The position numbers and the translations under genes were made by a program. Below the pieces are notes generated by a model. That model was not told the origin of the DNA. It searched no databases and saw only the letters and a program-made list of their open reading frames with translations. From Desulfuromonadales bacterium (GTDB lineage: Bacteria > Desulfobacterota > Desulfuromonadia > Desulfuromonadales > Geopsychrobacteraceae), in NCBI GenBank assembly GCA_019429255.1, contig JAHYIY010000017.1:1-54646 (forward strand): a stretch of 54,646 nucleotides of DNA, given 5' to 3'. Positions 1-54,646 of the stretch are shown piece after piece; within the stretch, counting starts at the first letter, position 1; every line of letters begins with the position of its first letter.

Positions 1-147
1 CACCAACTGCCGCGTTGCTGCGTTTATTTCGCTGCTTCGACGTACGTAAGTACGCCTCATTGCTCAACAAACGCGCGCCTTGCATTTGGCGCTTTTTGCT
101 TAGCCAGCTAACCGGATACTTTTTGCGCAAGCATCAGAAGTAAGAAG
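1..147. repeat. Non-coding stretch with two short palindromes, possible interspersed repeat
   Basis: No convincing ORF is seen here. Positions 41-54 form a palindrome (CGTAC, 4-nt loop, GTACG). Positions 75-79 and 88-92 form a small GCGCC/GGCGC hairpin followed by five T, which could end transcription from a gene to the left of the window. The density of short inverted repeats in a gene-free stretch suggests a small intergenic repeat, but only one copy lies in the window, so repetition cannot be shown. Confidence 0.3.
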
Positions 148-149
148 TA

Positions 150-184
150 AAAAGCCGGCACTGCCAAAAAAGGTGCCGGCTTTT
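150..184. terminator. Bidirectional rho-independent terminator
   Basis: A 12-bp perfect stem (150-161 pairing with 173-184; core GCCGGCAC/GTGCCGGC) encloses an 11-nt loop. It has a T run on the plus strand and an A run on the left that reads as T on the minus strand. It lies about 40 bp past the stop codon of the minus-strand DsbC-like gene and would end that transcript; it could also stop transcription entering from the left. Confidence 0.8.
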
Positions 185-222
185 TTTGTTAGTCAATAAA
201 AAATGGTCAGGGCAACAATAGA

Positions 223-969
223 TCAGTTGACCGGAAGAGAGTTTTCGTTGATCAATTTAAGCAAGTCATCGACGGGGCGATAGCCGGCATGGATCTGGCC
301 GTTGGGCAGAATCAGGGTCGGTGTGCCGGTGATCTGCAGCGACTGGGCGAGAGCCTGGTTCTGGCGCAGGGTATCTGAATCGCAGCTTGGTTCCGGCAGG
401 GCTTTGCCGGCAAATGCCAGCTCTAACTGCTCCAACGATTTATTACAAAGGATAGTTTGAGAGATACGCTGTGAGTTAGGTTGCATGGGCAGCAGAACCA
501 TCTGGAAAAGCAGATTGGGGTTCTTCTCCAGGGCCTGGTAAAGCACGGTGTGCAACTGGCTGCAGAACGGGCAGAGAGGGTCAGTGAAAACAATCACCTG
601 CTGTTGTGCCTGAGGATTACCGAGGGGCAGGGCATCATCAAGGGGGATGGCTGACACATCGACCGGATTAAGCCGGCGGAACAGGTCTTCAGTGAGATTG
701 CGCCGCTGTTTTAGGTCGATGACATTGCCCGAGATCATATAGGTGCCGCTGGCATCAAGATACAAAGGGATGTTTCTTCCCTGCATTTTTACGCTGACCA
801 GATACAGTCCGGGAATTTCTGACGGATCGACCGCCAGAACCTCACCTTGAATATCCTTGAGAGCCTCGATAGCGGCTTCTTTGGTCAGGGTGGCCGGCGC
901 TGCGGCGGCCAGAGTGGTTGTGCCGGTCAATACGACCAGCATCAGCGTTGTTAAAAGTAGTTTGCGCAC
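223..969 (-). CDS. DsbC-type periplasmic thiol-disulfide isomerase/oxidoreductase
   Basis: Likely a secreted thioredoxin-fold protein that rearranges or reduces disulfides in the periplasm. The 248-residue product has a signal peptide (about 1-24, ending in an alanine-rich stretch), an N-terminal region of about 90 residues like the DsbC/DsbG dimerisation domain, then a thioredoxin domain. The active site is C133-P-F-C136 in the context DPLCPFCSQLH, and the cis-proline loop is GTPT (P217). A second cysteine pair, C175 and C196, matches the structural disulfide of DsbC. The start is GTG at 967-969, preceded by AGGAG at a good distance. It is transcribed away from leuB, and a terminator follows at 150-184. 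DsbC, DsbG and disulfide-reducing relatives in cytochrome c maturation cannot be separated from sequence alone, so no gene symbol is given. Confidence 0.85.
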   Translation of the reverse strand: MRKLLLTTLMLVVLTGTTTLAAAAPATLTKEAAIEALKDIQGEVLAVDPSEIPGLYLVSVKMQGRNIPLYLDASGTYMISGNVIDLKQRRNLTEDLFRRLNPVDVSAIPLDDALPLGNPQAQQQVIVFTDPLCPFCSQLHTVLYQALEKNPNLLFQMVLLPMQPNSQRISQTILCNKSLEQLELAFAGKALPEPSCDSDTLRQNQALAQSLQITGTPTLILPNGQIHAGYRPVDDLLKLINENSLPVN

Positions 970-1024
970 GGTGTTGCTCTCCTGTTGTGGTAATAAGATG
1001 GATGTTGGGTTTGTTTGTCGCGAG

Positions 1025-1054
1025 ACTATAACACGAATCTCAGGTGCTTGTCAG
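1025..1054 (-). promoter_or_regulatory. Candidate sigma-70 promoter for the DsbC-like gene
   Basis: Read on the minus strand, CTGACA (1049-1054) and TATAGT (1025-1030) are separated by 18 bp, upstream of the GTG start at 969. It diverges from the leuB promoter 35 bp away. Confidence 0.5.
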
Positions 1055-1088
1055 TCCCCGTGGCGTATCGCGCCTTAAGAGAAATAAT

Positions 1089-1117
1089 TTGACAAATCCG
1101 CGCCCCCTTTTTATAGT
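1089..1117 (+). promoter_or_regulatory. Strong sigma-70 promoter for leuB
   Basis: The perfect -35 hexamer TTGACA (1089-1094), a 17-bp spacer and TATAGT (1112-1117) make an excellent sigma-70 promoter. Transcription should start near 1124, leaving a 65-nt leader that contains a terminator-like hairpin. Confidence 0.8.
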
Positions 1118-1130
1118 CCCTGCGACTTCG

Positions 1131-2281
<1,151 letters not shown>

Positions 2282-2302
2282 GATGGTCAGGATACCGGGC
2301 TG

Positions 2303-3097
2303 ATGCCGGAAAAAATAAAGCTCACCCTTGCTTATGACGGCAGTGCTTACGTCGGCTGGCAACTGCAGCCCAACGGCATTTCGGTTCAGGAGTGTGTTGA
2401 GCGGGCGCTGTTGCAGCTGTGCGGTGAGCGGATTCGCGTCCATTCCTCGGGGCGTACCGATGCCGGAGTGCATGCCCGCGGCATGGTCTGTCACTTTGTT
2501 GCTGCACGGGTGTTGCCGTTGAGCGCCTGGCGGGAGGGGTTGAACCGGTTTTTGCCTGAGGATATTGCGGTACGTGAGGCGGAAAAAGTGGCCGACGATT
2601 TTCATGCGCGTTATTCGGCTATCGCTAAACACTATCGTTATACCTTGTTGCGCGATCCTGTGCGGTCGCCATTGGAACGGCGCACCAGTTGGCGGATTAA
2701 AAGCCTCCTCGATCTGGATCGCATGCAACAGGCCTGCACTGTGCTGATGGGTATTCATGACTTTGCTGCGTTTCGCGGTGCCGGTTGCAGTTCCGCAGTG
2801 ACGCAAAAAGAAATATATAACATCACCCTGACAGAAGCTGACAGGCTGCTTTATGTTGACGTCTATGGCAGCGGTTTTTTGCGTCATATGGTGCGGATGA
2901 TAGTGGGAACCCTGGTTGAAATCGGACGCGGTCGCCGTTCTGTTGCAACCCTCAGGATGATGCTGTCGGAACCCGATAACGCCCCTGCGGCGATAACGGC
3001 TCCGCCCCACGGATTGTGCCTGATCCAGGTTGAATATGGTACGCGTCAACAGGTTCGGCAAGGGGCACGCGAAAATTACCTTGACAGGGCTGAATGA
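2303..3097 (+). CDS. truA: tRNA pseudouridine synthase A
   Basis: Isomerises uridines 38-40 in the tRNA anticodon stem-loop. The 264-residue protein starts with KLTLAYDGSAYVGWQ and contains the TruA signature GRTDAGVHARG with the catalytic aspartate at D53, followed later by FRGAGCSS and GSGFLRHMVRMIVG, all typical of the family. It is 21 bp downstream of leuB and probably shares that transcript. An AGGA lies 5' of the ATG. It precedes the rplM-rpsI pair by 70 bp. Confidence 0.96.
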   Translation: MPEKIKLTLAYDGSAYVGWQLQPNGISVQECVERALLQLCGERIRVHSSGRTDAGVHARGMVCHFVAARVLPLSAWREGLNRFLPEDIAVREAEKVADDFHARYSAIAKHYRYTLLRDPVRSPLERRTSWRIKSLLDLDRMQQACTVLMGIHDFAAFRGAGCSSAVTQKEIYNITLTEADRLLYVDVYGSGFLRHMVRMIVGTLVEIGRGRRSVATLRMMLSEPDNAPAAITAPPHGLCLIQVEYGTRQQVRQGARENYLDRAE

Positions 3098-3167
3098 CTC
3101 GGATAAATTTACCGCTTTGTGAGCCCCACAACCCTTTTAATAAGTCAGATGTTCAGAGAGGAACGCG

Positions 3168-3614
3168 ATGAGTACTGCAATCGCTAAAGAGCAGGATATC
3201 AATAGAGCCTGGTATGTCGTTGATCTGGAAGACGTTGTTCTGGGTCGCGCTGCGACAGAAATCGCCCGTATTTTGCGTGGAAAACACAAGCCTATCTATA
3301 CACCCAGTGTCGATACCGGCGATTTTGTCATCGTGCTGAACGCCGACAAGATTAAGTTGACCGGCAATAAACTGGCGGATAAAAAATATTATCGCCATAC
3401 CGGATACGTGGGTGGCATCAGAGAAATTACTGCCGAAAAACTGCTTGCCAAAAAGCCGGAGATGCTGGTTCAGGAAGCGGTTAAAGGGATGTTGCCGAAA
3501 AACAAGTTGGGACGCAAGATGTTCACCAAGATGAAAGTCTACAGTGGCAGCGAGCACCCCCACACGGCACAGCAACCCAAAGAATTGAAGATCGCATCAA
3601 GGGAGAATGGCTAA
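3168..3614 (+). CDS. rplM: 50S ribosomal protein L13
   Basis: Early-assembling large-subunit protein. The 148 residues carry the L13 hallmarks [47 protein letters not shown] and LKVY-like [16 protein letters not shown]. The ATG follows AGAGAGGA. The N-terminus is a few residues longer than in E. coli, which is common in deltaproteobacteria. It forms the usual pair with rpsI, with one base between the stop of rplM (3614) and the chosen rpsI start (3616). Confidence 0.98.
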
Positions 3615-3615
3615 C

Positions 3616-4008
3616 ATGGCAGAGCAGAAATATTATGCAACCGGTAAAAGAAAAACCTCCATTGCCCGTGTCTGGTTAACCCCCGGCAGCGGCGTTATCA
3701 CTGTCAACAAACGTCCGCTCGATGTGTTTTTCGGTCGCGAAACATCCAAGATGGTTATTCGTCAACCGCTGCAACTGACAGATAATCTGGGCAAGTTTGA
3801 TGTTACTGTGAATGTTGTCGGTGGCGGCATTTCCGGTCAGGCTGGTGCCATCAAACACGGCATTACCAAGGCATTACTCGAGGTTGACCCCGCGTTGCGC
3901 GGTGTGTTGAAAAAGGCTGGTTTTATTACCCGCGACAGTCGCATTAAAGAACGTAAGAAATACGGTCGCGCCGCTGCTCGTCGGAGTTTCCAGTTCTCCA
4001 AACGTTAA
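3616..4008 (+). CDS. rpsI: 30S ribosomal protein S9
   Basis: Small-subunit head protein whose basic C-terminal tail reaches the P-site tRNA. At 130 residues it matches the usual family length and ends in the conserved RRSFQFSKR-type tail; [15 protein letters not shown] and [15 protein letters not shown] are diagnostic. An in-frame ATG at 3607 overlaps rplM but sits only two bases after the GGGAG Shine-Dalgarno. The ATG at 3616 has sensible spacing and gives the standard N-terminus, so it was chosen. A strong terminator follows. Confidence 0.97.
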
Positions 4009-4038
4009 TCAGCGCAAACTCTTTACTTGTTATTGTCA

Positions 4039-4082
4039 ACAAAAAAAGGGAAGCCCGTCCGGGGTTTCCCTTTTTTTTGTTG
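4039..4082 (+). terminator. Rho-independent terminator after rpsI
   Basis: GGGAAGCCC and GGGGTTTCCC form a GC-rich stem with one G-T wobble, flanked by an A run on the left and eight T on the right. It closes the ribosomal-protein transcript before argC. Confidence 0.9.
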
Positions 4083-4232
4083 AACTGGCGAATTGCCGTT
4101 GTTTTAGCGTAAGATAGTTTTTAATTTTCCAAGTCAGTTCGTTATTCACACCATACAGGCAGCAGTGATCTGGTAGGGCTCGATCTGTGTTGTTGTGGTA
4201 TTTGTTTCCTACGTCTAGTGTTGGAGGGTTCC

Positions 4233-5270
4233 ATGGTTAAAGTTGCCGTTGCCGGTGCCAGTGGATATACCGGTGTTGAGCTGTTGCGCTTGCTGGTTGG
4301 TCATCCGCAGGTGGATATTTCTGTGGTGACCTCGCGTCAGCACGAAGGGGTGGCTGTTAATCGGGTTTTTCCTTCTTTGAATGGTTTTTGTGATCTGGTA
4401 TGTGAGCCGCTGGATGTGTCTGCCATTGCCGCACAGGTAAATCTGGTTTTTACCGCTTTGCCCCACAAGTCGTCCATGGATGTCGTTCCCGGGTTTCTTG
4501 CCGCCGGTTGTCGGGTCGTCGATCTCTCTGCCGACTACCGTCTTAACGATAAGGCGACCTACGAACACTGGTACCAGCGCCATACCAGTCCGGAACTTTT
4601 TTCAGAGGCGGTATACGGCCTTCCCGAGCTCTACCGCGAGCAGATTAAAGGTGCCCGGCTTATCGCAAATCCCGGCTGTTACCCGACCAGCGTTATTCTG
4701 GCCTTGACGCCTCTGCTCGAACAACAGCTCATTGATGCCCGCAGTCTGATTATCGACAGCAAATCCGGAACCAGTGGTGCCGGGCGCGGGCTTAAGGAAG
4801 GGTCGTTGTTTTGCGAGGTCAATGAGGGTTTCAAGGCTTATGCCGTCGGCAGCCACCGTCATACCCCTGAAATTGAGCAGGAATTGAGTCAGTTGGCGGG
4901 GTTTGACGTGCGCATCAATTTTACCCCGCACCTGTTGCCGGTCAATCGCGGCATTCTGTCAACCTGTTACGCATCGTTGGTCAAAGCCCGGTCAACCGCT
5001 GAAATACTGGCCTTTTATCAGCAACGTTACGCTGATGAACCTTTTGTGCGGGTTCTGCCGGAAGGTGAGTTGCCGAATATCGCTCACGTACGCGGCACCA
5101 ATTTCTGTGATATCGGTCTGATTGTTGATCCCCGTACCGGGCGGGTGATTGTGGTATCGGTCATTGATAATCTGGTCAAGGGGGCAGCGGGGCAGGCGCT
5201 TCACAATATGAATCTGATGTATGGGTTTAATGAGACCCACGGTTTGGGGATTGTTCCGACCTTTCCGTGA
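4233..5270 (+). CDS. argC: N-acetyl-gamma-glutamyl-phosphate reductase
   Basis: Reduces N-acetyl-glutamyl 5-phosphate to the semialdehyde in arginine synthesis, using NADPH. The 345-residue protein has the N-terminal dinucleotide-binding segment [16 protein letters not shown] and the catalytic cysteine C149 in the motif ANPGCYPTS. It continues with SGTSGAGRG and a C-terminal region ending in the usual NLMYGF-like block. An earlier in-frame GTG at 4218 exists, but GGAGGG at 4223-4228 points to the ATG at 4233, which also gives the normal start [14 protein letters not shown]. It follows a terminator, so it must have its own promoter in 4083-4222; none is convincing by eye. Confidence 0.96.
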
Positions 5271-5325
5271 AGAGCGGATCTTTGCGCTTGTTTGTGTTGA
5301 TTTTTCCTGTTGTACAGGTGCTGTC

Positions 5326-5667
5326 ATGCTGGAGCAGGGACGCATCATTGCTGATTGCACCGTGACCCGTCAACTTGCAACGTTAGATTCCCGTTTAGAA
5401 TATCTGGTCAAGACGGAGTCGGGTGAAGAAAAGCTGGTGCAATTCAGCGTCTCGCCGAACTGGAGTCGGGCACAGCGTCAGTCCTTTCATGAACAGGTGA
5501 AAGCCCTTTGTGCACTGAGTGTTCCCGCCGTGGGTGCGCCGACCCGGGTTAGCGATCAGGATGGAGAGCTTTTTTGTCCCTATCCGCTGGCGTCTGGTGT
5601 GGCGCTGCACAAAGTCGGCGACGATCAAGGGCGATCCCTTGTCATTACGGGGATATACGTACACTGA
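5326..5667 (+). CDS. Hypothetical protein, possible truncated kinase N-lobe-like remnant
   Basis: This 113-residue ORF begins at an ATG 55 bp past argC; the frame is open upstream to 5221 without a better start. I do not recognise it firmly. The order of elements, a short beta-rich N-terminus, KLVQFSVSP, then an F-HEQVKALCAL segment and DQDGELFCPYPLASG, loosely recalls the N-lobe of a serine/threonine kinase, but no glycine loop or catalytic lysine is clear. It stops abruptly at 5667 while a second open frame continues over the same DNA to 5899, so it may be the first half of a frameshifted gene. It could equally be a real small protein. Confidence 0.35.
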   Translation: MLEQGRIIADCTVTRQLATLDSRLEYLVKTESGEEKLVQFSVSPNWSRAQRQSFHEQVKALCALSVPAVGAPTRVSDQDGELFCPYPLASGVALHKVGDDQGRSLVITGIYVH

Positions 5668-5899
5668 CAAGTCAGGTAAAACAAGCAGCCAAGACAGTAA
5701 ACGTCTGCTGCCGATGAGCCTGCTCAAGCAGATCAATAACGGCGCGGAACAATTCCAGCATCGCCCGGACGGTACGTTCATCAGTCAGAATATGCTGCAG
5801 CATTATCGTTCTAATAATTTTAATGGTGATATGCGCAAGCGTGTTTATCCGGTTAAACAACAGGATCAATGGCGCGCGCAGTACGAGGGGGGACGATAG
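5639..5899 (+). pseudogene. Hypothetical ORF in an overlapping frame, possible frameshifted continuation
   Basis: This is an 86-codon frame that could begin at TTG 5639 (AAGGG seven bases before) or at ATG 5714 (no ribosome site). The product is polar, contains YTYTDKSGKTSS, and ends in a basic stretch; I see no known domain. It overlaps the end of the preceding ORF by 29 bp in another frame. Either it is a separate small gene or, with the preceding ORF, the two parts of one gene broken by a single-base change near 5640-5660. Confidence 0.25.
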
Positions 5900-6105
5900 C
5901 GCAAAGCCCCAGGTACAGAAGTGACTTCATGGCTTTGTCCGTGGTTTGAGCGCTAAAAATCGCTGGGTGCTTGTGCGTCTTTTTCTGTGCATCAAGGGCT
6001 CAGCGCTCCTCTGCCGGGAGCCCGGCTTGCTCTGCGAAAGCGATTGACAAGAGGGGTTAACTATGATTTTCTAGGTCGCTATTTGAACGGTTATGGATCG
6101 GTTTG

Positions 6106-8287
<2,182 letters not shown>

Positions 8288-8346
8288 TCTCGTATTCACT
8301 TTTTTAAGGAAGAATTTTTTCTACCTAACAAACCAAGGAGAACAAC

Positions 8347-8649
8347 ATGATATCAAATGCTTACGCAATGGCTGAAGGCGGCGCCCAGCAAGGTAACCCC
8401 TACTCCGGCATTATTATGCTGGTGGCAATGTTTGCCATCTTTTATTTTCTGCTCATCCGTCCGCAGCAGAAGCGCGCCAAGCAACACCGAGAACTGGTCA
8501 ACAATCTGAAGTCGGGGGAGACTGTGGTCACTGCCGGCGGCATCCACGGTAAGATTACAGCTGTTGAAGACACGGTCGTTACACTTGAAATAGCTAATGG
8601 CGTCAAAATTAAAATGAATCGGGCGTCGATTACCGAGGTGAGACAATAA
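8347..8649 (+). CDS. yajC: Sec translocon accessory protein YajC
   Basis: Small inner-membrane partner of SecDF. At 100 residues it has one membrane segment (about 21-38, IIMLVAMFAIFYFLLIRP) followed directly by the family motif RPQQKRAKQHRELVNNLKSG. The C-terminal domain includes GGIHGKI and a basic end. AAGGAGAACAAC precedes the ATG. It is the first gene of the yajC-secD-secF set and lies 3' of tgt, as in many proteobacteria. Confidence 0.96.
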   Translation: MISNAYAMAEGGAQQGNPYSGIIMLVAMFAIFYFLLIRPQQKRAKQHRELVNNLKSGETVVTAGGIHGKITAVEDTVVTLEIANGVKIKMNRASITEVRQ

Positions 8650-8749
8650 TCAGTTTCTGCATCGGAAACGGCACCATGTCCATCCGGTCTTTGCGGGTGG
8701 GCACAGATTGAGTATTCGGTTGTTATTGCTCAAGGGAGATACGACACAG

Positions 8750-10348
8750 ATGTCTAATAGTCTTAATACCAGGGGCCTGGTGGTTATATTTTGCCTGCTT
8801 CTGTCGTTGTTTGCGCTGGTTCCAACGCTGCTGCGCGGTGATGTTCCTTCATGGTGGCCGAAAACCTTTGGTCCGATCCAGTTGGGGCTCGATCTGCAGG
8901 GGGGGATGCATCTGGTGCTCGGCGTCGATGTTGACAAGGCGGTAGAAAGCCGCGTTGATACCATCATCGATCAGACCGAAGTCCGTTTGAAAGAGCAGGA
9001 CATTATCTACAAACGGGTTGAGCGTCGGCAGGGTGATCGGCTTGTTGTCCAGGTTTATGATCAGGACGAAGGACATAAAGTTGATGCGTTGATGAAAAGC
9101 GACTTTCCGGCACTGGAACCAGCTACCATTACCGGGACCGGTGGTTATATCGAAAAGCATTTTCGCTTGAGTGATGATGAAATTGAAAACATCAAGGACT
9201 ATGCCGTACGTCAGGCGCTGGAAACCATGCGTAATCGGGTCGATCAGTTTGGCGTCAGTGAGCCGACGCTACAACGACAGGCCGGCAATCGTATTCTCAT
9301 CCAGTTGCCGGGGGTCGATGACCCGGATCGCGCCATCTCCCTGTTGGGTAAAACTGCCCGGCTCGAATTCAAAATGGTCGATGAAACAGCCAATATTCAG
9401 GAAGCTCTGACCGGACGCCTGCCGGAAGGTACACAGTTGCTGTATGAACGCAGCACCAATCGCGCCAGCGGGGTCGAAACCGAAATTCCCCTGGTGGTTT
9501 CAACCCAGACGATTCTCACCGGCGACCTTCTGGCTGATGCCAATGTGCGTATCGATACCCGTTTTAACGAACCCTATGTGTCGATCGACTTCAATGCTGT
9601 AGGAGCCCGTCGTTTTGACCAGATCACTGCGGCTAACGTTGGCCGCCGCATGGCCATTGTGCTTGACGATACAGTCTATTCCGCTCCAGTGATTCGTGAG
9701 CGGATTTCCGGTGGCAGTGCCCAGATTTCCGGCTCTTTTACCTCACAGCAGGCGACGGATCTGGCCATTGTACTGCGTGCCGGATCGCTGCCGGCACCGG
9801 TTGAGATTCTTGAAAATCGGACCGTCGGCCCGTCTCTGGGGCAGGATTCCATCGATAGCGGCATCAAGTCCATCTGGGTAGGCGCCCTGATGGTTCTGGT
9901 TGTTATTATCGTCTATTACCAGCTGTCTGGTTTGATCGCCATTAGCGCCCTGATGATGAACCTGTTTTTTATCGCGGCTATGCTGTCGATGTTCGGCGCG
10001 ACCCTGACCCTGCCCGGGTTAGCCGGTATTGTCCTCACGGTTGGTATGGCTGTTGATGCCAATGTGTTGATTTTTGAGCGGATCCGTGAAGAGCTGGCGC
10101 TGGGCAGAGCCCCCAAGCTGGCCATTGATTCCGGTTATAGTAAAGCTTTTTCAACCATTATCGACGCCAACCTGACAACCCTGCTGGCTGCCCTGGTATT
10201 GTTCCAGTTCGGTACCGGTCCGGTACGTGGATTTGCCGTTACTCTCTCGATCGGGATCATCGCTTCGTTGTTTACCGCGATTTTTGTTTCCCGTTTCATC
10301 TTTGACTTTTTCTTGAAAAGCCGCAACATCAAGCGGCTGAGTATATAA
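8750..10348 (+). CDS. secD: Protein translocase subunit SecD
   Basis: Inner-membrane RND-type protein that uses proton flow to help pull exported proteins across the membrane. The 532 residues include an N-terminal membrane segment (about 8-28), a LGLDLQGGMHLVL motif at the start of the periplasmic P1 domain, NRVDQFGVSEP, and a C-terminal block of five membrane segments containing GMAVDANVLIFERIREEL. The frame opens at TTG 8708, but AAGGGAGA at 8732-8739 points to the ATG at 8750, which gives a normal N-terminus. secF follows after 13 bp with AAGGAG. Confidence 0.97.
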   Translation: MSNSLNTRGLVVIFCLLLSLFALVPTLLRGDVPSWWPKTFGPIQLGLDLQGGMHLVLGVDVDKAVESRVDTIIDQTEVRLKEQDIIYKRVERRQGDRLVVQVYDQDEGHKVDALMKSDFPALEPATITGTGGYIEKHFRLSDDEIENIKDYAVRQALETMRNRVDQFGVSEPTLQRQAGNRILIQLPGVDDPDRAISLLGKTARLEFKMVDETANIQEALTGRLPEGTQLLYERSTNRASGVETEIPLVVSTQTILTGDLLADANVRIDTRFNEPYVSIDFNAVGARRFDQITAANVGRRMAIVLDDTVYSAPVIRERISGGSAQISGSFTSQQATDLAIVLRAGSLPAPVEILENRTVGPSLGQDSIDSGIKSIWVGALMVLVVIIVYYQLSGLIAISALMMNLFFIAAMLSMFGATLTLPGLAGIVLTVGMAVDANVLIFERIREELALGRAPKLAIDSGYSKAFSTIIDANLTTLLAALVLFQFGTGPVRGFAVTLSIGIIASLFTAIFVSRFIFDFFLKSRNIKRLSI

Positions 10349-10361
10349 GGAGAAAGACGGC

Positions 10362-11267
10362 ATGCAACTCATCAAGCCGGGTATCAATATTGATTTTATC
10401 GGCAAACGTAAGTTTGCGCTAATTATTTCGCTGGTGCTTATCCTGGTCGGACTTGCTTCGCTGGTCCGCCATGGTGGCCCCCACTACGGGATCGATTTTG
10501 CCGGGGGAACCCTGGTTCAGGTCCAGTTCGAGCGCCAGACAAGCGCTGCAGAAATCAACAATGCTCTGACGGACCTTGATCTTGGCAGCCCGGTTGTTCA
10601 GCGCTTTGGTGATGACAGCAATGAGTTCCTTATCCGCGTTGAGCGTACCACCGGTGAGCTGCAGGGGATTTCTGTGTTGATTACTGAAACCCTGGAGCAA
10701 ACTTATGGTGTCGGGCAGGTTGAGGTGCGTCGAGTTGAGATGGTTGGTCCCCAGGTCGGCAGGGATTTACGTAACAAGGGGATGTGGGCTATTTTTTATG
10801 CCATGCTCGGGATCCTCGCCTATATTTCCTGGCGGTTTGAATTTCGCTTTGCTATCGGTGCTATTATCGCACTGTTTCACGATGTGGTGATTACCCTGGG
10901 GATGTTCAGTCTGTTCGCCAAGGAAATCGACCTGCCGATTATTGCCGCTTTTCTGGCGATCATCGGCTATTCCTTAAATGACACCATTATTGTTTATGAT
11001 CGGATTCGTGAAAATCTCGGCAAACACAATAAGGAAAGCTTCACTTTTATTCTCAACCGCAGTATCAATGAAACTCTCTCGCGCACTATTATTACCTCAG
11101 GAACCACCCTGTTGGTTGTGCTGTCATTGTTTGTTCTGGGTGGTGGTGTGATTCACAACTTTGCCTTTGCCATGCTCGTGGGTGTTTTAGTTGGTACCTA
11201 TTCGTCTATTTTTGTCGCCAGTCCCTTGCTCCTGTTGTGGCAAAAAAAGGCGGTCAAACCGGCCTGA
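10362..11267 (+). CDS. secF: Protein translocase subunit SecF
   Basis: Partner of SecD in the export-assisting membrane complex. At 301 residues it has the N-terminal segment GKRKFALIISLVLILVGL, GIDFAGGTLVQVQF at the start of the periplasmic domain, VGPQVGRDLRNKG before the second membrane segment, and SLNDTIIVYDRIREN in the C-terminal membrane bundle. All are typical of SecF. It is separated from secD by 13 bp and clearly co-transcribed. Confidence 0.97.
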   Translation: MQLIKPGINIDFIGKRKFALIISLVLILVGLASLVRHGGPHYGIDFAGGTLVQVQFERQTSAAEINNALTDLDLGSPVVQRFGDDSNEFLIRVERTTGELQGISVLITETLEQTYGVGQVEVRRVEMVGPQVGRDLRNKGMWAIFYAMLGILAYISWRFEFRFAIGAIIALFHDVVITLGMFSLFAKEIDLPIIAAFLAIIGYSLNDTIIVYDRIRENLGKHNKESFTFILNRSINETLSRTIITSGTTLLVVLSLFVLGGGVIHNFAFAMLVGVLVGTYSSIFVASPLLLLWQKKAVKPA

Positions 11268-11300
11268 TTCTATTCGTCGTCAGTATCTAATGGAGAAGCA

Positions 11301-11885
11301 ATGAAGAAAGAAACCATCGTTTTTGCCGTTGTGGCGTTGATTGTCGGTGTACTGGGCGGGGTTATCTATTCAAACTGGCAACGCGATACAGCTCAACCTG
11401 GCGCCGTCGGTGCCCCTCCGTCAGCAGCAGGGGTTCCCCTGGTCAATTATCAGCAGCAGATTAACACCCTCGAAGGGATCGTCGCGCGTGAGCCTGAAAA
11501 TCGCAACGCCTGGGTCCAGTTGGGAAATAACTTCTTCGGTTCCGATCAGCCGATCAAAGCAATCGAGGCTTATGACAAGGCGCTTGCGCTTGGTCCTGAT
11601 GATCCCAATGTGATCACCGATCAGGGCACCATGTTCCGCCGGGTCGGCTGGTATGATCGTGCCATTAGTAATTTCCAGCGCGCTGCTGAACTTGATCCCA
11701 ATCATAAGCAGAGTCGCTACAATTTGGGTGTGGTTTACCGCTACGACCTGCAGGATTTCCCCAACGCTATTGCGGCGTGGGAGAGTTTTCTGGCATTGAA
11801 TCCAGGCGGTAGTGTTGACCAGATTCGCGCCGAGATCGAATTTATGAAGAACCACCCACCAATGCCGCAGACACCACGCCCCTAG
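11301..11885 (+). CDS. Membrane-anchored tetratricopeptide repeat protein
   Basis: The 194-residue protein has one N-terminal membrane segment or uncleaved signal (about 5-24) and a short proline/alanine-rich linker. At least three TPR units follow (about 60-160): QLGNNFFGSDQPIKAIEAYDKAL, then RVGWYDRAISNFQRAAELDP, then YNLGVVYRYDLQDFPNAIAAWE. It most likely faces the periplasm as a scaffold, but the partner is unknown. It sits 33 bp after secF with GGAG before the ATG, so it is probably co-transcribed with the Sec genes. The C-terminus is proline rich. Confidence 0.8.
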   Translation: MKKETIVFAVVALIVGVLGGVIYSNWQRDTAQPGAVGAPPSAAGVPLVNYQQQINTLEGIVAREPENRNAWVQLGNNFFGSDQPIKAIEAYDKALALGPDDPNVITDQGTMFRRVGWYDRAISNFQRAAELDPNHKQSRYNLGVVYRYDLQDFPNAIAAWESFLALNPGGSVDQIRAEIEFMKNHPPMPQTPRP

Positions 11886-11895
11886 ATCTGTCCGC

Positions 11896-11924
11896 TACCC
11901 GATCTGTTTTTAACTGATCGGGTA
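11896..11924 (+). terminator. Hairpin between the TPR gene and recJ, weak terminator
   Basis: TACCCGATC (11896-11904) and GATCGGGTA (11916-11924) form a perfect 9-bp stem with an 11-nt loop. The downstream tract is CGATCTTTT, so the T run is short and displaced; termination is likely partial. Confidence 0.5.
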
Positions 11925-11944
11925 CGATCTTTTACAAGGTTTTT

Positions 11945-13672
11945 ATGCTGCCAGTCCGCCAACGCCGTTGGACATTACGGGCCCAGCCACCTGCACCTCA
12001 TCTGGTTCTGCAACTGGCGGAGTCGTTGCAGATCAGTGAATTGCTCGCTGCCATTCTCTGCCGGCGCGGCTATGCTACAAGCGCCGACGCGCGATTGTTT
12101 TTACAATCGGCGTTAGCGATGCTGCCCGACCCCGATCTGTTGCCGGACATTGATAAAGCCTGTCAACGCCTGCAAGAAGCTCTGGAATCAGGTGAAAGAA
12201 TCAGTGTCCATGGTGATTATGACGTCGATGGTATCAGCGGCTGTACGCTGCTGGTCGAGGCGCTTCGCGCTTTTGGCGGTCAGGTCGATTACCATATCCC
12301 CTTACGCTTAATAGAAGGCTATGGCTTGTCTGCCGATGCCATTCGTCAGGTTGCCGCACAGGGCTGTCAGCTGGTTGTTTCTGTTGATTGTGGTATCAGT
12401 GCCCACGCCGAAGCCAAATTAGCGCAAGAACTGGGGGTTGACCTGATCGTTACCGATCACCATCAACCGGGCGACACCCTGCCGCCTGCGATTGCTCTGG
12501 TTAACCCGCAATTGCCGGCAAATCGCTATCCTTATACCCAACTTGCCGGTGTTGGCGTAGCCTTTATGTTGCTGGTTGCTCTGCGCAAACGTTTGCGCGA
12601 ATGCGGCTATTTTAATCATCGTGAAGAGCCCGACTTGCGGCATTTACTCGATCTGGTAGCACTGGGTACTATCGCCGATATAGCACCCTTGACCGGAGTC
12701 AATCGTATCCTGGTCAAGACCGGATTACAGCTGCTGGAAAAGGGCGGGCGTTGCGGTGTCGCTGCTCTAAAAAACGTTTCCGGTGTCACTGCTGTCACCA
12801 GTGGGAGCGTCGGTTTCCAGTTGGCACCGCGGCTTAATGCCGCAGGACGTCTGGAAGATGCTGCTCTTGGGGTTAAATTATTGCTCGGCGAAGCTGGAAT
12901 CGATGTGCAAAAGGTGGCGCAGCAACTCGATCAGTTTAACCAGGAGCGCCGGGCCCTTGAAAAAAAAGTATTAGCTGATGCCATTACGCGCGTCGAAGCT
13001 GATCAGCAGCAGCGCCGTTCGATTGTATTGGCCGGCAGCGACTGGCACTCGGGAGTGATCGGGATCGTCGCCAGCCGTCTGGTGGATCGCTACCATCGTC
13101 CGACTTTTCTGATTGCTCTGGATCAGGGTGTGGGTAAGGGCTCGGGCCGTTCCATCAAGGGTTTCGATCTCTATTTGGCACTCAAAGACTGTGGTGACTT
13201 GCTTGAAGGTTACGGTGGGCATACCATGGCGGCGGGCTTGACCATTGCCGAGCACCAGTTGGCGGAATTTTCCCGGCGCTTTGAGCAGGTAGCAAGTGAG
13301 CGCTTGACGGATGAACTCTGTACCCCGGTCATTGAACATGATGGCGAGTGCTGCCTTGATCTTTGGTCCGTTGCAGCAGTACAGGAACTTAAAGCGTTGG
13401 AGCCATTCGGCGTTGGCAACCCACAGCCGCTTTTTTTAAGTCGTCGTTGCACGGTAAGAAATTGCTCCCTGGTTGCCGAAAAGCATCTCAAGTTTGACGT
13501 TGAACAGCTGGGCACCATAGTGAGTGCCATTGCTTTTGGTTGCGGTGAGCGTTTTGCCGAGTGTGCTGGTGAGTTGGATATCCTTTATCGGCCGCAACTG
13601 AATGTATGGCGTGGCAATACCAAGGTGCAAATGCAGGTCGTTGATTTTTGCCGGGCAGGGGGCCAGGGATGA
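11945..13672 (+). CDS. recJ: Single-stranded-DNA-specific exonuclease RecJ
   Basis: 5'-3' exonuclease for single-stranded DNA, used in recombination and mismatch repair. The 575 residues show the DHH phosphoesterase core: SVHGDYDVDGISGC (motif I), VSVDCGISAH, VTDHHQPGDTLP (DHH motif), NPQLPANRYPY, and later the DHHA1 domain with GRSIKGFDLYLAL and EGYGGHTMAAGL. The C-terminal OB-like region closes the protein. An AAGG six bases before the ATG at 11945 supports the start. Its stop overlaps the murB start in an ATGA arrangement, suggesting translational coupling. Confidence 0.96.
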   Translation: MLPVRQRRWTLRAQPPAPHLVLQLAESLQISELLAAILCRRGYATSADARLFLQSALAMLPDPDLLPDIDKACQRLQEALESGERISVHGDYDVDGISGCTLLVEALRAFGGQVDYHIPLRLIEGYGLSADAIRQVAAQGCQLVVSVDCGISAHAEAKLAQELGVDLIVTDHHQPGDTLPPAIALVNPQLPANRYPYTQLAGVGVAFMLLVALRKRLRECGYFNHREEPDLRHLLDLVALGTIADIAPLTGVNRILVKTGLQLLEKGGRCGVAALKNVSGVTAVTSGSVGFQLAPRLNAAGRLEDAALGVKLLLGEAGIDVQKVAQQLDQFNQERRALEKKVLADAITRVEADQQQRRSIVLAGSDWHSGVIGIVASRLVDRYHRPTFLIALDQGVGKGSGRSIKGFDLYLALKDCGDLLEGYGGHTMAAGLTIAEHQLAEFSRRFEQVASERLTDELCTPVIEHDGECCLDLWSVAAVQELKALEPFGVGNPQPLFLSRRCTVRNCSLVAEKHLKFDVEQLGTIVSAIAFGCGERFAECAGELDILYRPQLNVWRGNTKVQMQVVDFCRAGGQG

Positions 13673-14643
13673 TGTCAGCACACCGGGCCGTTGGTTATCA
13701 GGGCATACTGGCAGCAGAGGTAGGGCAGACTACCGTTAACGAGCCCCTGTCAAACCATAACAGCTGGCAGATTGGTGGCCCTGCGGATCTGTTGGTCGAA
13801 CCGGAAAATTCGACTCAGGTTGCCAACGTCATGCGTTTTGTCCAGCACTATCAGCTGCCGCTGGTGGTGATCGGTCAGGGCACCAATCTGTTGTTTGATG
13901 ATGTCGGTGTGCGTGGGGTGGTGCTGAAAATCGGTGCGCGCATGGATTACATTGATATCGATGGAACCCGTATTGTCGCCGGTGCCGGTACCTGGGTGCC
14001 ACAGCTGGCACGCATGGCCATGTGTGCGGGACTAACGGGACTTGAACATTGTATCGGTATTCCCGGTACCCTCGGAGGGCTGGTAATGATGAATGGCGGC
14101 AGCCACCGCCACGGTATCGGTGAGCATGTCGTCCGTGTCACCGTCGTCGACAAGGACGCGACCATCCAGCGGTTAAGTGCGGCTGAGTGTCGGTTTGATT
14201 ATCGTTACAGCGCCCTGCAGGAACGTGGCGCGGTGGTTGTTGAGGTCGAACTGGAGTGCCCGCATGGAACTCCTGGGGCTATCCGCCGGGAGATGCTGCT
14301 TGACCTGCGCGAACGCCGCCGCAAGTTTCCGCGCAAACAGCCCAACTGTGGATCGGTGTTTTTAAGCACCAGCGCCATGCACGAAAGCGTTGGTCCGCCC
14401 GGGAAAATCATCGAAGAAGCCGGCTTGAAAGGCCTGCGCTGCGGAGGCGCAGAGGTCTCAAGGCAACATGCCAACTTCATTGTCAATCGTGGCGGCGCGA
14501 CTTCTGCCGATGTCCTCAGGTTGATTTCCCGGATTCGTTCTGAAATCCGCAAGCAGCTTGGCTTTGATCTGCGTTGTGAGGTGCGTTATGTCAGTCCGAA
14601 CGGGGAGATCAGCCCGGCTGATCGGATGGCGGATCGGTTGTAA
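13669..14643 (+). CDS. murB: UDP-N-acetylenolpyruvoylglucosamine reductase (MurB), divergent
   Basis: FAD/NADPH enzyme completing UDP-N-acetylmuramate for peptidoglycan. The 324 residues contain NSWQIGGPADLLVEP, VVIGQGTNLLFDD (usually GxGSNLL), GIPGTLGGLVMMNGG (usually ending MNAGA), FDYRYSAL, GSVF with the proton-donor serine, and GLKGLRCGGAEVSRQHANFIVN. Several positions differ from the usual consensus. Spacing between GSVF and the GKIIEEAG helix fits the shorter type II enzyme. The frame is open from 13648, but the ATG at 13669 follows AGGGGG and overlaps the recJ stop by four bases. murB usually lies in the mur-fts cluster, so this recJ-linked copy may be a relocated gene or a second copy. 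Confidence 0.85.
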   Translation: MMSAHRAVGYQGILAAEVGQTTVNEPLSNHNSWQIGGPADLLVEPENSTQVANVMRFVQHYQLPLVVIGQGTNLLFDDVGVRGVVLKIGARMDYIDIDGTRIVAGAGTWVPQLARMAMCAGLTGLEHCIGIPGTLGGLVMMNGGSHRHGIGEHVVRVTVVDKDATIQRLSAAECRFDYRYSALQERGAVVVEVELECPHGTPGAIRREMLLDLRERRRKFPRKQPNCGSVFLSTSAMHESVGPPGKIIEEAGLKGLRCGGAEVSRQHANFIVNRGGATSADVLRLISRIRSEIRKQLGFDLRCEVRYVSPNGEISPADRMADRL

Positions 14644-14652
14644 AGGTTTTCT

Positions 14653-14778
14653 GTAAGGGCGGCCCATGCCTCGCCCGATTGTTCAACATTAACACCAGAG
14701 TCGCGGGGTCGCGGCCCCGCCCGCCGTCATACTCTTTTGTCATGCCACAAAAGAGTATGCAGAAAAAGGCACCATGCT
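14653..14778. repeat. Interspersed repeat, copy A, with two hairpins
   Basis: About 126 bp, matching copy B at 15033-15165 with minor differences and a short insertion in B. It begins with GGGCGGCCCATGCCTCGCCC, then has a GCGGGG/CCCCGC hairpin (14703-14708 with 14715-14720). It ends with a perfect 13-bp inverted repeat (14728-14740 with 14747-14759, loop CATGCC). ORFs called across it are low complexity and not credible. It looks like a small non-autonomous palindromic element. Confidence 0.85.
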
Positions 14779-15032
14779 CCTGGTCCGCTGACGCGGATGC
14801 CGGTCAGCAAGCCGACGGCATGACGGGTCGGCAAAAACTCGGCTATCGCCTCAAACAGTTGCCGCCCTGTATCGTCATGCCGTCATCTTCCTGCCCGCTG
14901 CGTCACAAATGGGAGGAAGAACAATAGCGATTGTAGGGGCGCACTGACGTGCGCCCAGGTTTTCAAGGTTGTGATTTTATTCCCCTCCACCGGAGGGGTG
15001 GCAGGCGAAGTCTGACGGGGTGGTCTGGTTGT
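14779..15032. repeat. Spacer between repeat copies holding two further palindromes
   Basis: Two more perfect hairpins lie here. GGGCGCAC/GTGCGCCC (14937-14944 with 14949-14956, loop TGAC) follows TGTAG, as in common TGTAGGGGCG-type intergenic repeats. CCCCTCC/GGAGGGG (14982-14988 with 14992-14998) lies in a context ending GACGGGGTGG. The rest (14779-14930) shows no credible gene. Together with copies A and B this is a nest of small repeats. Confidence 0.7.
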
Positions 15033-15165
15033 GTAGGGGCGGCCCATGCCTCGCCCGATTGTTTAAGATCAACACCAAGATCAAGACCGCGGGGTCGCGC
15101 CCCCGCCCGCCGTCATACTCTTTTGTCATGCCACAAAAGAGTATGCAGAAAAAGGCACCCATGCT
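15033..15165. repeat. Interspersed repeat, copy B, with two hairpins
   Basis: About 133 bp, a near copy of 14653-14778 in the same orientation. It carries the same GCGGGG/CCCCGC hairpin (15089-15094 with 15101-15106) and the identical perfect 13-bp inverted repeat (15114-15126 with 15133-15145, loop CATGCC). It contains an extra segment, AACACCAAGATCAAG, that copy A has only in shortened form. A degenerate fragment of the same segment recurs at 19033-19069. Confidence 0.85.
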
Positions 15166-15319
15166 ATGTAGTGTGAAATGCCATAGGTATCTGTAAATAT
15201 GATGATTTCAGCATATCGTTAGAAAACACAAAAGGCGTCTTATGCGGACAAGGGCGCTTGAATTGTCATCTTATGCGGGTCCGCCTATAAACAAGTAAGA
15301 AGGTCTGCGTTAACCATAG
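15166..15319. other. Non-coding left edge of the cassette array
   Basis: No credible gene. It holds the decamer TCTTATGCGG twice and a GCGGAC/GTCCGC inverted pair between them. GTTAACC at 15309-15315 lies at the place where a left attC or attI core would be expected, but it is not a good match to GTTRRRY and no paired inverse core is convincing. Confidence 0.3.
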
Positions 15320-15348
15320 TTGACACATTTCAGTATGTGAACTACAGT
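15320..15348 (+). promoter_or_regulatory. Toxin-antitoxin promoter with embedded operator-like palindrome
   Basis: TTGACA (15320-15325), a 17-bp spacer and TACAGT (15343-15348) form a good sigma-70 promoter. The inverted repeat CACAT-N6-ATGTG (15324-15328 with 15335-15339) sits inside it, as expected for autoregulation by the antitoxin. The predicted transcription start lies close to the toxin ATG (15355), so the toxin message would be nearly leaderless. Confidence 0.55.
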
Positions 15349-15354
15349 TTCCAT

Positions 15355-15651
15355 ATGATAGAAGTCAGGACGACGGCTAGATTCACGAAATGGTTCAGGT
15401 CCCTCAAGGACCGGCGGGCAAAGGCTCGAATTCAGGCGCGGATTGATCGAGTCGAAATGGGCCATTTCGGTGATGTGGCACCCGTCGGGGAAGGCGTGAG
15501 TGAGTTGCGAATCTTCTACGGGCCCGGTTACAGAGTCTATTTTGTACAGCAAGACGCTGTTGTCGTAATACTTCTATCCGGCGGCGACAAAAGTTCTCAG
15601 AAAGCTGATATCGCCGAAGCCAAAGAAATTGCCAGGCAGTTGGAGGTATAA
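15355..15651 (+). CDS. HigB/Gp49-like (RelE/ParE superfamily) toxin
   Basis: Addiction-module toxin, by family an mRNA-cleaving RelE-fold enzyme. The 98-residue product has the typical layout: N-terminal EVRTTARFTKWFRSLKDRRAK, a basic helix RIQARIDRVE, then VGEGVSELRIFYGPGYRVYF, VVILLSGGDKSSQ and a C-terminal helix IAEAKEIARQL. These are the hallmarks of the killer proteins paired with HI1420-type antidotes. The ATG has no Shine-Dalgarno and lies next to the predicted transcription start; the frame is open from GTG 15337, inside the promoter. The antitoxin follows after four bases. It belongs to the first visible cassette; toxin-antitoxin pairs are frequent stabilisers of large cassette arrays. 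Confidence 0.9.
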   Translation: MIEVRTTARFTKWFRSLKDRRAKARIQARIDRVEMGHFGDVAPVGEGVSELRIFYGPGYRVYFVQQDAVVVILLSGGDKSSQKADIAEAKEIARQLEV

Positions 15652-15655
15652 GGCT

Positions 15656-15997
15656 ATGGGTATCAAAACTACGCGCTGGGATTCAGCAGAGCACCTGGAA
15701 ACAAAAGAAGATATTCAACTGTATCTTGAAGCCTGCATCGAGGAAGCCGGTGACGATCCCGCATTCATTGTGCATGCGTTGAGTGTTATCGCGCGCGCCA
15801 GGAATATGAGCCAACTTGCACGAGATACAGGGCTTACCCGAGAAGGCTTATACAAAGCCTTATCACCGGATGGTAATCCTACGTTCAGTACCGTCGCAAA
15901 AGTCGCAAAGGCGCTCGGCTTGCAGATCACTGTACAAACTCCTCGACAACCGCCTTCTAACAATCAATTGCACGCGACCAGCGATGCTGGCGCGTGA
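15656..15997 (+). CDS. HI1420-family antitoxin with helix-turn-helix
   Basis: Antidote of the preceding toxin and probable repressor of the operon. The 113-residue protein has the N-terminal toxin-binding part TTRWDSAEHLETKEDIQLYLE. A Cro/C1-type helix-turn-helix follows, with ARARNMSQLARDTGLTREG, LYKALSPDGNPTFSTVAKV and AKALGLQI. The last roughly 13 residues are encoded by the attC site and differ from family consensus, as expected when a cassette gene runs into its attC. The frame opens from 15629, but the ATG at 15656 has GGAGG upstream and gives the normal start. Confidence 0.9.
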   Translation: MGIKTTRWDSAEHLETKEDIQLYLEACIEEAGDDPAFIVHALSVIARARNMSQLARDTGLTREGLYKALSPDGNPTFSTVAKVAKALGLQITVQTPRQPPSNNQLHATSDAGA

Positions 15998-16012
15998 ATA
16001 CGAACGTTATAC
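15955..16012 (+). other. attC site 1 (58 bp)
   Basis: Inverse core TTCTAAC (15955-15961) and core GTTATAC (16006-16012) enclose a hairpin. CACGCG-A-CCAGC pairs with GCTGGCGCGTG, leaving one unpaired A on one arm, the extrahelical base typical of attC, around a 3-nt loop. Confidence 0.88.
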
Positions 16013-16036
16013 AATCACTGGAACTAGGAAAGTTGT

Positions 16037-16834
16037 ATGGAACTTGAAATAACTGTGGTGGACGCTTTTACAAATTCTGTTTTTGGCGGGAACCCAGCAG
16101 CGGTAATCATCACAGATGAATGGCTGTCAGATGAATTGATGCAGTCTATAGCGGCAGAAAATAATCTTTCTGAAACAGCTTTTTTGGTTTTAGCAGGTGC
16201 CTCGACCTATCAAATCCGATGGTTTTCGCCTCTCACAGAAATCGATTTTTGCGGCCATGCAACTTTAGCCTCTGCCTTTGTCTTGTTTAACAAGAACCCT
16301 GAATTAGCCAGTATTAAATTTTTAGCCAAGGCAGTTGGAGAATTATTGGTCGAAAAAACCGAATCGGGCAAGATTCAGATGGACTTCCCGAATACCAAGC
16401 CTAAGAAGGTTGAAACTATCCCTGACAATCTGGTTGCAGGCCTCTCTATTCTGCCGGTAGATGTGTATTGTAACTCGCAAGCCTATTTCGTGATTTATGA
16501 GTCTGAGCCTGAAGTGTTGTCTGTGCAACGTAATAACGAGGCCCTGAAACAACTTGCACCGTTAGACGTAGTCGTAACGTGCAGGTCTGATACCAAGGGC
16601 TATGACTTCATATCAAGGTACTTTTGGCCTGCGAATGGCGGAGATGAAGACCCGGTGACTGGTTCAATTCATACAGGCTTGGCTCCGTTGTGGGCTGATC
16701 GGCTCGGTAAAAACGACCTTGTTGCATATCAAGCCTCAAAGCGAGGTGGTGTGCTGAGCTGTTTGGTGGCGGAGAACAGAGTGATTATTTCTGGCAATGC
16801 CGTTCAGTACTTGAGCGGAAGCATCACAGTGTAG
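16037..16834 (+). CDS. PhzF-family epimerase/isomerase
   Basis: Member of the diaminopimelate-epimerase-fold PhzF family; the substrate is not predictable. The 265-residue protein has the N-terminal signature DAFTNSVFGGNPAAV and the catalytic glutamate in NLSETAF. It also has RWFSPLTEIDFCGHATLASA and the second-half signature GGDEDPVTGSIHTGLAP. The ATG at 16037 follows AGGAA with good spacing, and the gene starts 24 bp inside the cassette (16007-16916). No promoter is seen, so expression probably depends on an upstream one. Codon use is more AT-rich than in neighbouring core genes, in line with acquisition. Confidence 0.93.
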   Translation: MELEITVVDAFTNSVFGGNPAAVIITDEWLSDELMQSIAAENNLSETAFLVLAGASTYQIRWFSPLTEIDFCGHATLASAFVLFNKNPELASIKFLAKAVGELLVEKTESGKIQMDFPNTKPKKVETIPDNLVAGLSILPVDVYCNSQAYFVIYESEPEVLSVQRNNEALKQLAPLDVVVTCRSDTKGYDFISRYFWPANGGDEDPVTGSIHTGLAPLWADRLGKNDLVAYQASKRGGVLSCLVAENRVIISGNAVQYLSGSITV

Positions 16835-16854
16835 CGGTATAAATTTCTAACAAG

Positions 16855-16922
16855 GCCATGCACCGGATGCCAAAAACTCTGCTTCGCGCTGTTTTTGTCA
16901 CCGATGATGGCTAACGTTAGCT
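16855..16922 (+). other. attC site 2 (68 bp)
   Basis: Inverse core TTCTAAC (16855-16861) and core GTTAGCT (16916-16922, a match to the GTT core apart from the last two bases). The arms pair through GCCAT/ATGGC, CGG/CCG and CAAAAAC/GTTTTTG with unpaired bases between. Confidence 0.85.
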
Positions 16923-16939
16923 TTCAAAGGATAAAAATA

Positions 16940-17374
16940 ATGAAAAAAACTAGCATTCTCATGTATCTGACAATCTCCCTTGTACTCACTGGGTGCATGA
17001 CGAATTTAACCTCGAATCTCGCCCCGGGAGCTACACTTGACGAACTTGGTAATACATTCGTTGTTCGCTTTGATCCAGACAAAAGACATTTAAATTCAAT
17101 TATTGCCGACACCCTTACCTTAATGGGACACCCAGCAGTTGCCGGAGAAAAAAGCGAAATACCTGAGGACGTAGATACTCTTGTAACGTATGTGGACAAT
17201 TGGCAGTGGGACATTACTAACTACATGATCAAAATTAATATTCAATTCAGAGACGGTAAGAGTAGGGAGTTGATTGTTAGCGGTGAGTCATACAGAACAA
17301 GCTTGGCCAGAAAAAGTCCAGAAGAAATGATCAAGGAAACATTGATCGAAGTATTTAAAAACAAAAAAAGCTAA
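16940..17374 (+). CDS. Small lipoprotein of unknown function (cassette-borne)
   Basis: A 144-residue predicted lipoprotein. The signal peptide KKTSILMYLTISLVLTGC ends in a clear lipobox (L-T-G-C), so the mature protein would start at C19 and be lipid-anchored. The mature part has FVVRFDPDKRHLNSIIADTL, a tryptophan pair in NWQWDI, and a lysine-rich C-terminus. I recognise no family. An AAAGG lies 11 bases before the ATG. Its TAA (17372-17374) lies inside the attC inverse core. It is alone in cassette 16917-17478. Confidence 0.8.
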   Translation: MKKTSILMYLTISLVLTGCMTNLTSNLAPGATLDELGNTFVVRFDPDKRHLNSIIADTLTLMGHPAVAGEKSEIPEDVDTLVTYVDNWQWDITNYMIKINIQFRDGKSRELIVSGESYRTSLARKSPEEMIKETLIEVFKNKKS

Positions 17375-17484
17375 CAAACTAATCAACCGGACGGAAAATA
17401 CTTCTGCTTTAAATTGAAAAACAAAACCAAATTGCGGTGGTTGCCGAAACGTCGCGTCGCCGCCGCTTATCTCCACCGTTGTAC
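17369..17484 (+). other. attC site 3 (116 bp)
   Basis: Inverse core AGCTAAC (17369-17375) and a degenerate core GTTGTAC (17478-17484). The left half, AACAAACTAATCAACCGGAC, is identical to the left half of attC 5, and the central parts are also similar. The right arm pairs less well than in attC 5. Confidence 0.75.
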
Positions 17485-17522
17485 GGGACAATGAACTGCA
17501 GAAAGGCATTGAGGACTGTTCG

Positions 17523-18278
17523 ATGAGATGGGCATTTGAGGTCGAGCGAACTGGATTGGAACGTCGCAACCTGGTCGAACTGGTCGAAAGTCTAGGCTAC
17601 AAAACTGTGGTCGTGCCCGGACATCAGATCGTCTTCCGCTCAGATTCGATGGAAGCCTACTCGACCCCAGGGGAAGTCTGGGAACAAGCCAAAGCTCTTC
17701 GCGAGTTGATGGTGAGCGTCACAGAGATTGACAAGGAATTCGCCATCGGAGCAGTTCTAGATATGTTGTCGGAACCGCCCAGGAGGAGCATCTTTCTAGA
17801 AGGGGTGCCGCTTATTGTCAAAGTGACGATGGGGAGTCCGACCTTGACTGTTCTTCCCTCAGCGGAGTTGTCTGAGGAGCAACTTGCCGAATGGACGAAG
17901 AACAAAGCTGAACAGGAATATCAGCTCAAACTTGAGGCACAGAGGGCTAAGCTGCTTCCAGCGTTTCGAGAGCCTCGAGCTGCAAAGCTGCTTCAGCTGC
18001 TTAAGCAGAAGTCCCATACAGGGGAGTCCTTGTATAAGATCTATGAACTGGCGGAGGGGCATCCGTCCCAAAGGAAGACCTTTCAGAATCAGTTTGGGAT
18101 ATCCGACGTTGAGTTCAAGCGTTTCGCGGACGCTGTTCATAACCCCTTGGTGTCGGGCTGGCTTGCACGGCATGCATACGAAGACGCGCCTAAGACACCA
18201 AACCCCATGTCGATGGGGGAGGCGCAGTCATTTGCGGTCGGGTTGGCGATGCGTTGGCTGGCGTCCGTGAAGGGTTGA
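17523..18278 (+). CDS. Unrecognised 251-residue protein (cassette-borne)
   Basis: I recognise no family with confidence. The protein is soluble, with no signal or membrane segment. Residues 1-115 look like a mixed alpha/beta domain (VVVPGHQIVFRSD, IFLEGVPLIVKVTMG). Residues about 118-145 form a charged helix rich in E, K and Q (ELSEEQLAEWTKNKAEQEYQ) that could be a coiled coil, and the C-terminal 100 residues are helical, with a SQRKTFQNQFGISDVEF segment. The ATG at 17523 follows GAGGA. It fills cassette 17479-18389 almost completely. Confidence 0.75.
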   Translation: MRWAFEVERTGLERRNLVELVESLGYKTVVVPGHQIVFRSDSMEAYSTPGEVWEQAKALRELMVSVTEIDKEFAIGAVLDMLSEPPRRSIFLEGVPLIVKVTMGSPTLTVLPSAELSEEQLAEWTKNKAEQEYQLKLEAQRAKLLPAFREPRAAKLLQLLKQKSHTGESLYKIYELAEGHPSQRKTFQNQFGISDVEFKRFADAVHNPLVSGWLARHAYEDAPKTPNPMSMGEAQSFAVGLAMRWLASVKG

Positions 18279-18324
18279 TCTGCACGGCGACGATCGATCC
18301 GGTGCACGGCAAACTCACGTTATC

Positions 18325-18395
18325 GCACAACAAAGTGCTGCACAGCGGACTGGCTCCAACTTCGCTTCCGCCAGCCGGTGAACACAACGTTAGGC
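18325..18395 (+). other. attC site 4 (71 bp)
   Basis: Inverse core GCACAAC (18325-18331) and consensus core GTTAGGC (18389-18395). CGG-A-CTGGC on the left pairs with GCCAG-CCG on the right, leaving one unpaired A on one arm. This is the most classical attC in the window. Confidence 0.92.
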
Positions 18396-18415
18396 AGAAA
18401 AAATAAGGAGAAACA

Positions 18416-18752
18416 ATGGGAAGGGGATCTTATCTTGGAGGTTCAACCATAATTCATTGCGATCCAGTTGGAAAAAAAGAAATCAATAAACCTAAAAACA
18501 AAAAAAAAAATCAAGAAAAGCAAAAAAAACACGGTTGTTGAAAAAAACACAGTGATTTCAGAAGAAGACGTTGAGCAGGAAAAACTTATTTTTTTAAAAA
18601 AAATTATCAGTGCAAAAGTATTAAACAAACCTTTGCCAAAAAGGTCACCTAGCTTTTTAAGAATAAAAAAAGAAGGTTATATTATTTGGGCTAAAGCACA
18701 ACCTCTCTACCAAGAATTAATAGAAGAACTAAAAATCAAAAAGAAATCATAA
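18416..18752 (+). pseudogene. Lysine-rich cassette ORF interrupted at an 11-A run
   Basis: AAGGAG precedes an ATG at 18416 that starts a 41-codon frame (MGRGSYLGGSTIIH at its start) ending at 18541. A second frame, open from 18468 to 18752, encodes the larger, highly basic rest (SEEDVEQEKLIFLKKIISAK, RSPSFLRIKKEGYIIW). The frames overlap across A11 (18500-18510) and A8 (18522-18529). Removing one A from either run joins them into a protein of about 111 residues. So the gene is either disrupted by a one-base expansion, phase variable, rescued by polymerase slippage, or the assembly has an error. The second frame alone has only a TTG start with no ribosome site. This cassette (18390-18907) is markedly AT-rich. 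Confidence 0.55.
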
Positions 18753-18795
18753 AAACAACAATTTCATTACAATTATATAAAAAATACTAAATTGT

Positions 18796-18913
18796 TCCTA
18801 ACAAACTAATCAACCGGACGTAAAATGCGTCTGCGCTAAATTGAAAAGCAAAATCTAAAATTGCGGTGGTGTTCGAGCAGTTCGTCGCCGCCGGTAATCA
18901 TGAACCGTTATAC
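18796..18913 (+). other. attC site 5 (118 bp), right end of the array
   Basis: Inverse core TCCTAAC (18796-18802) and core GTTATAC (18907-18913, same core as attC 1). ACCGG on the left pairs with CCGGT on the right. The left half matches attC 3. No further cassette follows on the right. Confidence 0.82.
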
Positions 18914-19032
18914 AAACCCGCCCGCAATACATGTAAGGCAATTATATCGGTTTGCTGTTGAGGAAAAAATCAAGGGGGCAACTCCTCTACATCGGAAGAG
19001 CTGTCCCCATTCGTTTTAATGTTCATATCGTA

Positions 19033-19069
19033 GTTAAGATCAACATCGAGACCGCGGGGGCGTGGTCTC
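19033..19069. repeat. Degenerate fragment of the 130-bp repeat with its own hairpin
   Basis: GTTAAGATCAACA followed by TCGAGACCGCGGGG matches the middle of repeat copy B (15062-15094) with a short gap. GAGACCGCG (19048-19056) pairs with CGTGGTCTC (19061-19069) through nine pairs including one wobble. It lies between the last attC and the stop codon of the aminotransferase. The remaining bases 18914-19032 show nothing recognisable. Confidence 0.55.
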
Positions 19070-19079
19070 AGCTACCGCC

Positions 19080-20270
19080 TCACCGCGAAACCATCCCCAA
19101 TTCTACCGCCAGCTTTTCCCAGGCCGGCAGGCTGCGTTTGATCATGTCATCTTCAACACAGTAGGCAATGCGGAAGAATCCGGGAGCGCCGAAACCGCTG
19201 CCGGGAACCAGCAGAATCCCGTGCTGTTGCGCACGGCGGACAAATTCAATCTCATCGGGCAAAGGCGAGCGCGGGAACAGATAAAAGCCGCCGCCGGGTT
19301 TGACCATCTCGAAGCCCAGTTCAACCAGTTTGTTATAGAGCAGATCGCGCTTGATCCGGTATTGCTCGACATCGACACTGACCCGTTGCAGGCGGGTGAC
19401 GAGGCGCTGCATCAGCGCCGGTGCGTTGACAAAGCCCAGGACCCGGTTGGCAAAGGTGGCTCCCTGCATAAACAGATTGACATCTTTTAGCGCCGGTGAC
19501 GCGGCCAGATAGCCGATCCGATCCCCCGGCAGGGCCAGGTCCTTGGAGTGGGAGGTGACGATAACGGCGTTGGTAATAGCCGTAAAGATGCAGGGAACCT
19601 TTTCACCGAAACTGATACGGGCATAGGGTTCATCGGAAATGGCGACGATGGTGGTGCCGTATTCCTGCTCTTTTTGAGCCAGCAAATCGCCGATTTGCTT
19701 CAGCGCCGCAAAGGGGTAAATTACCCCGGTCGGATTGTTGGGGGAGTTGATGATGATCGCTTTGGTGCGCGCGGTGATGGCTGCGGCGATGGCGTTCACA
19801 TCTGGTTGGAAGTCGGGGAGGGTGGGTACCACGACGGGAACACCGCCATGATTATCGATGTAAAAATTGTACTCAACAAAATAGGGGCTGAGGATGATCA
19901 CTTCATCCCCGGGGTTGAGCAAGGTCTTCATGACGACGTTCAGCGCCGCTCCGGCACCGCAGGTCATGACAATGTGGGCAGCGTTCACCGGCAGGGCAGA
20001 TTTTTCCGCGATCACCTCGGCCACTGCTGCCCGAGTTTCTTCGTAGCCGGCATTATTCATGTAACGGTGCATGCCGGGAATCGGCGTGGCGGCAATTTTT
20101 TGCAATTCCTGTAGCAGCTCTTGCGGCGGTTCCATGGTCGGATTGCCGAGGGTGAAATCAAAGATATTCTCAGCGCCCCGCTCTTTACGTAATTTATCTC
20201 CTTCCTCGAACATCTTGCGGATCCAGGAAGAGCCTTCAATGCATTTTTTTACTTTGGTGGCCACAGGCAT
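19080..20270 (-). CDS. Class I/II PLP-dependent aminotransferase
   Basis: A fold-type I aminotransferase of 396 residues. Visible motifs are FDFTLGNPTMEPP, HRYMNNAGYEETR, the cofactor-binding TCGAGAALN, INSPNNPTGVIY, ISDEPYARISF, and SHSKDLALPGDRIGY with the Schiff-base lysine. PGSGFGAPGFFRIAY supplies the carboxylate-binding arginine. The ATG has AAGGA upstream. It diverges from pheA-tyrA-aroA, so a role in making phenylalanine and tyrosine, or a general aspartate-type activity, is likely; specificity cannot be read by eye. Its 3' end abuts the repeat fragment beside the cassette array. Confidence 0.9.
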   Translation of the reverse strand: MPVATKVKKCIEGSSWIRKMFEEGDKLRKERGAENIFDFTLGNPTMEPPQELLQELQKIAATPIPGMHRYMNNAGYEETRAAVAEVIAEKSALPVNAAHIVMTCGAGAALNVVMKTLLNPGDEVIILSPYFVEYNFYIDNHGGVPVVVPTLPDFQPDVNAIAAAITARTKAIIINSPNNPTGVIYPFAALKQIGDLLAQKEQEYGTTIVAISDEPYARISFGEKVPCIFTAITNAVIVTSHSKDLALPGDRIGYLAASPALKDVNLFMQGATFANRVLGFVNAPALMQRLVTRLQRVSVDVEQYRIKRDLLYNKLVELGFEMVKPGGGFYLFPRSPLPDEIEFVRRAQQHGILLVPGSGFGAPGFFRIAYCVEDDMIKRSLPAWEKLAVELGMVSR

Positions 20271-20389
20271 GGTTTATATCCTTTATTTTATCGTAGCGAG
20301 GTTGATGGCGGTTTTTTAACTGCCGGAGTTTAGCTTCACGACACAACCGGGTCAAGGCAGATCAGTCTTCACTTTGTACTGCCGACAAA

Positions 20390-20418
20390 TTGATTTCTGC
20401 CGGTCTTTAGGCTACATT
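20390..20418 (+). promoter_or_regulatory. Candidate promoter for the pheA-tyrA-aroA operon
   Basis: TTGATT (20390-20395), a 17-bp spacer and TACATT (20413-20418) lie upstream of pheA, in the region shared with the divergent aminotransferase. Confidence 0.45.
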
Positions 20419-20448
20419 GCTGCTCCCGCTGAATAAATTTAGCATCCG

Positions 20449-21564
20449 ATGGATAAAAATATGACGACAACAGACAAACTTCAGAAGCTCAGGGCGCAGA
20501 TTGATCGTGTTGATGATCAGTTGCTGGATCTGCTCAACCAGCGCGCCACTATCGTCCTCGAAGTCGGGCATCTCAAGGAGCGCAACGATGATCTGTTTTA
20601 TGTGCCCAGCCGGGAGAAAAAAATCTACGAGCGGCTGACCGCAAACAATCCGGGACCTTTTCCTAATGACGCGGTGCGCAAGGTTTTTCGTGAGATCATT
20701 TCCGCCTCGTTGAATATGGAAATGCCGCTGCAGGTGGCTTTTTTGGGACCCCAGTCTACCTTTACCCACCAGGCGGCGTTGCAGCAGTTTGGTTTGTCGG
20801 CATCACTGGTGCCCCTCAAGAGTATTCCAGCGGTATTTGAAGAGGTCGAACGTGGTCGTGCCCATTACGGTGTCATCCCGGTAGAAAACTCTACAGAAGG
20901 GGTGGTTAACCACACCCTGGATATGTTTATCAATTCGGATCTGAAGATCATCGCCGAAATCATGCAGGAGATATCCCATCATCTGCTGTCGAAGTCAGGG
21001 CGGATTGAGCAGATCACCAAGATTATTTCTCACCCGCAGCCTCTGGCGCAGTGTCGCCACTGGCTGGAAACCAATCTGCCTGATATCCCCCTGGTTGATG
21101 TGTCGAGCACCGCTGCCGCCGCACAGATGGTGGCTGAGGATGAGAGTGCTGCTGCCATTGCCAGTTCAGCGGCCGCCGTTCAGTACGGGCTGCAGGTGGT
21201 CAAGGCAAGAATCGAGGATAATCCCCACAATTTCACCCGTTTTCTTGTGGTCGGCAAAAAATCACCGGGCAAGGGCGGAGATGACAAGACCTCGATTATG
21301 TTCAGTATCAAGGATGAGCCGGGCATCCTCTATCGCATGCTTGAACCCTTCAGCAAGCGCCAGATCAACCTGACAAAAATTGAAAGCCGACCGATGAAAC
21401 AGAAGGCGTGGGAATATGTTTTCTTCCTCGATCTGATGGGGCATTGTGATGATGAGCAGATCGCCTCTGCCCTTGAGGAGTTACGTCCCCACTGTCATTT
21501 TCTTAAAGTTCTCGGATCTTATCCGCAGGCTCATATGCGTGCCGCACAGACGGAGATGGGCTGA
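20449..21564 (+). CDS. pheA: Bifunctional chorismate mutase / prephenate dehydratase
   Basis: Converts chorismate to prephenate and then to phenylpyruvate. Of 371 residues, about 8-90 form the AroQ chorismate mutase domain (RAQIDRVDDQLLDLLNQRA). Residues about 95-275 form the dehydratase (AFLGPQSTFTHQAA, GVIPVENSTEGVVNHT, NPHNFTRFLVVG with the TRF motif). The last 85 residues form an ACT regulatory domain (DEPGILYRMLEPF, NLTKIESRPMK), which should give feedback inhibition by phenylalanine. A second in-frame ATG at 20461 is an alternative start; neither has a clear ribosome site. The stop overlaps the tyrA start by one base. Confidence 0.96.
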   Translation: MDKNMTTTDKLQKLRAQIDRVDDQLLDLLNQRATIVLEVGHLKERNDDLFYVPSREKKIYERLTANNPGPFPNDAVRKVFREIISASLNMEMPLQVAFLGPQSTFTHQAALQQFGLSASLVPLKSIPAVFEEVERGRAHYGVIPVENSTEGVVNHTLDMFINSDLKIIAEIMQEISHHLLSKSGRIEQITKIISHPQPLAQCRHWLETNLPDIPLVDVSSTAAAAQMVAEDESAAAIASSAAAVQYGLQVVKARIEDNPHNFTRFLVVGKKSPGKGGDDKTSIMFSIKDEPGILYRMLEPFSKRQINLTKIESRPMKQKAWEYVFFLDLMGHCDDEQIASALEELRPHCHFLKVLGSYPQAHMRAAQTEMG

Positions 21565-22433
21565 TGTCTGATCCCTTGTTGATTCCCCGTATGGCCATCA
21601 TGGGGGTTGGTCTGATCGGTGGCTCTCTCGCCCTGGCCCTCAAAGAAGCCGGTGTTGTTGGTGAGATTGTCGGCTGTGGACGGGGCAAGCCCAACCTGGA
21701 AAAAGCGCTGGAACTCGGCATTGTCGATCGCTACACCCGCGATCCGCGTGAGGCGGTGGCAGATGCTGACCTGATTTTTCTCGCCACACCGGTCAAAACC
21801 CTGGGAGCGATTGTCGAGCAGTGTCTGCCGGCGATCAAGCCGGGCGCCATTATTACCGATGGGGGCAGTGTCAAGGCCGAGGTTGTGCGCAGCATCGAAC
21901 CGCTGTTGCCTGATTCCATCCATTTCGTTCCCGGCCATCCCATCGCCGGGACTGAACAGAGCGGCGCTGAGGCAGCATTTGCCGGCCTCTATCGCGGCAA
22001 GCGCTGTATTCTGACGCCAACGGCCAACACCGACGCGCAGGCCCTTGCGCTGGTCGAACGGATGTGGCTGCTGGCCGGCAGCACGGTTGTCAAGATGCCG
22101 ATGGACAAACATGACCGGATTCTGGCCGCCATCAGCCATCTGCCTCACATGGTCGCCTATTCCCTGGTCAACGCGGTTGGCTCCTATGATCATTACGAGG
22201 AGAACATCCTGGAATATTCGGCCGGAGGCTTTCGTGATTTTACCCGTATTGCCTCTTCCGATCCGACCATGTGGCGTGACATCGCCGAAACCAATCGGGA
22301 AGCTTTGCTGGAAATGATGGAGCAATTCGAGGTGTTTTTTGCAGAATTAAAAGCTGATATTGCCGCTGGTGACGGCGAACAGCTTTTCGAATTTTTTCTG
22401 CGCTCTAAACAGTTGCGTGACGCTATTCTGTAG
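21564..22433 (+). CDS. tyrA: Prephenate dehydrogenase
   Basis: Oxidatively decarboxylates prephenate to 4-hydroxyphenylpyruvate for tyrosine synthesis. The 289 residues begin with a dinucleotide-binding fold (MGVGLIGGSLALALKEAG). They contain DGGSVKAEVV, the family motif FVPGHPIAGTEQSG with the substrate histidine, and the helical dimerisation half with AISHLPHMVAYSLVN. No ACT domain is attached. The start ATG shares its A with the TGA of pheA, so translation is probably coupled. aroA follows after 42 bp. Confidence 0.96.
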   Translation: MSDPLLIPRMAIMGVGLIGGSLALALKEAGVVGEIVGCGRGKPNLEKALELGIVDRYTRDPREAVADADLIFLATPVKTLGAIVEQCLPAIKPGAIITDGGSVKAEVVRSIEPLLPDSIHFVPGHPIAGTEQSGAEAAFAGLYRGKRCILTPTANTDAQALALVERMWLLAGSTVVKMPMDKHDRILAAISHLPHMVAYSLVNAVGSYDHYEENILEYSAGGFRDFTRIASSDPTMWRDIAETNREALLEMMEQFEVFFAELKADIAAGDGEQLFEFFLRSKQLRDAIL

Positions 22434-22475
22434 GTGCCCGTTGGTGCTTTTGGTGTTTATAAAGGAAAGTCATAC

Positions 22476-23777
22476 ATGGAGAAATTAGTAAAAAAGACCC
22501 TGACGGCCTGCACACAATTGCGTGGAGAGGTCAGTGTTCCTGGAGACAAGTCGATTTCGCATCGGGCATTAATGTTCGCTTCCCTGGCACGTGGCACGAG
22601 CCGGATCAGCGGTTTATTGCAGGGGGAGGATTGCCACGCTACTCTGAATGCCTTTCGCGCCCTGGGGGTGCAGATTGCCGCCCGGGACAGTACTCATCTC
22701 AGTGTTCAGGGGGTCGGACTGGATGGACTTAAAGAGCCTGCCAATGTCATTGATTGCGGCAACTCCGGCACCACCATGCGCCTGATCAGCGGCATTCTGG
22801 CGGCCCAGCCGTTTTTTTCGGTGCTGACCGGCGATCAATATCTGCGCAAACGCCCGATGCGGCGGATTGTCGAACCCTTGACCCGGATGGGTGCGCGTAT
22901 TTACGGGCGCGACCAGCATAATCGCGCGCCCCTGGCGATTGTCGGGGGCGCGCTCAAGCCGATTGAGTACTCCTCTGCCATTGCCAGTGCCCAGGTAAAA
23001 TCGGCCGTGCTGCTGGCCGGCATGCAGACGCAGGGAACTACAACGGTGTACGAACCGCACCTGTCACGTGATCATAGTGAGCGCATGTTGCGCTATTTCG
23101 GCGTGCCACTGGAATCTTTTCCCGGCGGCGCACGGGTGATGGGGCCGGTTGCACTTGAAGGGCGCGACCTGATAGTGCCGGGCGATATTTCGTCAGCGGC
23201 TTTTTTTCTGGTTGCCGGACTGATTGTTCCAGACTCCGAACTATTATTGAAAAACGTCGGGATCAACCCGACCCGTAGCGGCATTATCGATATTTTGCGG
23301 CAGATGGGCGGATCGATCGAACTGCTCAACGAGCGTCAGCAATGCGGTGAGCCGGTGGCGGATCTGCTGGTCAAAAGCAGCTTGTTGACGGGGATAGAGA
23401 TCAACGGCGAACTGGTGCCGCGCGCTATTGATGAGTTTCCGGTAATCAGTGTGGCCGCGACCTTTGCCGCCGGGGTGACAGTCATCACCGATGCTGCCGA
23501 GTTACGCGTCAAGGAAACCGATCGAATCGAGGCGGTCTGCCATTGTCTGAATCAGCTCGGGGGTAAGGCAGAACCTCTGGCTGATGGCATGCGGATTACC
23601 GGTACCGGGTACCTGGCTGGCGGTGAGGTCACCTCCTATGGCGATCACCGCATCGCCATGAGTATGGCGATTGCGTCATTGCGGGCCGCCGGCGAAGTGA
23701 CAATTGAGGACACCGCTTGCACTGAAACCTCCTTCCCCGGGTTCTGGGATCTGCTCACCCTGATCCGTCAGGACTGA
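22476..23777 (+). CDS. aroA: 3-phosphoshikimate 1-carboxyvinyltransferase (EPSP synthase)
   Basis: Transfers enolpyruvate from phosphoenolpyruvate to shikimate 3-phosphate. The 433-residue protein has VPGDKSISHRALMFASLA, DCGNSGTTMRLISGIL, LRKRPMRRIVEPLTRMGA, SAQVKSAVLLAG, DEFPVISVAATFA and LRVKETDRIEA, all signature segments. The frame is open from GTG 22434 right after tyrA, but AGGAAA before the ATG at 22476 and the normal N-terminus favour the latter. It feeds chorismate to the two preceding enzymes, and cmk follows after four bases. Confidence 0.97.
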   Translation: MEKLVKKTLTACTQLRGEVSVPGDKSISHRALMFASLARGTSRISGLLQGEDCHATLNAFRALGVQIAARDSTHLSVQGVGLDGLKEPANVIDCGNSGTTMRLISGILAAQPFFSVLTGDQYLRKRPMRRIVEPLTRMGARIYGRDQHNRAPLAIVGGALKPIEYSSAIASAQVKSAVLLAGMQTQGTTTVYEPHLSRDHSERMLRYFGVPLESFPGGARVMGPVALEGRDLIVPGDISSAAFFLVAGLIVPDSELLLKNVGINPTRSGIIDILRQMGGSIELLNERQQCGEPVADLLVKSSLLTGIEINGELVPRAIDEFPVISVAATFAAGVTVITDAAELRVKETDRIEAVCHCLNQLGGKAEPLADGMRITGTGYLAGGEVTSYGDHRIAMSMAIASLRAAGEVTIEDTACTETSFPGFWDLLTLIRQD

Positions 23778-23781
23778 TAGC

Positions 23782-24510
23782 ATGACAGTCATCGATACAA
23801 GTAAAATTACACGGGATAAAGGTCTGGTTGTCGCGATTGATGGTCCGGCCGGTGCCGGTAAGAGCACGATCAGCACCCGTCTCGCTGAGGCGCTGGGCTA
23901 TGTCTATATCGATACCGGGGCGATGTACCGTGCTGTTGCCTATCTGGTTGCCCAGCGTGGCTTGGAACCGAACGATGAGGTGTCACTGAAAGATTTATGC
24001 AGCAACTTGCAAATTGATCTGGTCGCCACCGGGACGGGACTCAAGGTCTGTGCCATGGGGGAAGATATCACTGAGCAGATTCGTACCCCGGAAATAACCA
24101 GGCTGACGCCGCAAGTGGCGGCATCATCGGCAGTACGCGCCGCTATGCTGCTGATGCAGAGAAAACTGGGAGAGTCGGGAGGGGTTGTTCTCGAAGGCCG
24201 TGACATCGGCACGGTGGTTTTTCCCGACGCCGACGTGAAGTTTTTTCTCTCTGCCTCAGCTGAAGAACGTGGGCGGCGGCGTTATGCAGAGTTGCAGCTA
24301 AAAGGCATTGATGCCGATCTGGCCCAGACCATCGCGGCGGTACGCGAACGTGATCAGGCCGATATCAATCGCGCTGAAGCCCCTCTAAAGCAGGCACCCG
24401 ATGCCGTTGTTGTTGATTCAACGCAGATGTCCATCGATGATGTCCTGGAATTGATGGCGCGGCAAGTCAAGGAACGGCAACAAATCCGCAAACAAAAAGG
24501 GAACGACTGA
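23782..24510 (+). CDS. cmk: Cytidylate kinase
   Basis: Phosphorylates CMP and dCMP. The 242 residues have the P-loop IDGPAGAGKSTISTRLA, GYVYIDTGAMYRAV and LEGRDIGTVVFPDADVKFFL. The lid segment ERGRRRYAELQLKG and RDQADINRAEAPL follow, all typical. The N-terminus is about ten residues longer than in E. coli. It lies between aroA and rpsA, a widespread order; no ispH intervenes as in some relatives. Confidence 0.95.
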   Translation: MTVIDTSKITRDKGLVVAIDGPAGAGKSTISTRLAEALGYVYIDTGAMYRAVAYLVAQRGLEPNDEVSLKDLCSNLQIDLVATGTGLKVCAMGEDITEQIRTPEITRLTPQVAASSAVRAAMLLMQRKLGESGGVVLEGRDIGTVVFPDADVKFFLSASAEERGRRRYAELQLKGIDADLAQTIAAVRERDQADINRAEAPLKQAPDAVVVDSTQMSIDDVLELMARQVKERQQIRKQKGND

Positions 24511-24637
24511 AAAAAAGAATAACTGCCTGAAAAATATTGGTTTGTTTTTTTTAAATGCTGTGCTAACTTTCGCAGTCTCAAAATTTGAGTCCGCCGTCGC
24601 AAGGCGTCGGAAAATTCGCAAGGGGGTAACATCTCCA

Positions 24638-26356
24638 ATGGTAGAAGACAAAGACATGTTTGACGACAATGAAATGCAGGATTTTGATGGTGAGGAGAAT
24701 TTCGAAGAACTGCTCAAGGACTATGAACAGGGCGGCTTCGAGCTGAAGCGTAACGACGTTGTGCAAGGAACGATTGTCCAGGTAACACCTGATGCGGTTG
24801 TTGTTGATGTCGGTTACAAATCGGAAGGGATGATCCCCTTACGTGAATTTGCTGACGAAAAAGGGAATATCAACGTCAAGGTTGGCGACGTATATGATGT
24901 CCTCTTCGGCGGTGGTGAGAGTGACAGTGGTCTGATTGTCCTTTCCAAAGAAAAAGCGGATCGTCAGAAAATTTGGAATTCTCTGGAAGAAGGTGCCGTT
25001 GTTGAAGGTCGTATCATCAGTCGCATCAAAGGCGGTCTGTCGGTTGATATCGGCGTCAATGCCTTTTTGCCTGGCTCACAGGTTGATTTGCGTCCGGTAC
25101 GTAATCTCGACAAGGTCATCGGCCAGAGCTTCGACTTCAAGATTATTAAACTGAACAAGCGCCGTGGCAATATCGTGCTGTCACGTCGGGTTCTGCTTGA
25201 GAGCGAGCGCGAGTCACAACGTGGCGAAACCCTCAAGACCCTTGAAGAGAGCCAGGTTGCTGAAGGTATTGTTAAAAATCTCACCGATTATGGTGCGTTT
25301 ATCGATCTCGGTGGTATTGACGGCTTGCTGCACATTACCGATATGTCCTGGGGCCGCGTCAAGCATCCGTCGGACATTCTTGCTGTCGGCGACAAGATCA
25401 ATGTCAAGGTGCTCAAGTTTGATCGTGATAAAGAGCGTGTATCTTTGGGCCTCAAACAGATTGCTCCCGATCCGTGGCTTGATGTTGCGGCTAAATACCC
25501 GGTCGAATCCAAAGTGGTCGGCAAGGTTGTCAGCCTGACCGATTACGGGGCATTTGTTGAGCTTGAAGAGGGCGTTGAGGGTCTGATCCATGTCTCTGAA
25601 ATGAGCTGGACCAAGCGCATCAAGCACCCGAACAAGGTATTGAATATCGGCGACGAAGTTGAGTCGGTAGTCCTTGCCCTTGATTCTGAAAATCGCCGCA
25701 TCTCCCTGGGTTTAAAGCAGATTGAACCCAACCCCTGGGAAGTGATCGGCGAAAAATTCCCGATTGGTACCATCATCGAAGGTCAGGTGAAGAATATAAC
25801 GGATTTTGGTGTGTTTGTTGGTGTTGATGAAGGGATTGACGGGCTGGTTCATATCTCCGATCTTTCCTGGACCAAGCGCATCAAGCACCCATCAGACGCC
25901 TTCAAAAAAGGTGATCTGGTCAAGGCGGTAGTTCTTAATATCGATCGCGAAAACGAACGTTTCTCCCTTGGTATCAAACAGCTAAGCCCTGATCCATGGG
26001 ATTCGGTCCCGGTGCGTTACGCCCGCGGCACCATCGTTAAAGGCAAGGTCACCTCGGTTACCGATTTCGGTATTTTCATCGAGCTTGAGGAGGGCATTGA
26101 AGGTCTGATCCATGTTTCTGAACTGAGCAAGGAAAAGATCGATAACCCCAAGGACTTTGCTGAAGTCGGTGCCGTTCTTGAGGCCGCCGTGCTACAGGTT
26201 GATACAGTGGATCGCAAGATTGCCCTGTCGGTCAAAAACATTGATGAGCAGAAGGAAAAAGCTGAAGTCAATGAATTTATGGGTGCACAGAAGCAGGCGA
26301 CATCAAGCCTTGGAGCCCTGCTTCAGGGTGCGATGGATCGTAAAGCTGACGACTGA
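24638..26356 (+). CDS. rpsA: 30S ribosomal protein S1
   Basis: RNA-binding ribosomal protein that helps load mRNA. The 572 residues hold an acidic N-terminal stretch (about 1-38) and six S1 (OB-fold) domains of roughly 75-87 residues, starting near residues 40, 125, 210, 295, 380 and 470. Domains 3-6 share GAFIDLG/GVFVGV-type strands and the SLGLKQ ends. The frame opens from 24542, but the ATG at 24638 follows AAGGGGG and starts the acidic leader; an ATG at 24656 is a second possibility. It follows cmk by 127 bp and is closed by a strong terminator. Confidence 0.95.
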   Translation: MVEDKDMFDDNEMQDFDGEENFEELLKDYEQGGFELKRNDVVQGTIVQVTPDAVVVDVGYKSEGMIPLREFADEKGNINVKVGDVYDVLFGGGESDSGLIVLSKEKADRQKIWNSLEEGAVVEGRIISRIKGGLSVDIGVNAFLPGSQVDLRPVRNLDKVIGQSFDFKIIKLNKRRGNIVLSRRVLLESERESQRGETLKTLEESQVAEGIVKNLTDYGAFIDLGGIDGLLHITDMSWGRVKHPSDILAVGDKINVKVLKFDRDKERVSLGLKQIAPDPWLDVAAKYPVESKVVGKVVSLTDYGAFVELEEGVEGLIHVSEMSWTKRIKHPNKVLNIGDEVESVVLALDSENRRISLGLKQIEPNPWEVIGEKFPIGTIIEGQVKNITDFGVFVGVDEGIDGLVHISDLSWTKRIKHPSDAFKKGDLVKAVVLNIDRENERFSLGIKQLSPDPWDSVPVRYARGTIVKGKVTSVTDFGIFIELEEGIEGLIHVSELSKEKIDNPKDFAEVGAVLEAAVLQVDTVDRKIALSVKNIDEQKEKAEVNEFMGAQKQATSSLGALLQGAMDRKADD

Positions 26357-26374
26357 TTCAAGATGAACTCTAAT

Positions 26375-26407
26375 AAAAGGGCCCAGCCTGTACTGGGCCT
26401 TTTTTTA
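26375..26407 (+). terminator. Rho-independent terminator after rpsA
   Basis: GCCCAG (26381-26386) and CTGGGC (26393-26398) form the stem core, extended by A/T pairs, with seven T after it. It ends only 11 bases before the sppA start, so sppA needs its own promoter or readthrough. Confidence 0.85.
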
Positions 26408-26417
26408 TGGGGAAGAA

Positions 26418-27308
26418 ATGAAAAAACGTCCATTTTTTCTCGCATCTTTGTTAATCGGCGGCATCTTTTTTTTCTTTTTGCTGGTATTTGTTGCGGCCGG
26501 ATATTTCCGTAGTGGATCGCTACTGTCGACCTCTACCAGGCAGATCGGTGTCCTCGAAATCACCGGGATGGTCAGCAACGAACGGGTGATCGTCAGGCAG
26601 ATTGATGACTTTCTTGACAACAACAAGGTCAAGGCTATTGTTCTGCGTATTGATTCGCCAGGTGGCGCCGTTGGCCCGTCCCAGGAAATTTATCATGAGC
26701 TAAAAAAGCTGGGGCAGAAAAAGCCGGTGATTGTGTCCTTCGGCGCAGTAGCTGCCTCTGGGGGTTATTATCTGGCGATGGCTGGAGAACGTATCTTTGC
26801 CAATCCCGGTACCATTACCGGCAGTATCGGTGTGGTGATGAGTTTTCCCGATTATCAGGAGTTGCTGGGCAAAGTCGGCGTCAGATCTGAAGTGATCAAG
26901 AGCGGCCCCTATAAGGATCTTGGTTCTGCGCAGCGTGACATGACCGATGATGAGCGTCATTTGCTGCATGAAATGATCATTGATGTACACAACCAGTTTG
27001 TTGAGGTCGTCAGTAACGGGCGAAATATCCCCATTGATGAGCTTGCTCCTTATGCTGATGGGCGTATTTTTACCGGGCGCCAGGCTCTTGAAGTAGGTCT
27101 TGTTGATGAGCTTGGCGGATTCAATGATGCAGTTGCACATGCTGCTCTGCGGGTCGGTCTGGACGGGAAACCCGATCTGGTCTATCCACTACCTGAGAGA
27201 CAACCGTTTTTACAGCGCTACTTGAATATTCTCCTGAATCGTATTGGTGGAGTGGATGTGGCTTTCAACGGTGCAGCGGGGCCGAAGTATTTATGGACTG
27301 GCCGGTAA
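26418..27308 (+). CDS. sppA: Signal peptide peptidase SppA, short form
   Basis: Membrane-bound serine protease that degrades signal peptides. At 296 residues it is the short (single-domain) type: an N-terminal membrane segment (about 9-31), then IGVLEITGMVSNE, VLRIDSPGGAVGPSQEIY, AAVAASGGYYLAMAGERI-like block, and TGSIGVVMSF with the nucleophilic serine. The general-base lysine is in KSGPYKDLGSAQR, and GRIFTGRQALEVGLVDELGG follows. GGGGAAG precedes the ATG. It stands between rpsA and ihfB. Confidence 0.94.
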   Translation: MKKRPFFLASLLIGGIFFFFLLVFVAAGYFRSGSLLSTSTRQIGVLEITGMVSNERVIVRQIDDFLDNNKVKAIVLRIDSPGGAVGPSQEIYHELKKLGQKKPVIVSFGAVAASGGYYLAMAGERIFANPGTITGSIGVVMSFPDYQELLGKVGVRSEVIKSGPYKDLGSAQRDMTDDERHLLHEMIIDVHNQFVEVVSNGRNIPIDELAPYADGRIFTGRQALEVGLVDELGGFNDAVAHAALRVGLDGKPDLVYPLPERQPFLQRYLNILLNRIGGVDVAFNGAAGPKYLWTGR

Positions 27309-27404
27309 GCCGATAGATAACGTGTTTCTAAAAAATCAGGGATGAACATAATGCCGTTTCTAACTCGGAAACTAGATTGAATTTGCCTATGTGGAAGGTG
27401 GATA

Positions 27405-27686
27405 ATGACTAAAAGTGAGTTGATTGAAAAGCTTTCAGAAGAACACGAGTTATTAAATAAAAAAGAGGCTGAAGCCGTTGTCAACGTAATTTTTGATGGT
27501 ATTGGCTCGGCTCTTGCGCAAGGAGATCGGGTTGAAATTCGTGGTTTTGGTTCCTTTTCCGTACGAGAGCGCAGCGCCCGTGAAGCCAGAAATCCTAAAA
27601 GTGGTGAGGTTGTAGCCATTGCATCACGCAAAACGCCATTCTTTAAGACCGGCAAGGAGCTGCGCGAACGGGTTGACGCGCTTTAA
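27405..27686 (+). CDS. ihfB: Integration host factor subunit beta
   Basis: DNA-bending nucleoid protein of the HU/IHF family. The 93 residues start MTKSELIEKLSEE, typical of the beta subunit. They contain RVEIRGFGSFSVRERSAREARNPKSGE with the DNA-intercalating proline arm and end in PFFKTGKELRERVD. Position after rpsA is the classical location of ihfB in proteobacteria; here sppA lies between. AAGGTGG precedes the ATG. A strong terminator follows. Confidence 0.93.
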   Translation: MTKSELIEKLSEEHELLNKKEAEAVVNVIFDGIGSALAQGDRVEIRGFGSFSVRERSAREARNPKSGEVVAIASRKTPFFKTGKELRERVDAL

Positions 27687-27714
27687 AACGGCGCCGCCAT
27701 GGCCCCTTTAATGG

Positions 27715-27747
27715 AAAAAGCCCTGAATCATTGATTCAGGGCTTTTT
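27715..27747 (+). terminator. Rho-independent terminator after ihfB
   Basis: AAAAAGCCCTGAAT and ATTCAGGGCTTTTT form a perfect 14-bp stem around a 5-nt loop. The symmetric A and T flanks would work in both directions. Confidence 0.93.
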
Positions 27748-28015
27748 ATCTGATGGCTTCCAGGATGGCGGGGTGCTGCCGGACGATGACCTCGATTAAG
27801 CTTCGTCTGCGGTGGCTACTTCAGGCTTCCGGCTTGAGAGTCGGCTTGCTCACCATAACCACACGAACAGTTTAAGGTCATTAGATAGCGTTGGTCAAAG
27901 ACTCGGCACGCTTCCCGCGCATCCCAGAAAACTTGAATGCGTTGGTTAATCTCATATTATCATCAGCAGATATTCTGTCAATAGATTTAATCTTTTTCAT
28001 AAATGCTCAGGTCAA

Positions 28016-28957
28016 ATGAATAGTGTAAAAAAAAAATGGAAAATTTATCGCCTGATAGTTGGCTCGCAACAGGCCGGAATGCGACTCGATCAGTTTTTTC
28101 CGCTGGCAGTCGCTGAGCTGTCACGTTCTCAGGTGCGTAAAGTGATTGATATTGGCGGCGTTCATATCAATGGCCAACGCACCCGTACCACCTCGAAAAT
28201 CCTCGCTACCGGTGATCAGGTTGAACTATATCTCGATCATCTGCCCCTTGTGCCCTGGCGCATCTGTCCTGCCGATGTTATTTTTAAAGACAACTATCTG
28301 ATCGTTGTCAATAAGCCGGCGATGATTGAAACCCAGCCGACCCACGCTCGCTATAAGGGTACTCTCTATGAAGCCCTACAGGTGTATTTGCAGGATCCCT
28401 ATCGTCCGCAGTTGAAGCCGGAGATTGGTATGATTCAACGGCTTGATCGCTCGACATCCGGGCTCATCGCGTTTTCCATTCACCCGCAGGCGCATAAAAA
28501 AATGACAGAAATGTTCTCAACCGGTGCCGTGGATAAAACCTATATGGCACTGGTGGCCGGGCGGCCTGATCCGGATTCGGGGGAAATCCGTTCATTATTA
28601 GCGCGCTCGCGCCGGGAAAATCGTGTCCATACGGTTGCTGCCGGGGGTAAATTGGCCGTCACCCGTTATCGGGTTAACGTCCCCCTGTATGACAGTTCAC
28701 TGGTTGAAGTGCAGATTCTAACCGGGCGTTCTCACCAGATTCGTGCCCACATGGCCGAATTGGGGTGTCCATTGCTTGGCGATCAGCGCTATGGCGGACC
28801 TGTGGCTCTCGATGGTATGCCTATAGAACGGCCGCTGCTGCACGCACAACGACTCAAATTTTTACATCCTGTAACCTCACAGCAAGTGGATTTCTCTGTG
28901 CCAATGCCGGAAGATATGCATCAGGCATTGCAATTTCTTAAAAGGACTGAAGGATGA
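28016..28957 (+). CDS. RluA-family 23S rRNA/tRNA pseudouridine synthase
   Basis: The 313-residue protein has an N-terminal S4 RNA-binding domain (about 20-75, RLDQFFPLAVAELSRSQVRK). The RluA catalytic domain follows, with the motif QRLDRSTSGLIAF (catalytic aspartate in RLD), KTYMALVAG, LTGRSHQIRAHMAELGCPLLGD and RPLLHAQRLKFLHP. The order fits RluC/RluD-like enzymes, but the target uridine cannot be named. The ATG at 28016 follows a weak CAGGT; a run of ten A occurs just after the start. The last four bases overlap lgt in an ATGA arrangement. Confidence 0.9.
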   Translation: MNSVKKKWKIYRLIVGSQQAGMRLDQFFPLAVAELSRSQVRKVIDIGGVHINGQRTRTTSKILATGDQVELYLDHLPLVPWRICPADVIFKDNYLIVVNKPAMIETQPTHARYKGTLYEALQVYLQDPYRPQLKPEIGMIQRLDRSTSGLIAFSIHPQAHKKMTEMFSTGAVDKTYMALVAGRPDPDSGEIRSLLARSRRENRVHTVAAGGKLAVTRYRVNVPLYDSSLVEVQILTGRSHQIRAHMAELGCPLLGDQRYGGPVALDGMPIERPLLHAQRLKFLHPVTSQQVDFSVPMPEDMHQALQFLKRTEG

Positions 28958-29733
28958 TAGCAGGTCAAATCGATCCGATCATTTTTTCCATTGGACCATT
29001 GGCTGTGCGTTGGTACGGGATGATGTACCTGCTGAGCTTTGTTGGTGGCTACTTTATGATGATCCATGTCTGTCGGTTGCGCCAGTATCCATTAAATCGC
29101 GACGCTGTCGCCGATCTTTTGTTTTACGCGGTCATTGGCGTGGTTGCTGGAGGAAGACTGGGATACACACTTTTTTATCATCCGGCGTACTATCTCCGGC
29201 ATCCCCATGAAATAGTGTATATCTGGGAAGGGGGGATGAGTTTTCATGGTGGTTTGCTCGGTGTTCTCATCGTCCTGCTCTGGTATGCCTGGCGGCGCGC
29301 CATTCCGCTGTTACAACTTGGCGATCTGACCGTCGCTGCCGTCCCCATCGGCCTGGGGCTGGGACGGATTGGCAACTATATCAATGGTGAATTGTGGGGG
29401 CGGCCAACGGATCTCCCCTGGGGGATGGTTTTCCCTGCCGCCGGCCCTGAACTGCGTCACCCGAGCCAGCTCTATGAGGCTTTTTTTGAGGGGCTGGTTC
29501 TGTTGCTGGTGGTTTATGGTCTCCACCGCCTTGGCGTAAGACGCGGCGTACCGGCAGCCGTTTTTTTGCTGGGTTATGGGTTAGCCCGTTTCAGTGTTGA
29601 GTTTTTTCGCGAACCGGACACCCATCTTGGTTTTTTGTGGGGAGGCGCCACCATGGGGCAACTGCTTTCCCTGCCGATGATGGCTGTCGGGGGGGTGATG
29701 CTGGTGTGGTTATTTAAACGGTCTGAACGATGA
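28954..29733 (+). CDS. lgt: Prolipoprotein diacylglyceryl transferase
   Basis: Inner-membrane enzyme that attaches diacylglycerol to the lipobox cysteine of prolipoproteins. The 259 residues contain seven or so hydrophobic segments and the Lgt signatures GGRLGYTLFY, WEGGMSFHGGLLG, the Lgt motif GRIGNYINGELWGRPT, HPSQLYEAFFEG and FSVEFFREPD. It overlaps the genes on both sides by four bases (ATGA), so the three form one coupled operon. Its substrates in this window include several predicted lipoproteins. Confidence 0.97.
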   Translation: MIAGQIDPIIFSIGPLAVRWYGMMYLLSFVGGYFMMIHVCRLRQYPLNRDAVADLLFYAVIGVVAGGRLGYTLFYHPAYYLRHPHEIVYIWEGGMSFHGGLLGVLIVLLWYAWRRAIPLLQLGDLTVAAVPIGLGLGRIGNYINGELWGRPTDLPWGMVFPAAGPELRHPSQLYEAFFEGLVLLLVVYGLHRLGVRRGVPAAVFLLGYGLARFSVEFFREPDTHLGFLWGGATMGQLLSLPMMAVGGVMLVWLFKRSER

Positions 29734-30377
29734 AAAAAGTTGAAGCCATCATCTACGATTGCGATGGCGTCTTGTTTGCGAGTCACGCTGCAAACCTGGC
29801 CTATTATAATCAGATATTTGCGGCCTTTGACTATCCGGCGATCAGTGCTGAACAACAGGAAGCTGCTCACTTGTGTCATACCGCCAGTTCGCCTGATGTC
29901 CTTGCGGGGCTGATGCGCGCAGAGGATGTGCCGGCGGCCCTGGCGTTTGCAGCGGAACTCGATTATCGACAGTTTATTCCCTTGATGACACCGATGCCGG
30001 AATTGCACCAGGTTCTCGAAATTGTCGCAAAACACTATCCTCTGGCAATTGCCACCAATCGGGGTTCCAGTGTTATACCGATCTTAGAGCATTTTGCCTT
30101 GGGGGAATTTTTTTCTGCCGTGGTGACCAGCCGCGATGTCAAAAAGCCCAAGCCGGCACCGGACATGCTGTTACTGGCCGCCCACCATCTCGGACATCTA
30201 CCGCAAGCGTGCCTTTATATTGGCGACTCAGATCTGGACCAGGCAGCAGCAACGGCCGGGTCATTTCATTTTTTAGGCTACGGAGAATGGTTTATGCGGG
30301 AAAAAAGCGTTAACAGGGTATTGGGCCGCCATCGCGATCTGCTCGAGCACTTGAGCCTTCCAACCCCTTTTAGCTAA
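29730..30377 (+). CDS. HAD-superfamily phosphatase (Gph/PGMB-like)
   Basis: A 215-residue HAD hydrolase with motif I YDCDGVLF (nucleophile and acid/base aspartates), a helical cap (about 20-90), and motif II in LAIATNRGSS. Motif III is the lysine in KKPKPAPDM and motif IV is YIGDSDLDQAAA. The type 1 cap suggests phosphoglycolate- or sugar-phosphate-phosphatase activity, but the substrate is not predictable. It overlaps lgt by four bases and, tail to tail, the RsbW-like gene by four bases. Confidence 0.88.
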   Translation: MKKVEAIIYDCDGVLFASHAANLAYYNQIFAAFDYPAISAEQQEAAHLCHTASSPDVLAGLMRAEDVPAALAFAAELDYRQFIPLMTPMPELHQVLEIVAKHYPLAIATNRGSSVIPILEHFALGEFFSAVVTSRDVKKPKPAPDMLLLAAHHLGHLPQACLYIGDSDLDQAAATAGSFHFLGYGEWFMREKSVNRVLGRHRDLLEHLSLPTPFS

Positions 30378-30796
30378 TCCAGGAATTTCGTCATCTCGAG
30401 AACATTAACCCCTTTGTTGCGCACATACCTGACGTTATCCATCAGTTTAAGAATAATGTTGACACCACGCCCCCCCTCATCACAGGGGTGGGCGTTGACC
30501 TTGTGGCGGGCACCGATCTCAAAGCCCGGCCCCTGGTCGTAGATCCGGATGATCAGATCATCATCCGAGGCAGAGATAGTGATGTGGACATCTTTTTCCG
30601 GGTCGGAATCGTTACCGTGACAAATGGCATTGGTCATCGCTTCGGTTAAACACAGATTCAGGTGATAAGCCAGTTCGCGCCTGTTTCCCCGGTAGTTGTT
30701 CAAGGAAAAAGCCAGGCTTTCACCGATCTGGCCAACCATGGCGAGATAGCGTGTCTGGCTGGGCACCTTGATGTTGAGTTCCACCCGTTTAGACAT
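30374..30796 (-). CDS. RsbW-like anti-sigma factor / serine kinase
   Basis: A 140-residue GHKL ATPase of the anti-sigma kinase type. The N box is NLCLTEAMTNAICHGN. The G1 box is YDQGPGFEIG. The G2-like segment GGRGVNIILKLMDNVRY completes the nucleotide site. In partner-switching systems such a protein binds a target and phosphorylates its STAS antagonist; that antagonist is encoded 35 bp upstream on the same strand, with the SpoIIE phosphatase before it. No sigma factor is nearby, so the target is unknown. Confidence 0.9.
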   Translation of the reverse strand: MSKRVELNIKVPSQTRYLAMVGQIGESLAFSLNNYRGNRRELAYHLNLCLTEAMTNAICHGNDSDPEKDVHITISASDDDLIIRIYDQGPGFEIGARHKVNAHPCDEGGRGVNIILKLMDNVRYVRNKGVNVLEMTKFLD

Positions 30797-30831
30797 AAAA
30801 ACCTTCTTTACAGCAGTGTTACGGTCGTTGT

Positions 30832-31170
30832 TCAGGACTGGCTGTCAAGGGCTTCTTCCAGGGTCGTAAAAATCTCGAAAACGCGATGCAGACGGGTCAG
30901 TTCAAACATGGAGCGGACTTGCGGTTGCAGGCAGCAGAGTTTGAGACTGCCATCGCGGGCACTGGCGTTTTTGAAACCCGAAACCAGGGCGCCGAGGCCG
31001 GAGGAGTCGATAAAACGGACGGCTGCCAGATCGATCACCAGCTGGCATTTTCCTTCGTCAAAGAGTTGCAGCATACGTTCCTTGAGGTTGCCGCTATTGT
31101 GGGCATCCATCCGCTCTTCCTCGACGGTGATAATGACGTTTTCTTCCTTTTCGCTGATTTTTAATTGCAT
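30832..31170 (-). CDS. STAS-domain anti-sigma factor antagonist
   Basis: A 112-residue single STAS domain. The phosphorylatable serine lies in RFIDSSGLGALVSG, and the C-terminal helix contains FELTRLHRVFEIF, as in RsbV and SpoIIAA. The frame is open from 31227, but the ATG at 31168-31170 has AAGGAG nine bases before and gives a normal-length domain. It lies between the phosphatase fusion and the RsbW-like kinase. It is expected to be phosphorylated by the kinase and dephosphorylated by the SpoIIE domain. Confidence 0.92.
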   Translation of the reverse strand: MQLKISEKEENVIITVEEERMDAHNSGNLKERMLQLFDEGKCQLVIDLAAVRFIDSSGLGALVSGFKNASARDGSLKLCCLQPQVRSMFELTRLHRVFEIFTTLEEALDSQS

Positions 31171-31265
31171 TGCATTTACTCCTTTTATGCCGGTTGCGGT
31201 AACAAGCTTACGTTTGTTTTTCGACATTATACAACAGTTTACGCCATGACTGTTGATTCATAGAG

Positions 31266-34200
31266 TCATTTTAGAATTTTCATCGCCAACAAGGTGACAT
31301 CATCATTAAAATGGCGATAGCCGCTGAAAAGCCTGATCTGGGTCAATATCTGGTCAATCAGTTCCTGCGGTGTCGTCTGTCCCTCTTCGCTCAGCAGTTT
31401 CTCCAGACGCTCCTGGCCAAACAGGTTCTGATGGCTGTCTTCGGCTTCGATGATGCCGTCGGTATAAAGTAGTAACATATCGCCGGGCTCAAGCCGGATG
31501 CTGTGTTGTTCGAAATTAACATCCTTGCGGACGCCAAAAATCAACCCCTCCGCATCCAGCGGTTCTATCAGTTGATGCTGGTGGCGCCACAGCAACGGCG
31601 GGTTGTGACCAGCGTTGCTGTAGATCAGTTGACGACTGGCAAGATTGTATTGCAGATAAAACATGGTGACAAACAGATCGGAACGATCGAGGTCCTTGAG
31701 GAAATAGTCATTGAGTGCGTGAAGCATGGCGGCCGGACTTTCTATGTCGTAAACCCGGGAATGAATGAATGTCCGTGTTTCCGCCATAATTAACGCAGAA
31801 CCGATATTGTGTCCTGAGACATCGGCGATAACCATATCGCAGCGCCCATCATTCCGCATGATAAAATCATAGTAATCGCCGCCGACCTGATGGGCAGGAA
31901 CGCAGAGTCCGGCTACCTGAATTTCTTCCATCACCGGCAAGGACGCAGGTAACAGCCCCATCTGGATATCCTTGGCGATCTGCATTTCCCGTTCCTGCTC
32001 ACGCACCTGCAGCAGGCGTCCGATCTGCTGCTCATTGCGCCAGGCAATGCCAACCTGTCCGGCAATGTTTTCCAGCAGGGCGATAAATTCGCTGGTAAAG
32101 ACCCCTTTGCCGGAGCGTGAAAAAGCAGACAAGATACCCACCGGTTCCCCTTCAAGAGCGATCGGCAGATGGGCAAAGCAGGTGATGCCCTCGGCCTGGA
32201 TGATGGCTGAGGACGCCGGCTTTTCCAGTTCGTCGCTATCATTGACAACCATCGCGACATTGGAAAGAAAAGCCTGGCCAATGTAGGTTTCGTTGGACAG
32301 GTTGCGTTCCGACTTGCCAAAGTGATTGAAGGTTTCGCCGACCAGACTTTTGACCAGCAAGGTGCGGGTTTTAGGTTCGAGAAAACGGATGACGCAGAGG
32401 TCAAATTTAAACTGTTGTGTCAATAATTCGAGAATGCGGTCGAGTTTGGTCTGAAAGCTTTCGCCACTGGAAACCAGCTGCGAGACATCGTACAAAACGC
32501 TCAAGTGTTCGCGGCTGATGGCACCATCAATGGTCACAGAACCAAAGATGTCGAAGATATTCTCCATCTCGCTGCCTCGCGCCGCCAGGTAATTTTCGAG
32601 GATAATGCGCGCGGAACCGGCACCGACGTGACCGGCCAGGGTGCGTTCGGTGAAACTTTTCAGGCTGAAAATATCCTGATCATTGAGGCTGCCGCGATGA
32701 TCGATTTGCTTGTCGGCCAAAAAAATTGAAATGGCGGTTTGTGCCGGTTTTTCACCGATAAATTTGGACATCAGATCAATAAATTCAACAATCGTTGGCG
32801 CTTTGCTGATCCGTGTTAAGCGTTCATCCGGTTGCTCCTGCCCGGCAAAAACATCAACAAAAATTGCGGCACGGATTTTTTCTGCTTCACTCTGCCTGGT
32901 CAGAATGGACACCATGCAGTATGTGCCGAGATTGAGCAACAGGGTCCAGAACAGGGAGTGGGTATACATTTCGAAGCCGCTCAGACCAAACAGCTCAAGG
33001 GGTTTTAATTGGGCAATGCCGAATGGCCCGTGCTCCAGCAGGCTGTTGTCGATCCAGCCGGAACGAACGAATGAGGGGATCAGCAGGGTATATCCCCAGA
33101 TGGCAAAACCCAGACTGATGGACCAGATGGCCGCATATTTGTTGGCGCGCTTCCAGTAAATGGCGCCGATCATGGCGGGAGCAAACTGAGCAGCGGCCAT
33201 AAAGGAGATCAGACCGATATTGACCAGAGCGTAAGAGTCACCGATGACAGTAAAATAGAAGTAACCTAAAAGAACGACAACAATGATACCCAAACGTTTG
33301 ATGTTGATAAGGATGCCGGAAAGGTCCTGAGCCCGTAGTTTCAACTTCAGAATGACCGGCATGACGAGATGATTGAGGATCATGGTGGCGAGGGTCACTG
33401 ATGAAACCATCACCATGCCGGCGGCAGCGGAAAGTCCGCCAATAAAGACCAGCAGTGCCAGCCAGGGCTGGTCGGCGGCTAACGGCAGTGTCAGGACAAA
33501 ATAATCAGCTTGCGTTGTGTCGCCGTTGTTGAGCAGTAGTCCGCCCATGGCAATGGGCAGGACAAACAGGTTAATCAGGAACATGTAGGCGGGAAAGCGC
33601 CACATCGCTTTTTGGATGTGCTCTTCGTTGGCATTTTCCGTCACCATAATATGAAACTGGCGCGGTAAAAACATGATCGCCGCCATGGAAATGACGATCA
33701 GGGAGAACCATTTCGTATAGGGCACCTCAGCTGTGCCTACCGCAAACAGATAACTGCGATCAGGAAAGCGTTCGTAAAACTGCTGAAAAAGATCGATAAA
33801 ACCGTTGAACAACCCATAGGTCACAAAAACACCAACGGCGATAAATGCCACCAGTTTGACCAGTGATTCGAGCGCTACTGCAACAACCAGCCCTTCATGA
33901 CGCTCTGAGGAATCAAGGTGGCGTGCGCCAAAGAGGATGCCGAATGCCCCCAGTAACAAGGTGACAAGAAGGGCTGAGTCGACTTGCCCCGGCAGATAAG
34001 AGATTAAATTTGAGGTTGGTTCGTCCAGGTTTTTCAGCGGCAAAAAGAGAATGTCCAGGGTTTTGGCGATGGCCTTCAGCTGCAGGGCGATATAGGGGGT
34101 AATGCCGAAAACGGCAAAGAGGGTGACAATCGCACCAAGAATGGCAGAACGGTCGTAGCGGCTGGCAAGAAAGTCGGCCAGACTGGTGATGTTCTGTTCC

Positions 34201-34490
34201 TTGCTGACCCTCACCATCTTACGCAGCAGAAACCACCAGCCGAAGGCAATCAGGGTTGGCCCCAGGTAAATCGGCAGATAGTCCAGTCCGGTGGTTGCTG
34301 CTTTGCCGACGCTGCCGTAAAAGGTCCAGCTGGTACAGTAAACGGCGATTGACAGGGTGTAAATGTGTGGGTTTGAGAGTAGACTGTGACCGGCTTTGCG
34401 GCGCCGGTCAGCATAGTAGGCAACAAAAAAGATCAGGGCGAAATAACACAGGAAGACGGTAATGATTATTTCTGCTGGAATCACCCTCAT
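31266..34490 (-). CDS. Solute-symporter/STAC/GAF/SpoIIE-phosphatase fusion sensor
   Basis: A 1074-residue membrane sensor. Residues about 1-530 form a sodium/solute symporter (SLC5/SSF) domain with some 13 membrane segments (SNPHIYTLSIAVYCTSWTFY, LPRQFHIMVTENANEEHI, GGLSAAAGMVMVSSVTLAT). Residues about 565-645 resemble the STAC linker known between SLC5 domains and histidine kinases (FTERTLAGHVGAGSARII). Residues about 670-825 form a GAF domain. Residues about 835-1074 form a PP2C/SpoIIE phosphatase with the metal aspartates in GGDYYDF, ADVSGHN, LLYTDGIIEAED and FNDDVTLL. The start ATG at 34488-34490 has AGGGG nine bases before; a TTG nine bases upstream is less likely. Such symporter sensors usually end in a histidine kinase, so the phosphatase output is unusual. 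Confidence 0.92.
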   Translation of the reverse strand: MRVIPAEIIITVFLCYFALIFFVAYYADRRRKAGHSLLSNPHIYTLSIAVYCTSWTFYGSVGKAATTGLDYLPIYLGPTLIAFGWWFLLRKMVRVSKEQNITSLADFLASRYDRSAILGAIVTLFAVFGITPYIALQLKAIAKTLDILFLPLKNLDEPTSNLISYLPGQVDSALLVTLLLGAFGILFGARHLDSSERHEGLVVAVALESLVKLVAFIAVGVFVTYGLFNGFIDLFQQFYERFPDRSYLFAVGTAEVPYTKWFSLIVISMAAIMFLPRQFHIMVTENANEEHIQKAMWRFPAYMFLINLFVLPIAMGGLLLNNGDTTQADYFVLTLPLAADQPWLALLVFIGGLSAAAGMVMVSSVTLATMILNHLVMPVILKLKLRAQDLSGILINIKRLGIIVVVLLGYFYFTVIGDSYALVNIGLISFMAAAQFAPAMIGAIYWKRANKYAAIWSISLGFAIWGYTLLIPSFVRSGWIDNSLLEHGPFGIAQLKPLELFGLSGFEMYTHSLFWTLLLNLGTYCMVSILTRQSEAEKIRAAIFVDVFAGQEQPDERLTRISKAPTIVEFIDLMSKFIGEKPAQTAISIFLADKQIDHRGSLNDQDIFSLKSFTERTLAGHVGAGSARIILENYLAARGSEMENIFDIFGSVTIDGAISREHLSVLYDVSQLVSSGESFQTKLDRILELLTQQFKFDLCVIRFLEPKTRTLLVKSLVGETFNHFGKSERNLSNETYIGQAFLSNVAMVVNDSDELEKPASSAIIQAEGITCFAHLPIALEGEPVGILSAFSRSGKGVFTSEFIALLENIAGQVGIAWRNEQQIGRLLQVREQEREMQIAKDIQMGLLPASLPVMEEIQVAGLCVPAHQVGGDYYDFIMRNDGRCDMVIADVSGHNIGSALIMAETRTFIHSRVYDIESPAAMLHALNDYFLKDLDRSDLFVTMFYLQYNLASRQLIYSNAGHNPPLLWRHQHQLIEPLDAEGLIFGVRKDVNFEQHSIRLEPGDMLLLYTDGIIEAEDSHQNLFGQERLEKLLSEEGQTTPQELIDQILTQIRLFSGYRHFNDDVTLLAMKILK

Positions 34491-34512
34491 AGTATCCAAC
34501 CCCTAATCGCTA

Positions 34513-34770
34513 TCACCGTTCGTGAGAGTTATTTTTGTTTAGCTGATGCTGGGCCAGACTGTGCATTTCCAGGCGGCGGACGAACAGCCAGATCACACCG
34601 ATAGAGGCCGGCCAGCCATACATGAAATACACCACCAGACTGGGAATGCCCAATATGGACATATCGCCGTAAAAAATATGGATAAAGGGAAAATTGATCA
34701 TAATCATCCCGAGGAACATGAACAGAATCCAAGCTTCACGAAGGGTATTGTTTGGATGATGTTGTCTCAT
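34513..34770 (-). CDS. Small two-segment membrane protein upstream of the symporter sensor
   Basis: An 85-residue protein with two hydrophobic segments (about 12-30 and 40-64) and a charged C-terminus (RRLEMHSLAQHQLNKNNSHER). AAGGGGG precedes the ATG; the frame is open to 34833. It ends 22 bp before the symporter fusion on the same strand, in the place where small subunits accompany some sodium/solute symporters and symporter sensors. An accessory role for the sensor is an inference from position. Confidence 0.75.
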   Translation of the reverse strand: MRQHHPNNTLREAWILFMFLGMIMINFPFIHIFYGDMSILGIPSLVVYFMYGWPASIGVIWLFVRRLEMHSLAQHQLNKNNSHER

Positions 34771-34855
34771 GAAGCCCCCTTGTGCCGGTTGCCGGTATGC
34801 GGCCAAAAATGTTTTCGTCTGACAAGGACCCACGGTAACAGACTAAACTTCCCAT

Positions 34856-34884
34856 TTTATAATTACAACCGGGAATAGCGACAA
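34856..34884 (-). promoter_or_regulatory. Candidate promoter of the partner-switching operon
   Basis: On the minus strand, TTGTCG (34879-34884), a 17-bp spacer and TATAAA (34856-34861) precede the small membrane protein gene by about 85 bp. Confidence 0.5.
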
Positions 34885-35030
34885 TGAGGACAACGGGCTC
34901 ATTTGACTCCGTTTGGTTGTTGACCCCGGGGGACGGGTTTCCGCTGCAACACATCTTTTGTAATCGCCGGGCATGTGTTATGAATAAAGAGGCCATACAT
35001 TTGTTTGTAACAGTTATTGAAGGATTACCT

Positions 35031-36782
35031 TTGAACGCGCGTATATTCTCCACACCGGTTCATTCTACCACGATTTTAGTTGTTTTTATGATGCTCCTCA
35101 GCGGTTGTAGCGGTGTTTTTTCGGCACCCCATCGTCAGGCTCCGTCCGTTGCCGTCCCAACCGATCAGCAGCCGATGGCTGAGTTGCCTGGTAACCCCCG
35201 TTCGCCGGCGCTGTTGGCTTTTGCCCAGTTTCGAATGCATAGCGCTGATGGCGACTGGGAAGCTGCATTGGGTGCCCTTGAACGCGCTGTGGATCGCGAT
35301 CCGAAGTCGACTTATTTGCAACTTCTGCTGGCGCGGGTATACCTTCATCTGGATCGTCCTGACGCTGCTGTGGTTTTTTTGAATCAGCTGCTAAGCGAGC
35401 CACCTTTTCTTCCCGAAACGCACTTGTTGCTCGGCGATATTTATCTGATGCAACAGCGCGGCCTTGAAGCCATCGATCAGTTCAAGCAGGCGCTGAAACT
35501 GGCGCCGGATGATGAATCGTTGCCCTTGCGCCTGGCTATGGCTTTTGTCCAGCTTGAACGGGTTGCTGAGGCTCTTGAGACCCTCGAGGAATTGCTGCAA
35601 AAGCGTCCCGACGCCGATCAGGCCATGCTGTCCCTGGCGCGCATCTATCGTGACAATCAGCAGCATGATGACGCGATCAGGGTCTATTACCGTTATCTCA
35701 AGACGCGCCCGGAACAGCCGGCAGTTGTGTTGGAACTAGGGCAGGTGCTGGAGCAGCAGGATGTCGCAGCGGCCGAGGAACTCTACCTGAAAACCCTTAA
35801 AACAACCCCTTTTGCTCCGTCGATCCGTCAGCAGTTGGCGCAACTCTATCTTGCCCGCCAGCAGCCACAACTGGCCCTCGACCAGTTGTTAATTGTGCGC
35901 GAGCAACTCCCTTCAACGCGCACTGGCAATCAGATTGGCCTGCTCTATCTGCACATGAATCAGTGGCAGCAAGCGTCAGAGGAATTCCGGCAACTGATCG
36001 ATTCCGGCGAAAGGGGTGGCCGCAATCATTATTTTCTCGCTCTTGCCCTGATCGGCCAAAAGCACTATCGGGCAGCAATAGAACAGTTACAGCTGGTGAC
36101 GCCTGGGGCAACCATTTATCGCGATGCCATGCTGCAATTGGCTTATCTGCAACTGCAGGAAGGGGTGGTGGAACAGGGTACCCGGCTGTTGCAGGCTTTG
36201 CTGGAACAGGGAATCGACGATAGCGAGGTCTATTATTATCTGGTTGCCTTTTATCAACATCAGCAGGATCTGGTTCCGGCGCTGAAGTTTGCCACTGAGG
36301 CGATCGAGCGCCACCCACAGGATGCACGCCTGTTGTACCAGCAAGGGGTGGTGCTTGATGCCCTGGACAATCATCAGTCTGCTCTGGCGGTGATGGAAAG
36401 GGTTCTGCACATTGACGCAGAACATGCTGATGCTTTGAATTTTCTGGCCTATTCCCAGGCCGAAGCTAACAGCGATCTTGATCTGGCGCTGCAGCGTGCC
36501 AAGCGTGCTCTGGAATTAAAGTCTGCCGGTTATATTGAAGATACGGTTGGCTGGGTCTATTTTAAGCGCGGCGAATATGCTCAAAGCCGTATTCATTTGG
36601 AGCGTGCCATCACTATGCAACCGGATGATCAGGTGATCCTTGAACATCTGGGGGATCTCTACCAGGTGATGCAGCTTTACGCTCAAGCAATACAGGCTTA
36701 TCGTGATGCATTGACGATCGATCCGGAAGCGGAAGGGGTGCAGGAAAAGCTCGACAAGCTGCGCCGGGAGCTTAACCAATGA
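35031..36782 (+). CDS. Tetratricopeptide-repeat lipoprotein
   Basis: A 583-residue predicted outer-membrane or periplasmic lipoprotein. The chosen TTG start at 35031 follows AGGA and gives a signal peptide ending in the lipobox L-L-S-G-C (C26). An ATG at 34980 and the longer frame from 34884 lack ribosome sites. The rest is almost entirely TPR units, perhaps 12-14, from about 60 to 575, for example ALERAVDRDPKSTYLQLLLA and DTVGWVYFKRGEYAQSRIHL. It probably acts as a scaffold. It overlaps the next lipoprotein gene by four bases. Confidence 0.85.
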   Translation: MNARIFSTPVHSTTILVVFMMLLSGCSGVFSAPHRQAPSVAVPTDQQPMAELPGNPRSPALLAFAQFRMHSADGDWEAALGALERAVDRDPKSTYLQLLLARVYLHLDRPDAAVVFLNQLLSEPPFLPETHLLLGDIYLMQQRGLEAIDQFKQALKLAPDDESLPLRLAMAFVQLERVAEALETLEELLQKRPDADQAMLSLARIYRDNQQHDDAIRVYYRYLKTRPEQPAVVLELGQVLEQQDVAAAEELYLKTLKTTPFAPSIRQQLAQLYLARQQPQLALDQLLIVREQLPSTRTGNQIGLLYLHMNQWQQASEEFRQLIDSGERGGRNHYFLALALIGQKHYRAAIEQLQLVTPGATIYRDAMLQLAYLQLQEGVVEQGTRLLQALLEQGIDDSEVYYYLVAFYQHQQDLVPALKFATEAIERHPQDARLLYQQGVVLDALDNHQSALAVMERVLHIDAEHADALNFLAYSQAEANSDLDLALQRAKRALELKSAGYIEDTVGWVYFKRGEYAQSRIHLERAITMQPDDQVILEHLGDLYQVMQLYAQAIQAYRDALTIDPEAEGVQEKLDKLRRELNQ

Positions 36783-37534
36783 GGTGGTTGCTGTTGCTAT
36801 TACTGCTGTTAGTCAGTGCTTGTGCGCGACCGCCTGAGCCACTATGGACTGATGTCCCGGCGGCAACCGAGTTACTCGACATTCTCCACGCACGGGCGGG
36901 CACCAATCGCCGACTTGACACCGCGGCCTCGGTATCCATCACGGCGGATGGACAGCATTTCTCGACCCAGCAGTTTATACTGGCAGAGCAGCCGGACCGT
37001 ATCCGCGTGGATGCCTTGACTGGTTTTGGCCAGCTTGTCATGCAATTGACTACTGATGGTGATGTGCTCTCCGTGTTGCTCAACACCACCAGTCCGCCAC
37101 GTTTCTATCGTGGCAACGCAACAGAAGAAAATTTTTCCCGCTTTGTCAAGTTTCCTTTGCCACCACAGGTGCTGGTGGCCGTGCTGCTTTATGATCCGCC
37201 GATTTTTGCTTATCATCAGGCGCAGGTGCGCAAGCGTGGTGATCTGCTGGCGTTGCTGCTGATTAAGGGGGCTTTTACCCAGACCTTTTTTTTCAATGGT
37301 CAATTACAACTGACCGGTAGTGAATATGCACAACATCAAGAGACACTACTGGCTGTTGATTATTCACGTTTTGCGCCGGCTGACGGGTTTCCCCGGCGCA
37401 TTGCATTGCATATGCCCCAGGATGATGTGATCCTGGCCATGCGTATCAATGAATTAACCCTCAATGGTGATATCCCTGCGGGACGTTTTACCTTGCAGGC
37501 TCCTGACAACATTGTTATTGAGCCGCTGCCCTGA
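36779..37534 (+). CDS. LolB-like / DUF4292-type lipoprotein
   Basis: A 251-residue lipoprotein with signal peptide MRWLLLLLLLLVSAC (lipobox L-V-S-A-C, C15). The mature part is beta-rich, with SVSITADGQHFSTQQFILAE, RIRVDALTGFGQLVMQLTTD and a final RFTLQAPDNIVIEPLP. This pattern resembles the half-barrel fold of LolB and DUF4292 outer-membrane lipoproteins. A role in lipoprotein or lipid handling is an inference from fold. It is translationally coupled to genes on both sides (ATGA before, TGATG after). Confidence 0.72.
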   Translation: MRWLLLLLLLLVSACARPPEPLWTDVPAATELLDILHARAGTNRRLDTAASVSITADGQHFSTQQFILAEQPDRIRVDALTGFGQLVMQLTTDGDVLSVLLNTTSPPRFYRGNATEENFSRFVKFPLPPQVLVAVLLYDPPIFAYHQAQVRKRGDLLALLLIKGAFTQTFFFNGQLQLTGSEYAQHQETLLAVDYSRFAPADGFPRRIALHMPQDDVILAMRINELTLNGDIPAGRFTLQAPDNIVIEPLP

Positions 37535-39186
37535 TGATGAATATGAGGTCCGTCATGTCGCACGCTTTTTCGAGGTTAGGTCTCGCTGCTGCTCTCCTGC
37601 TGTTTCTGTTTGCCTGTGAGCCCCGGTCGGAAGAGTCGCTTCCCGGAATGTCGGAAGCGATGGCGCCGGAATATGGTGATACCTTTATCGAGGCGTCTAT
37701 CGGCGATGCCAGTAATCTGCTGCCGGTGCTTTCTTCCGATTCGGCGTCCAGTGCCATCAACAGTCTGGTCTACAATGGCCTGCTACGTTATAACGGCCAA
37801 CTCGAACTGGAAGGGGAATTGGCTGAACGCTGGGAGGTGTCGGAGGACAACCGCACCCTGACCTTTTATCTGCGCCGCGACGTACGTTGGCACGACGGTA
37901 CCCCCTTTACCGCCGACGATGTTAAATATACCTATGAGCTGTATATCGACCCTGAGATCCCGACCGCCTATGCAGAATCGTTCAGTCAGGTGACCAGGGT
38001 TGAGACGCCCGACCCTTACACTTTTATTGCCCACTACGATACACCCTATGCGCCGGCACTGCTGAGCTGGGCAACGGCTATTCATCCGCGCCATCTCCTT
38101 GCGGGAACCGATGTCTTGCGCAGTCCCCTGTCGCGTAGCCCGGTCGGCACAGGTCCTTATCGTTTTGGCGAGTGGGTCAGTGGCGAGAAGATTGTCCTCG
38201 AGGCCAATACCGACTATTTCGCAGGGCCGCCTTATATCCGCCGCGTGGTCTATCGCATCATTCCTGATGTGTCGACCCAGTTTCTTGAGCTGCAAACCGG
38301 CAGCCTCGACTTTATGGGCTTGACACCGCTGCAATTCGACCGTCAGACCGATACCCTGGCATTTCGTAGAAACTACAATAAATATCAATATTTAAGTTTT
38401 GGTTACACCTATCTTGGGTATAATCTGCGGCGGCCACTGTTTGCCGATAAACGGGTGCGTCAGGCCCTTGCCTATGCCATTGATGAACAGGAGTTGATTG
38501 ATGGTGTTCTGCTCGGTTATGGTGATGTTGCTACCGGCCCCTATAAGCCTGATACCTGGGTCTATAACCCGGATGTGCGGCGCTATCATTACAACCCGGA
38601 AAAAGCCCGACAACTGCTGGCAGAAGCGGGCTGGCAGGATACCAGCGGTGACGGGATTCTCAACAAGGATGGTCAGCGCCTGGCTTTTACCATTGTTACC
38701 AACCAGGGGAACGATCTGCGCATCAAGACCGGGGAAATCATTCAGCGGCGCTTTCGCGAAATCGGGGTGGATGTCCGTCTGCGGGTGATCGAATGGGCGA
38801 CATTCCTTAAGGACTTTATCAATCCGGGAAATTTTGACGCGACTATTCTCGGTTGGAGCGGTGGGCCGGAACCGGATCAGTACAATATCTGGCATTCCAG
38901 CAAAACGGCACCCGGTCAACTGAATTTTATCGGTTTTGAGCATTCTGAGGTGGATGAACTGCTGGAACGCGGGCGCCGGGTGTTCGATCAACACCAGCGC
39001 AAACAGTATTATGATCGTTTTCAGGAAATCCTTGCCGAGGAGCAGCCTTACACTTTTTTGTACGTTTCCGAGGCGCTACCGGCAGTATCCCGGCGCTTCC
39101 GTGGGGTTGAGCCGGCACCGGCAGGAATCCGCTATAACTTTCAGCATTGGTATGTGCCCACGGCTGAACAGAAATACACACGCTAG
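37534..39186 (+). CDS. Peptide/solute-binding lipoprotein of ABC transporter (SBP family 5)
   Basis: A 550-residue extracytoplasmic binding protein of the DppA/OppA family. A hydrophobic signal ends in FLFAC (lipobox). Family features include LVYNGLLRYNG, GELAERWEVSEDNRTLTFYL, the signature RRDVRWHDGTPFTADDVKYT, and SPVGTGPYRF. The region DKRVRQALAYAIDEQELIDG and a C-terminal lobe follow. ATG 37534 overlaps the previous stop; an in-frame ATG at 37555 has GAGG before it and may be the real start. The two permease genes follow; no ATPase gene is in the window. Confidence 0.92.
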   Translation: MMNMRSVMSHAFSRLGLAAALLLFLFACEPRSEESLPGMSEAMAPEYGDTFIEASIGDASNLLPVLSSDSASSAINSLVYNGLLRYNGQLELEGELAERWEVSEDNRTLTFYLRRDVRWHDGTPFTADDVKYTYELYIDPEIPTAYAESFSQVTRVETPDPYTFIAHYDTPYAPALLSWATAIHPRHLLAGTDVLRSPLSRSPVGTGPYRFGEWVSGEKIVLEANTDYFAGPPYIRRVVYRIIPDVSTQFLELQTGSLDFMGLTPLQFDRQTDTLAFRRNYNKYQYLSFGYTYLGYNLRRPLFADKRVRQALAYAIDEQELIDGVLLGYGDVATGPYKPDTWVYNPDVRRYHYNPEKARQLLAEAGWQDTSGDGILNKDGQRLAFTIVTNQGNDLRIKTGEIIQRRFREIGVDVRLRVIEWATFLKDFINPGNFDATILGWSGGPEPDQYNIWHSSKTAPGQLNFIGFEHSEVDELLERGRRVFDQHQRKQYYDRFQEILAEEQPYTFLYVSEALPAVSRRFRGVEPAPAGIRYNFQHWYVPTAEQKYTR

Positions 39187-39192
39187 GACGCG

Positions 39193-40188
39193 ATGCTACC
39201 TTATCTTGCCAGACGCCTGTTACTCCTGATTCCGTTGCTTTTGGGAATCACCCTGATCTCCTTTGTGGTCATCCATCTGGCACCGGGGGAGCCGACCGAC
39301 CTGCAGACACAGATGAATCCCCAGGCCAGTGCCGAACTGCAGGAGCGGTTACGCCGTCAATATGGCCTCGATCAGCCATTGCATATTCAATACGGACAAT
39401 GGCTCGGGCGCCTTGCGGTACTTGATTTCGGTGAATCCTTTGCCGGCGATCGGCGTCCGGTACTTGATAAAATCCTCGAACGGCTGCCGGTGACTATTCT
39501 GATCAATCTGCTGTCGATTGTTTTTATCCTGGCGGTTTCTGTTCCGTTGGGGATTGTCTCGGCCGTACGGCGTAACTCTCTGTTTGACCGGACTACTACC
39601 GTACTCGTGTTTACCGGCTTTGCCATGCCGTCATTCTGGCTGGCACTGCTGTTGATGGATTGGTTTGGTGTGCGCCTCGGGCTGTTGCCGATTTCCGGAC
39701 TGAAGTCCCTGGGATATGAATATTTTAGTTTTTCCGGTCAGATTCTTGATCGCATCAGCCATCTGATTCTGCCGGTGTTTGTCTCCGCTATCGGTGGACT
39801 GGCCGGTTTTTCCCGCTATATGCGCTCCAATATGCTGGAAGTTGTCCGTCAGGACTATATCCTTACGGCGCGCGCCAAGGGGTTGTCAGAACATACGGTA
39901 ATCTACAAACATGCCTTGCGGAATGCCCTGTTGCCGGTGATTACTATTCTTGGTCTATCCGTACCGGGATTGATCGGCGGCAGCGTGATTTTTGAAACGA
40001 TTTTTGCCATTCCCGGTATGGGAAAGCTGTTTTTCGATGGGGTGATGATGCGTGATTATCCCCTGATCATGGGGATTCTGGTGATGGGTGCGGTACTGAC
40101 CTTGCTGGGGAATTTGCTTGCCGATATCTGCTATGCCCTGGCCGATCCACGCATTCGCCATGGTCGCCAGGTTGCTGGAAAAGGGTGA
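39193..40188 (+). CDS. Peptide ABC transporter permease, DppB/OppB type
   Basis: A 331-residue inner-membrane permease with six membrane segments, starting [24 protein letters not shown] as in DppB. The large periplasmic insertion follows the first segment ([16 protein letters not shown]). The cytoplasmic EAA loop [20 protein letters not shown], which contacts the ATPase, is intact, as is [20 protein letters not shown]. It follows the binding protein by six bases and is followed after 50 bp by an MshEN-domain gene. Confidence 0.93.
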
Positions 40189-40238
40189 AGCTGACAGCCT
40201 ATAGCTGGGTAACATGCGCGGCAAGATGAGGAGTATCT

Positions 40239-40847
40239 ATGGAAATTAAATCGAATATGTTGGGCGAATTATTGTTGGAAGCGGGACTGATTGATCAATT
40301 TCAGCTCGATTCGGCCTTGTCTTTTCAGCGCAATCTCGGTGGGCAGATTGGAGCCGCGCTGGTCAAGCTCGGTTATTTACCCCAGGAGACGATTGTCGAG
40401 TTTCTGGAAGCTCAACAACTTTACTCGCACATCAGTCTCGAAGAACTGACTATCGATCCATTGTTGCTGGAATTGCTGCCGGCTGAGCGGATGCAGCAGT
40501 TAAAGGTGTTTCCGGTGGAGTTGCGCTATCAGGGGAAAGATAGAATCCTGCGGGTGGCTATGACTGATCCAACCGATTTGCGCCTGATTGAAAATCTGCA
40601 ATTTATTACCGGTTGTCGTGTTATGCCGCTGGTGGCAACTGAAGAAGATATCTTGCGCGCAATCACGATGAATGAAGATGAGGATCTATACCTGCAGAAC
40701 CCGGTTGGAGAACTTGAAGAATTTTTCGATGGCAATCTAGTGGATTTAACCCCCGAGCTTGATGTCCGCTTTGATCGACTGTTGCAGGTTTTTAAGGAAA
40801 AAGGGATTTTAAGCCAGGCAGATATCGAAAGGATCAACGGCGTCTGA
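40239..40847 (+). CDS. Stand-alone MshEN (GspE/PilB N-terminal) domain protein
   Basis: A 202-residue soluble protein. Residues about 5-140 match the N-terminal domain of GspE/PilB/MshE ATPases: MLGELLLEAGLIDQFQLDSA, LGGQIGAALVKLGYLPQETI, then PLLLELLPAERMQQLKVFPV and LRVAMTDPTDLRLIENLQFI. In MshE this domain binds cyclic di-GMP. No ATPase domain follows; the C-terminus is acidic (NEDEDLYLQNPVGELEEFF) then helical. It lies between the two permease genes, and its stop shares a base with the start of permease C, so it is in the same operon. Function there is unknown. Confidence 0.85.
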   Translation: MEIKSNMLGELLLEAGLIDQFQLDSALSFQRNLGGQIGAALVKLGYLPQETIVEFLEAQQLYSHISLEELTIDPLLLELLPAERMQQLKVFPVELRYQGKDRILRVAMTDPTDLRLIENLQFITGCRVMPLVATEEDILRAITMNEDEDLYLQNPVGELEEFFDGNLVDLTPELDVRFDRLLQVFKEKGILSQADIERINGV

Positions 40848-41704
40848 TGCGAAACCTGCCCCGTAGCAATTTTTTACGTGATGTTGTCTGGCAGCGCTTT
40901 CGACGTAATCGCATGGCGCTTGCTGGGGGTGCCATCGTCCTGTTCATGTTCATGATGGCCGTGGCCGCAAGTTTCACCAGTATCGATCCAGCCGCCATCG
41001 ATGTCAGCAAGAGCCTGCAGCCACCAAGCTGGGAGCACCCTTTAGGGACGGATGATTTGGGGCGTGAAGTGTTGGTACGCATGCTCTATGGCGCACGTAT
41101 TTCCCTGCTGGTCGGGTTTGTTGCTGTGGGGATATCGACCCTGATTGGTATTCTTTGTGGTGCTCTGGCGGGCTATTACGGTGGTTGGGTTGATGCCGTG
41201 ATGATGCGTTTTGTCGATATCATGCTGTGCTTTCCGACTTTTTTCCTGATTCTCGCGGTCATCGCTTTTCTCGAGCCGTCGATCTGGAACATTATGATCG
41301 TCATCGGTTTGACCAGCTGGATGGGGGTGGCGCGACTGGTTCGTGCTGAATTCTTGAGTCTCCGGCAGCGCGATTTTGTCCTTGCTGCTCAGGCTTTGGG
41401 AGCTACCGATGGGCGCCTGATTTTTCGTCACATCCTGCCCAATGCCCTCTCGCCGGTACTGGTCTCGGCAACGTTGGGGGTTGCCGGTGCTATTCTTACC
41501 GAAAGTGCCCTGTCGTTTCTCGGGATTGGTGTCCAGCCGCCAACGCCGTCCTGGGGAAATATGCTGATTATTGGAAAACAGACCCTGGGCAGCGCCTGGT
41601 GGTTATCGGTTTTTCCGGGGTTAGCGATTCTGATTACGGTTCTGGGTTACAACTTGCTGGGCGAGGGGATTCGTGACGCCCTCGACCCGCGGATAAAAGA
41701 ATGA
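40847..41704 (+). CDS. Peptide ABC transporter permease, DppC/OppC type
   Basis: A 285-residue permease with an N-terminal membrane segment, the DppC-type HPLGTDDLGREVLVRMLYGARISL segment, and six membrane spans. The EAA loop FRHILPNALSPVLVSATLGV and FLGIGVQPPTPSWGNML close it. Start and stop overlap the neighbouring genes (TGATG before, ATGA after). Partner of the permease at 39193; the ATP-binding subunits must be encoded elsewhere, if the transporter is functional. Confidence 0.93.
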   Translation: MRNLPRSNFLRDVVWQRFRRNRMALAGGAIVLFMFMMAVAASFTSIDPAAIDVSKSLQPPSWEHPLGTDDLGREVLVRMLYGARISLLVGFVAVGISTLIGILCGALAGYYGGWVDAVMMRFVDIMLCFPTFFLILAVIAFLEPSIWNIMIVIGLTSWMGVARLVRAEFLSLRQRDFVLAAQALGATDGRLIFRHILPNALSPVLVSATLGVAGAILTESALSFLGIGVQPPTPSWGNMLIIGKQTLGSAWWLSVFPGLAILITVLGYNLLGEGIRDALDPRIKE

Positions 41705-42120
41705 CTCTCAGCGCGACCCCGGCCGATTGTCTGCGCCAGCGCTTTGCGGCTCATCATCGTGGTGATTACGCCGCAGTTTACGCGAGTTATCATCCGCAAG
41801 CGCCCTTTCTCCAGCATTTTCCCGATCTGTCCAGCTATTTGGCCTTTGCCCGCGAGCAGCTCGCTGATGTCAAACTTGTGGCGTGGCAATGCACCATGGA
41901 GCGCTGCCTTGATGTCATGCAGGTTGAGTGCCTCCAGATCGTCGAGTATGTCCATGAGGGGGCGACCCGTCGCATGGTCGAGCTGGCGCTACTGATAGAT
42001 ACCAGCCAGGGATGGCGTTATTACTCCGCCCAGAAGCTGGATGAACTGGATTTACCAGTGCCTGCCGTCCTGGTCGATTTCAGTCATTTTGACCAGGCGC
42101 TTGACAAGGTGCGGTTCTAA
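41701..42120 (+). CDS. Conserved-looking small protein, possible NTF2-like fold
   Basis: A 139-residue soluble protein I do not recognise firmly. The start, ADCLRQRFAAHHRGDYAAVYASYHP, and the later beta strands (MVELALLIDTSQGWRYYSAQ) recall NTF2-like/YchJ-type domains, but without cysteine motifs. It overlaps permease C by four bases and mutM begins two bases after its stop, so it is co-transcribed with both. Confidence 0.6.
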   Translation: MTLSATPADCLRQRFAAHHRGDYAAVYASYHPQAPFLQHFPDLSSYLAFAREQLADVKLVAWQCTMERCLDVMQVECLQIVEYVHEGATRRMVELALLIDTSQGWRYYSAQKLDELDLPVPAVLVDFSHFDQALDKVRF

Positions 42121-42122
42121 TC

Positions 42123-42938
42123 ATGCCTGAACTGCCGGAAGTGGAAACTGTCTGTCGCGGCATCACCCCTCATGTCTGTGGCAAGACCATTCAGGAGCTG
42201 ATTCTGCGCGCTCCCAAATTGCGCCTGCCGTTGGATCCTCAGTTATGCGAGGACCTTCCCGGACAGACCATCCGCAAGGTGTCGAGGCGTGCCAAATACC
42301 TGTTGCTGGAATTCGATCAGGGTGGTCTGCTGATCCATCTGGGGATGTCCGGGGTGTTACGCATTGTGCCGGCAGGAACTACTGAAAACAAGCACGACCA
42401 TGTTGACCTGATTTTTACCGAAGGTACCTGCCTGCGCTTCACTGATCCGCGTCGCTTTGGAGTCTTTCTCTATTCGTCGGATGACCTGCTGCACCACCCG
42501 CTTCTTAAGAATCTTGGCCCGGAACCGCTGCACGACAGTTTTCAGGGGAGGGCACTCTATCGTCGATCACGGGGTAAATCGCAGTCAATAAAGACCTTTA
42601 TCATGGATCAGAAGGTTGTCGTCGGCGTTGGAAATATTTACGCCAATGAGGCCCTGTTTCGTGCCGGTATTCATCCGCTGCGGGCTGCCGGGTGGATCGG
42701 GCGGCTGCGTTATCAGCGTCTGGTGGCGGCCATAAAAGAGGTTCTCGCTCAGGCGATTGCCGCTGGTGGCACCACCATCAGTGATTTTGCCGACAGCGAC
42801 GGGCGTCCCGGTTATTTTCGCCAGGAATTGTTTGTCTATGGCCGCGGATCTGCCCCCTGTTTTCACTGTGGTCGCGCCATTTACACCTGTCGGGTCGGGC
42901 AACGTTCAACCTTCTATTGCACCTTCTGCCAGAGGTAA
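42123..42938 (+). CDS. mutM: Formamidopyrimidine-DNA glycosylase
   Basis: Removes 8-oxoguanine and formamidopyrimidines from DNA and nicks the abasic site. The 271 residues start PELPEVETVCRG (catalytic N-terminal proline and glutamate after Met removal). They contain the conserved lysine in RRAKYLLLEF, HLGMSGVLRI, DPRRFGVFLY, and GVGNIYANEALFRAGIHP with the helix-two-turn-helix. The C-terminal zinc finger is C-FH-C and C-TF-C. It sits two bases after the preceding gene, in a long operon. Confidence 0.96.
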   Translation: MPELPEVETVCRGITPHVCGKTIQELILRAPKLRLPLDPQLCEDLPGQTIRKVSRRAKYLLLEFDQGGLLIHLGMSGVLRIVPAGTTENKHDHVDLIFTEGTCLRFTDPRRFGVFLYSSDDLLHHPLLKNLGPEPLHDSFQGRALYRRSRGKSQSIKTFIMDQKVVVGVGNIYANEALFRAGIHPLRAAGWIGRLRYQRLVAAIKEVLAQAIAAGGTTISDFADSDGRPGYFRQELFVYGRGSAPCFHCGRAIYTCRVGQRSTFYCTFCQR

Positions 42939-42943
42939 CAGTC

Positions 42944-43357
42944 ATGGATAACCCTTTTTTTTCTTTTCCCTATCGGGTTGGCATCGGTGACATCAATTAT
43001 GGTGGTCATGTCAGCAACGCAGCAGTTCTAACCATCTTTCAGGAGGCCAGATTGGCTTTTCTGGCAGAGCTTGGGCCTTTTTCCGAGATCGAGATCGGTG
43101 GTTGCGGCCTGATCATGCCGGAAGCACATGCTTACTATCGCCAGGAGATGTTGCATGGTGACCAATTGCAGATCGGCGTGCGGGTTGCTGCTCTCAAACG
43201 TTCCGCCTTTACCCTCGAATACCGGATCAGCCGCAACGGCGAGGTGACCGCAGAAGGCACCACTGTGCTGGTTTGTTTCGATTATCAGCAGCGTAAACCG
43301 TGCCGCATGCCGCTATTGTTTCGCACTGCTTTGGAAACCACCCTTCGTGTCGGTTGA
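42944..43357 (+). CDS. Hotdog-fold acyl-CoA thioesterase
   Basis: A 137-residue protein of the 4-hydroxybenzoyl-CoA thioesterase/YbgC type. It has the family motif GDINYGGHVSNAAVLTIFQEAR (catalytic aspartate position before the glycine-histidine turn), LIMPEAHAYYRQEMLHGDQL and TAEGTTVLVCFDY. The frame opens at 42917 inside mutM, but AGAGG before the ATG at 42944 marks the start. Substrate is not predictable. Last gene of the operon; lysS follows with its own promoter. Confidence 0.87.
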   Translation: MDNPFFSFPYRVGIGDINYGGHVSNAAVLTIFQEARLAFLAELGPFSEIEIGGCGLIMPEAHAYYRQEMLHGDQLQIGVRVAALKRSAFTLEYRISRNGEVTAEGTTVLVCFDYQQRKPCRMPLLFRTALETTLRVG

Positions 43358-43405
43358 GTCTATTCGTTGGGAGCGCTAGCGGATCTTCGTGATCTGGTTT
43401 CCTGC

Positions 43406-43435
43406 TTGACGCATCCCTGAAACAAGCGTTATTGT
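43406..43435 (+). promoter_or_regulatory. Candidate promoter for lysS and the envelope operon
   Basis: TTGACG (43406-43411), an 18-bp spacer and TATTGT (43430-43435) lie 40 bp before the lysS start. Confidence 0.55.
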
Positions 43436-43474
43436 TCGTCTCTTAATTTTTCGATCAATTGAGGGTAATAAATC

Positions 43475-44962
43475 ATGGAAGAGTTAAACGATCTGTTGCA
43501 ACAGCGCAGAGCAAAAATCGACGCTTTTTTAGCCGCCGGGGTTAACCCTTTTGCCAACGATTTCAAGGTGCTCCATAACGCCCGGCAGATTAGCGTTAAT
43601 CACGAGCAGGATGCACGTGACGATCTTGAAGGCTCCACCACGGAGTATCGTTTTGCCGGGCGCATCATGGCGCGGCGCGATTTCGGCAAGGCGGCTTTTC
43701 TGCAGTTGCAGGATGGTAGTGGCCGGATTCAGGTTTACATTGCCAAAAAGGAAATTGGCGATGACGCCTTCAGCCATTTTAAAAAGTTTGATATCGGTGA
43801 CATCGTCGGTGTTTGTGGTGTGCCGTTTCGCACCCAGACCGATGAACTGTCGATCCGTGCCTCCGCAGTGCAACTCCTGACCAAATCATTATTGCCTCTG
43901 CCGGAAAAATGGCATGGGTTGACCGATGTCGAAACCCGTTATCGCCAGCGTTATCTGGATCTGATGGTCAATCCAGAGGTGCGCGAGGTCTTTCGCAAGC
44001 GCAGCCGCATCGTCAACCTGATTCGCGATTTCATGCTTGAGCACGATTATCTCGAGGTCGAGACGCCGATGATGCAACAGATTGCCGGCGGAGCAACGGC
44101 CAAGCCTTTTGTGACCCGACACAACACCTTGAAAATGGATCTGTTTCTACGCATTGCTCCGGAACTCTACCTGAAACGGCTGGTGGTAGGCGGCTTTGAG
44201 CGGGTGTTTGAAATCAATCGTAATTTCCGCAATGAAGGGATATCGATTCAGCATAACCCCGAATTCACCATGATGGAATTTTACCAGGCCTATGCCACCT
44301 ATGAAGATTTAATGGATTTTTCTGAACAACTGATCTGTCATGTGGCACAACAGGTGTGCGGCACCCTGGTGATTCCTTATGGTGAAAAGATGGTTGATCT
44401 GACCCCGCCGTGGGAGCGTCTGACCCTCAAAGGTGCCATTGTCAAGTATGCCGGCGTTGAACAGCAAATGCTCGATGACCGTGACCGCTCTCTGGCCTAT
44501 GCCAACGACACCCTCGGGCTGGAACTTGACAGCGCCATCGGCCATGGCAAGCTGCTGGCAGAGATTTTTGACGAGGTTGTTGAGCCGCAGTTGTGGAATC
44601 CGGTGTTTATTACCCAGTATCCTACCGAAATTTCCCCGCTCTCGCGCAAAAATGACGTGAACCCCGATGTCGTTGATCGTTTTGAGCTGTTTATCGTCGG
44701 CCGTGAGTTGGCCAATGCTTTTTCGGAGTTGAACAATCCCATTGATCAGAAACAGCGATTTCTCGATCAACTCAAAGAAAAGGCGGCAGGGGACGAAGAG
44801 GCTCACGCTATGGACGAGGACTATGTCCGTGCCCTTGAGTACGGTCTACCCCCGACGGCCGGCGAGGGGATCGGTATCGATCGTCTGGTGATGCTGCTGA
44901 CCAACTCCGCCAGCATCCGCGATGTTATTCTCTTCCCCCAGATGCGCCCCGAGGTGGGTTAA
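43475..44962 (+). CDS. lysS: Lysyl-tRNA synthetase, class II
   Basis: Charges tRNA-Lys. The 495 residues have an N-terminal anticodon-binding OB fold (about 55-150, FAGRIMARRDFGKAAFLQLQ), class II motif 1 region (EVETPMMQQIAGGATAKPF), and motif 2 (FEINRNFRNEGISIQHNPEF). Motif 3 is GEGIGIDRLVMLLTN, followed by SIRDVILFPQMRPE. GAGGG precedes the ATG. The lipoprotein-export permease starts 14 bp downstream, a common arrangement in deltaproteobacteria. Confidence 0.98.
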   Translation: MEELNDLLQQRRAKIDAFLAAGVNPFANDFKVLHNARQISVNHEQDARDDLEGSTTEYRFAGRIMARRDFGKAAFLQLQDGSGRIQVYIAKKEIGDDAFSHFKKFDIGDIVGVCGVPFRTQTDELSIRASAVQLLTKSLLPLPEKWHGLTDVETRYRQRYLDLMVNPEVREVFRKRSRIVNLIRDFMLEHDYLEVETPMMQQIAGGATAKPFVTRHNTLKMDLFLRIAPELYLKRLVVGGFERVFEINRNFRNEGISIQHNPEFTMMEFYQAYATYEDLMDFSEQLICHVAQQVCGTLVIPYGEKMVDLTPPWERLTLKGAIVKYAGVEQQMLDDRDRSLAYANDTLGLELDSAIGHGKLLAEIFDEVVEPQLWNPVFITQYPTEISPLSRKNDVNPDVVDRFELFIVGRELANAFSELNNPIDQKQRFLDQLKEKAAGDEEAHAMDEDYVRALEYGLPPTAGEGIGIDRLVMLLTNSASIRDVILFPQMRPEVG

Positions 44963-44975
44963 GGCTTAAGATTTC

Positions 44976-46223
44976 ATGTCCTATGAGTGGTTTGTCAGCC
45001 TGCGTTATCTGCGCGCCAAGCGCAAGCAGACCTTTATTTCGGTAATCTCCTTTATTTCCATCGCCGGCGTGACCCTGGGGGTTGCTGCGCTGATTCTGGT
45101 GCAGGCGGTGATGACCGGATTTACCGATGGCGTACGCCAGCAGATTCTCGGTAACGTGCCGCATGTGCTGATCCAGCGCTATGGTGAAGGGATCGAAAAT
45201 CCGCGTGAACTGGTGAAGGCGGCAAAGCAAATCCCCCATGTTGTCTCGGCGACCCCCTTTGTGTCGCGCGAGGCCATGCTGCTGGCCGGTGGCAATGTCG
45301 CTGCTGTCAGTGTTAAGGGGGTTGACGAAGATCACAAGATCCTTGCCCAATCGCTGCGAACCTGGTACGGCGACGAGATCGGCGAGCTGTTTTTTGCACC
45401 CGATGATCGCCCCGGCATCATCATCGGCATGGATACGGCGACAACCCTGGGGGTCGATGTCGGCGGGCTGGTCAATGTCATCCCCCCCCTGTTTAACGTC
45501 ACCCCGTTCGGTATGATGCCGAAAATGAAACCCTTTCGAGTCGTTGCTGTTTTTGAAAAGCAGAGCAGTCTGATCGACAGTTTTTATGCCTATATCCCCT
45601 TACCGGAAGCCCAGACGTTCTTTGCGTCCGAGGGGGTTGTCAGTGGTATCGAAATCGAGGTGGATCTGTTTGAACGGGCCCCTTTTGTCGCCGATCGATT
45701 GTCCAGTCAGTTTGAATTCCCCACGGTGGTACGTCCCTGGCAAAGTCTGTATGGCTCTTTTTTGTCAGCGTTGAAGCTTGAAAAACTCGGCCTTTTTATC
45801 GTTCTGGCGATTATTGTCCTGGTTGCCGCCTTCAATATTGCCACCACCCTGATCATGGTGGTGATGGAAAAAACACGTGATATTGCTATCTTGCGAGCCA
45901 TGGGCGCTAACTCGCGGAGCATTATGAAAATCTTTCTGTTTGAGGGGTTGATTATCGGCACCATGGGGACCCTGTTGGGGACCAGCCTGGGTGTGACATT
46001 AGCCTACTATGCCGATACCCTGATCAAGGGTTTCGAAAATTTGTTCGGTATCCAGATTTTTGATCAGGCGGTCTACGGCATGGAGCGCTTCCCTTCAGAG
46101 ATTGTTGTTGTTGAGGTTGTAGCGGTCGTGATGATGGCGATGATCATCTCGTTGCTGGCAACCATTTACCCCGCCTGGCACGCTTCACGCATGGATCCGG
46201 CAGAGGCACTGCGCTATGACTGA
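44976..46223 (+). CDS. lolC: Lipoprotein-releasing ABC transporter permease, LolC/LolE family
   Basis: Inner-membrane subunit that extracts mature lipoproteins for the outer membrane. The 415 residues start with SYEWFVSLRYLRAKRKQTFISVISFISIAGVTLGVAAL, a first membrane segment typical of LolC/E. A MacB-like periplasmic domain (about 45-250) follows, then an FtsX-type block of three membrane segments (IVLVAAFNIATTLIMVVMEK, RDIAILRAMGA). Only one such gene is present, so it may work as a homodimer. It overlaps lolD by eight bases. The LolC/LolE distinction cannot be made here. Confidence 0.93.
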   Translation: MSYEWFVSLRYLRAKRKQTFISVISFISIAGVTLGVAALILVQAVMTGFTDGVRQQILGNVPHVLIQRYGEGIENPRELVKAAKQIPHVVSATPFVSREAMLLAGGNVAAVSVKGVDEDHKILAQSLRTWYGDEIGELFFAPDDRPGIIIGMDTATTLGVDVGGLVNVIPPLFNVTPFGMMPKMKPFRVVAVFEKQSSLIDSFYAYIPLPEAQTFFASEGVVSGIEIEVDLFERAPFVADRLSSQFEFPTVVRPWQSLYGSFLSALKLEKLGLFIVLAIIVLVAAFNIATTLIMVVMEKTRDIAILRAMGANSRSIMKIFLFEGLIIGTMGTLLGTSLGVTLAYYADTLIKGFENLFGIQIFDQAVYGMERFPSEIVVVEVVAVVMMAMIISLLATIYPAWHASRMDPAEALRYD

Positions 46224-46908
46224 AAAACCCATGGTGGTGGTGCACCAGTTGCATAAAAGGTTTCAGACTCCTGGTGGCGTTATTGATGTGCTGCGTGGTA
46301 TCGATCTGCAGATCAAGCGTAGCGAACGGGTCGCCGTGGTCGGGACCTCCGGTGCCGGCAAGACCACGCTGATGCATATTCTTGGTGGGCTTGATGCGCC
46401 AACCTCAGGTGAAGTCGTGGTCGAAGGGGAGAAGGTGTTTTCTTTGCGCGGTCAGGCCCTTGATGCTTTTCGTAATCGTACCGTCGGATTTGTCTTTCAA
46501 TTTCACCAGTTATTGCCGGAATTCAGCGCGCTGGAAAATGTCATGATGCCGCGCTTGATTGCTGGTGAATCGCGCAAGTTGGCCACCGAAAAAGCAGCAG
46601 ACATCCTCTCCGAGGTAGGCCTGACGCACCGATTGACCCATAAGCCCGGTGCCCTTTCCGGCGGGGAACAGCAGCGGGTGGCCATCGCCCGTGCGTTGGT
46701 CAACGAACCGCAATTGCTGTTGGCCGATGAACCTACCGGTAATCTGGATACCGGTACATCAGATGAGATCCTTGCCCTGCTCAACCGGATGCACAAAAGT
46801 CGTGGTCTGACGATGGTGATCGTAACCCACAACCTGCCGTTAGCTGCCGGTCTCGATCGTGTCCTGAGAATTGAGGATGGGGTGCTGGCAGGAGATGTTT
46901 TAAATTGA
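46216..46908 (+). CDS. lolD: Lipoprotein-releasing ABC transporter ATPase LolD
   Basis: Powers the LolC/E permease. The 230-residue ATPase has Walker A GTSGAGKTTLMH, the Q loop in FVFQFHQLLPEF, the signature LSGGEQQRVAIARAL, Walker B LLLADEPTGNLD, and the switch histidine in VIVTHN. The sequence is of the LolD/MacB/FtsE type, and the overlap with the permease gene identifies it. bamA follows after 63 bp. Confidence 0.95.
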   Translation: MTEKPMVVVHQLHKRFQTPGGVIDVLRGIDLQIKRSERVAVVGTSGAGKTTLMHILGGLDAPTSGEVVVEGEKVFSLRGQALDAFRNRTVGFVFQFHQLLPEFSALENVMMPRLIAGESRKLATEKAADILSEVGLTHRLTHKPGALSGGEQQRVAIARALVNEPQLLLADEPTGNLDTGTSDEILALLNRMHKSRGLTMVIVTHNLPLAAGLDRVLRIEDGVLAGDVLN

Positions 46909-46971
46909 TGTTGGCGACGCACTCTTCTATAATCTGCCCCTTGTTTGTTCCCATACCAGTTGAGGCTTTAG

Positions 46972-49218
46972 ATGTCTAGATCACTCATTGTTGCGCTGTT
47001 GCTGACGGTTGTTTCGGTCTTTTCAGCTGCGGCTGATGAATTCAGGGTAGCACAGGTGCAGATCGAGGGGAACCACCGGGTGGCTACGGCAGCCATCCGC
47101 GGAGCAATTTCGATCAACCCCGGTGACGTTGTCAGTTACGCCCTGGTCGATGAAAACTTGAGAAATATTTTTGCCCTCGGGGGTTTTTATGATGTGATCG
47201 CGCGGGTCGATGAGGCACAGGGGAGTAATATCCTGGTTTTTGCGTTGCAGGAACTTCCTTTGGTCAGAACCCTTGAGTTTCGTGACAATAAAAAACTGTC
47301 TGATCAGAAGCTGCGCGACAGCACCACTTTAAGGCCGCCGTTTATTTTTGACCACAACCGCGTCAGAAGCAGTGTTCAGGAATTGAAGAATGCCTATACC
47401 AAAGACGGTTATCACGCTGTTGAAATCACCACCCAGCTGGTTACGGACGATCGCGGTGAAGCGACACTGGTCTATCTGGTCGACGAAGGGCGGAAAATTC
47501 GCGTTAAGAACATCAACTTCAGCGGCAACAATGCGTTAAAGCGGCGGGCACTGCTGAAAAGCATCGAGACCAGGGAACGCTGGTTTTTGTCGTGGTTGAC
47601 GGGGCGTGGGGTCTATCTTGAAGAGGTCATGGAGATCGATGTCGAGCGGATTAAAATGGCCTATTATGATAGGGGATATCAGGACGTTATCGTTCAGCAA
47701 CCGATTGTCACCCTGGTTGATGATAAATATCTGACTATTGACATTGAAATTGATGAAGGCCGCCAATACCGTATCGGGGCTTTGAGTGTCAGTGGTGACC
47801 TGCTGTATCCACAGGATCAATTACTGCAGCAGGTGAAGCTCAAAGAAGGGGAGGTCTTCAGCCGTCTGGAACTGCGGGACAGTATTCTCGCCCTCACCGA
47901 CCTGTACGCTGATCGTGGCTATGCCTACGTTAATGTCGTGCCATTGACCACCAGAAAAGCTGACGAGTTGCTCTTTGATATTGAACTTGAGATCGAGCAG
48001 GGGGTGCAGGTGTCCATCGAACGGGTGGATATCAGTGGCAATGTCCGTACCCGCGACAAGGTCATCCGTCGTGAAATTCCAGTGATTGAAGGCGAACTGT
48101 ATAGTTCGAGCAAAATGAAGGAAGCCAATCGTCGGGTACGTAACCTCGGTTTTTTTGATGAAGTGCAGGTCACCGATCGCCCTGGCTCGGCTGAAGATCT
48201 GAGTGTCGTAGAGGTGGCGGTTGAAGAACGGCTGACCGGAACCTTTTCCATTGGTCTTGGCTATTCGTCGGTTGATAAATTGATGGCACAAGGGTCTATC
48301 TCTCAGGAGAACTTTCTTGGACGCGGTTTAAATCTCAATTTAAGTGGCTCCATCGGTTCCAAAAGTAATACCTACTCACTGGCGATAACCGATCCTTATT
48401 TTCTGGATACCGACTGGACCCTGGGCGGTGAGGTTTATCGATCGAAGCGTGAATACCGCGACTATGATGATGAGCGTACCGGTGGTGCAATCCGTGCAGG
48501 TCATCCGGTCAGCCGCAATTCTCGGGCATTTTTGACCTACCGCTACGAACAAAAGGATATTACTAATTTAAGTGCTGTTGCGCTGGCCAATCGATTTATT
48601 GCTGATCAGGCAGGCAGGTCAACTCTGTCATCGATAACCACCCAGTGGGTGCGAAACAGTACCGATTTTTTTGAGGATCCAAGCCGCGGCGGGGTTACCC
48701 GCATCAGCCTTGAGTATGCCGGCCTGGGCGGTACCGAGCATTTCTTGCGACCAATTGCTTCGCATCGCCATTTCTTTCCGCTGTTCTGGAGCACGGTTTT
48801 CTCTATTCACGGTGAGATTGGTTATATAACGTCGACCCGGGGTGATGATGACGTCTCCATCAGTGAGCGTTTTTATCTGGGAGGCATCAGAACCCTTCGC
48901 GGTTTTAAAACGCGGGAAGTAGGACCGCGCAGCGATGATGGTATTTATATCGGTGGTGAAAAGATGGGTTACTTCAATTTTGAATATCTTTTCCCCATCT
49001 ATCGCTCACTGGGTTTGCAGGGTGTCCTCTTTTACGATACCGGGAATGTCTGGACCGATGATGAAGAGTATTTTTCCGATATGCGCCACAGTGCCGGTGC
49101 CGGCATCCGTTGGCGCAGCCCCTTAGGTCCGTTGCGTTTTGAGTGGGGTTATAACCTTGACCCACGGGATGATGAGAAAAAAAGCGTGTTTGAATTCACT
49201 ATAGGACGACCTTTTTAA
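46972..49218 (+). CDS. bamA: Outer-membrane protein assembly factor BamA
   Basis: Central beta-barrel of the machinery that folds outer-membrane proteins. The 748 residues include a signal peptide (about 1-21), five POTRA domains (about 23-425, with repeated GN..-type starts such as IEGNHRV, FSGNNALKR and ISGNVRTRD), and a 16-stranded barrel. The barrel carries the conserved LRGFKTREVGPR loop and a C-terminal aromatic beta signal ending in phenylalanine (FEFTIGRPF). GAGG precedes the ATG. It is followed by skp and lpxD as in most Gram-negative bacteria. Confidence 0.97.
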   Translation: MSRSLIVALLLTVVSVFSAAADEFRVAQVQIEGNHRVATAAIRGAISINPGDVVSYALVDENLRNIFALGGFYDVIARVDEAQGSNILVFALQELPLVRTLEFRDNKKLSDQKLRDSTTLRPPFIFDHNRVRSSVQELKNAYTKDGYHAVEITTQLVTDDRGEATLVYLVDEGRKIRVKNINFSGNNALKRRALLKSIETRERWFLSWLTGRGVYLEEVMEIDVERIKMAYYDRGYQDVIVQQPIVTLVDDKYLTIDIEIDEGRQYRIGALSVSGDLLYPQDQLLQQVKLKEGEVFSRLELRDSILALTDLYADRGYAYVNVVPLTTRKADELLFDIELEIEQGVQVSIERVDISGNVRTRDKVIRREIPVIEGELYSSSKMKEANRRVRNLGFFDEVQVTDRPGSAEDLSVVEVAVEERLTGTFSIGLGYSSVDKLMAQGSISQENFLGRGLNLNLSGSIGSKSNTYSLAITDPYFLDTDWTLGGEVYRSKREYRDYDDERTGGAIRAGHPVSRNSRAFLTYRYEQKDITNLSAVALANRFIADQAGRSTLSSITTQWVRNSTDFFEDPSRGGVTRISLEYAGLGGTEHFLRPIASHRHFFPLFWSTVFSIHGEIGYITSTRGDDDVSISERFYLGGIRTLRGFKTREVGPRSDDGIYIGGEKMGYFNFEYLFPIYRSLGLQGVLFYDTGNVWTDDEEYFSDMRHSAGAGIRWRSPLGPLRFEWGYNLDPRDDEKKSVFEFTIGRPF

Positions 49219-49239
49219 AAACCATAACAAGGAGATATC

Positions 49240-49743
49240 ATGAAAAAAATCAGTATGCTACTTATTGCCCTTCTGCTTCTGGCGCTACCTGTTTTTGCGC
49301 AGAAAATTGGCTATGTTGATCTGCAGCGTGCCTTGAATCTGTCCAAGGCCGGCGTTGCTGCCAAACAACAGATGACGGAGCAGGTGCAGAAATACGAGGG
49401 TGAATTTAAAACCCGACAGGATGATGTGTTGCGGATGAAGGCTGATCTGGAAAAGCAGGCGGCGCTGTTGTCCGATAGTGCGCGCACGGAACGCGAGCGC
49501 GAATATCAGCGCCGCGTCACCGACCTGCAGCGTTTCCAGCAGGATATCCAGGAAGATCTGCAGCGCAAGGATGCCGAATATACCGGGCGGATTATCAATG
49601 AATTGTTTGCAGTCATGGAAAAGTTGGGTGCCGAAGGTGACTATACGATGATTATCGAGCGCAATGAAGGGGCCATCGTTTATGCTGACCCTAAATTTGA
49701 CCTGACCGCCGAGTTGATTAAGGCCTACGATGCTACCAAATAG
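49240..49743 (+). CDS. skp: Periplasmic chaperone Skp/OmpH
   Basis: Holds unfolded outer-membrane proteins in the periplasm. The 167 residues have a signal peptide cleaved after VFA (about residue 20), the start QKIGYVDLQRALNLSKAG typical of the family, and a long charged coiled coil (about 40-130, QRRVTDLQRFQQDIQEDLQR). A C-terminal strand-rich part (YTMIIERNEGAIVYADPKFD) completes the trimer core. AAGGAG precedes the ATG; it is 21 bp from bamA and 26 bp from lpxD. Confidence 0.94.
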   Translation: MKKISMLLIALLLLALPVFAQKIGYVDLQRALNLSKAGVAAKQQMTEQVQKYEGEFKTRQDDVLRMKADLEKQAALLSDSARTEREREYQRRVTDLQRFQQDIQEDLQRKDAEYTGRIINELFAVMEKLGAEGDYTMIIERNEGAIVYADPKFDLTAELIKAYDATK

Positions 49744-49769
49744 TCGCGCTGTAATGGTAGGAGATTAAT

Positions 49770-50813
49770 ATGGCAACATTGGCCGAGCTGGCACAACTGG
49801 TCCAGGGGGAGGTTCATGGGGATCCGACAATTCAGATATCGCGGGTAGCTTCGATTGACCGAGCCGCTGAAGGTGATATCACCTTTGTTGCCAATCCTAA
49901 GTATCTGCCGCATTTAAAAGGTTGCCGCGCTTCGGCGGTTATTGTCGCCCCTGGGGTTGATGTCAGCGAGCGTCATGTCATTGTCACCGCCAATCCATAT
50001 CTGGCGTTTGCCAAAGTTCTGAGCTTTTTGCATCGTGGTACCAGGGCCGCTGCAGGTGTTATGCCCGGCGCACAGGTTGCTGCCAGCGCCAGCATTGATG
50101 CAACTGCCACAATTCATCCCGGCTGCGTGGTGGGTGAAGCTGTTGTGGTCGGTGCCCGAACGATACTGCATTCCGGTGTGTGCCTATATGATGATGTCGT
50201 GATTGGTGCTGATTGTTGTCTGCATGCTAATGTGGTGGTTCGTGAAAGTTGCCGGTTGGGTGATCGGGTTATTTTACAACCGTCGGCAGTGATCGGTTCC
50301 GATGGCTTCGGTTTTGCCCCCGCTGGCACCGGATATTTCAAGATTCCTCAAGTGGGAATTGTCGTCATTGAAGATGATGTTGAAATCGGTGCCAACTCCT
50401 GTGTTGATCGCGCAACCCTGGGCGAAACCCGTGTGCGGCGCGGCACCAAAGTCGACAATCTGGTGCAAATCGGTCACAATGTCGATATCGGGGAAGACTG
50501 CATCATTGTTGCCCAGGTCGGATTTGCCGGCAGCACGCGTATTGGCAAACACTGTACTTTCGGGGGGCAGGCTGCTGTTGCCGGGCATCTGAAGGTGGGG
50601 GACAATGTCACTATTGGCGCCCGTGGTGGCGTCAGTGGTGATCTGGAGGCGCCCTATCAAGTGCTGTCTGGTCTTCCGTTGATGCCCCACAAGGAATGGC
50701 TGCGTTCGACCATGACGCTGCCAAAGTTGCCGGACATGCGTAAAGATGTCCTGCAACTAAAAAAACGTGTCGATGAATTGGAAGCACTGCTGAAGGAGGA
50801 TGGACGTGCTTGA
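49770..50813 (+). CDS. lpxD: UDP-3-O-acylglucosamine N-acyltransferase
   Basis: Adds the second (N-linked) acyl chain in lipid A synthesis. Of 347 residues, the N-terminal part (about 1-100) is the uridine-binding domain ([20 protein letters not shown]). The middle is a left-handed beta helix of hexapeptide repeats, with the catalytic histidine in [14 protein letters not shown]. The C-terminus is helical ([20 protein letters not shown]). AGGAG precedes the ATG. It overlaps the fabZ start by eight bases. Confidence 0.96.
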
Positions 50814-51243
50814 ATTGAATATACAGCAGATCATAGAGATTCTTCCCCACCGTTATCCGTTTCTGCTGGTGGATCGGATCGAAGAAGTCGAAGAGGGGAA
50901 GAGGGTCAATGGTTACAAAAACGTGACCATCAATGAGCCTTTTTTTCAGGGACATTTCCCCGGGCACCCGATCATGCCGGGGGTGCTGATCCTCGAAGCG
51001 ATGGCTCAGGTGGGCGGCGCTTATGTGACGGTGGTCGATCAAATTGAAAAAGACCGCGTTACCTACTTTGTCGGTATTGACAAGGCTCGTTTCCGTAAGC
51101 CGGTCATGCCTGGCGATGTCCTGCGGATGGAGCTGGATCTTTTGTCACGTCGGCGCGGTATTTATCAGTTTCAAGGCAATGCCTATGTCGGCGATACCCT
51201 GGTCGCAGAAGCGGAACTGAAGGCGACTTTTGCCAAAAAATAA
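50806..51243 (+). CDS. fabZ: 3-hydroxyacyl-[acyl-carrier-protein] dehydratase FabZ
   Basis: Dehydrates 3-hydroxyacyl-ACP in fatty acid synthesis; it shares its 3-hydroxyacyl-ACP substrate with LpxA and LpxD. The 145 residues contain [43 protein letters not shown] with the catalytic histidine and glutamate, and [17 protein letters not shown]. An ATG at 50800 directly abuts the GGAGG, so the GTG at 50806, six bases after it, was chosen. It lies between lpxD and lpxA, the standard order. Confidence 0.95.
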
Positions 51244-51262
51244 ATTTTCAATGGAGCTATCC

Positions 51263-52036
51263 ATGATTCATCCTACAGCCATTATCGCCCCAGGTGCCAA
51301 ATTACATGCGAGTGTTACTGTCGGCCCTTATTCGGTGATCGGCGAACACGTCTGCATAGGTGAGGGGACAACAGTAGCACCCCATGTGGTTATTGAAGGA
51401 CGAACCGAGATCGGCTGTTTCAACCAGATATTTCAGTTTGCGTCGATTGGCGCAGTTCCGCAGGATCTCAAATTCATGGGGGAAGAATCAACCCTGAAGA
51501 TTGGTGATCGTAACCGCATCAGGGAGTTTACTACCATCCACCTGGGTACGGAAGAAGGTGGTAGTGTGACCACTGTTGGCAATGATTGTCTGTTGATGGC
51601 CTATTCCCATGTGGCGCATGATTGTATCGTCGGCAACCACGTGATCCTTGCCAACGCCGCGACGTTGGCTGGTCATGTCCAGGTTGATGATTACGCTATC
51701 CTCGGTGGACTCTCTGCGGTTCATCAGTTTGCCCGGGTGGGCTGTCATGTCATGGCCAGTGGTGGATCGATGATTGCTCAGGATGTGGCGCCGTTTTCCA
51801 TTGTTCAGGGTGATCGTGCCAAAACGGTGGGACTAAATACCACTGGACTAAAACGCAGGGGCTTTACTGATGAGGCGTTGGCAACCATCAAAAAACTGTA
51901 TAAATTGGTATTTCGTTCCAATCTGAAGCTGGAAGAGGCAATTGCTACCATCGAAAATGAATTTGACACAACAGCTAATGAAGTGGCAATTTATCTGGAC
52001 TTTCTTAAATCGAGTGAACGCGGACTGGCGCGCTAA
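51263..52036 (+). CDS. lpxA: UDP-N-acetylglucosamine O-acyltransferase
   Basis: First step of lipid A synthesis: adds 3-hydroxyacyl to UDP-GlcNAc. The 257 residues begin MIHPTAIIAPGAKLHASVTV, followed by a hexapeptide beta helix. The catalytic histidine is in MAYSHVAHDCIVGNHV. The C-terminal helical part includes RAKTVGLNTTGLKRRGF. The frame is open from 51230, but GGAG six bases before the ATG at 51263 sets the start. A terminator-like hairpin follows before lpxB. Confidence 0.96.
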   Translation: MIHPTAIIAPGAKLHASVTVGPYSVIGEHVCIGEGTTVAPHVVIEGRTEIGCFNQIFQFASIGAVPQDLKFMGEESTLKIGDRNRIREFTTIHLGTEEGGSVTTVGNDCLLMAYSHVAHDCIVGNHVILANAATLAGHVQVDDYAILGGLSAVHQFARVGCHVMASGGSMIAQDVAPFSIVQGDRAKTVGLNTTGLKRRGFTDEALATIKKLYKLVFRSNLKLEEAIATIENEFDTTANEVAIYLDFLKSSERGLAR

Positions 52037-52054
52037 GAAACTCATTTTAAATGA

Positions 52055-52105
52055 TAAAACAGAAGTTGTGAGAACCGTAATCGGCTCTTTCCTTCTGTTT
52101 TTTTT
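52055..52105 (+). terminator. Terminator-like hairpin between lpxA and lpxB
   Basis: AAAACAGAAG and CTTCTGTTTT close a long stem with inner pairs GAACCG/CGGCTC, and a run of eight T follows. It lies inside an otherwise continuous lipid A gene order, so it probably reduces lpxB-msbA expression or acts as an attenuator. Confidence 0.7.
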
Positions 52106-52121
52106 ATAGGATGACAATCTG

Positions 52122-53294
52122 TTGAATACTTCTTCTGCTAAGCGTCGTGTCATGATTGTTGCGGGAGAGTCTTCCGGCGATCTTCATGGCAGCAACTTGC
52201 TTAAAGCCGCAGCGGACAAATACCCCAATATCAGCTTTTTTGGGGTTGGTGGCAGTCGTATGCAGGCGAACGGTTGTGACATTCTGATCCCATCCGATGA
52301 ATTATCGGTGATGGGGGTGACCGAGGTGTTGGGACGTTTGCCCGGCATCATCAGGCGTTTTCGCCGGTTGGCGGCCCTTCTGAAATCATCTAATCCGCCG
52401 GATCTGCTGGTGTTGATTGATTTTCCCGATTTTAATCTGCGTCTGGCCAAAGTAGCTAAAGGGGCGGGGGTGCCGGTTCTTTACTACATCAGCCCCAAGG
52501 TCTGGGCCTGGCGTTCGGGTCGGGCACGTACTATTGCCGGACGTGTTGATCGCCTGGCGCTGATTTTTCCTTTTGAAGCCGAAATTTATGCTCCCTATCA
52601 GGTGCGCACCGAGTATGTGGGAAATCCGCTGCTGGATGAATTTAGCGCACGTCCCCAAGGGCTGGATATCAGGCAGCAACTTGACATATCGGCGCAAGTT
52701 AAAATCGTCGGAATTTTTCCAGGCAGCCGGCAGAGTGAGTTGACCTATATTTTTGCTACTCTGGTGGCGGCAGCAAAACGGATTCATGAGGAAGATCAGC
52801 TTGTTGAGTTTGTCATGCCGGTGGCACCCTCACTGCGGCGCAGCGAGCTGGAAAGTCGCCTGGCTGATATCCGGTTGCCTATCCATCTGGTCGAGGATGA
52901 TATTTATGCTGTTGCAGCAGCCTGCCAGGCGGTGTTGACTGTATCCGGTACGGTTACCCTGCAGTTGGCGTTGGTTGGAACGCCAATGGCAATAGTTTAT
53001 AAAGTGGCCCCTCTGAGTTATGTTATTGGACGACGACTGATCAAGATTCCTTATGCCGGACTACCCAATATTATTGCCGGTCGCGAAATAGTTCGGGAAT
53101 TCATTCAGGATGATTCCGACCCTGAGGCGTTGAAAGCTGAAATGCTGCGACTACTCAATGATCCTCCTTATAATCAGCAGGTGCGGGATGATCTGGCCTT
53201 GGTGCGAAAGCGCCTCGGTGCGCCCGGATGTTCTGGGCGGGTTGCTGATATGGTCGCCGACATGGTTGGTGCTGAACCAAAAGAGAGTGCGTAA
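52122..53294 (+). CDS. lpxB: Lipid-A-disaccharide synthase
   Basis: Joins UDP-2,3-diacylglucosamine and lipid X to make the lipid A disaccharide. The 390 residues contain MIVAGESSGDLHGSNLLKA, FFGVGGSRMQANG, VLIDFPDFNLRLAK, YYISPKVWAWRSGR, PFEAEIYAPY, EYVGNPLLDEF and LTVSGTVTLQLALVGTPM. The start is taken as TTG 52122 with AGGA ten bases before; an ATG at 52152 would start directly at MIVAGESSGD. It follows a terminator-like hairpin, and msbA starts four bases after its stop. Confidence 0.95.
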   Translation: MNTSSAKRRVMIVAGESSGDLHGSNLLKAAADKYPNISFFGVGGSRMQANGCDILIPSDELSVMGVTEVLGRLPGIIRRFRRLAALLKSSNPPDLLVLIDFPDFNLRLAKVAKGAGVPVLYYISPKVWAWRSGRARTIAGRVDRLALIFPFEAEIYAPYQVRTEYVGNPLLDEFSARPQGLDIRQQLDISAQVKIVGIFPGSRQSELTYIFATLVAAAKRIHEEDQLVEFVMPVAPSLRRSELESRLADIRLPIHLVEDDIYAVAAACQAVLTVSGTVTLQLALVGTPMAIVYKVAPLSYVIGRRLIKIPYAGLPNIIAGREIVREFIQDDSDPEALKAEMLRLLNDPPYNQQVRDDLALVRKRLGAPGCSGRVADMVADMVGAEPKESA

Positions 53295-53298
53295 CCGG

Positions 53299-54646
53299 AT
53301 GGACAAAGAAAGAAACATCTATGTGCGGATTGTTTCCTATGCCGCTCCCTATAAGTGGATCATTGCCCTGTCGATGGTCGCTTCCCTTGGCGTGGCAGGC
53401 TCTGATGCCCTGATTGCCTATCTGGTAAAACCCTTTATTGATGAGTTGATTGTTGCCGGCAATCTGGCCCTTGTCCAGTTGGTCCCCTTTCTGGTTGTTG
53501 GTATTGCTGCGTTCAAAGGTGGCTCGCGTTATGTGCAGGAATATTATGTACGCATCGCCGGCCAGCGGGCCATTCAGGACATTCGCAACGAACTTTTCGG
53601 CCATACCATGCAGTTGTCCATGCGCCATTATGTGACCAAATCATCGGGCAATTTAATGTCGCGTATCCTCAATGATGTTAATATGATGCAATCAGTTCTT
53701 GCTGAGGTGCTGGTCACCTTGCTGCGCGAACTGGTTACCCTTATCGTGTTGATCGGCTACGCTTTTTACCTTGATTGGCGCATGACGTTATTCGCCTTTG
53801 TGGTGATCCCGGCCGCCGTTGTCCCCGCTGCCGCCATCGGCAAACAGATAAAAAAATATTCCCGCCGCGGCCAGGCAGCCATGGGTGATCTGACTGCCGT
53901 GCTGGAGCAAAGTTTTTCTGGTATTAAAGTGATTAAAGCTTTTGGTACAGAAAGCCAGGAAGTCAGCAAGTTTGTCCGCGTTAATGCCGGCTATTATTCG
54001 TTTGTTCGCCGGACAATTCGTTATGCGGCAGCAACTTCCCCGCTGATGGAAATCATGACCGCCATCGGGGTGGCGTTTGTGCTCTGGTATGGTTTAAACC
54101 GGGTCATGGCTGGGGCAATTACCCAGGGCGAAATGTTCTCCCTGTTAACGGCCATTGTCCTGCTGTATACCCCCCTGAAACGTCTGACAAAAGTGAATAA
54201 TACCATTCAGCAGGCTCTTGGCGCCGCCGAACGGGTATTTGAAGTACTCGACAGTGCCCCGGAAGTTGTTGATGCGCCGGATGCCATTGAATTGAGGGAA
54301 TGCCATGGCCAGGTGACCTTTGACCGGGTGACCTTTGCCTACGAAGAGGAAGCGGTGCTGCAGGAATTTTCTGTATCAGCGAACCCCGGTGAGGTAATTG
54401 CCCTGGTTGGGCCCAGTGGTGCCGGCAAAAGTACCTTTATCGGTCTGCTCAATCGTTATTACGACCCGCAACAGGGGCGCATCCTCATCGATGGCAATGA
54501 TCTGCGCAGTCTGACGCAAAAAAGCCTGCATCAGCATCTGGCCCTGGTCGATCAGGAAACCTTTCTTTTTAACGACACCCTGGCCAATAATATCCGCTAT
54601 AGTTTTCCTGACGCGCCCCTGGAAGCGGTTAAGGAGGCAGCCAGGC
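53299..54646 (+). CDS. msbA: Lipid A export ABC transporter MsbA, 3' end missing
   Basis: Flips lipid A-core across the inner membrane. The visible 449 codons include the six-segment transmembrane domain (from MDKERNIYVRIVSYAAPYKW to about residue 310). The coupling region GIKVIKAFGTE, ALGAAERVFEVL, VTFDRVTFAYEEE and Walker A VGPSGAGKSTFIGLL follow, with the Q loop in LALVDQETFLFNDTL. The window ends before the signature and Walker B motifs, so the gene is partial only by truncation of the window. Four bases after lpxB. Confidence 0.93.
   Translation, partial: MDKERNIYVRIVSYAAPYKWIIALSMVASLGVAGSDALIAYLVKPFIDELIVAGNLALVQLVPFLVVGIAAFKGGSRYVQEYYVRIAGQRAIQDIRNELFGHTMQLSMRHYVTKSSGNLMSRILNDVNMMQSVLAEVLVTLLRELVTLIVLIGYAFYLDWRMTLFAFVVIPAAVVPAAAIGKQIKKYSRRGQAAMGDLTAVLEQSFSGIKVIKAFGTESQEVSKFVRVNAGYYSFVRRTIRYAAATSPLMEIMTAIGVAFVLWYGLNRVMAGAITQGEMFSLLTAIVLLYTPLKRLTKVNNTIQQALGAAERVFEVLDSAPEVVDAPDAIELRECHGQVTFDRVTFAYEEEAVLQEFSVSANPGEVIALVGPSGAGKSTFIGLLNRYYDPQQGRILIDGNDLRSLTQKSLHQHLALVDQETFLFNDTLANNIRYSFPDAPLEAVKEAAR

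Follow-up and report, generated by a model that had tools for sequence, protein, structure and literature searches.

A putative SLC5-STAC sensor with a PP2C-type phosphatase domain, encoded with a partner-switching pair in Desulfuromonadia

SLC5-STAC proteins have been described as histidine kinases, and their outputs in print include GGDEF besides kinases (according to the consulted part of PMC5715377). We have also seen one other SLC5-STAC protein with a GGDEF-EAL output. An earlier note on the DNA studied here, made from its letters alone, stated that such proteins normally end in histidine kinases; this holds as far as the kinases go, and not as an exclusive rule. Regarding phosphatases, SSS+GAF+PP2C_SIG proteins have already been mentioned for Actinobacteria on the basis of SMART (excerpts of PMC7918813), and coiled-coil switching of such phosphatases is described in the consulted sections of PMC12143880. 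No description of an SLC5-STAC-SpoIIE combination was found in the open-access literature searched. In the literature on anti-anti-sigma factors of Geobacter sulfurreducens, the consulted part of PMC2700814 does not describe the gene set reported below, and that of PMC8256260 contains nothing on Geobacter.

Gene set and domain make-up of the locus

The stretch of DNA analysed (the window) comprises 54,646 nucleotides from a Desulfuromonadales bacterium. The earlier note had proposed a set of four genes, coding for a small membrane protein, an SLC5 symporter fused through a STAC-like linker and a GAF domain to a SpoIIE phosphatase, a STAS antagonist and an RsbW-like kinase. Both the set and the fusion are borne out. 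All four reading frames are open on the minus strand from 34770 to 30374 (Table 1). Pfam finds SpoIIE (E 1.8e-52) and GAF_2 (E 7.6e-14) in the fusion protein, hereafter the transceptor, STAS (E 3e-23) in the antagonist and HATPase_c_2 (E 2.6e-21) in the kinase; the SLC5 and STAC parts align with 10ED, the CbrA SLC5-STAC structure. The set is not due to chance, because the same gene order recurs in relatives. The in-frame ATG at 34490 is a possible alternative start of the transceptor. In the STAS gene the ATG given in Table 1 is the conserved start, and the ORF listing starts at 31227. Promoter and terminator scans at the locus gave scores not far above shuffled means. Provisional labels of neighbouring genes, 'IspE' and 'LolB', were not kept as annotation; the 'IspE' neighbour (L172) reads as a peptide-binding ABC protein.

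Table 1. Features of the locus, with window positions, strand and basis of assignment
Feature	Position	Strand	Basis
Small two-helix membrane protein, 85 aa, ATG at 34770	34513..34770	-	ORF listing, predicted helices, 36-row family alignment
SLC5-STAC-GAF-SpoIIE protein (transceptor), 1077 aa from TTG	31266..34499	-	Pfam, 10ED, model, 46-row orthologue alignment
SLC5 membrane domain, residues about 9-533, K215 at Na2 position	32901..34475	-	10ED alignment, model helices
STAC domain, residues about 569-641	32577..32795	-	10ED alignment, predicted helices
GAF domain, residues about 663-802	32094..32513	-	Pfam GAF_2, relation to 2QYB
Long predicted helix, residues 803-849	31953..32093	-	Model; homology to histidine-kinase relatives fades here
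SpoIIE/PP2C phosphatase domain, residues about 850-1077	31269..31952	-	Pfam, motif alignment
STAS antagonist, 112 aa from ATG 31170	30832..31170	-	Pfam, DSSG motif
RsbW/SpoIIAB-type kinase, 140 aa	30374..30796	-	Pfam, conserved boxes

The Pfam SSF match to the transceptor reaches 21.6 bits, slightly below its cut-off of 22.8 bits. Assignment of the membrane domain to SLC5 and of the linker to STAC is based on 10ED, with which residues 13-641 align at E 1.2e-68 as a single sequence and 1e-94 as a profile. The model (mean pLDDT 80.3, pTM 0.53) has many membrane-length helices in the SLC5 part. Absence of STAC by profile search had been named as a result that would speak against the proposal. STAC is present: in addition to the 10ED alignment, four helices are predicted at 570-581, 583-594, 607-625 and 627-640, with moderate model confidence (pLDDT 61-79 in the STAC blocks). 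The best 50 Foldseek matches listed for the full model include RssB, SGLT-MAP17, NIS and 2QYB, and 10ED is absent among these 50 (structures up to April 2026). K215 corresponds to CbrA K196 at the Na2 position and is lysine in 46/46 orthologues and in 118/118 aligned SLC5-STAC rows (44 of these rows are classed as 'other output', although one of them, L049, is in fact a SpoIIE copy broken by a stop). By alignment this residue fills the Na2 site and argues against sodium coupling, which qualifies the 'SLC5 symporter' of the earlier note.

The GAF domain is related to 2QYB, a solved GAF of G. sulfurreducens, and one domain of the Geobacter-type circuit has probably been solved already. Pfam finds no HisKA in the transceptor and SpoIIE instead, which places it outside the SLC5-STAC histidine-kinase family (CbrA, CrbS, RpuS). 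Loss of phosphatase catalysis had also been named as decisive against the proposal; the PP2C motifs are intact, with D875, D878, D893, D982, D1014, E1018, D1066 and D1067 invariant in 46/46 orthologues (the window and 45 of 49 full-length references; a stop codon inside the stretch taken excluded L013, L017, L048 and L049). They align with the RsbU domain of Rv1364c (3KE6), and which of these residues bind metal is presumed here. Both serines of the DSSG motif in the STAS protein, S56 and S57, are invariant in 33/33 rows (32 others plus the window, four from family f4, picked for spread or stop avoidance); we take the DSSG serine to be the phosphosite, as in SpoIIAA. In the kinase, E52, N56, H60, D87, G89, G91 and G109-R110-G111 are invariant in 30/30 rows (29 of 44 plus the window, chosen for spread or avoiding stops), and its closest solved relatives are RsbW 6M36 and SpoIIAB 1TIL, 1L0O and 1TH8.

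The small protein has predicted helices at 6-33 and 44-84 (mean pLDDT 74.6), and neither Pfam nor NCBIfam gives it a match at E 0.1 or better. Its similarity to CbrX was weak with the first profile (E 0.71). An extended profile gave marginal values, scoring a CbrX-like frame of P. tumuqii at E 0.042 and the L155 frame at E 0.003, the best of 1000 shuffles reaching E 0.092. A PDB search with the family alignment (35 of 48 rows plus the window, 36 in all, chosen for spread or stop avoidance) found no CbrX. The small protein is CbrX-like in its place and predicted shape only.

Origin and distribution of the gene set

In a tree built from 50 of the 118 SLC5-STAC rows, the 19 SpoIIE rows group together in a single clade (SH-aLRT 96), which is sister to SLC5-STAC-GAF-histidine kinases (support 95). 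Identity to three such kinases is about 55% in SLC5, 34% in STAC and 35% in GAF; it is 28-31% over residues 803-838, 9-18% over 839-860 and 14-15% beyond. Pfam on one kinase-type relative, L096, finds GAF, HisKA and HATPase_c. The SpoIIE clade adjoins these kinases and the homology stops in the post-GAF helix; the sequences thus show a common origin of both, and the output domain appears to have been exchanged after this helix.

The earlier note had proposed a search for the same architecture in related genomes, and there it was found: STAS and kinase genes lie downstream in 62 of the 67 SpoIIE-type loci with enough sequence, hence this is not a one-genome peculiarity. For five copies among these 67 testable loci, no adjoining STAS or kinase was found. 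Of 200 Desulfuromonadia genomes, 184 encode the STAS protein, and among 395 genomes of the phylum, with two candidates scored per genome, full-length matches came from this class only. The gene set has apparently long been characteristic of this entire class of anaerobes. Among the 16 class genomes without a STAS match, pieces of the SpoIIE-type SLC5 protein occur in two only (G452 and G527), where the best transceptor matches run to the contig end. In family f4, all nine sampled genomes lack the transceptor and the small gene while keeping STAS and kinase at the locus; the pair is therefore not dependent solely on this phosphatase. Six loci on viral contigs match, all to the C-terminal part only; 119 plasmid records match at E 1e-20, none over more than 80% of the query among the best 30 of the 119.

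The small gene lies upstream in 66 of 72 SpoIIE-type loci by a scripted count, and three of the six misses (L030, L074, L092) do carry it, inside an over-long frame. Of 43 other SLC5-STAC genes, 35 have a homologue of the small gene directly before them; this set of 43 omits L097, L098, L183 and L186 (missed by a filter) and L049. A small homologue is present at L097, L098 and L186 (the genome of L097) by tblastn and at L183 by eye. These counts suggest that CbrX-like small proteins accompany SLC5-STAC sensors far outside Pseudomonas.

Proposed signalling path and its alternatives

Domain make-up, intact catalytic and phosphosite motifs, a conserved operon and a shared origin with SLC5-STAC-GAF-kinases are established at the level of sequence. 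It is fairly probable that the locus encodes an SLC5-STAC 'transceptor' with PP2C phosphatase output and its own partner-switching pair, with a sigma factor encoded elsewhere as the most likely target. More specifically, the state of SLC5, dependent on substrate and protons (K215 replacing sodium), would be read by STAC docked below, the small two-helix protein would act as a subunit, and GAF may add a cytoplasmic ligand input. Helix 803-849 would dimerise into a coiled coil and thereby switch the phosphatase. This enzyme would strip phosphate from the STAS serine, free STAS would capture the kinase, and the kinase would let go of its held protein, most likely the sigma factor. We infer that substrate uptake or sensing sets the STAS phosphorylation state, as the earlier note had suggested; acetate or another small carboxylate as the ligand is a guess. 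Among the CbrA histidine-pocket residues, S53, A56, F71 and F248 are replaced in the transceptor by T, T, Y and S.

It is important to note that in P. putida, CbrA stripped of the membrane domain remains responsive to the availability of carbon when overexpressed (excerpts of PMC6591292) and that a construct with cbrAB but no cbrX brought back growth on histidine (excerpts of PMC13022988); neither transport nor the small protein need therefore be the signal here. The true sensor could quite possibly be the cytoplasmic GAF; SLC5 would then serve for uptake or as a membrane anchor, and the phosphatase would respond to an internal metabolite. Besides signalling by the truncated CbrA, this would fit with the CbrA PAS domain, stated to be essential in the same part of PMC6591292, with the lack of growth on histidine when SLC5 or SLC5-STAC was supplied alone (PMC13022988, same excerpts), and with the presence of GAF in both the transceptor and L096, the nearest kinase-type relative scanned. 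However, conservation among the large parts is highest in STAC and SLC5 (mean majority fraction 0.79 and 0.77, versus 0.73 for GAF and 0.68 for PP2C), and most SLC5 pocket columns are conserved.

Concerning the output, the genome has five Sigma70_r2 matches and none on the window contig, and the claim that no sigma factor is encoded nearby thus extends to the whole contig. Partner switches with non-sigma outputs exist (SiaC, HsbA), and the kinase and STAS protein may perhaps control such a target, e.g. an anti-sigma factor or a cyclic-di-GMP enzyme. In line with this, no sigma class followed the system in a Sigma70_r2 comparison of ten genomes without a STAS match, nine related ones with it and two of f4, with classes assigned by frame length: RpoD-sized matches occur in 21/21 genomes, RpoS-sized ones in 8/10 without STAS (missing in G569 and G570) versus 9/9 with it. 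Co-loss accordingly singled out no sigma target. On the other hand, RsbW and SpoIIAB are nearest to the kinase among solved structures, and sigma factors in the genome are few, L188-L191 being read by us as RpoD-, RpoS-, ECF- and FliA-like. That the phosphatase acts on another STAS protein is very improbable, since the pair lies downstream in nearly all testable loci and transceptor pieces are so rare in STAS-less genomes, even though f4 keeps the pair without it and the source genome has at least one further SpoIIE-type protein.

A wider reading can be offered tentatively and with some doubt. SLC5-STAC would be a general two-subunit chassis (transporter plus small two-helix subunit) with swappable output (histidine kinase, GGDEF-EAL, PP2C); the PP2C version would be an ancestral core circuit of Desulfuromonadia in which the activity of a major sigma factor is governed directly by uptake of a respired carbon source, and the switch would have been kept in a fermenting lineage after loss of the sensor.

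Comparison with known systems

With the same transporter-STAC front joined to kinases, a GGDEF-EAL protein and a phosphatase, nature seems to have exchanged the output on a single sensor chassis. This makes testable the passage of the transporter state through STAC, and also whether kinases and PP2C phosphatases can exchange their coiled-coil linkers, as proposed in the consulted sections of PMC12143880. A membrane sensor resembling a nutrient transporter, of a type mostly coupled to histidine kinases, is coupled here to a phosphatase with its own kinase and antagonist. The locus indicates that Geobacter-type bacteria have a widespread control circuit that has apparently not been studied so far.

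CbrA/CbrX of Pseudomonas resembles the window in a homologous SLC5-STAC region of about 630 residues, in the lysine at the Na2 position and in a small two-helix protein encoded directly upstream; CbrA is a histidine kinase with PAS, whereas the window protein has a PP2C phosphatase and GAF. Nearest in the tree are the SLC5-STAC-GAF-histidine kinases L096, L100 and L102 (metagenome bins titled Pseudomonadota, Deltaproteobacteria and Thermodesulfobacteriota), with the same domains up to the post-GAF helix, after which a histidine kinase, assigned by Pfam in L096 and from the alignment alone in L100 and L102, stands in place of SpoIIE. The actinobacterial SSS+GAF+PP2C_SIG+HATPase proteins, compared by their description in the excerpts of PMC7918813, likewise join a symporter domain to PP2C but, unlike the window, have HATPase_c inside the same protein. 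RsbU-RsbV-RsbW and SpoIIE-SpoIIAA-SpoIIAB share with the window the PP2C phosphatase, the DSSG STAS protein and a kinase with matching boxes; the window differs from them in its transporter-type membrane sensor and in a contig that holds no sigma gene.

Domain composition and catalytic motifs

The four genes reported in the earlier note lie at their proposed places in the window and encode the proposed domains. Against the Pfam SSF model the transceptor scores 21.6 bits, below the cut-off of 22.8 bits. When the single sequence was compared with solved structures, chain 10ED, the cryo-EM structure of CbrA (PMC13022988), aligned at E 1.2e-68; the orthologue profile reaches E 1e-94 against the same chain. 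STAC, whose possible absence had been raised against the proposed architecture, is present: the 10ED alignment spans residues 13–641 and the predicted structure has four helices at 570–640, as STAC would have. Among solved structures the GAF domain has a relative in 2QYB, which is titled a "putative membrane protein" of Geobacter sulfurreducens. This fragment shares 73% identity with the GAF of locus L105, which is SpoIIE-type, and the eleven fetched proteins that match it best all come from SpoIIE loci of the Geobacter type, so it probably derives from a Geobacter orthologue of the transceptor.

Loss of phosphatase activity was the other doubt raised earlier. The motifs are intact: D875, D878, D893, D982, D1014, E1018, D1066 and D1067 do not vary in 46 aligned orthologues, and they align with the RsbU domain of Rv1364c (3KE6). 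Serines S56 and S57 of the STAS protein are invariant (33 rows), as are the kinase boxes (30 rows); the nearest solved relatives of the kinase are RsbW and SpoIIAB.

Distribution and operon conservation

The same architecture was sought in related genomes, as the earlier note proposed, and transceptor copies (full, contig-broken or stop-interrupted) were found in 58 of 60 genomes, counting that of the window. Members include Desulfuromusa, Malonomonas, Geopsychrobacter, Geothermobacter, Geobacter, Citrifermentans and Geomonas. Two transceptor genes (L049 in G055, L013 in G005) have a single in-frame stop codon, mid-gene or near the end, and are broken copies or sequence errors. Among 395 genomes drawn from the phylum Desulfobacterota, with two candidates scored per genome, 78 match the transceptor at E 1e-60. 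All matches that cover the protein from its SLC5 end through to SpoIIE come from the class Desulfuromonadia or nearer kin; the rest stop by residue 867, except one further row, also in the class, that covers the SpoIIE end alone.

Of 200 class genomes with completeness of at least 90%, 184 have a match to the STAS protein at E 1e-25. Six of the remaining 16 have no transceptor match at E 1e-20, in two (G452 and G527) a SpoIIE-type SLC5 protein shows up in pieces cut by contig ends, and the last eight have SpoIIE-only matches, SLC5 matches ending at residue 833–869, or one short SLC5 match. Both searched genomes without a transceptor copy belong to one family, f4. In all nine f4 genomes sampled, STAS and kinase are still present and flanked by their customary neighbours (of which the HAD gene is undetected in two), while the transceptor and small gene are missing from that place and no SLC5-type match elsewhere reaches E 1e-20. 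If f4 includes a fermenter, this would fit the loss of a sensor for a respired carbon source, though in one family and so perhaps in a single event.

Operon structure was counted on 73 distinct SpoIIE-type frames of at least 900 aa. STAS and kinase genes follow in 62 of the 67 loci with enough sequence; the five exceptions are in L041 (two tandem copies), L076, L077 and L082. The L041 paralogues are about 4.7 kb apart and neither has a STAS or kinase gene found beside it; their genome holds a complete set at another place, L040. The small gene lies upstream of 66 of 72 frames. Three of the six misses (L030, L074, L092) do carry it, inside an over-long frame, and at L041 (one copy), L076 and L082 tblastn did not find it. 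Several relatives encode, between the small gene and a TPR gene, a protein of ~520–580 aa whose front part we read as aminoglycoside-phosphotransferase-like and whose end we read as ATP-binding. In L036 and L052 its gene and the small gene share four bases, and in L172 it occupies the small gene's expected place.

Locations of the features discussed
Feature	Locus	Coordinates	Strand
Transceptor operon	window	34770–30374	minus
Tandem SLC5-STAC-GAF-SpoIIE paralogues	L041 (G046:C16)		
~520–580 aa protein	L036	7539–9140	
~520–580 aa protein	L052	10369–11922	
~520–580 aa protein	L172	6889–8634	
SLC5-STAC protein with GGDEF and EAL domains at its end	L184 (Pseudomonas tumuqii, G592)	4815–8063	
Short frames before CbrA-like gene	L182 (P. 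tumuqii)	~9160–9400	
SLC5-type permease, 603 aa	L061 (G000:C40, window's genome)		

The small protein and the apparent exchange of output domains

Of 43 other SLC5-STAC genes, 35 are preceded, at a distance of no more than 161 bases, by a homologue of the window's small protein, as judged by a profile search at E < 1e-3 over 155 candidate frames. When 228 short frames were taken without regard to their place in these loci, E values below 1e-3 went to the same upstream genes, and the next frame scored 0.35. In P. tumuqii a small two-helix gene lies five bases upstream of the GGDEF-EAL-type gene, and by eye a small homologue precedes a histidine-kinase-type gene (L183); none was found by this profile upstream of a hybrid kinase taken for CrbS. 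Another P. tumuqii gene we take for CbrA, from its motif and its PAS, HisKA and HATPase_c domains. Upstream of it is a two-helix-like frame of 58 aa, the length reported for CbrX, which is described as well conserved across Pseudomonas and Azotobacter (PMC6591292). Overlap is reported for P. putida CbrX, whereas this frame is 199 bases from the start taken for the CbrA-like gene; by eye, short frames of similar appearance lie between the two. Direct homology of the small protein to CbrX is marginal. In the window's genome an SLC5-type permease, which we read as possibly an acetate permease, has a small membrane partner, together with a CBS-domain-like protein.

In a tree of 50 SLC5-STAC regions, made by a quick search and with a number of long branches, chiefly those of CbrA and CrbS, that meet elsewhere in it, the 19 SpoIIE rows form a single clade (SH-aLRT 96), and three SLC5-STAC-GAF-histidine kinases stand next to it (support 95). 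Transceptor identity to these three is ~55% in SLC5, 34% in STAC and 35% in GAF. Since it declines past GAF to 28–31% over residues 803–838 and 9–18% over 839–860, the SpoIIE join lies in the long helix after GAF.

Signal, target and comparison with known systems

K215 of the transceptor aligns with K196 of CbrA, which occupies the sodium site there, and its column is K in all 118 SLC5-STAC rows. Of the CbrA histidine-pocket residues, Y51, W55, Y75 and F406 are the same, and S53, A56, F71 and F248 are replaced by T, T, Y and S. At the S53, A56 and F248 positions T, T and S are usual in other SLC5-STAC rows too; at the F71 position F is kept in 65/74 SpoIIE-type rows and 41/44 rows with other outputs, the window's Y being a minority. 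Because of this lysine and these pocket differences, sodium is probably not the coupling ion, nor histidine the ligand.

In the reading we favour, the state of SLC5 would pass through STAC, GAF and the helix and set PP2C activity on the STAS protein, which would set the kinase, and the kinase would hold a partner protein. The main rival, which has backing in CbrA genetics, is that GAF is the true sensor. Two proteins of the window's genome match HATPase_c_2 above the family cut-off: the locus kinase scores 76.1 bits and the other, a frame of 545 aa reading as a sensor kinase, 33.8 bits. By our reading the sigma candidates of this genome (L188–L191) are RpoD-, RpoS-, ECF- and FliA-like. Comparing sigma-factor content of 10 genomes without a STAS match with nine that have one and two of f4 picked no target.

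The transceptor set is real and conserved, and is well explained as an architecture. It comprises an SLC5-STAC protein with PP2C output and a partner-switching pair. The open-access literature searched yielded no account of the operon's spread through the class, of the swapped output, of the small protein shared with other SLC5-STAC genes or of relatives that lack the sensor. For Actinobacteria, however, PMC7918813 already mentions proteins that combine a solute-symporter domain, GAF and PP2C_SIG, which lowers the novelty. Coiled-coil linkers have been proposed to permit sensor exchange between phosphatases, kinases and GGDEF enzymes (PMC12143880), in the searchable text of which the words SLC5, STAC and transporter do not occur. 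On sequence comparison, the SLC5-STAC-GAF-SpoIIE family looks like an exchange of this kind.
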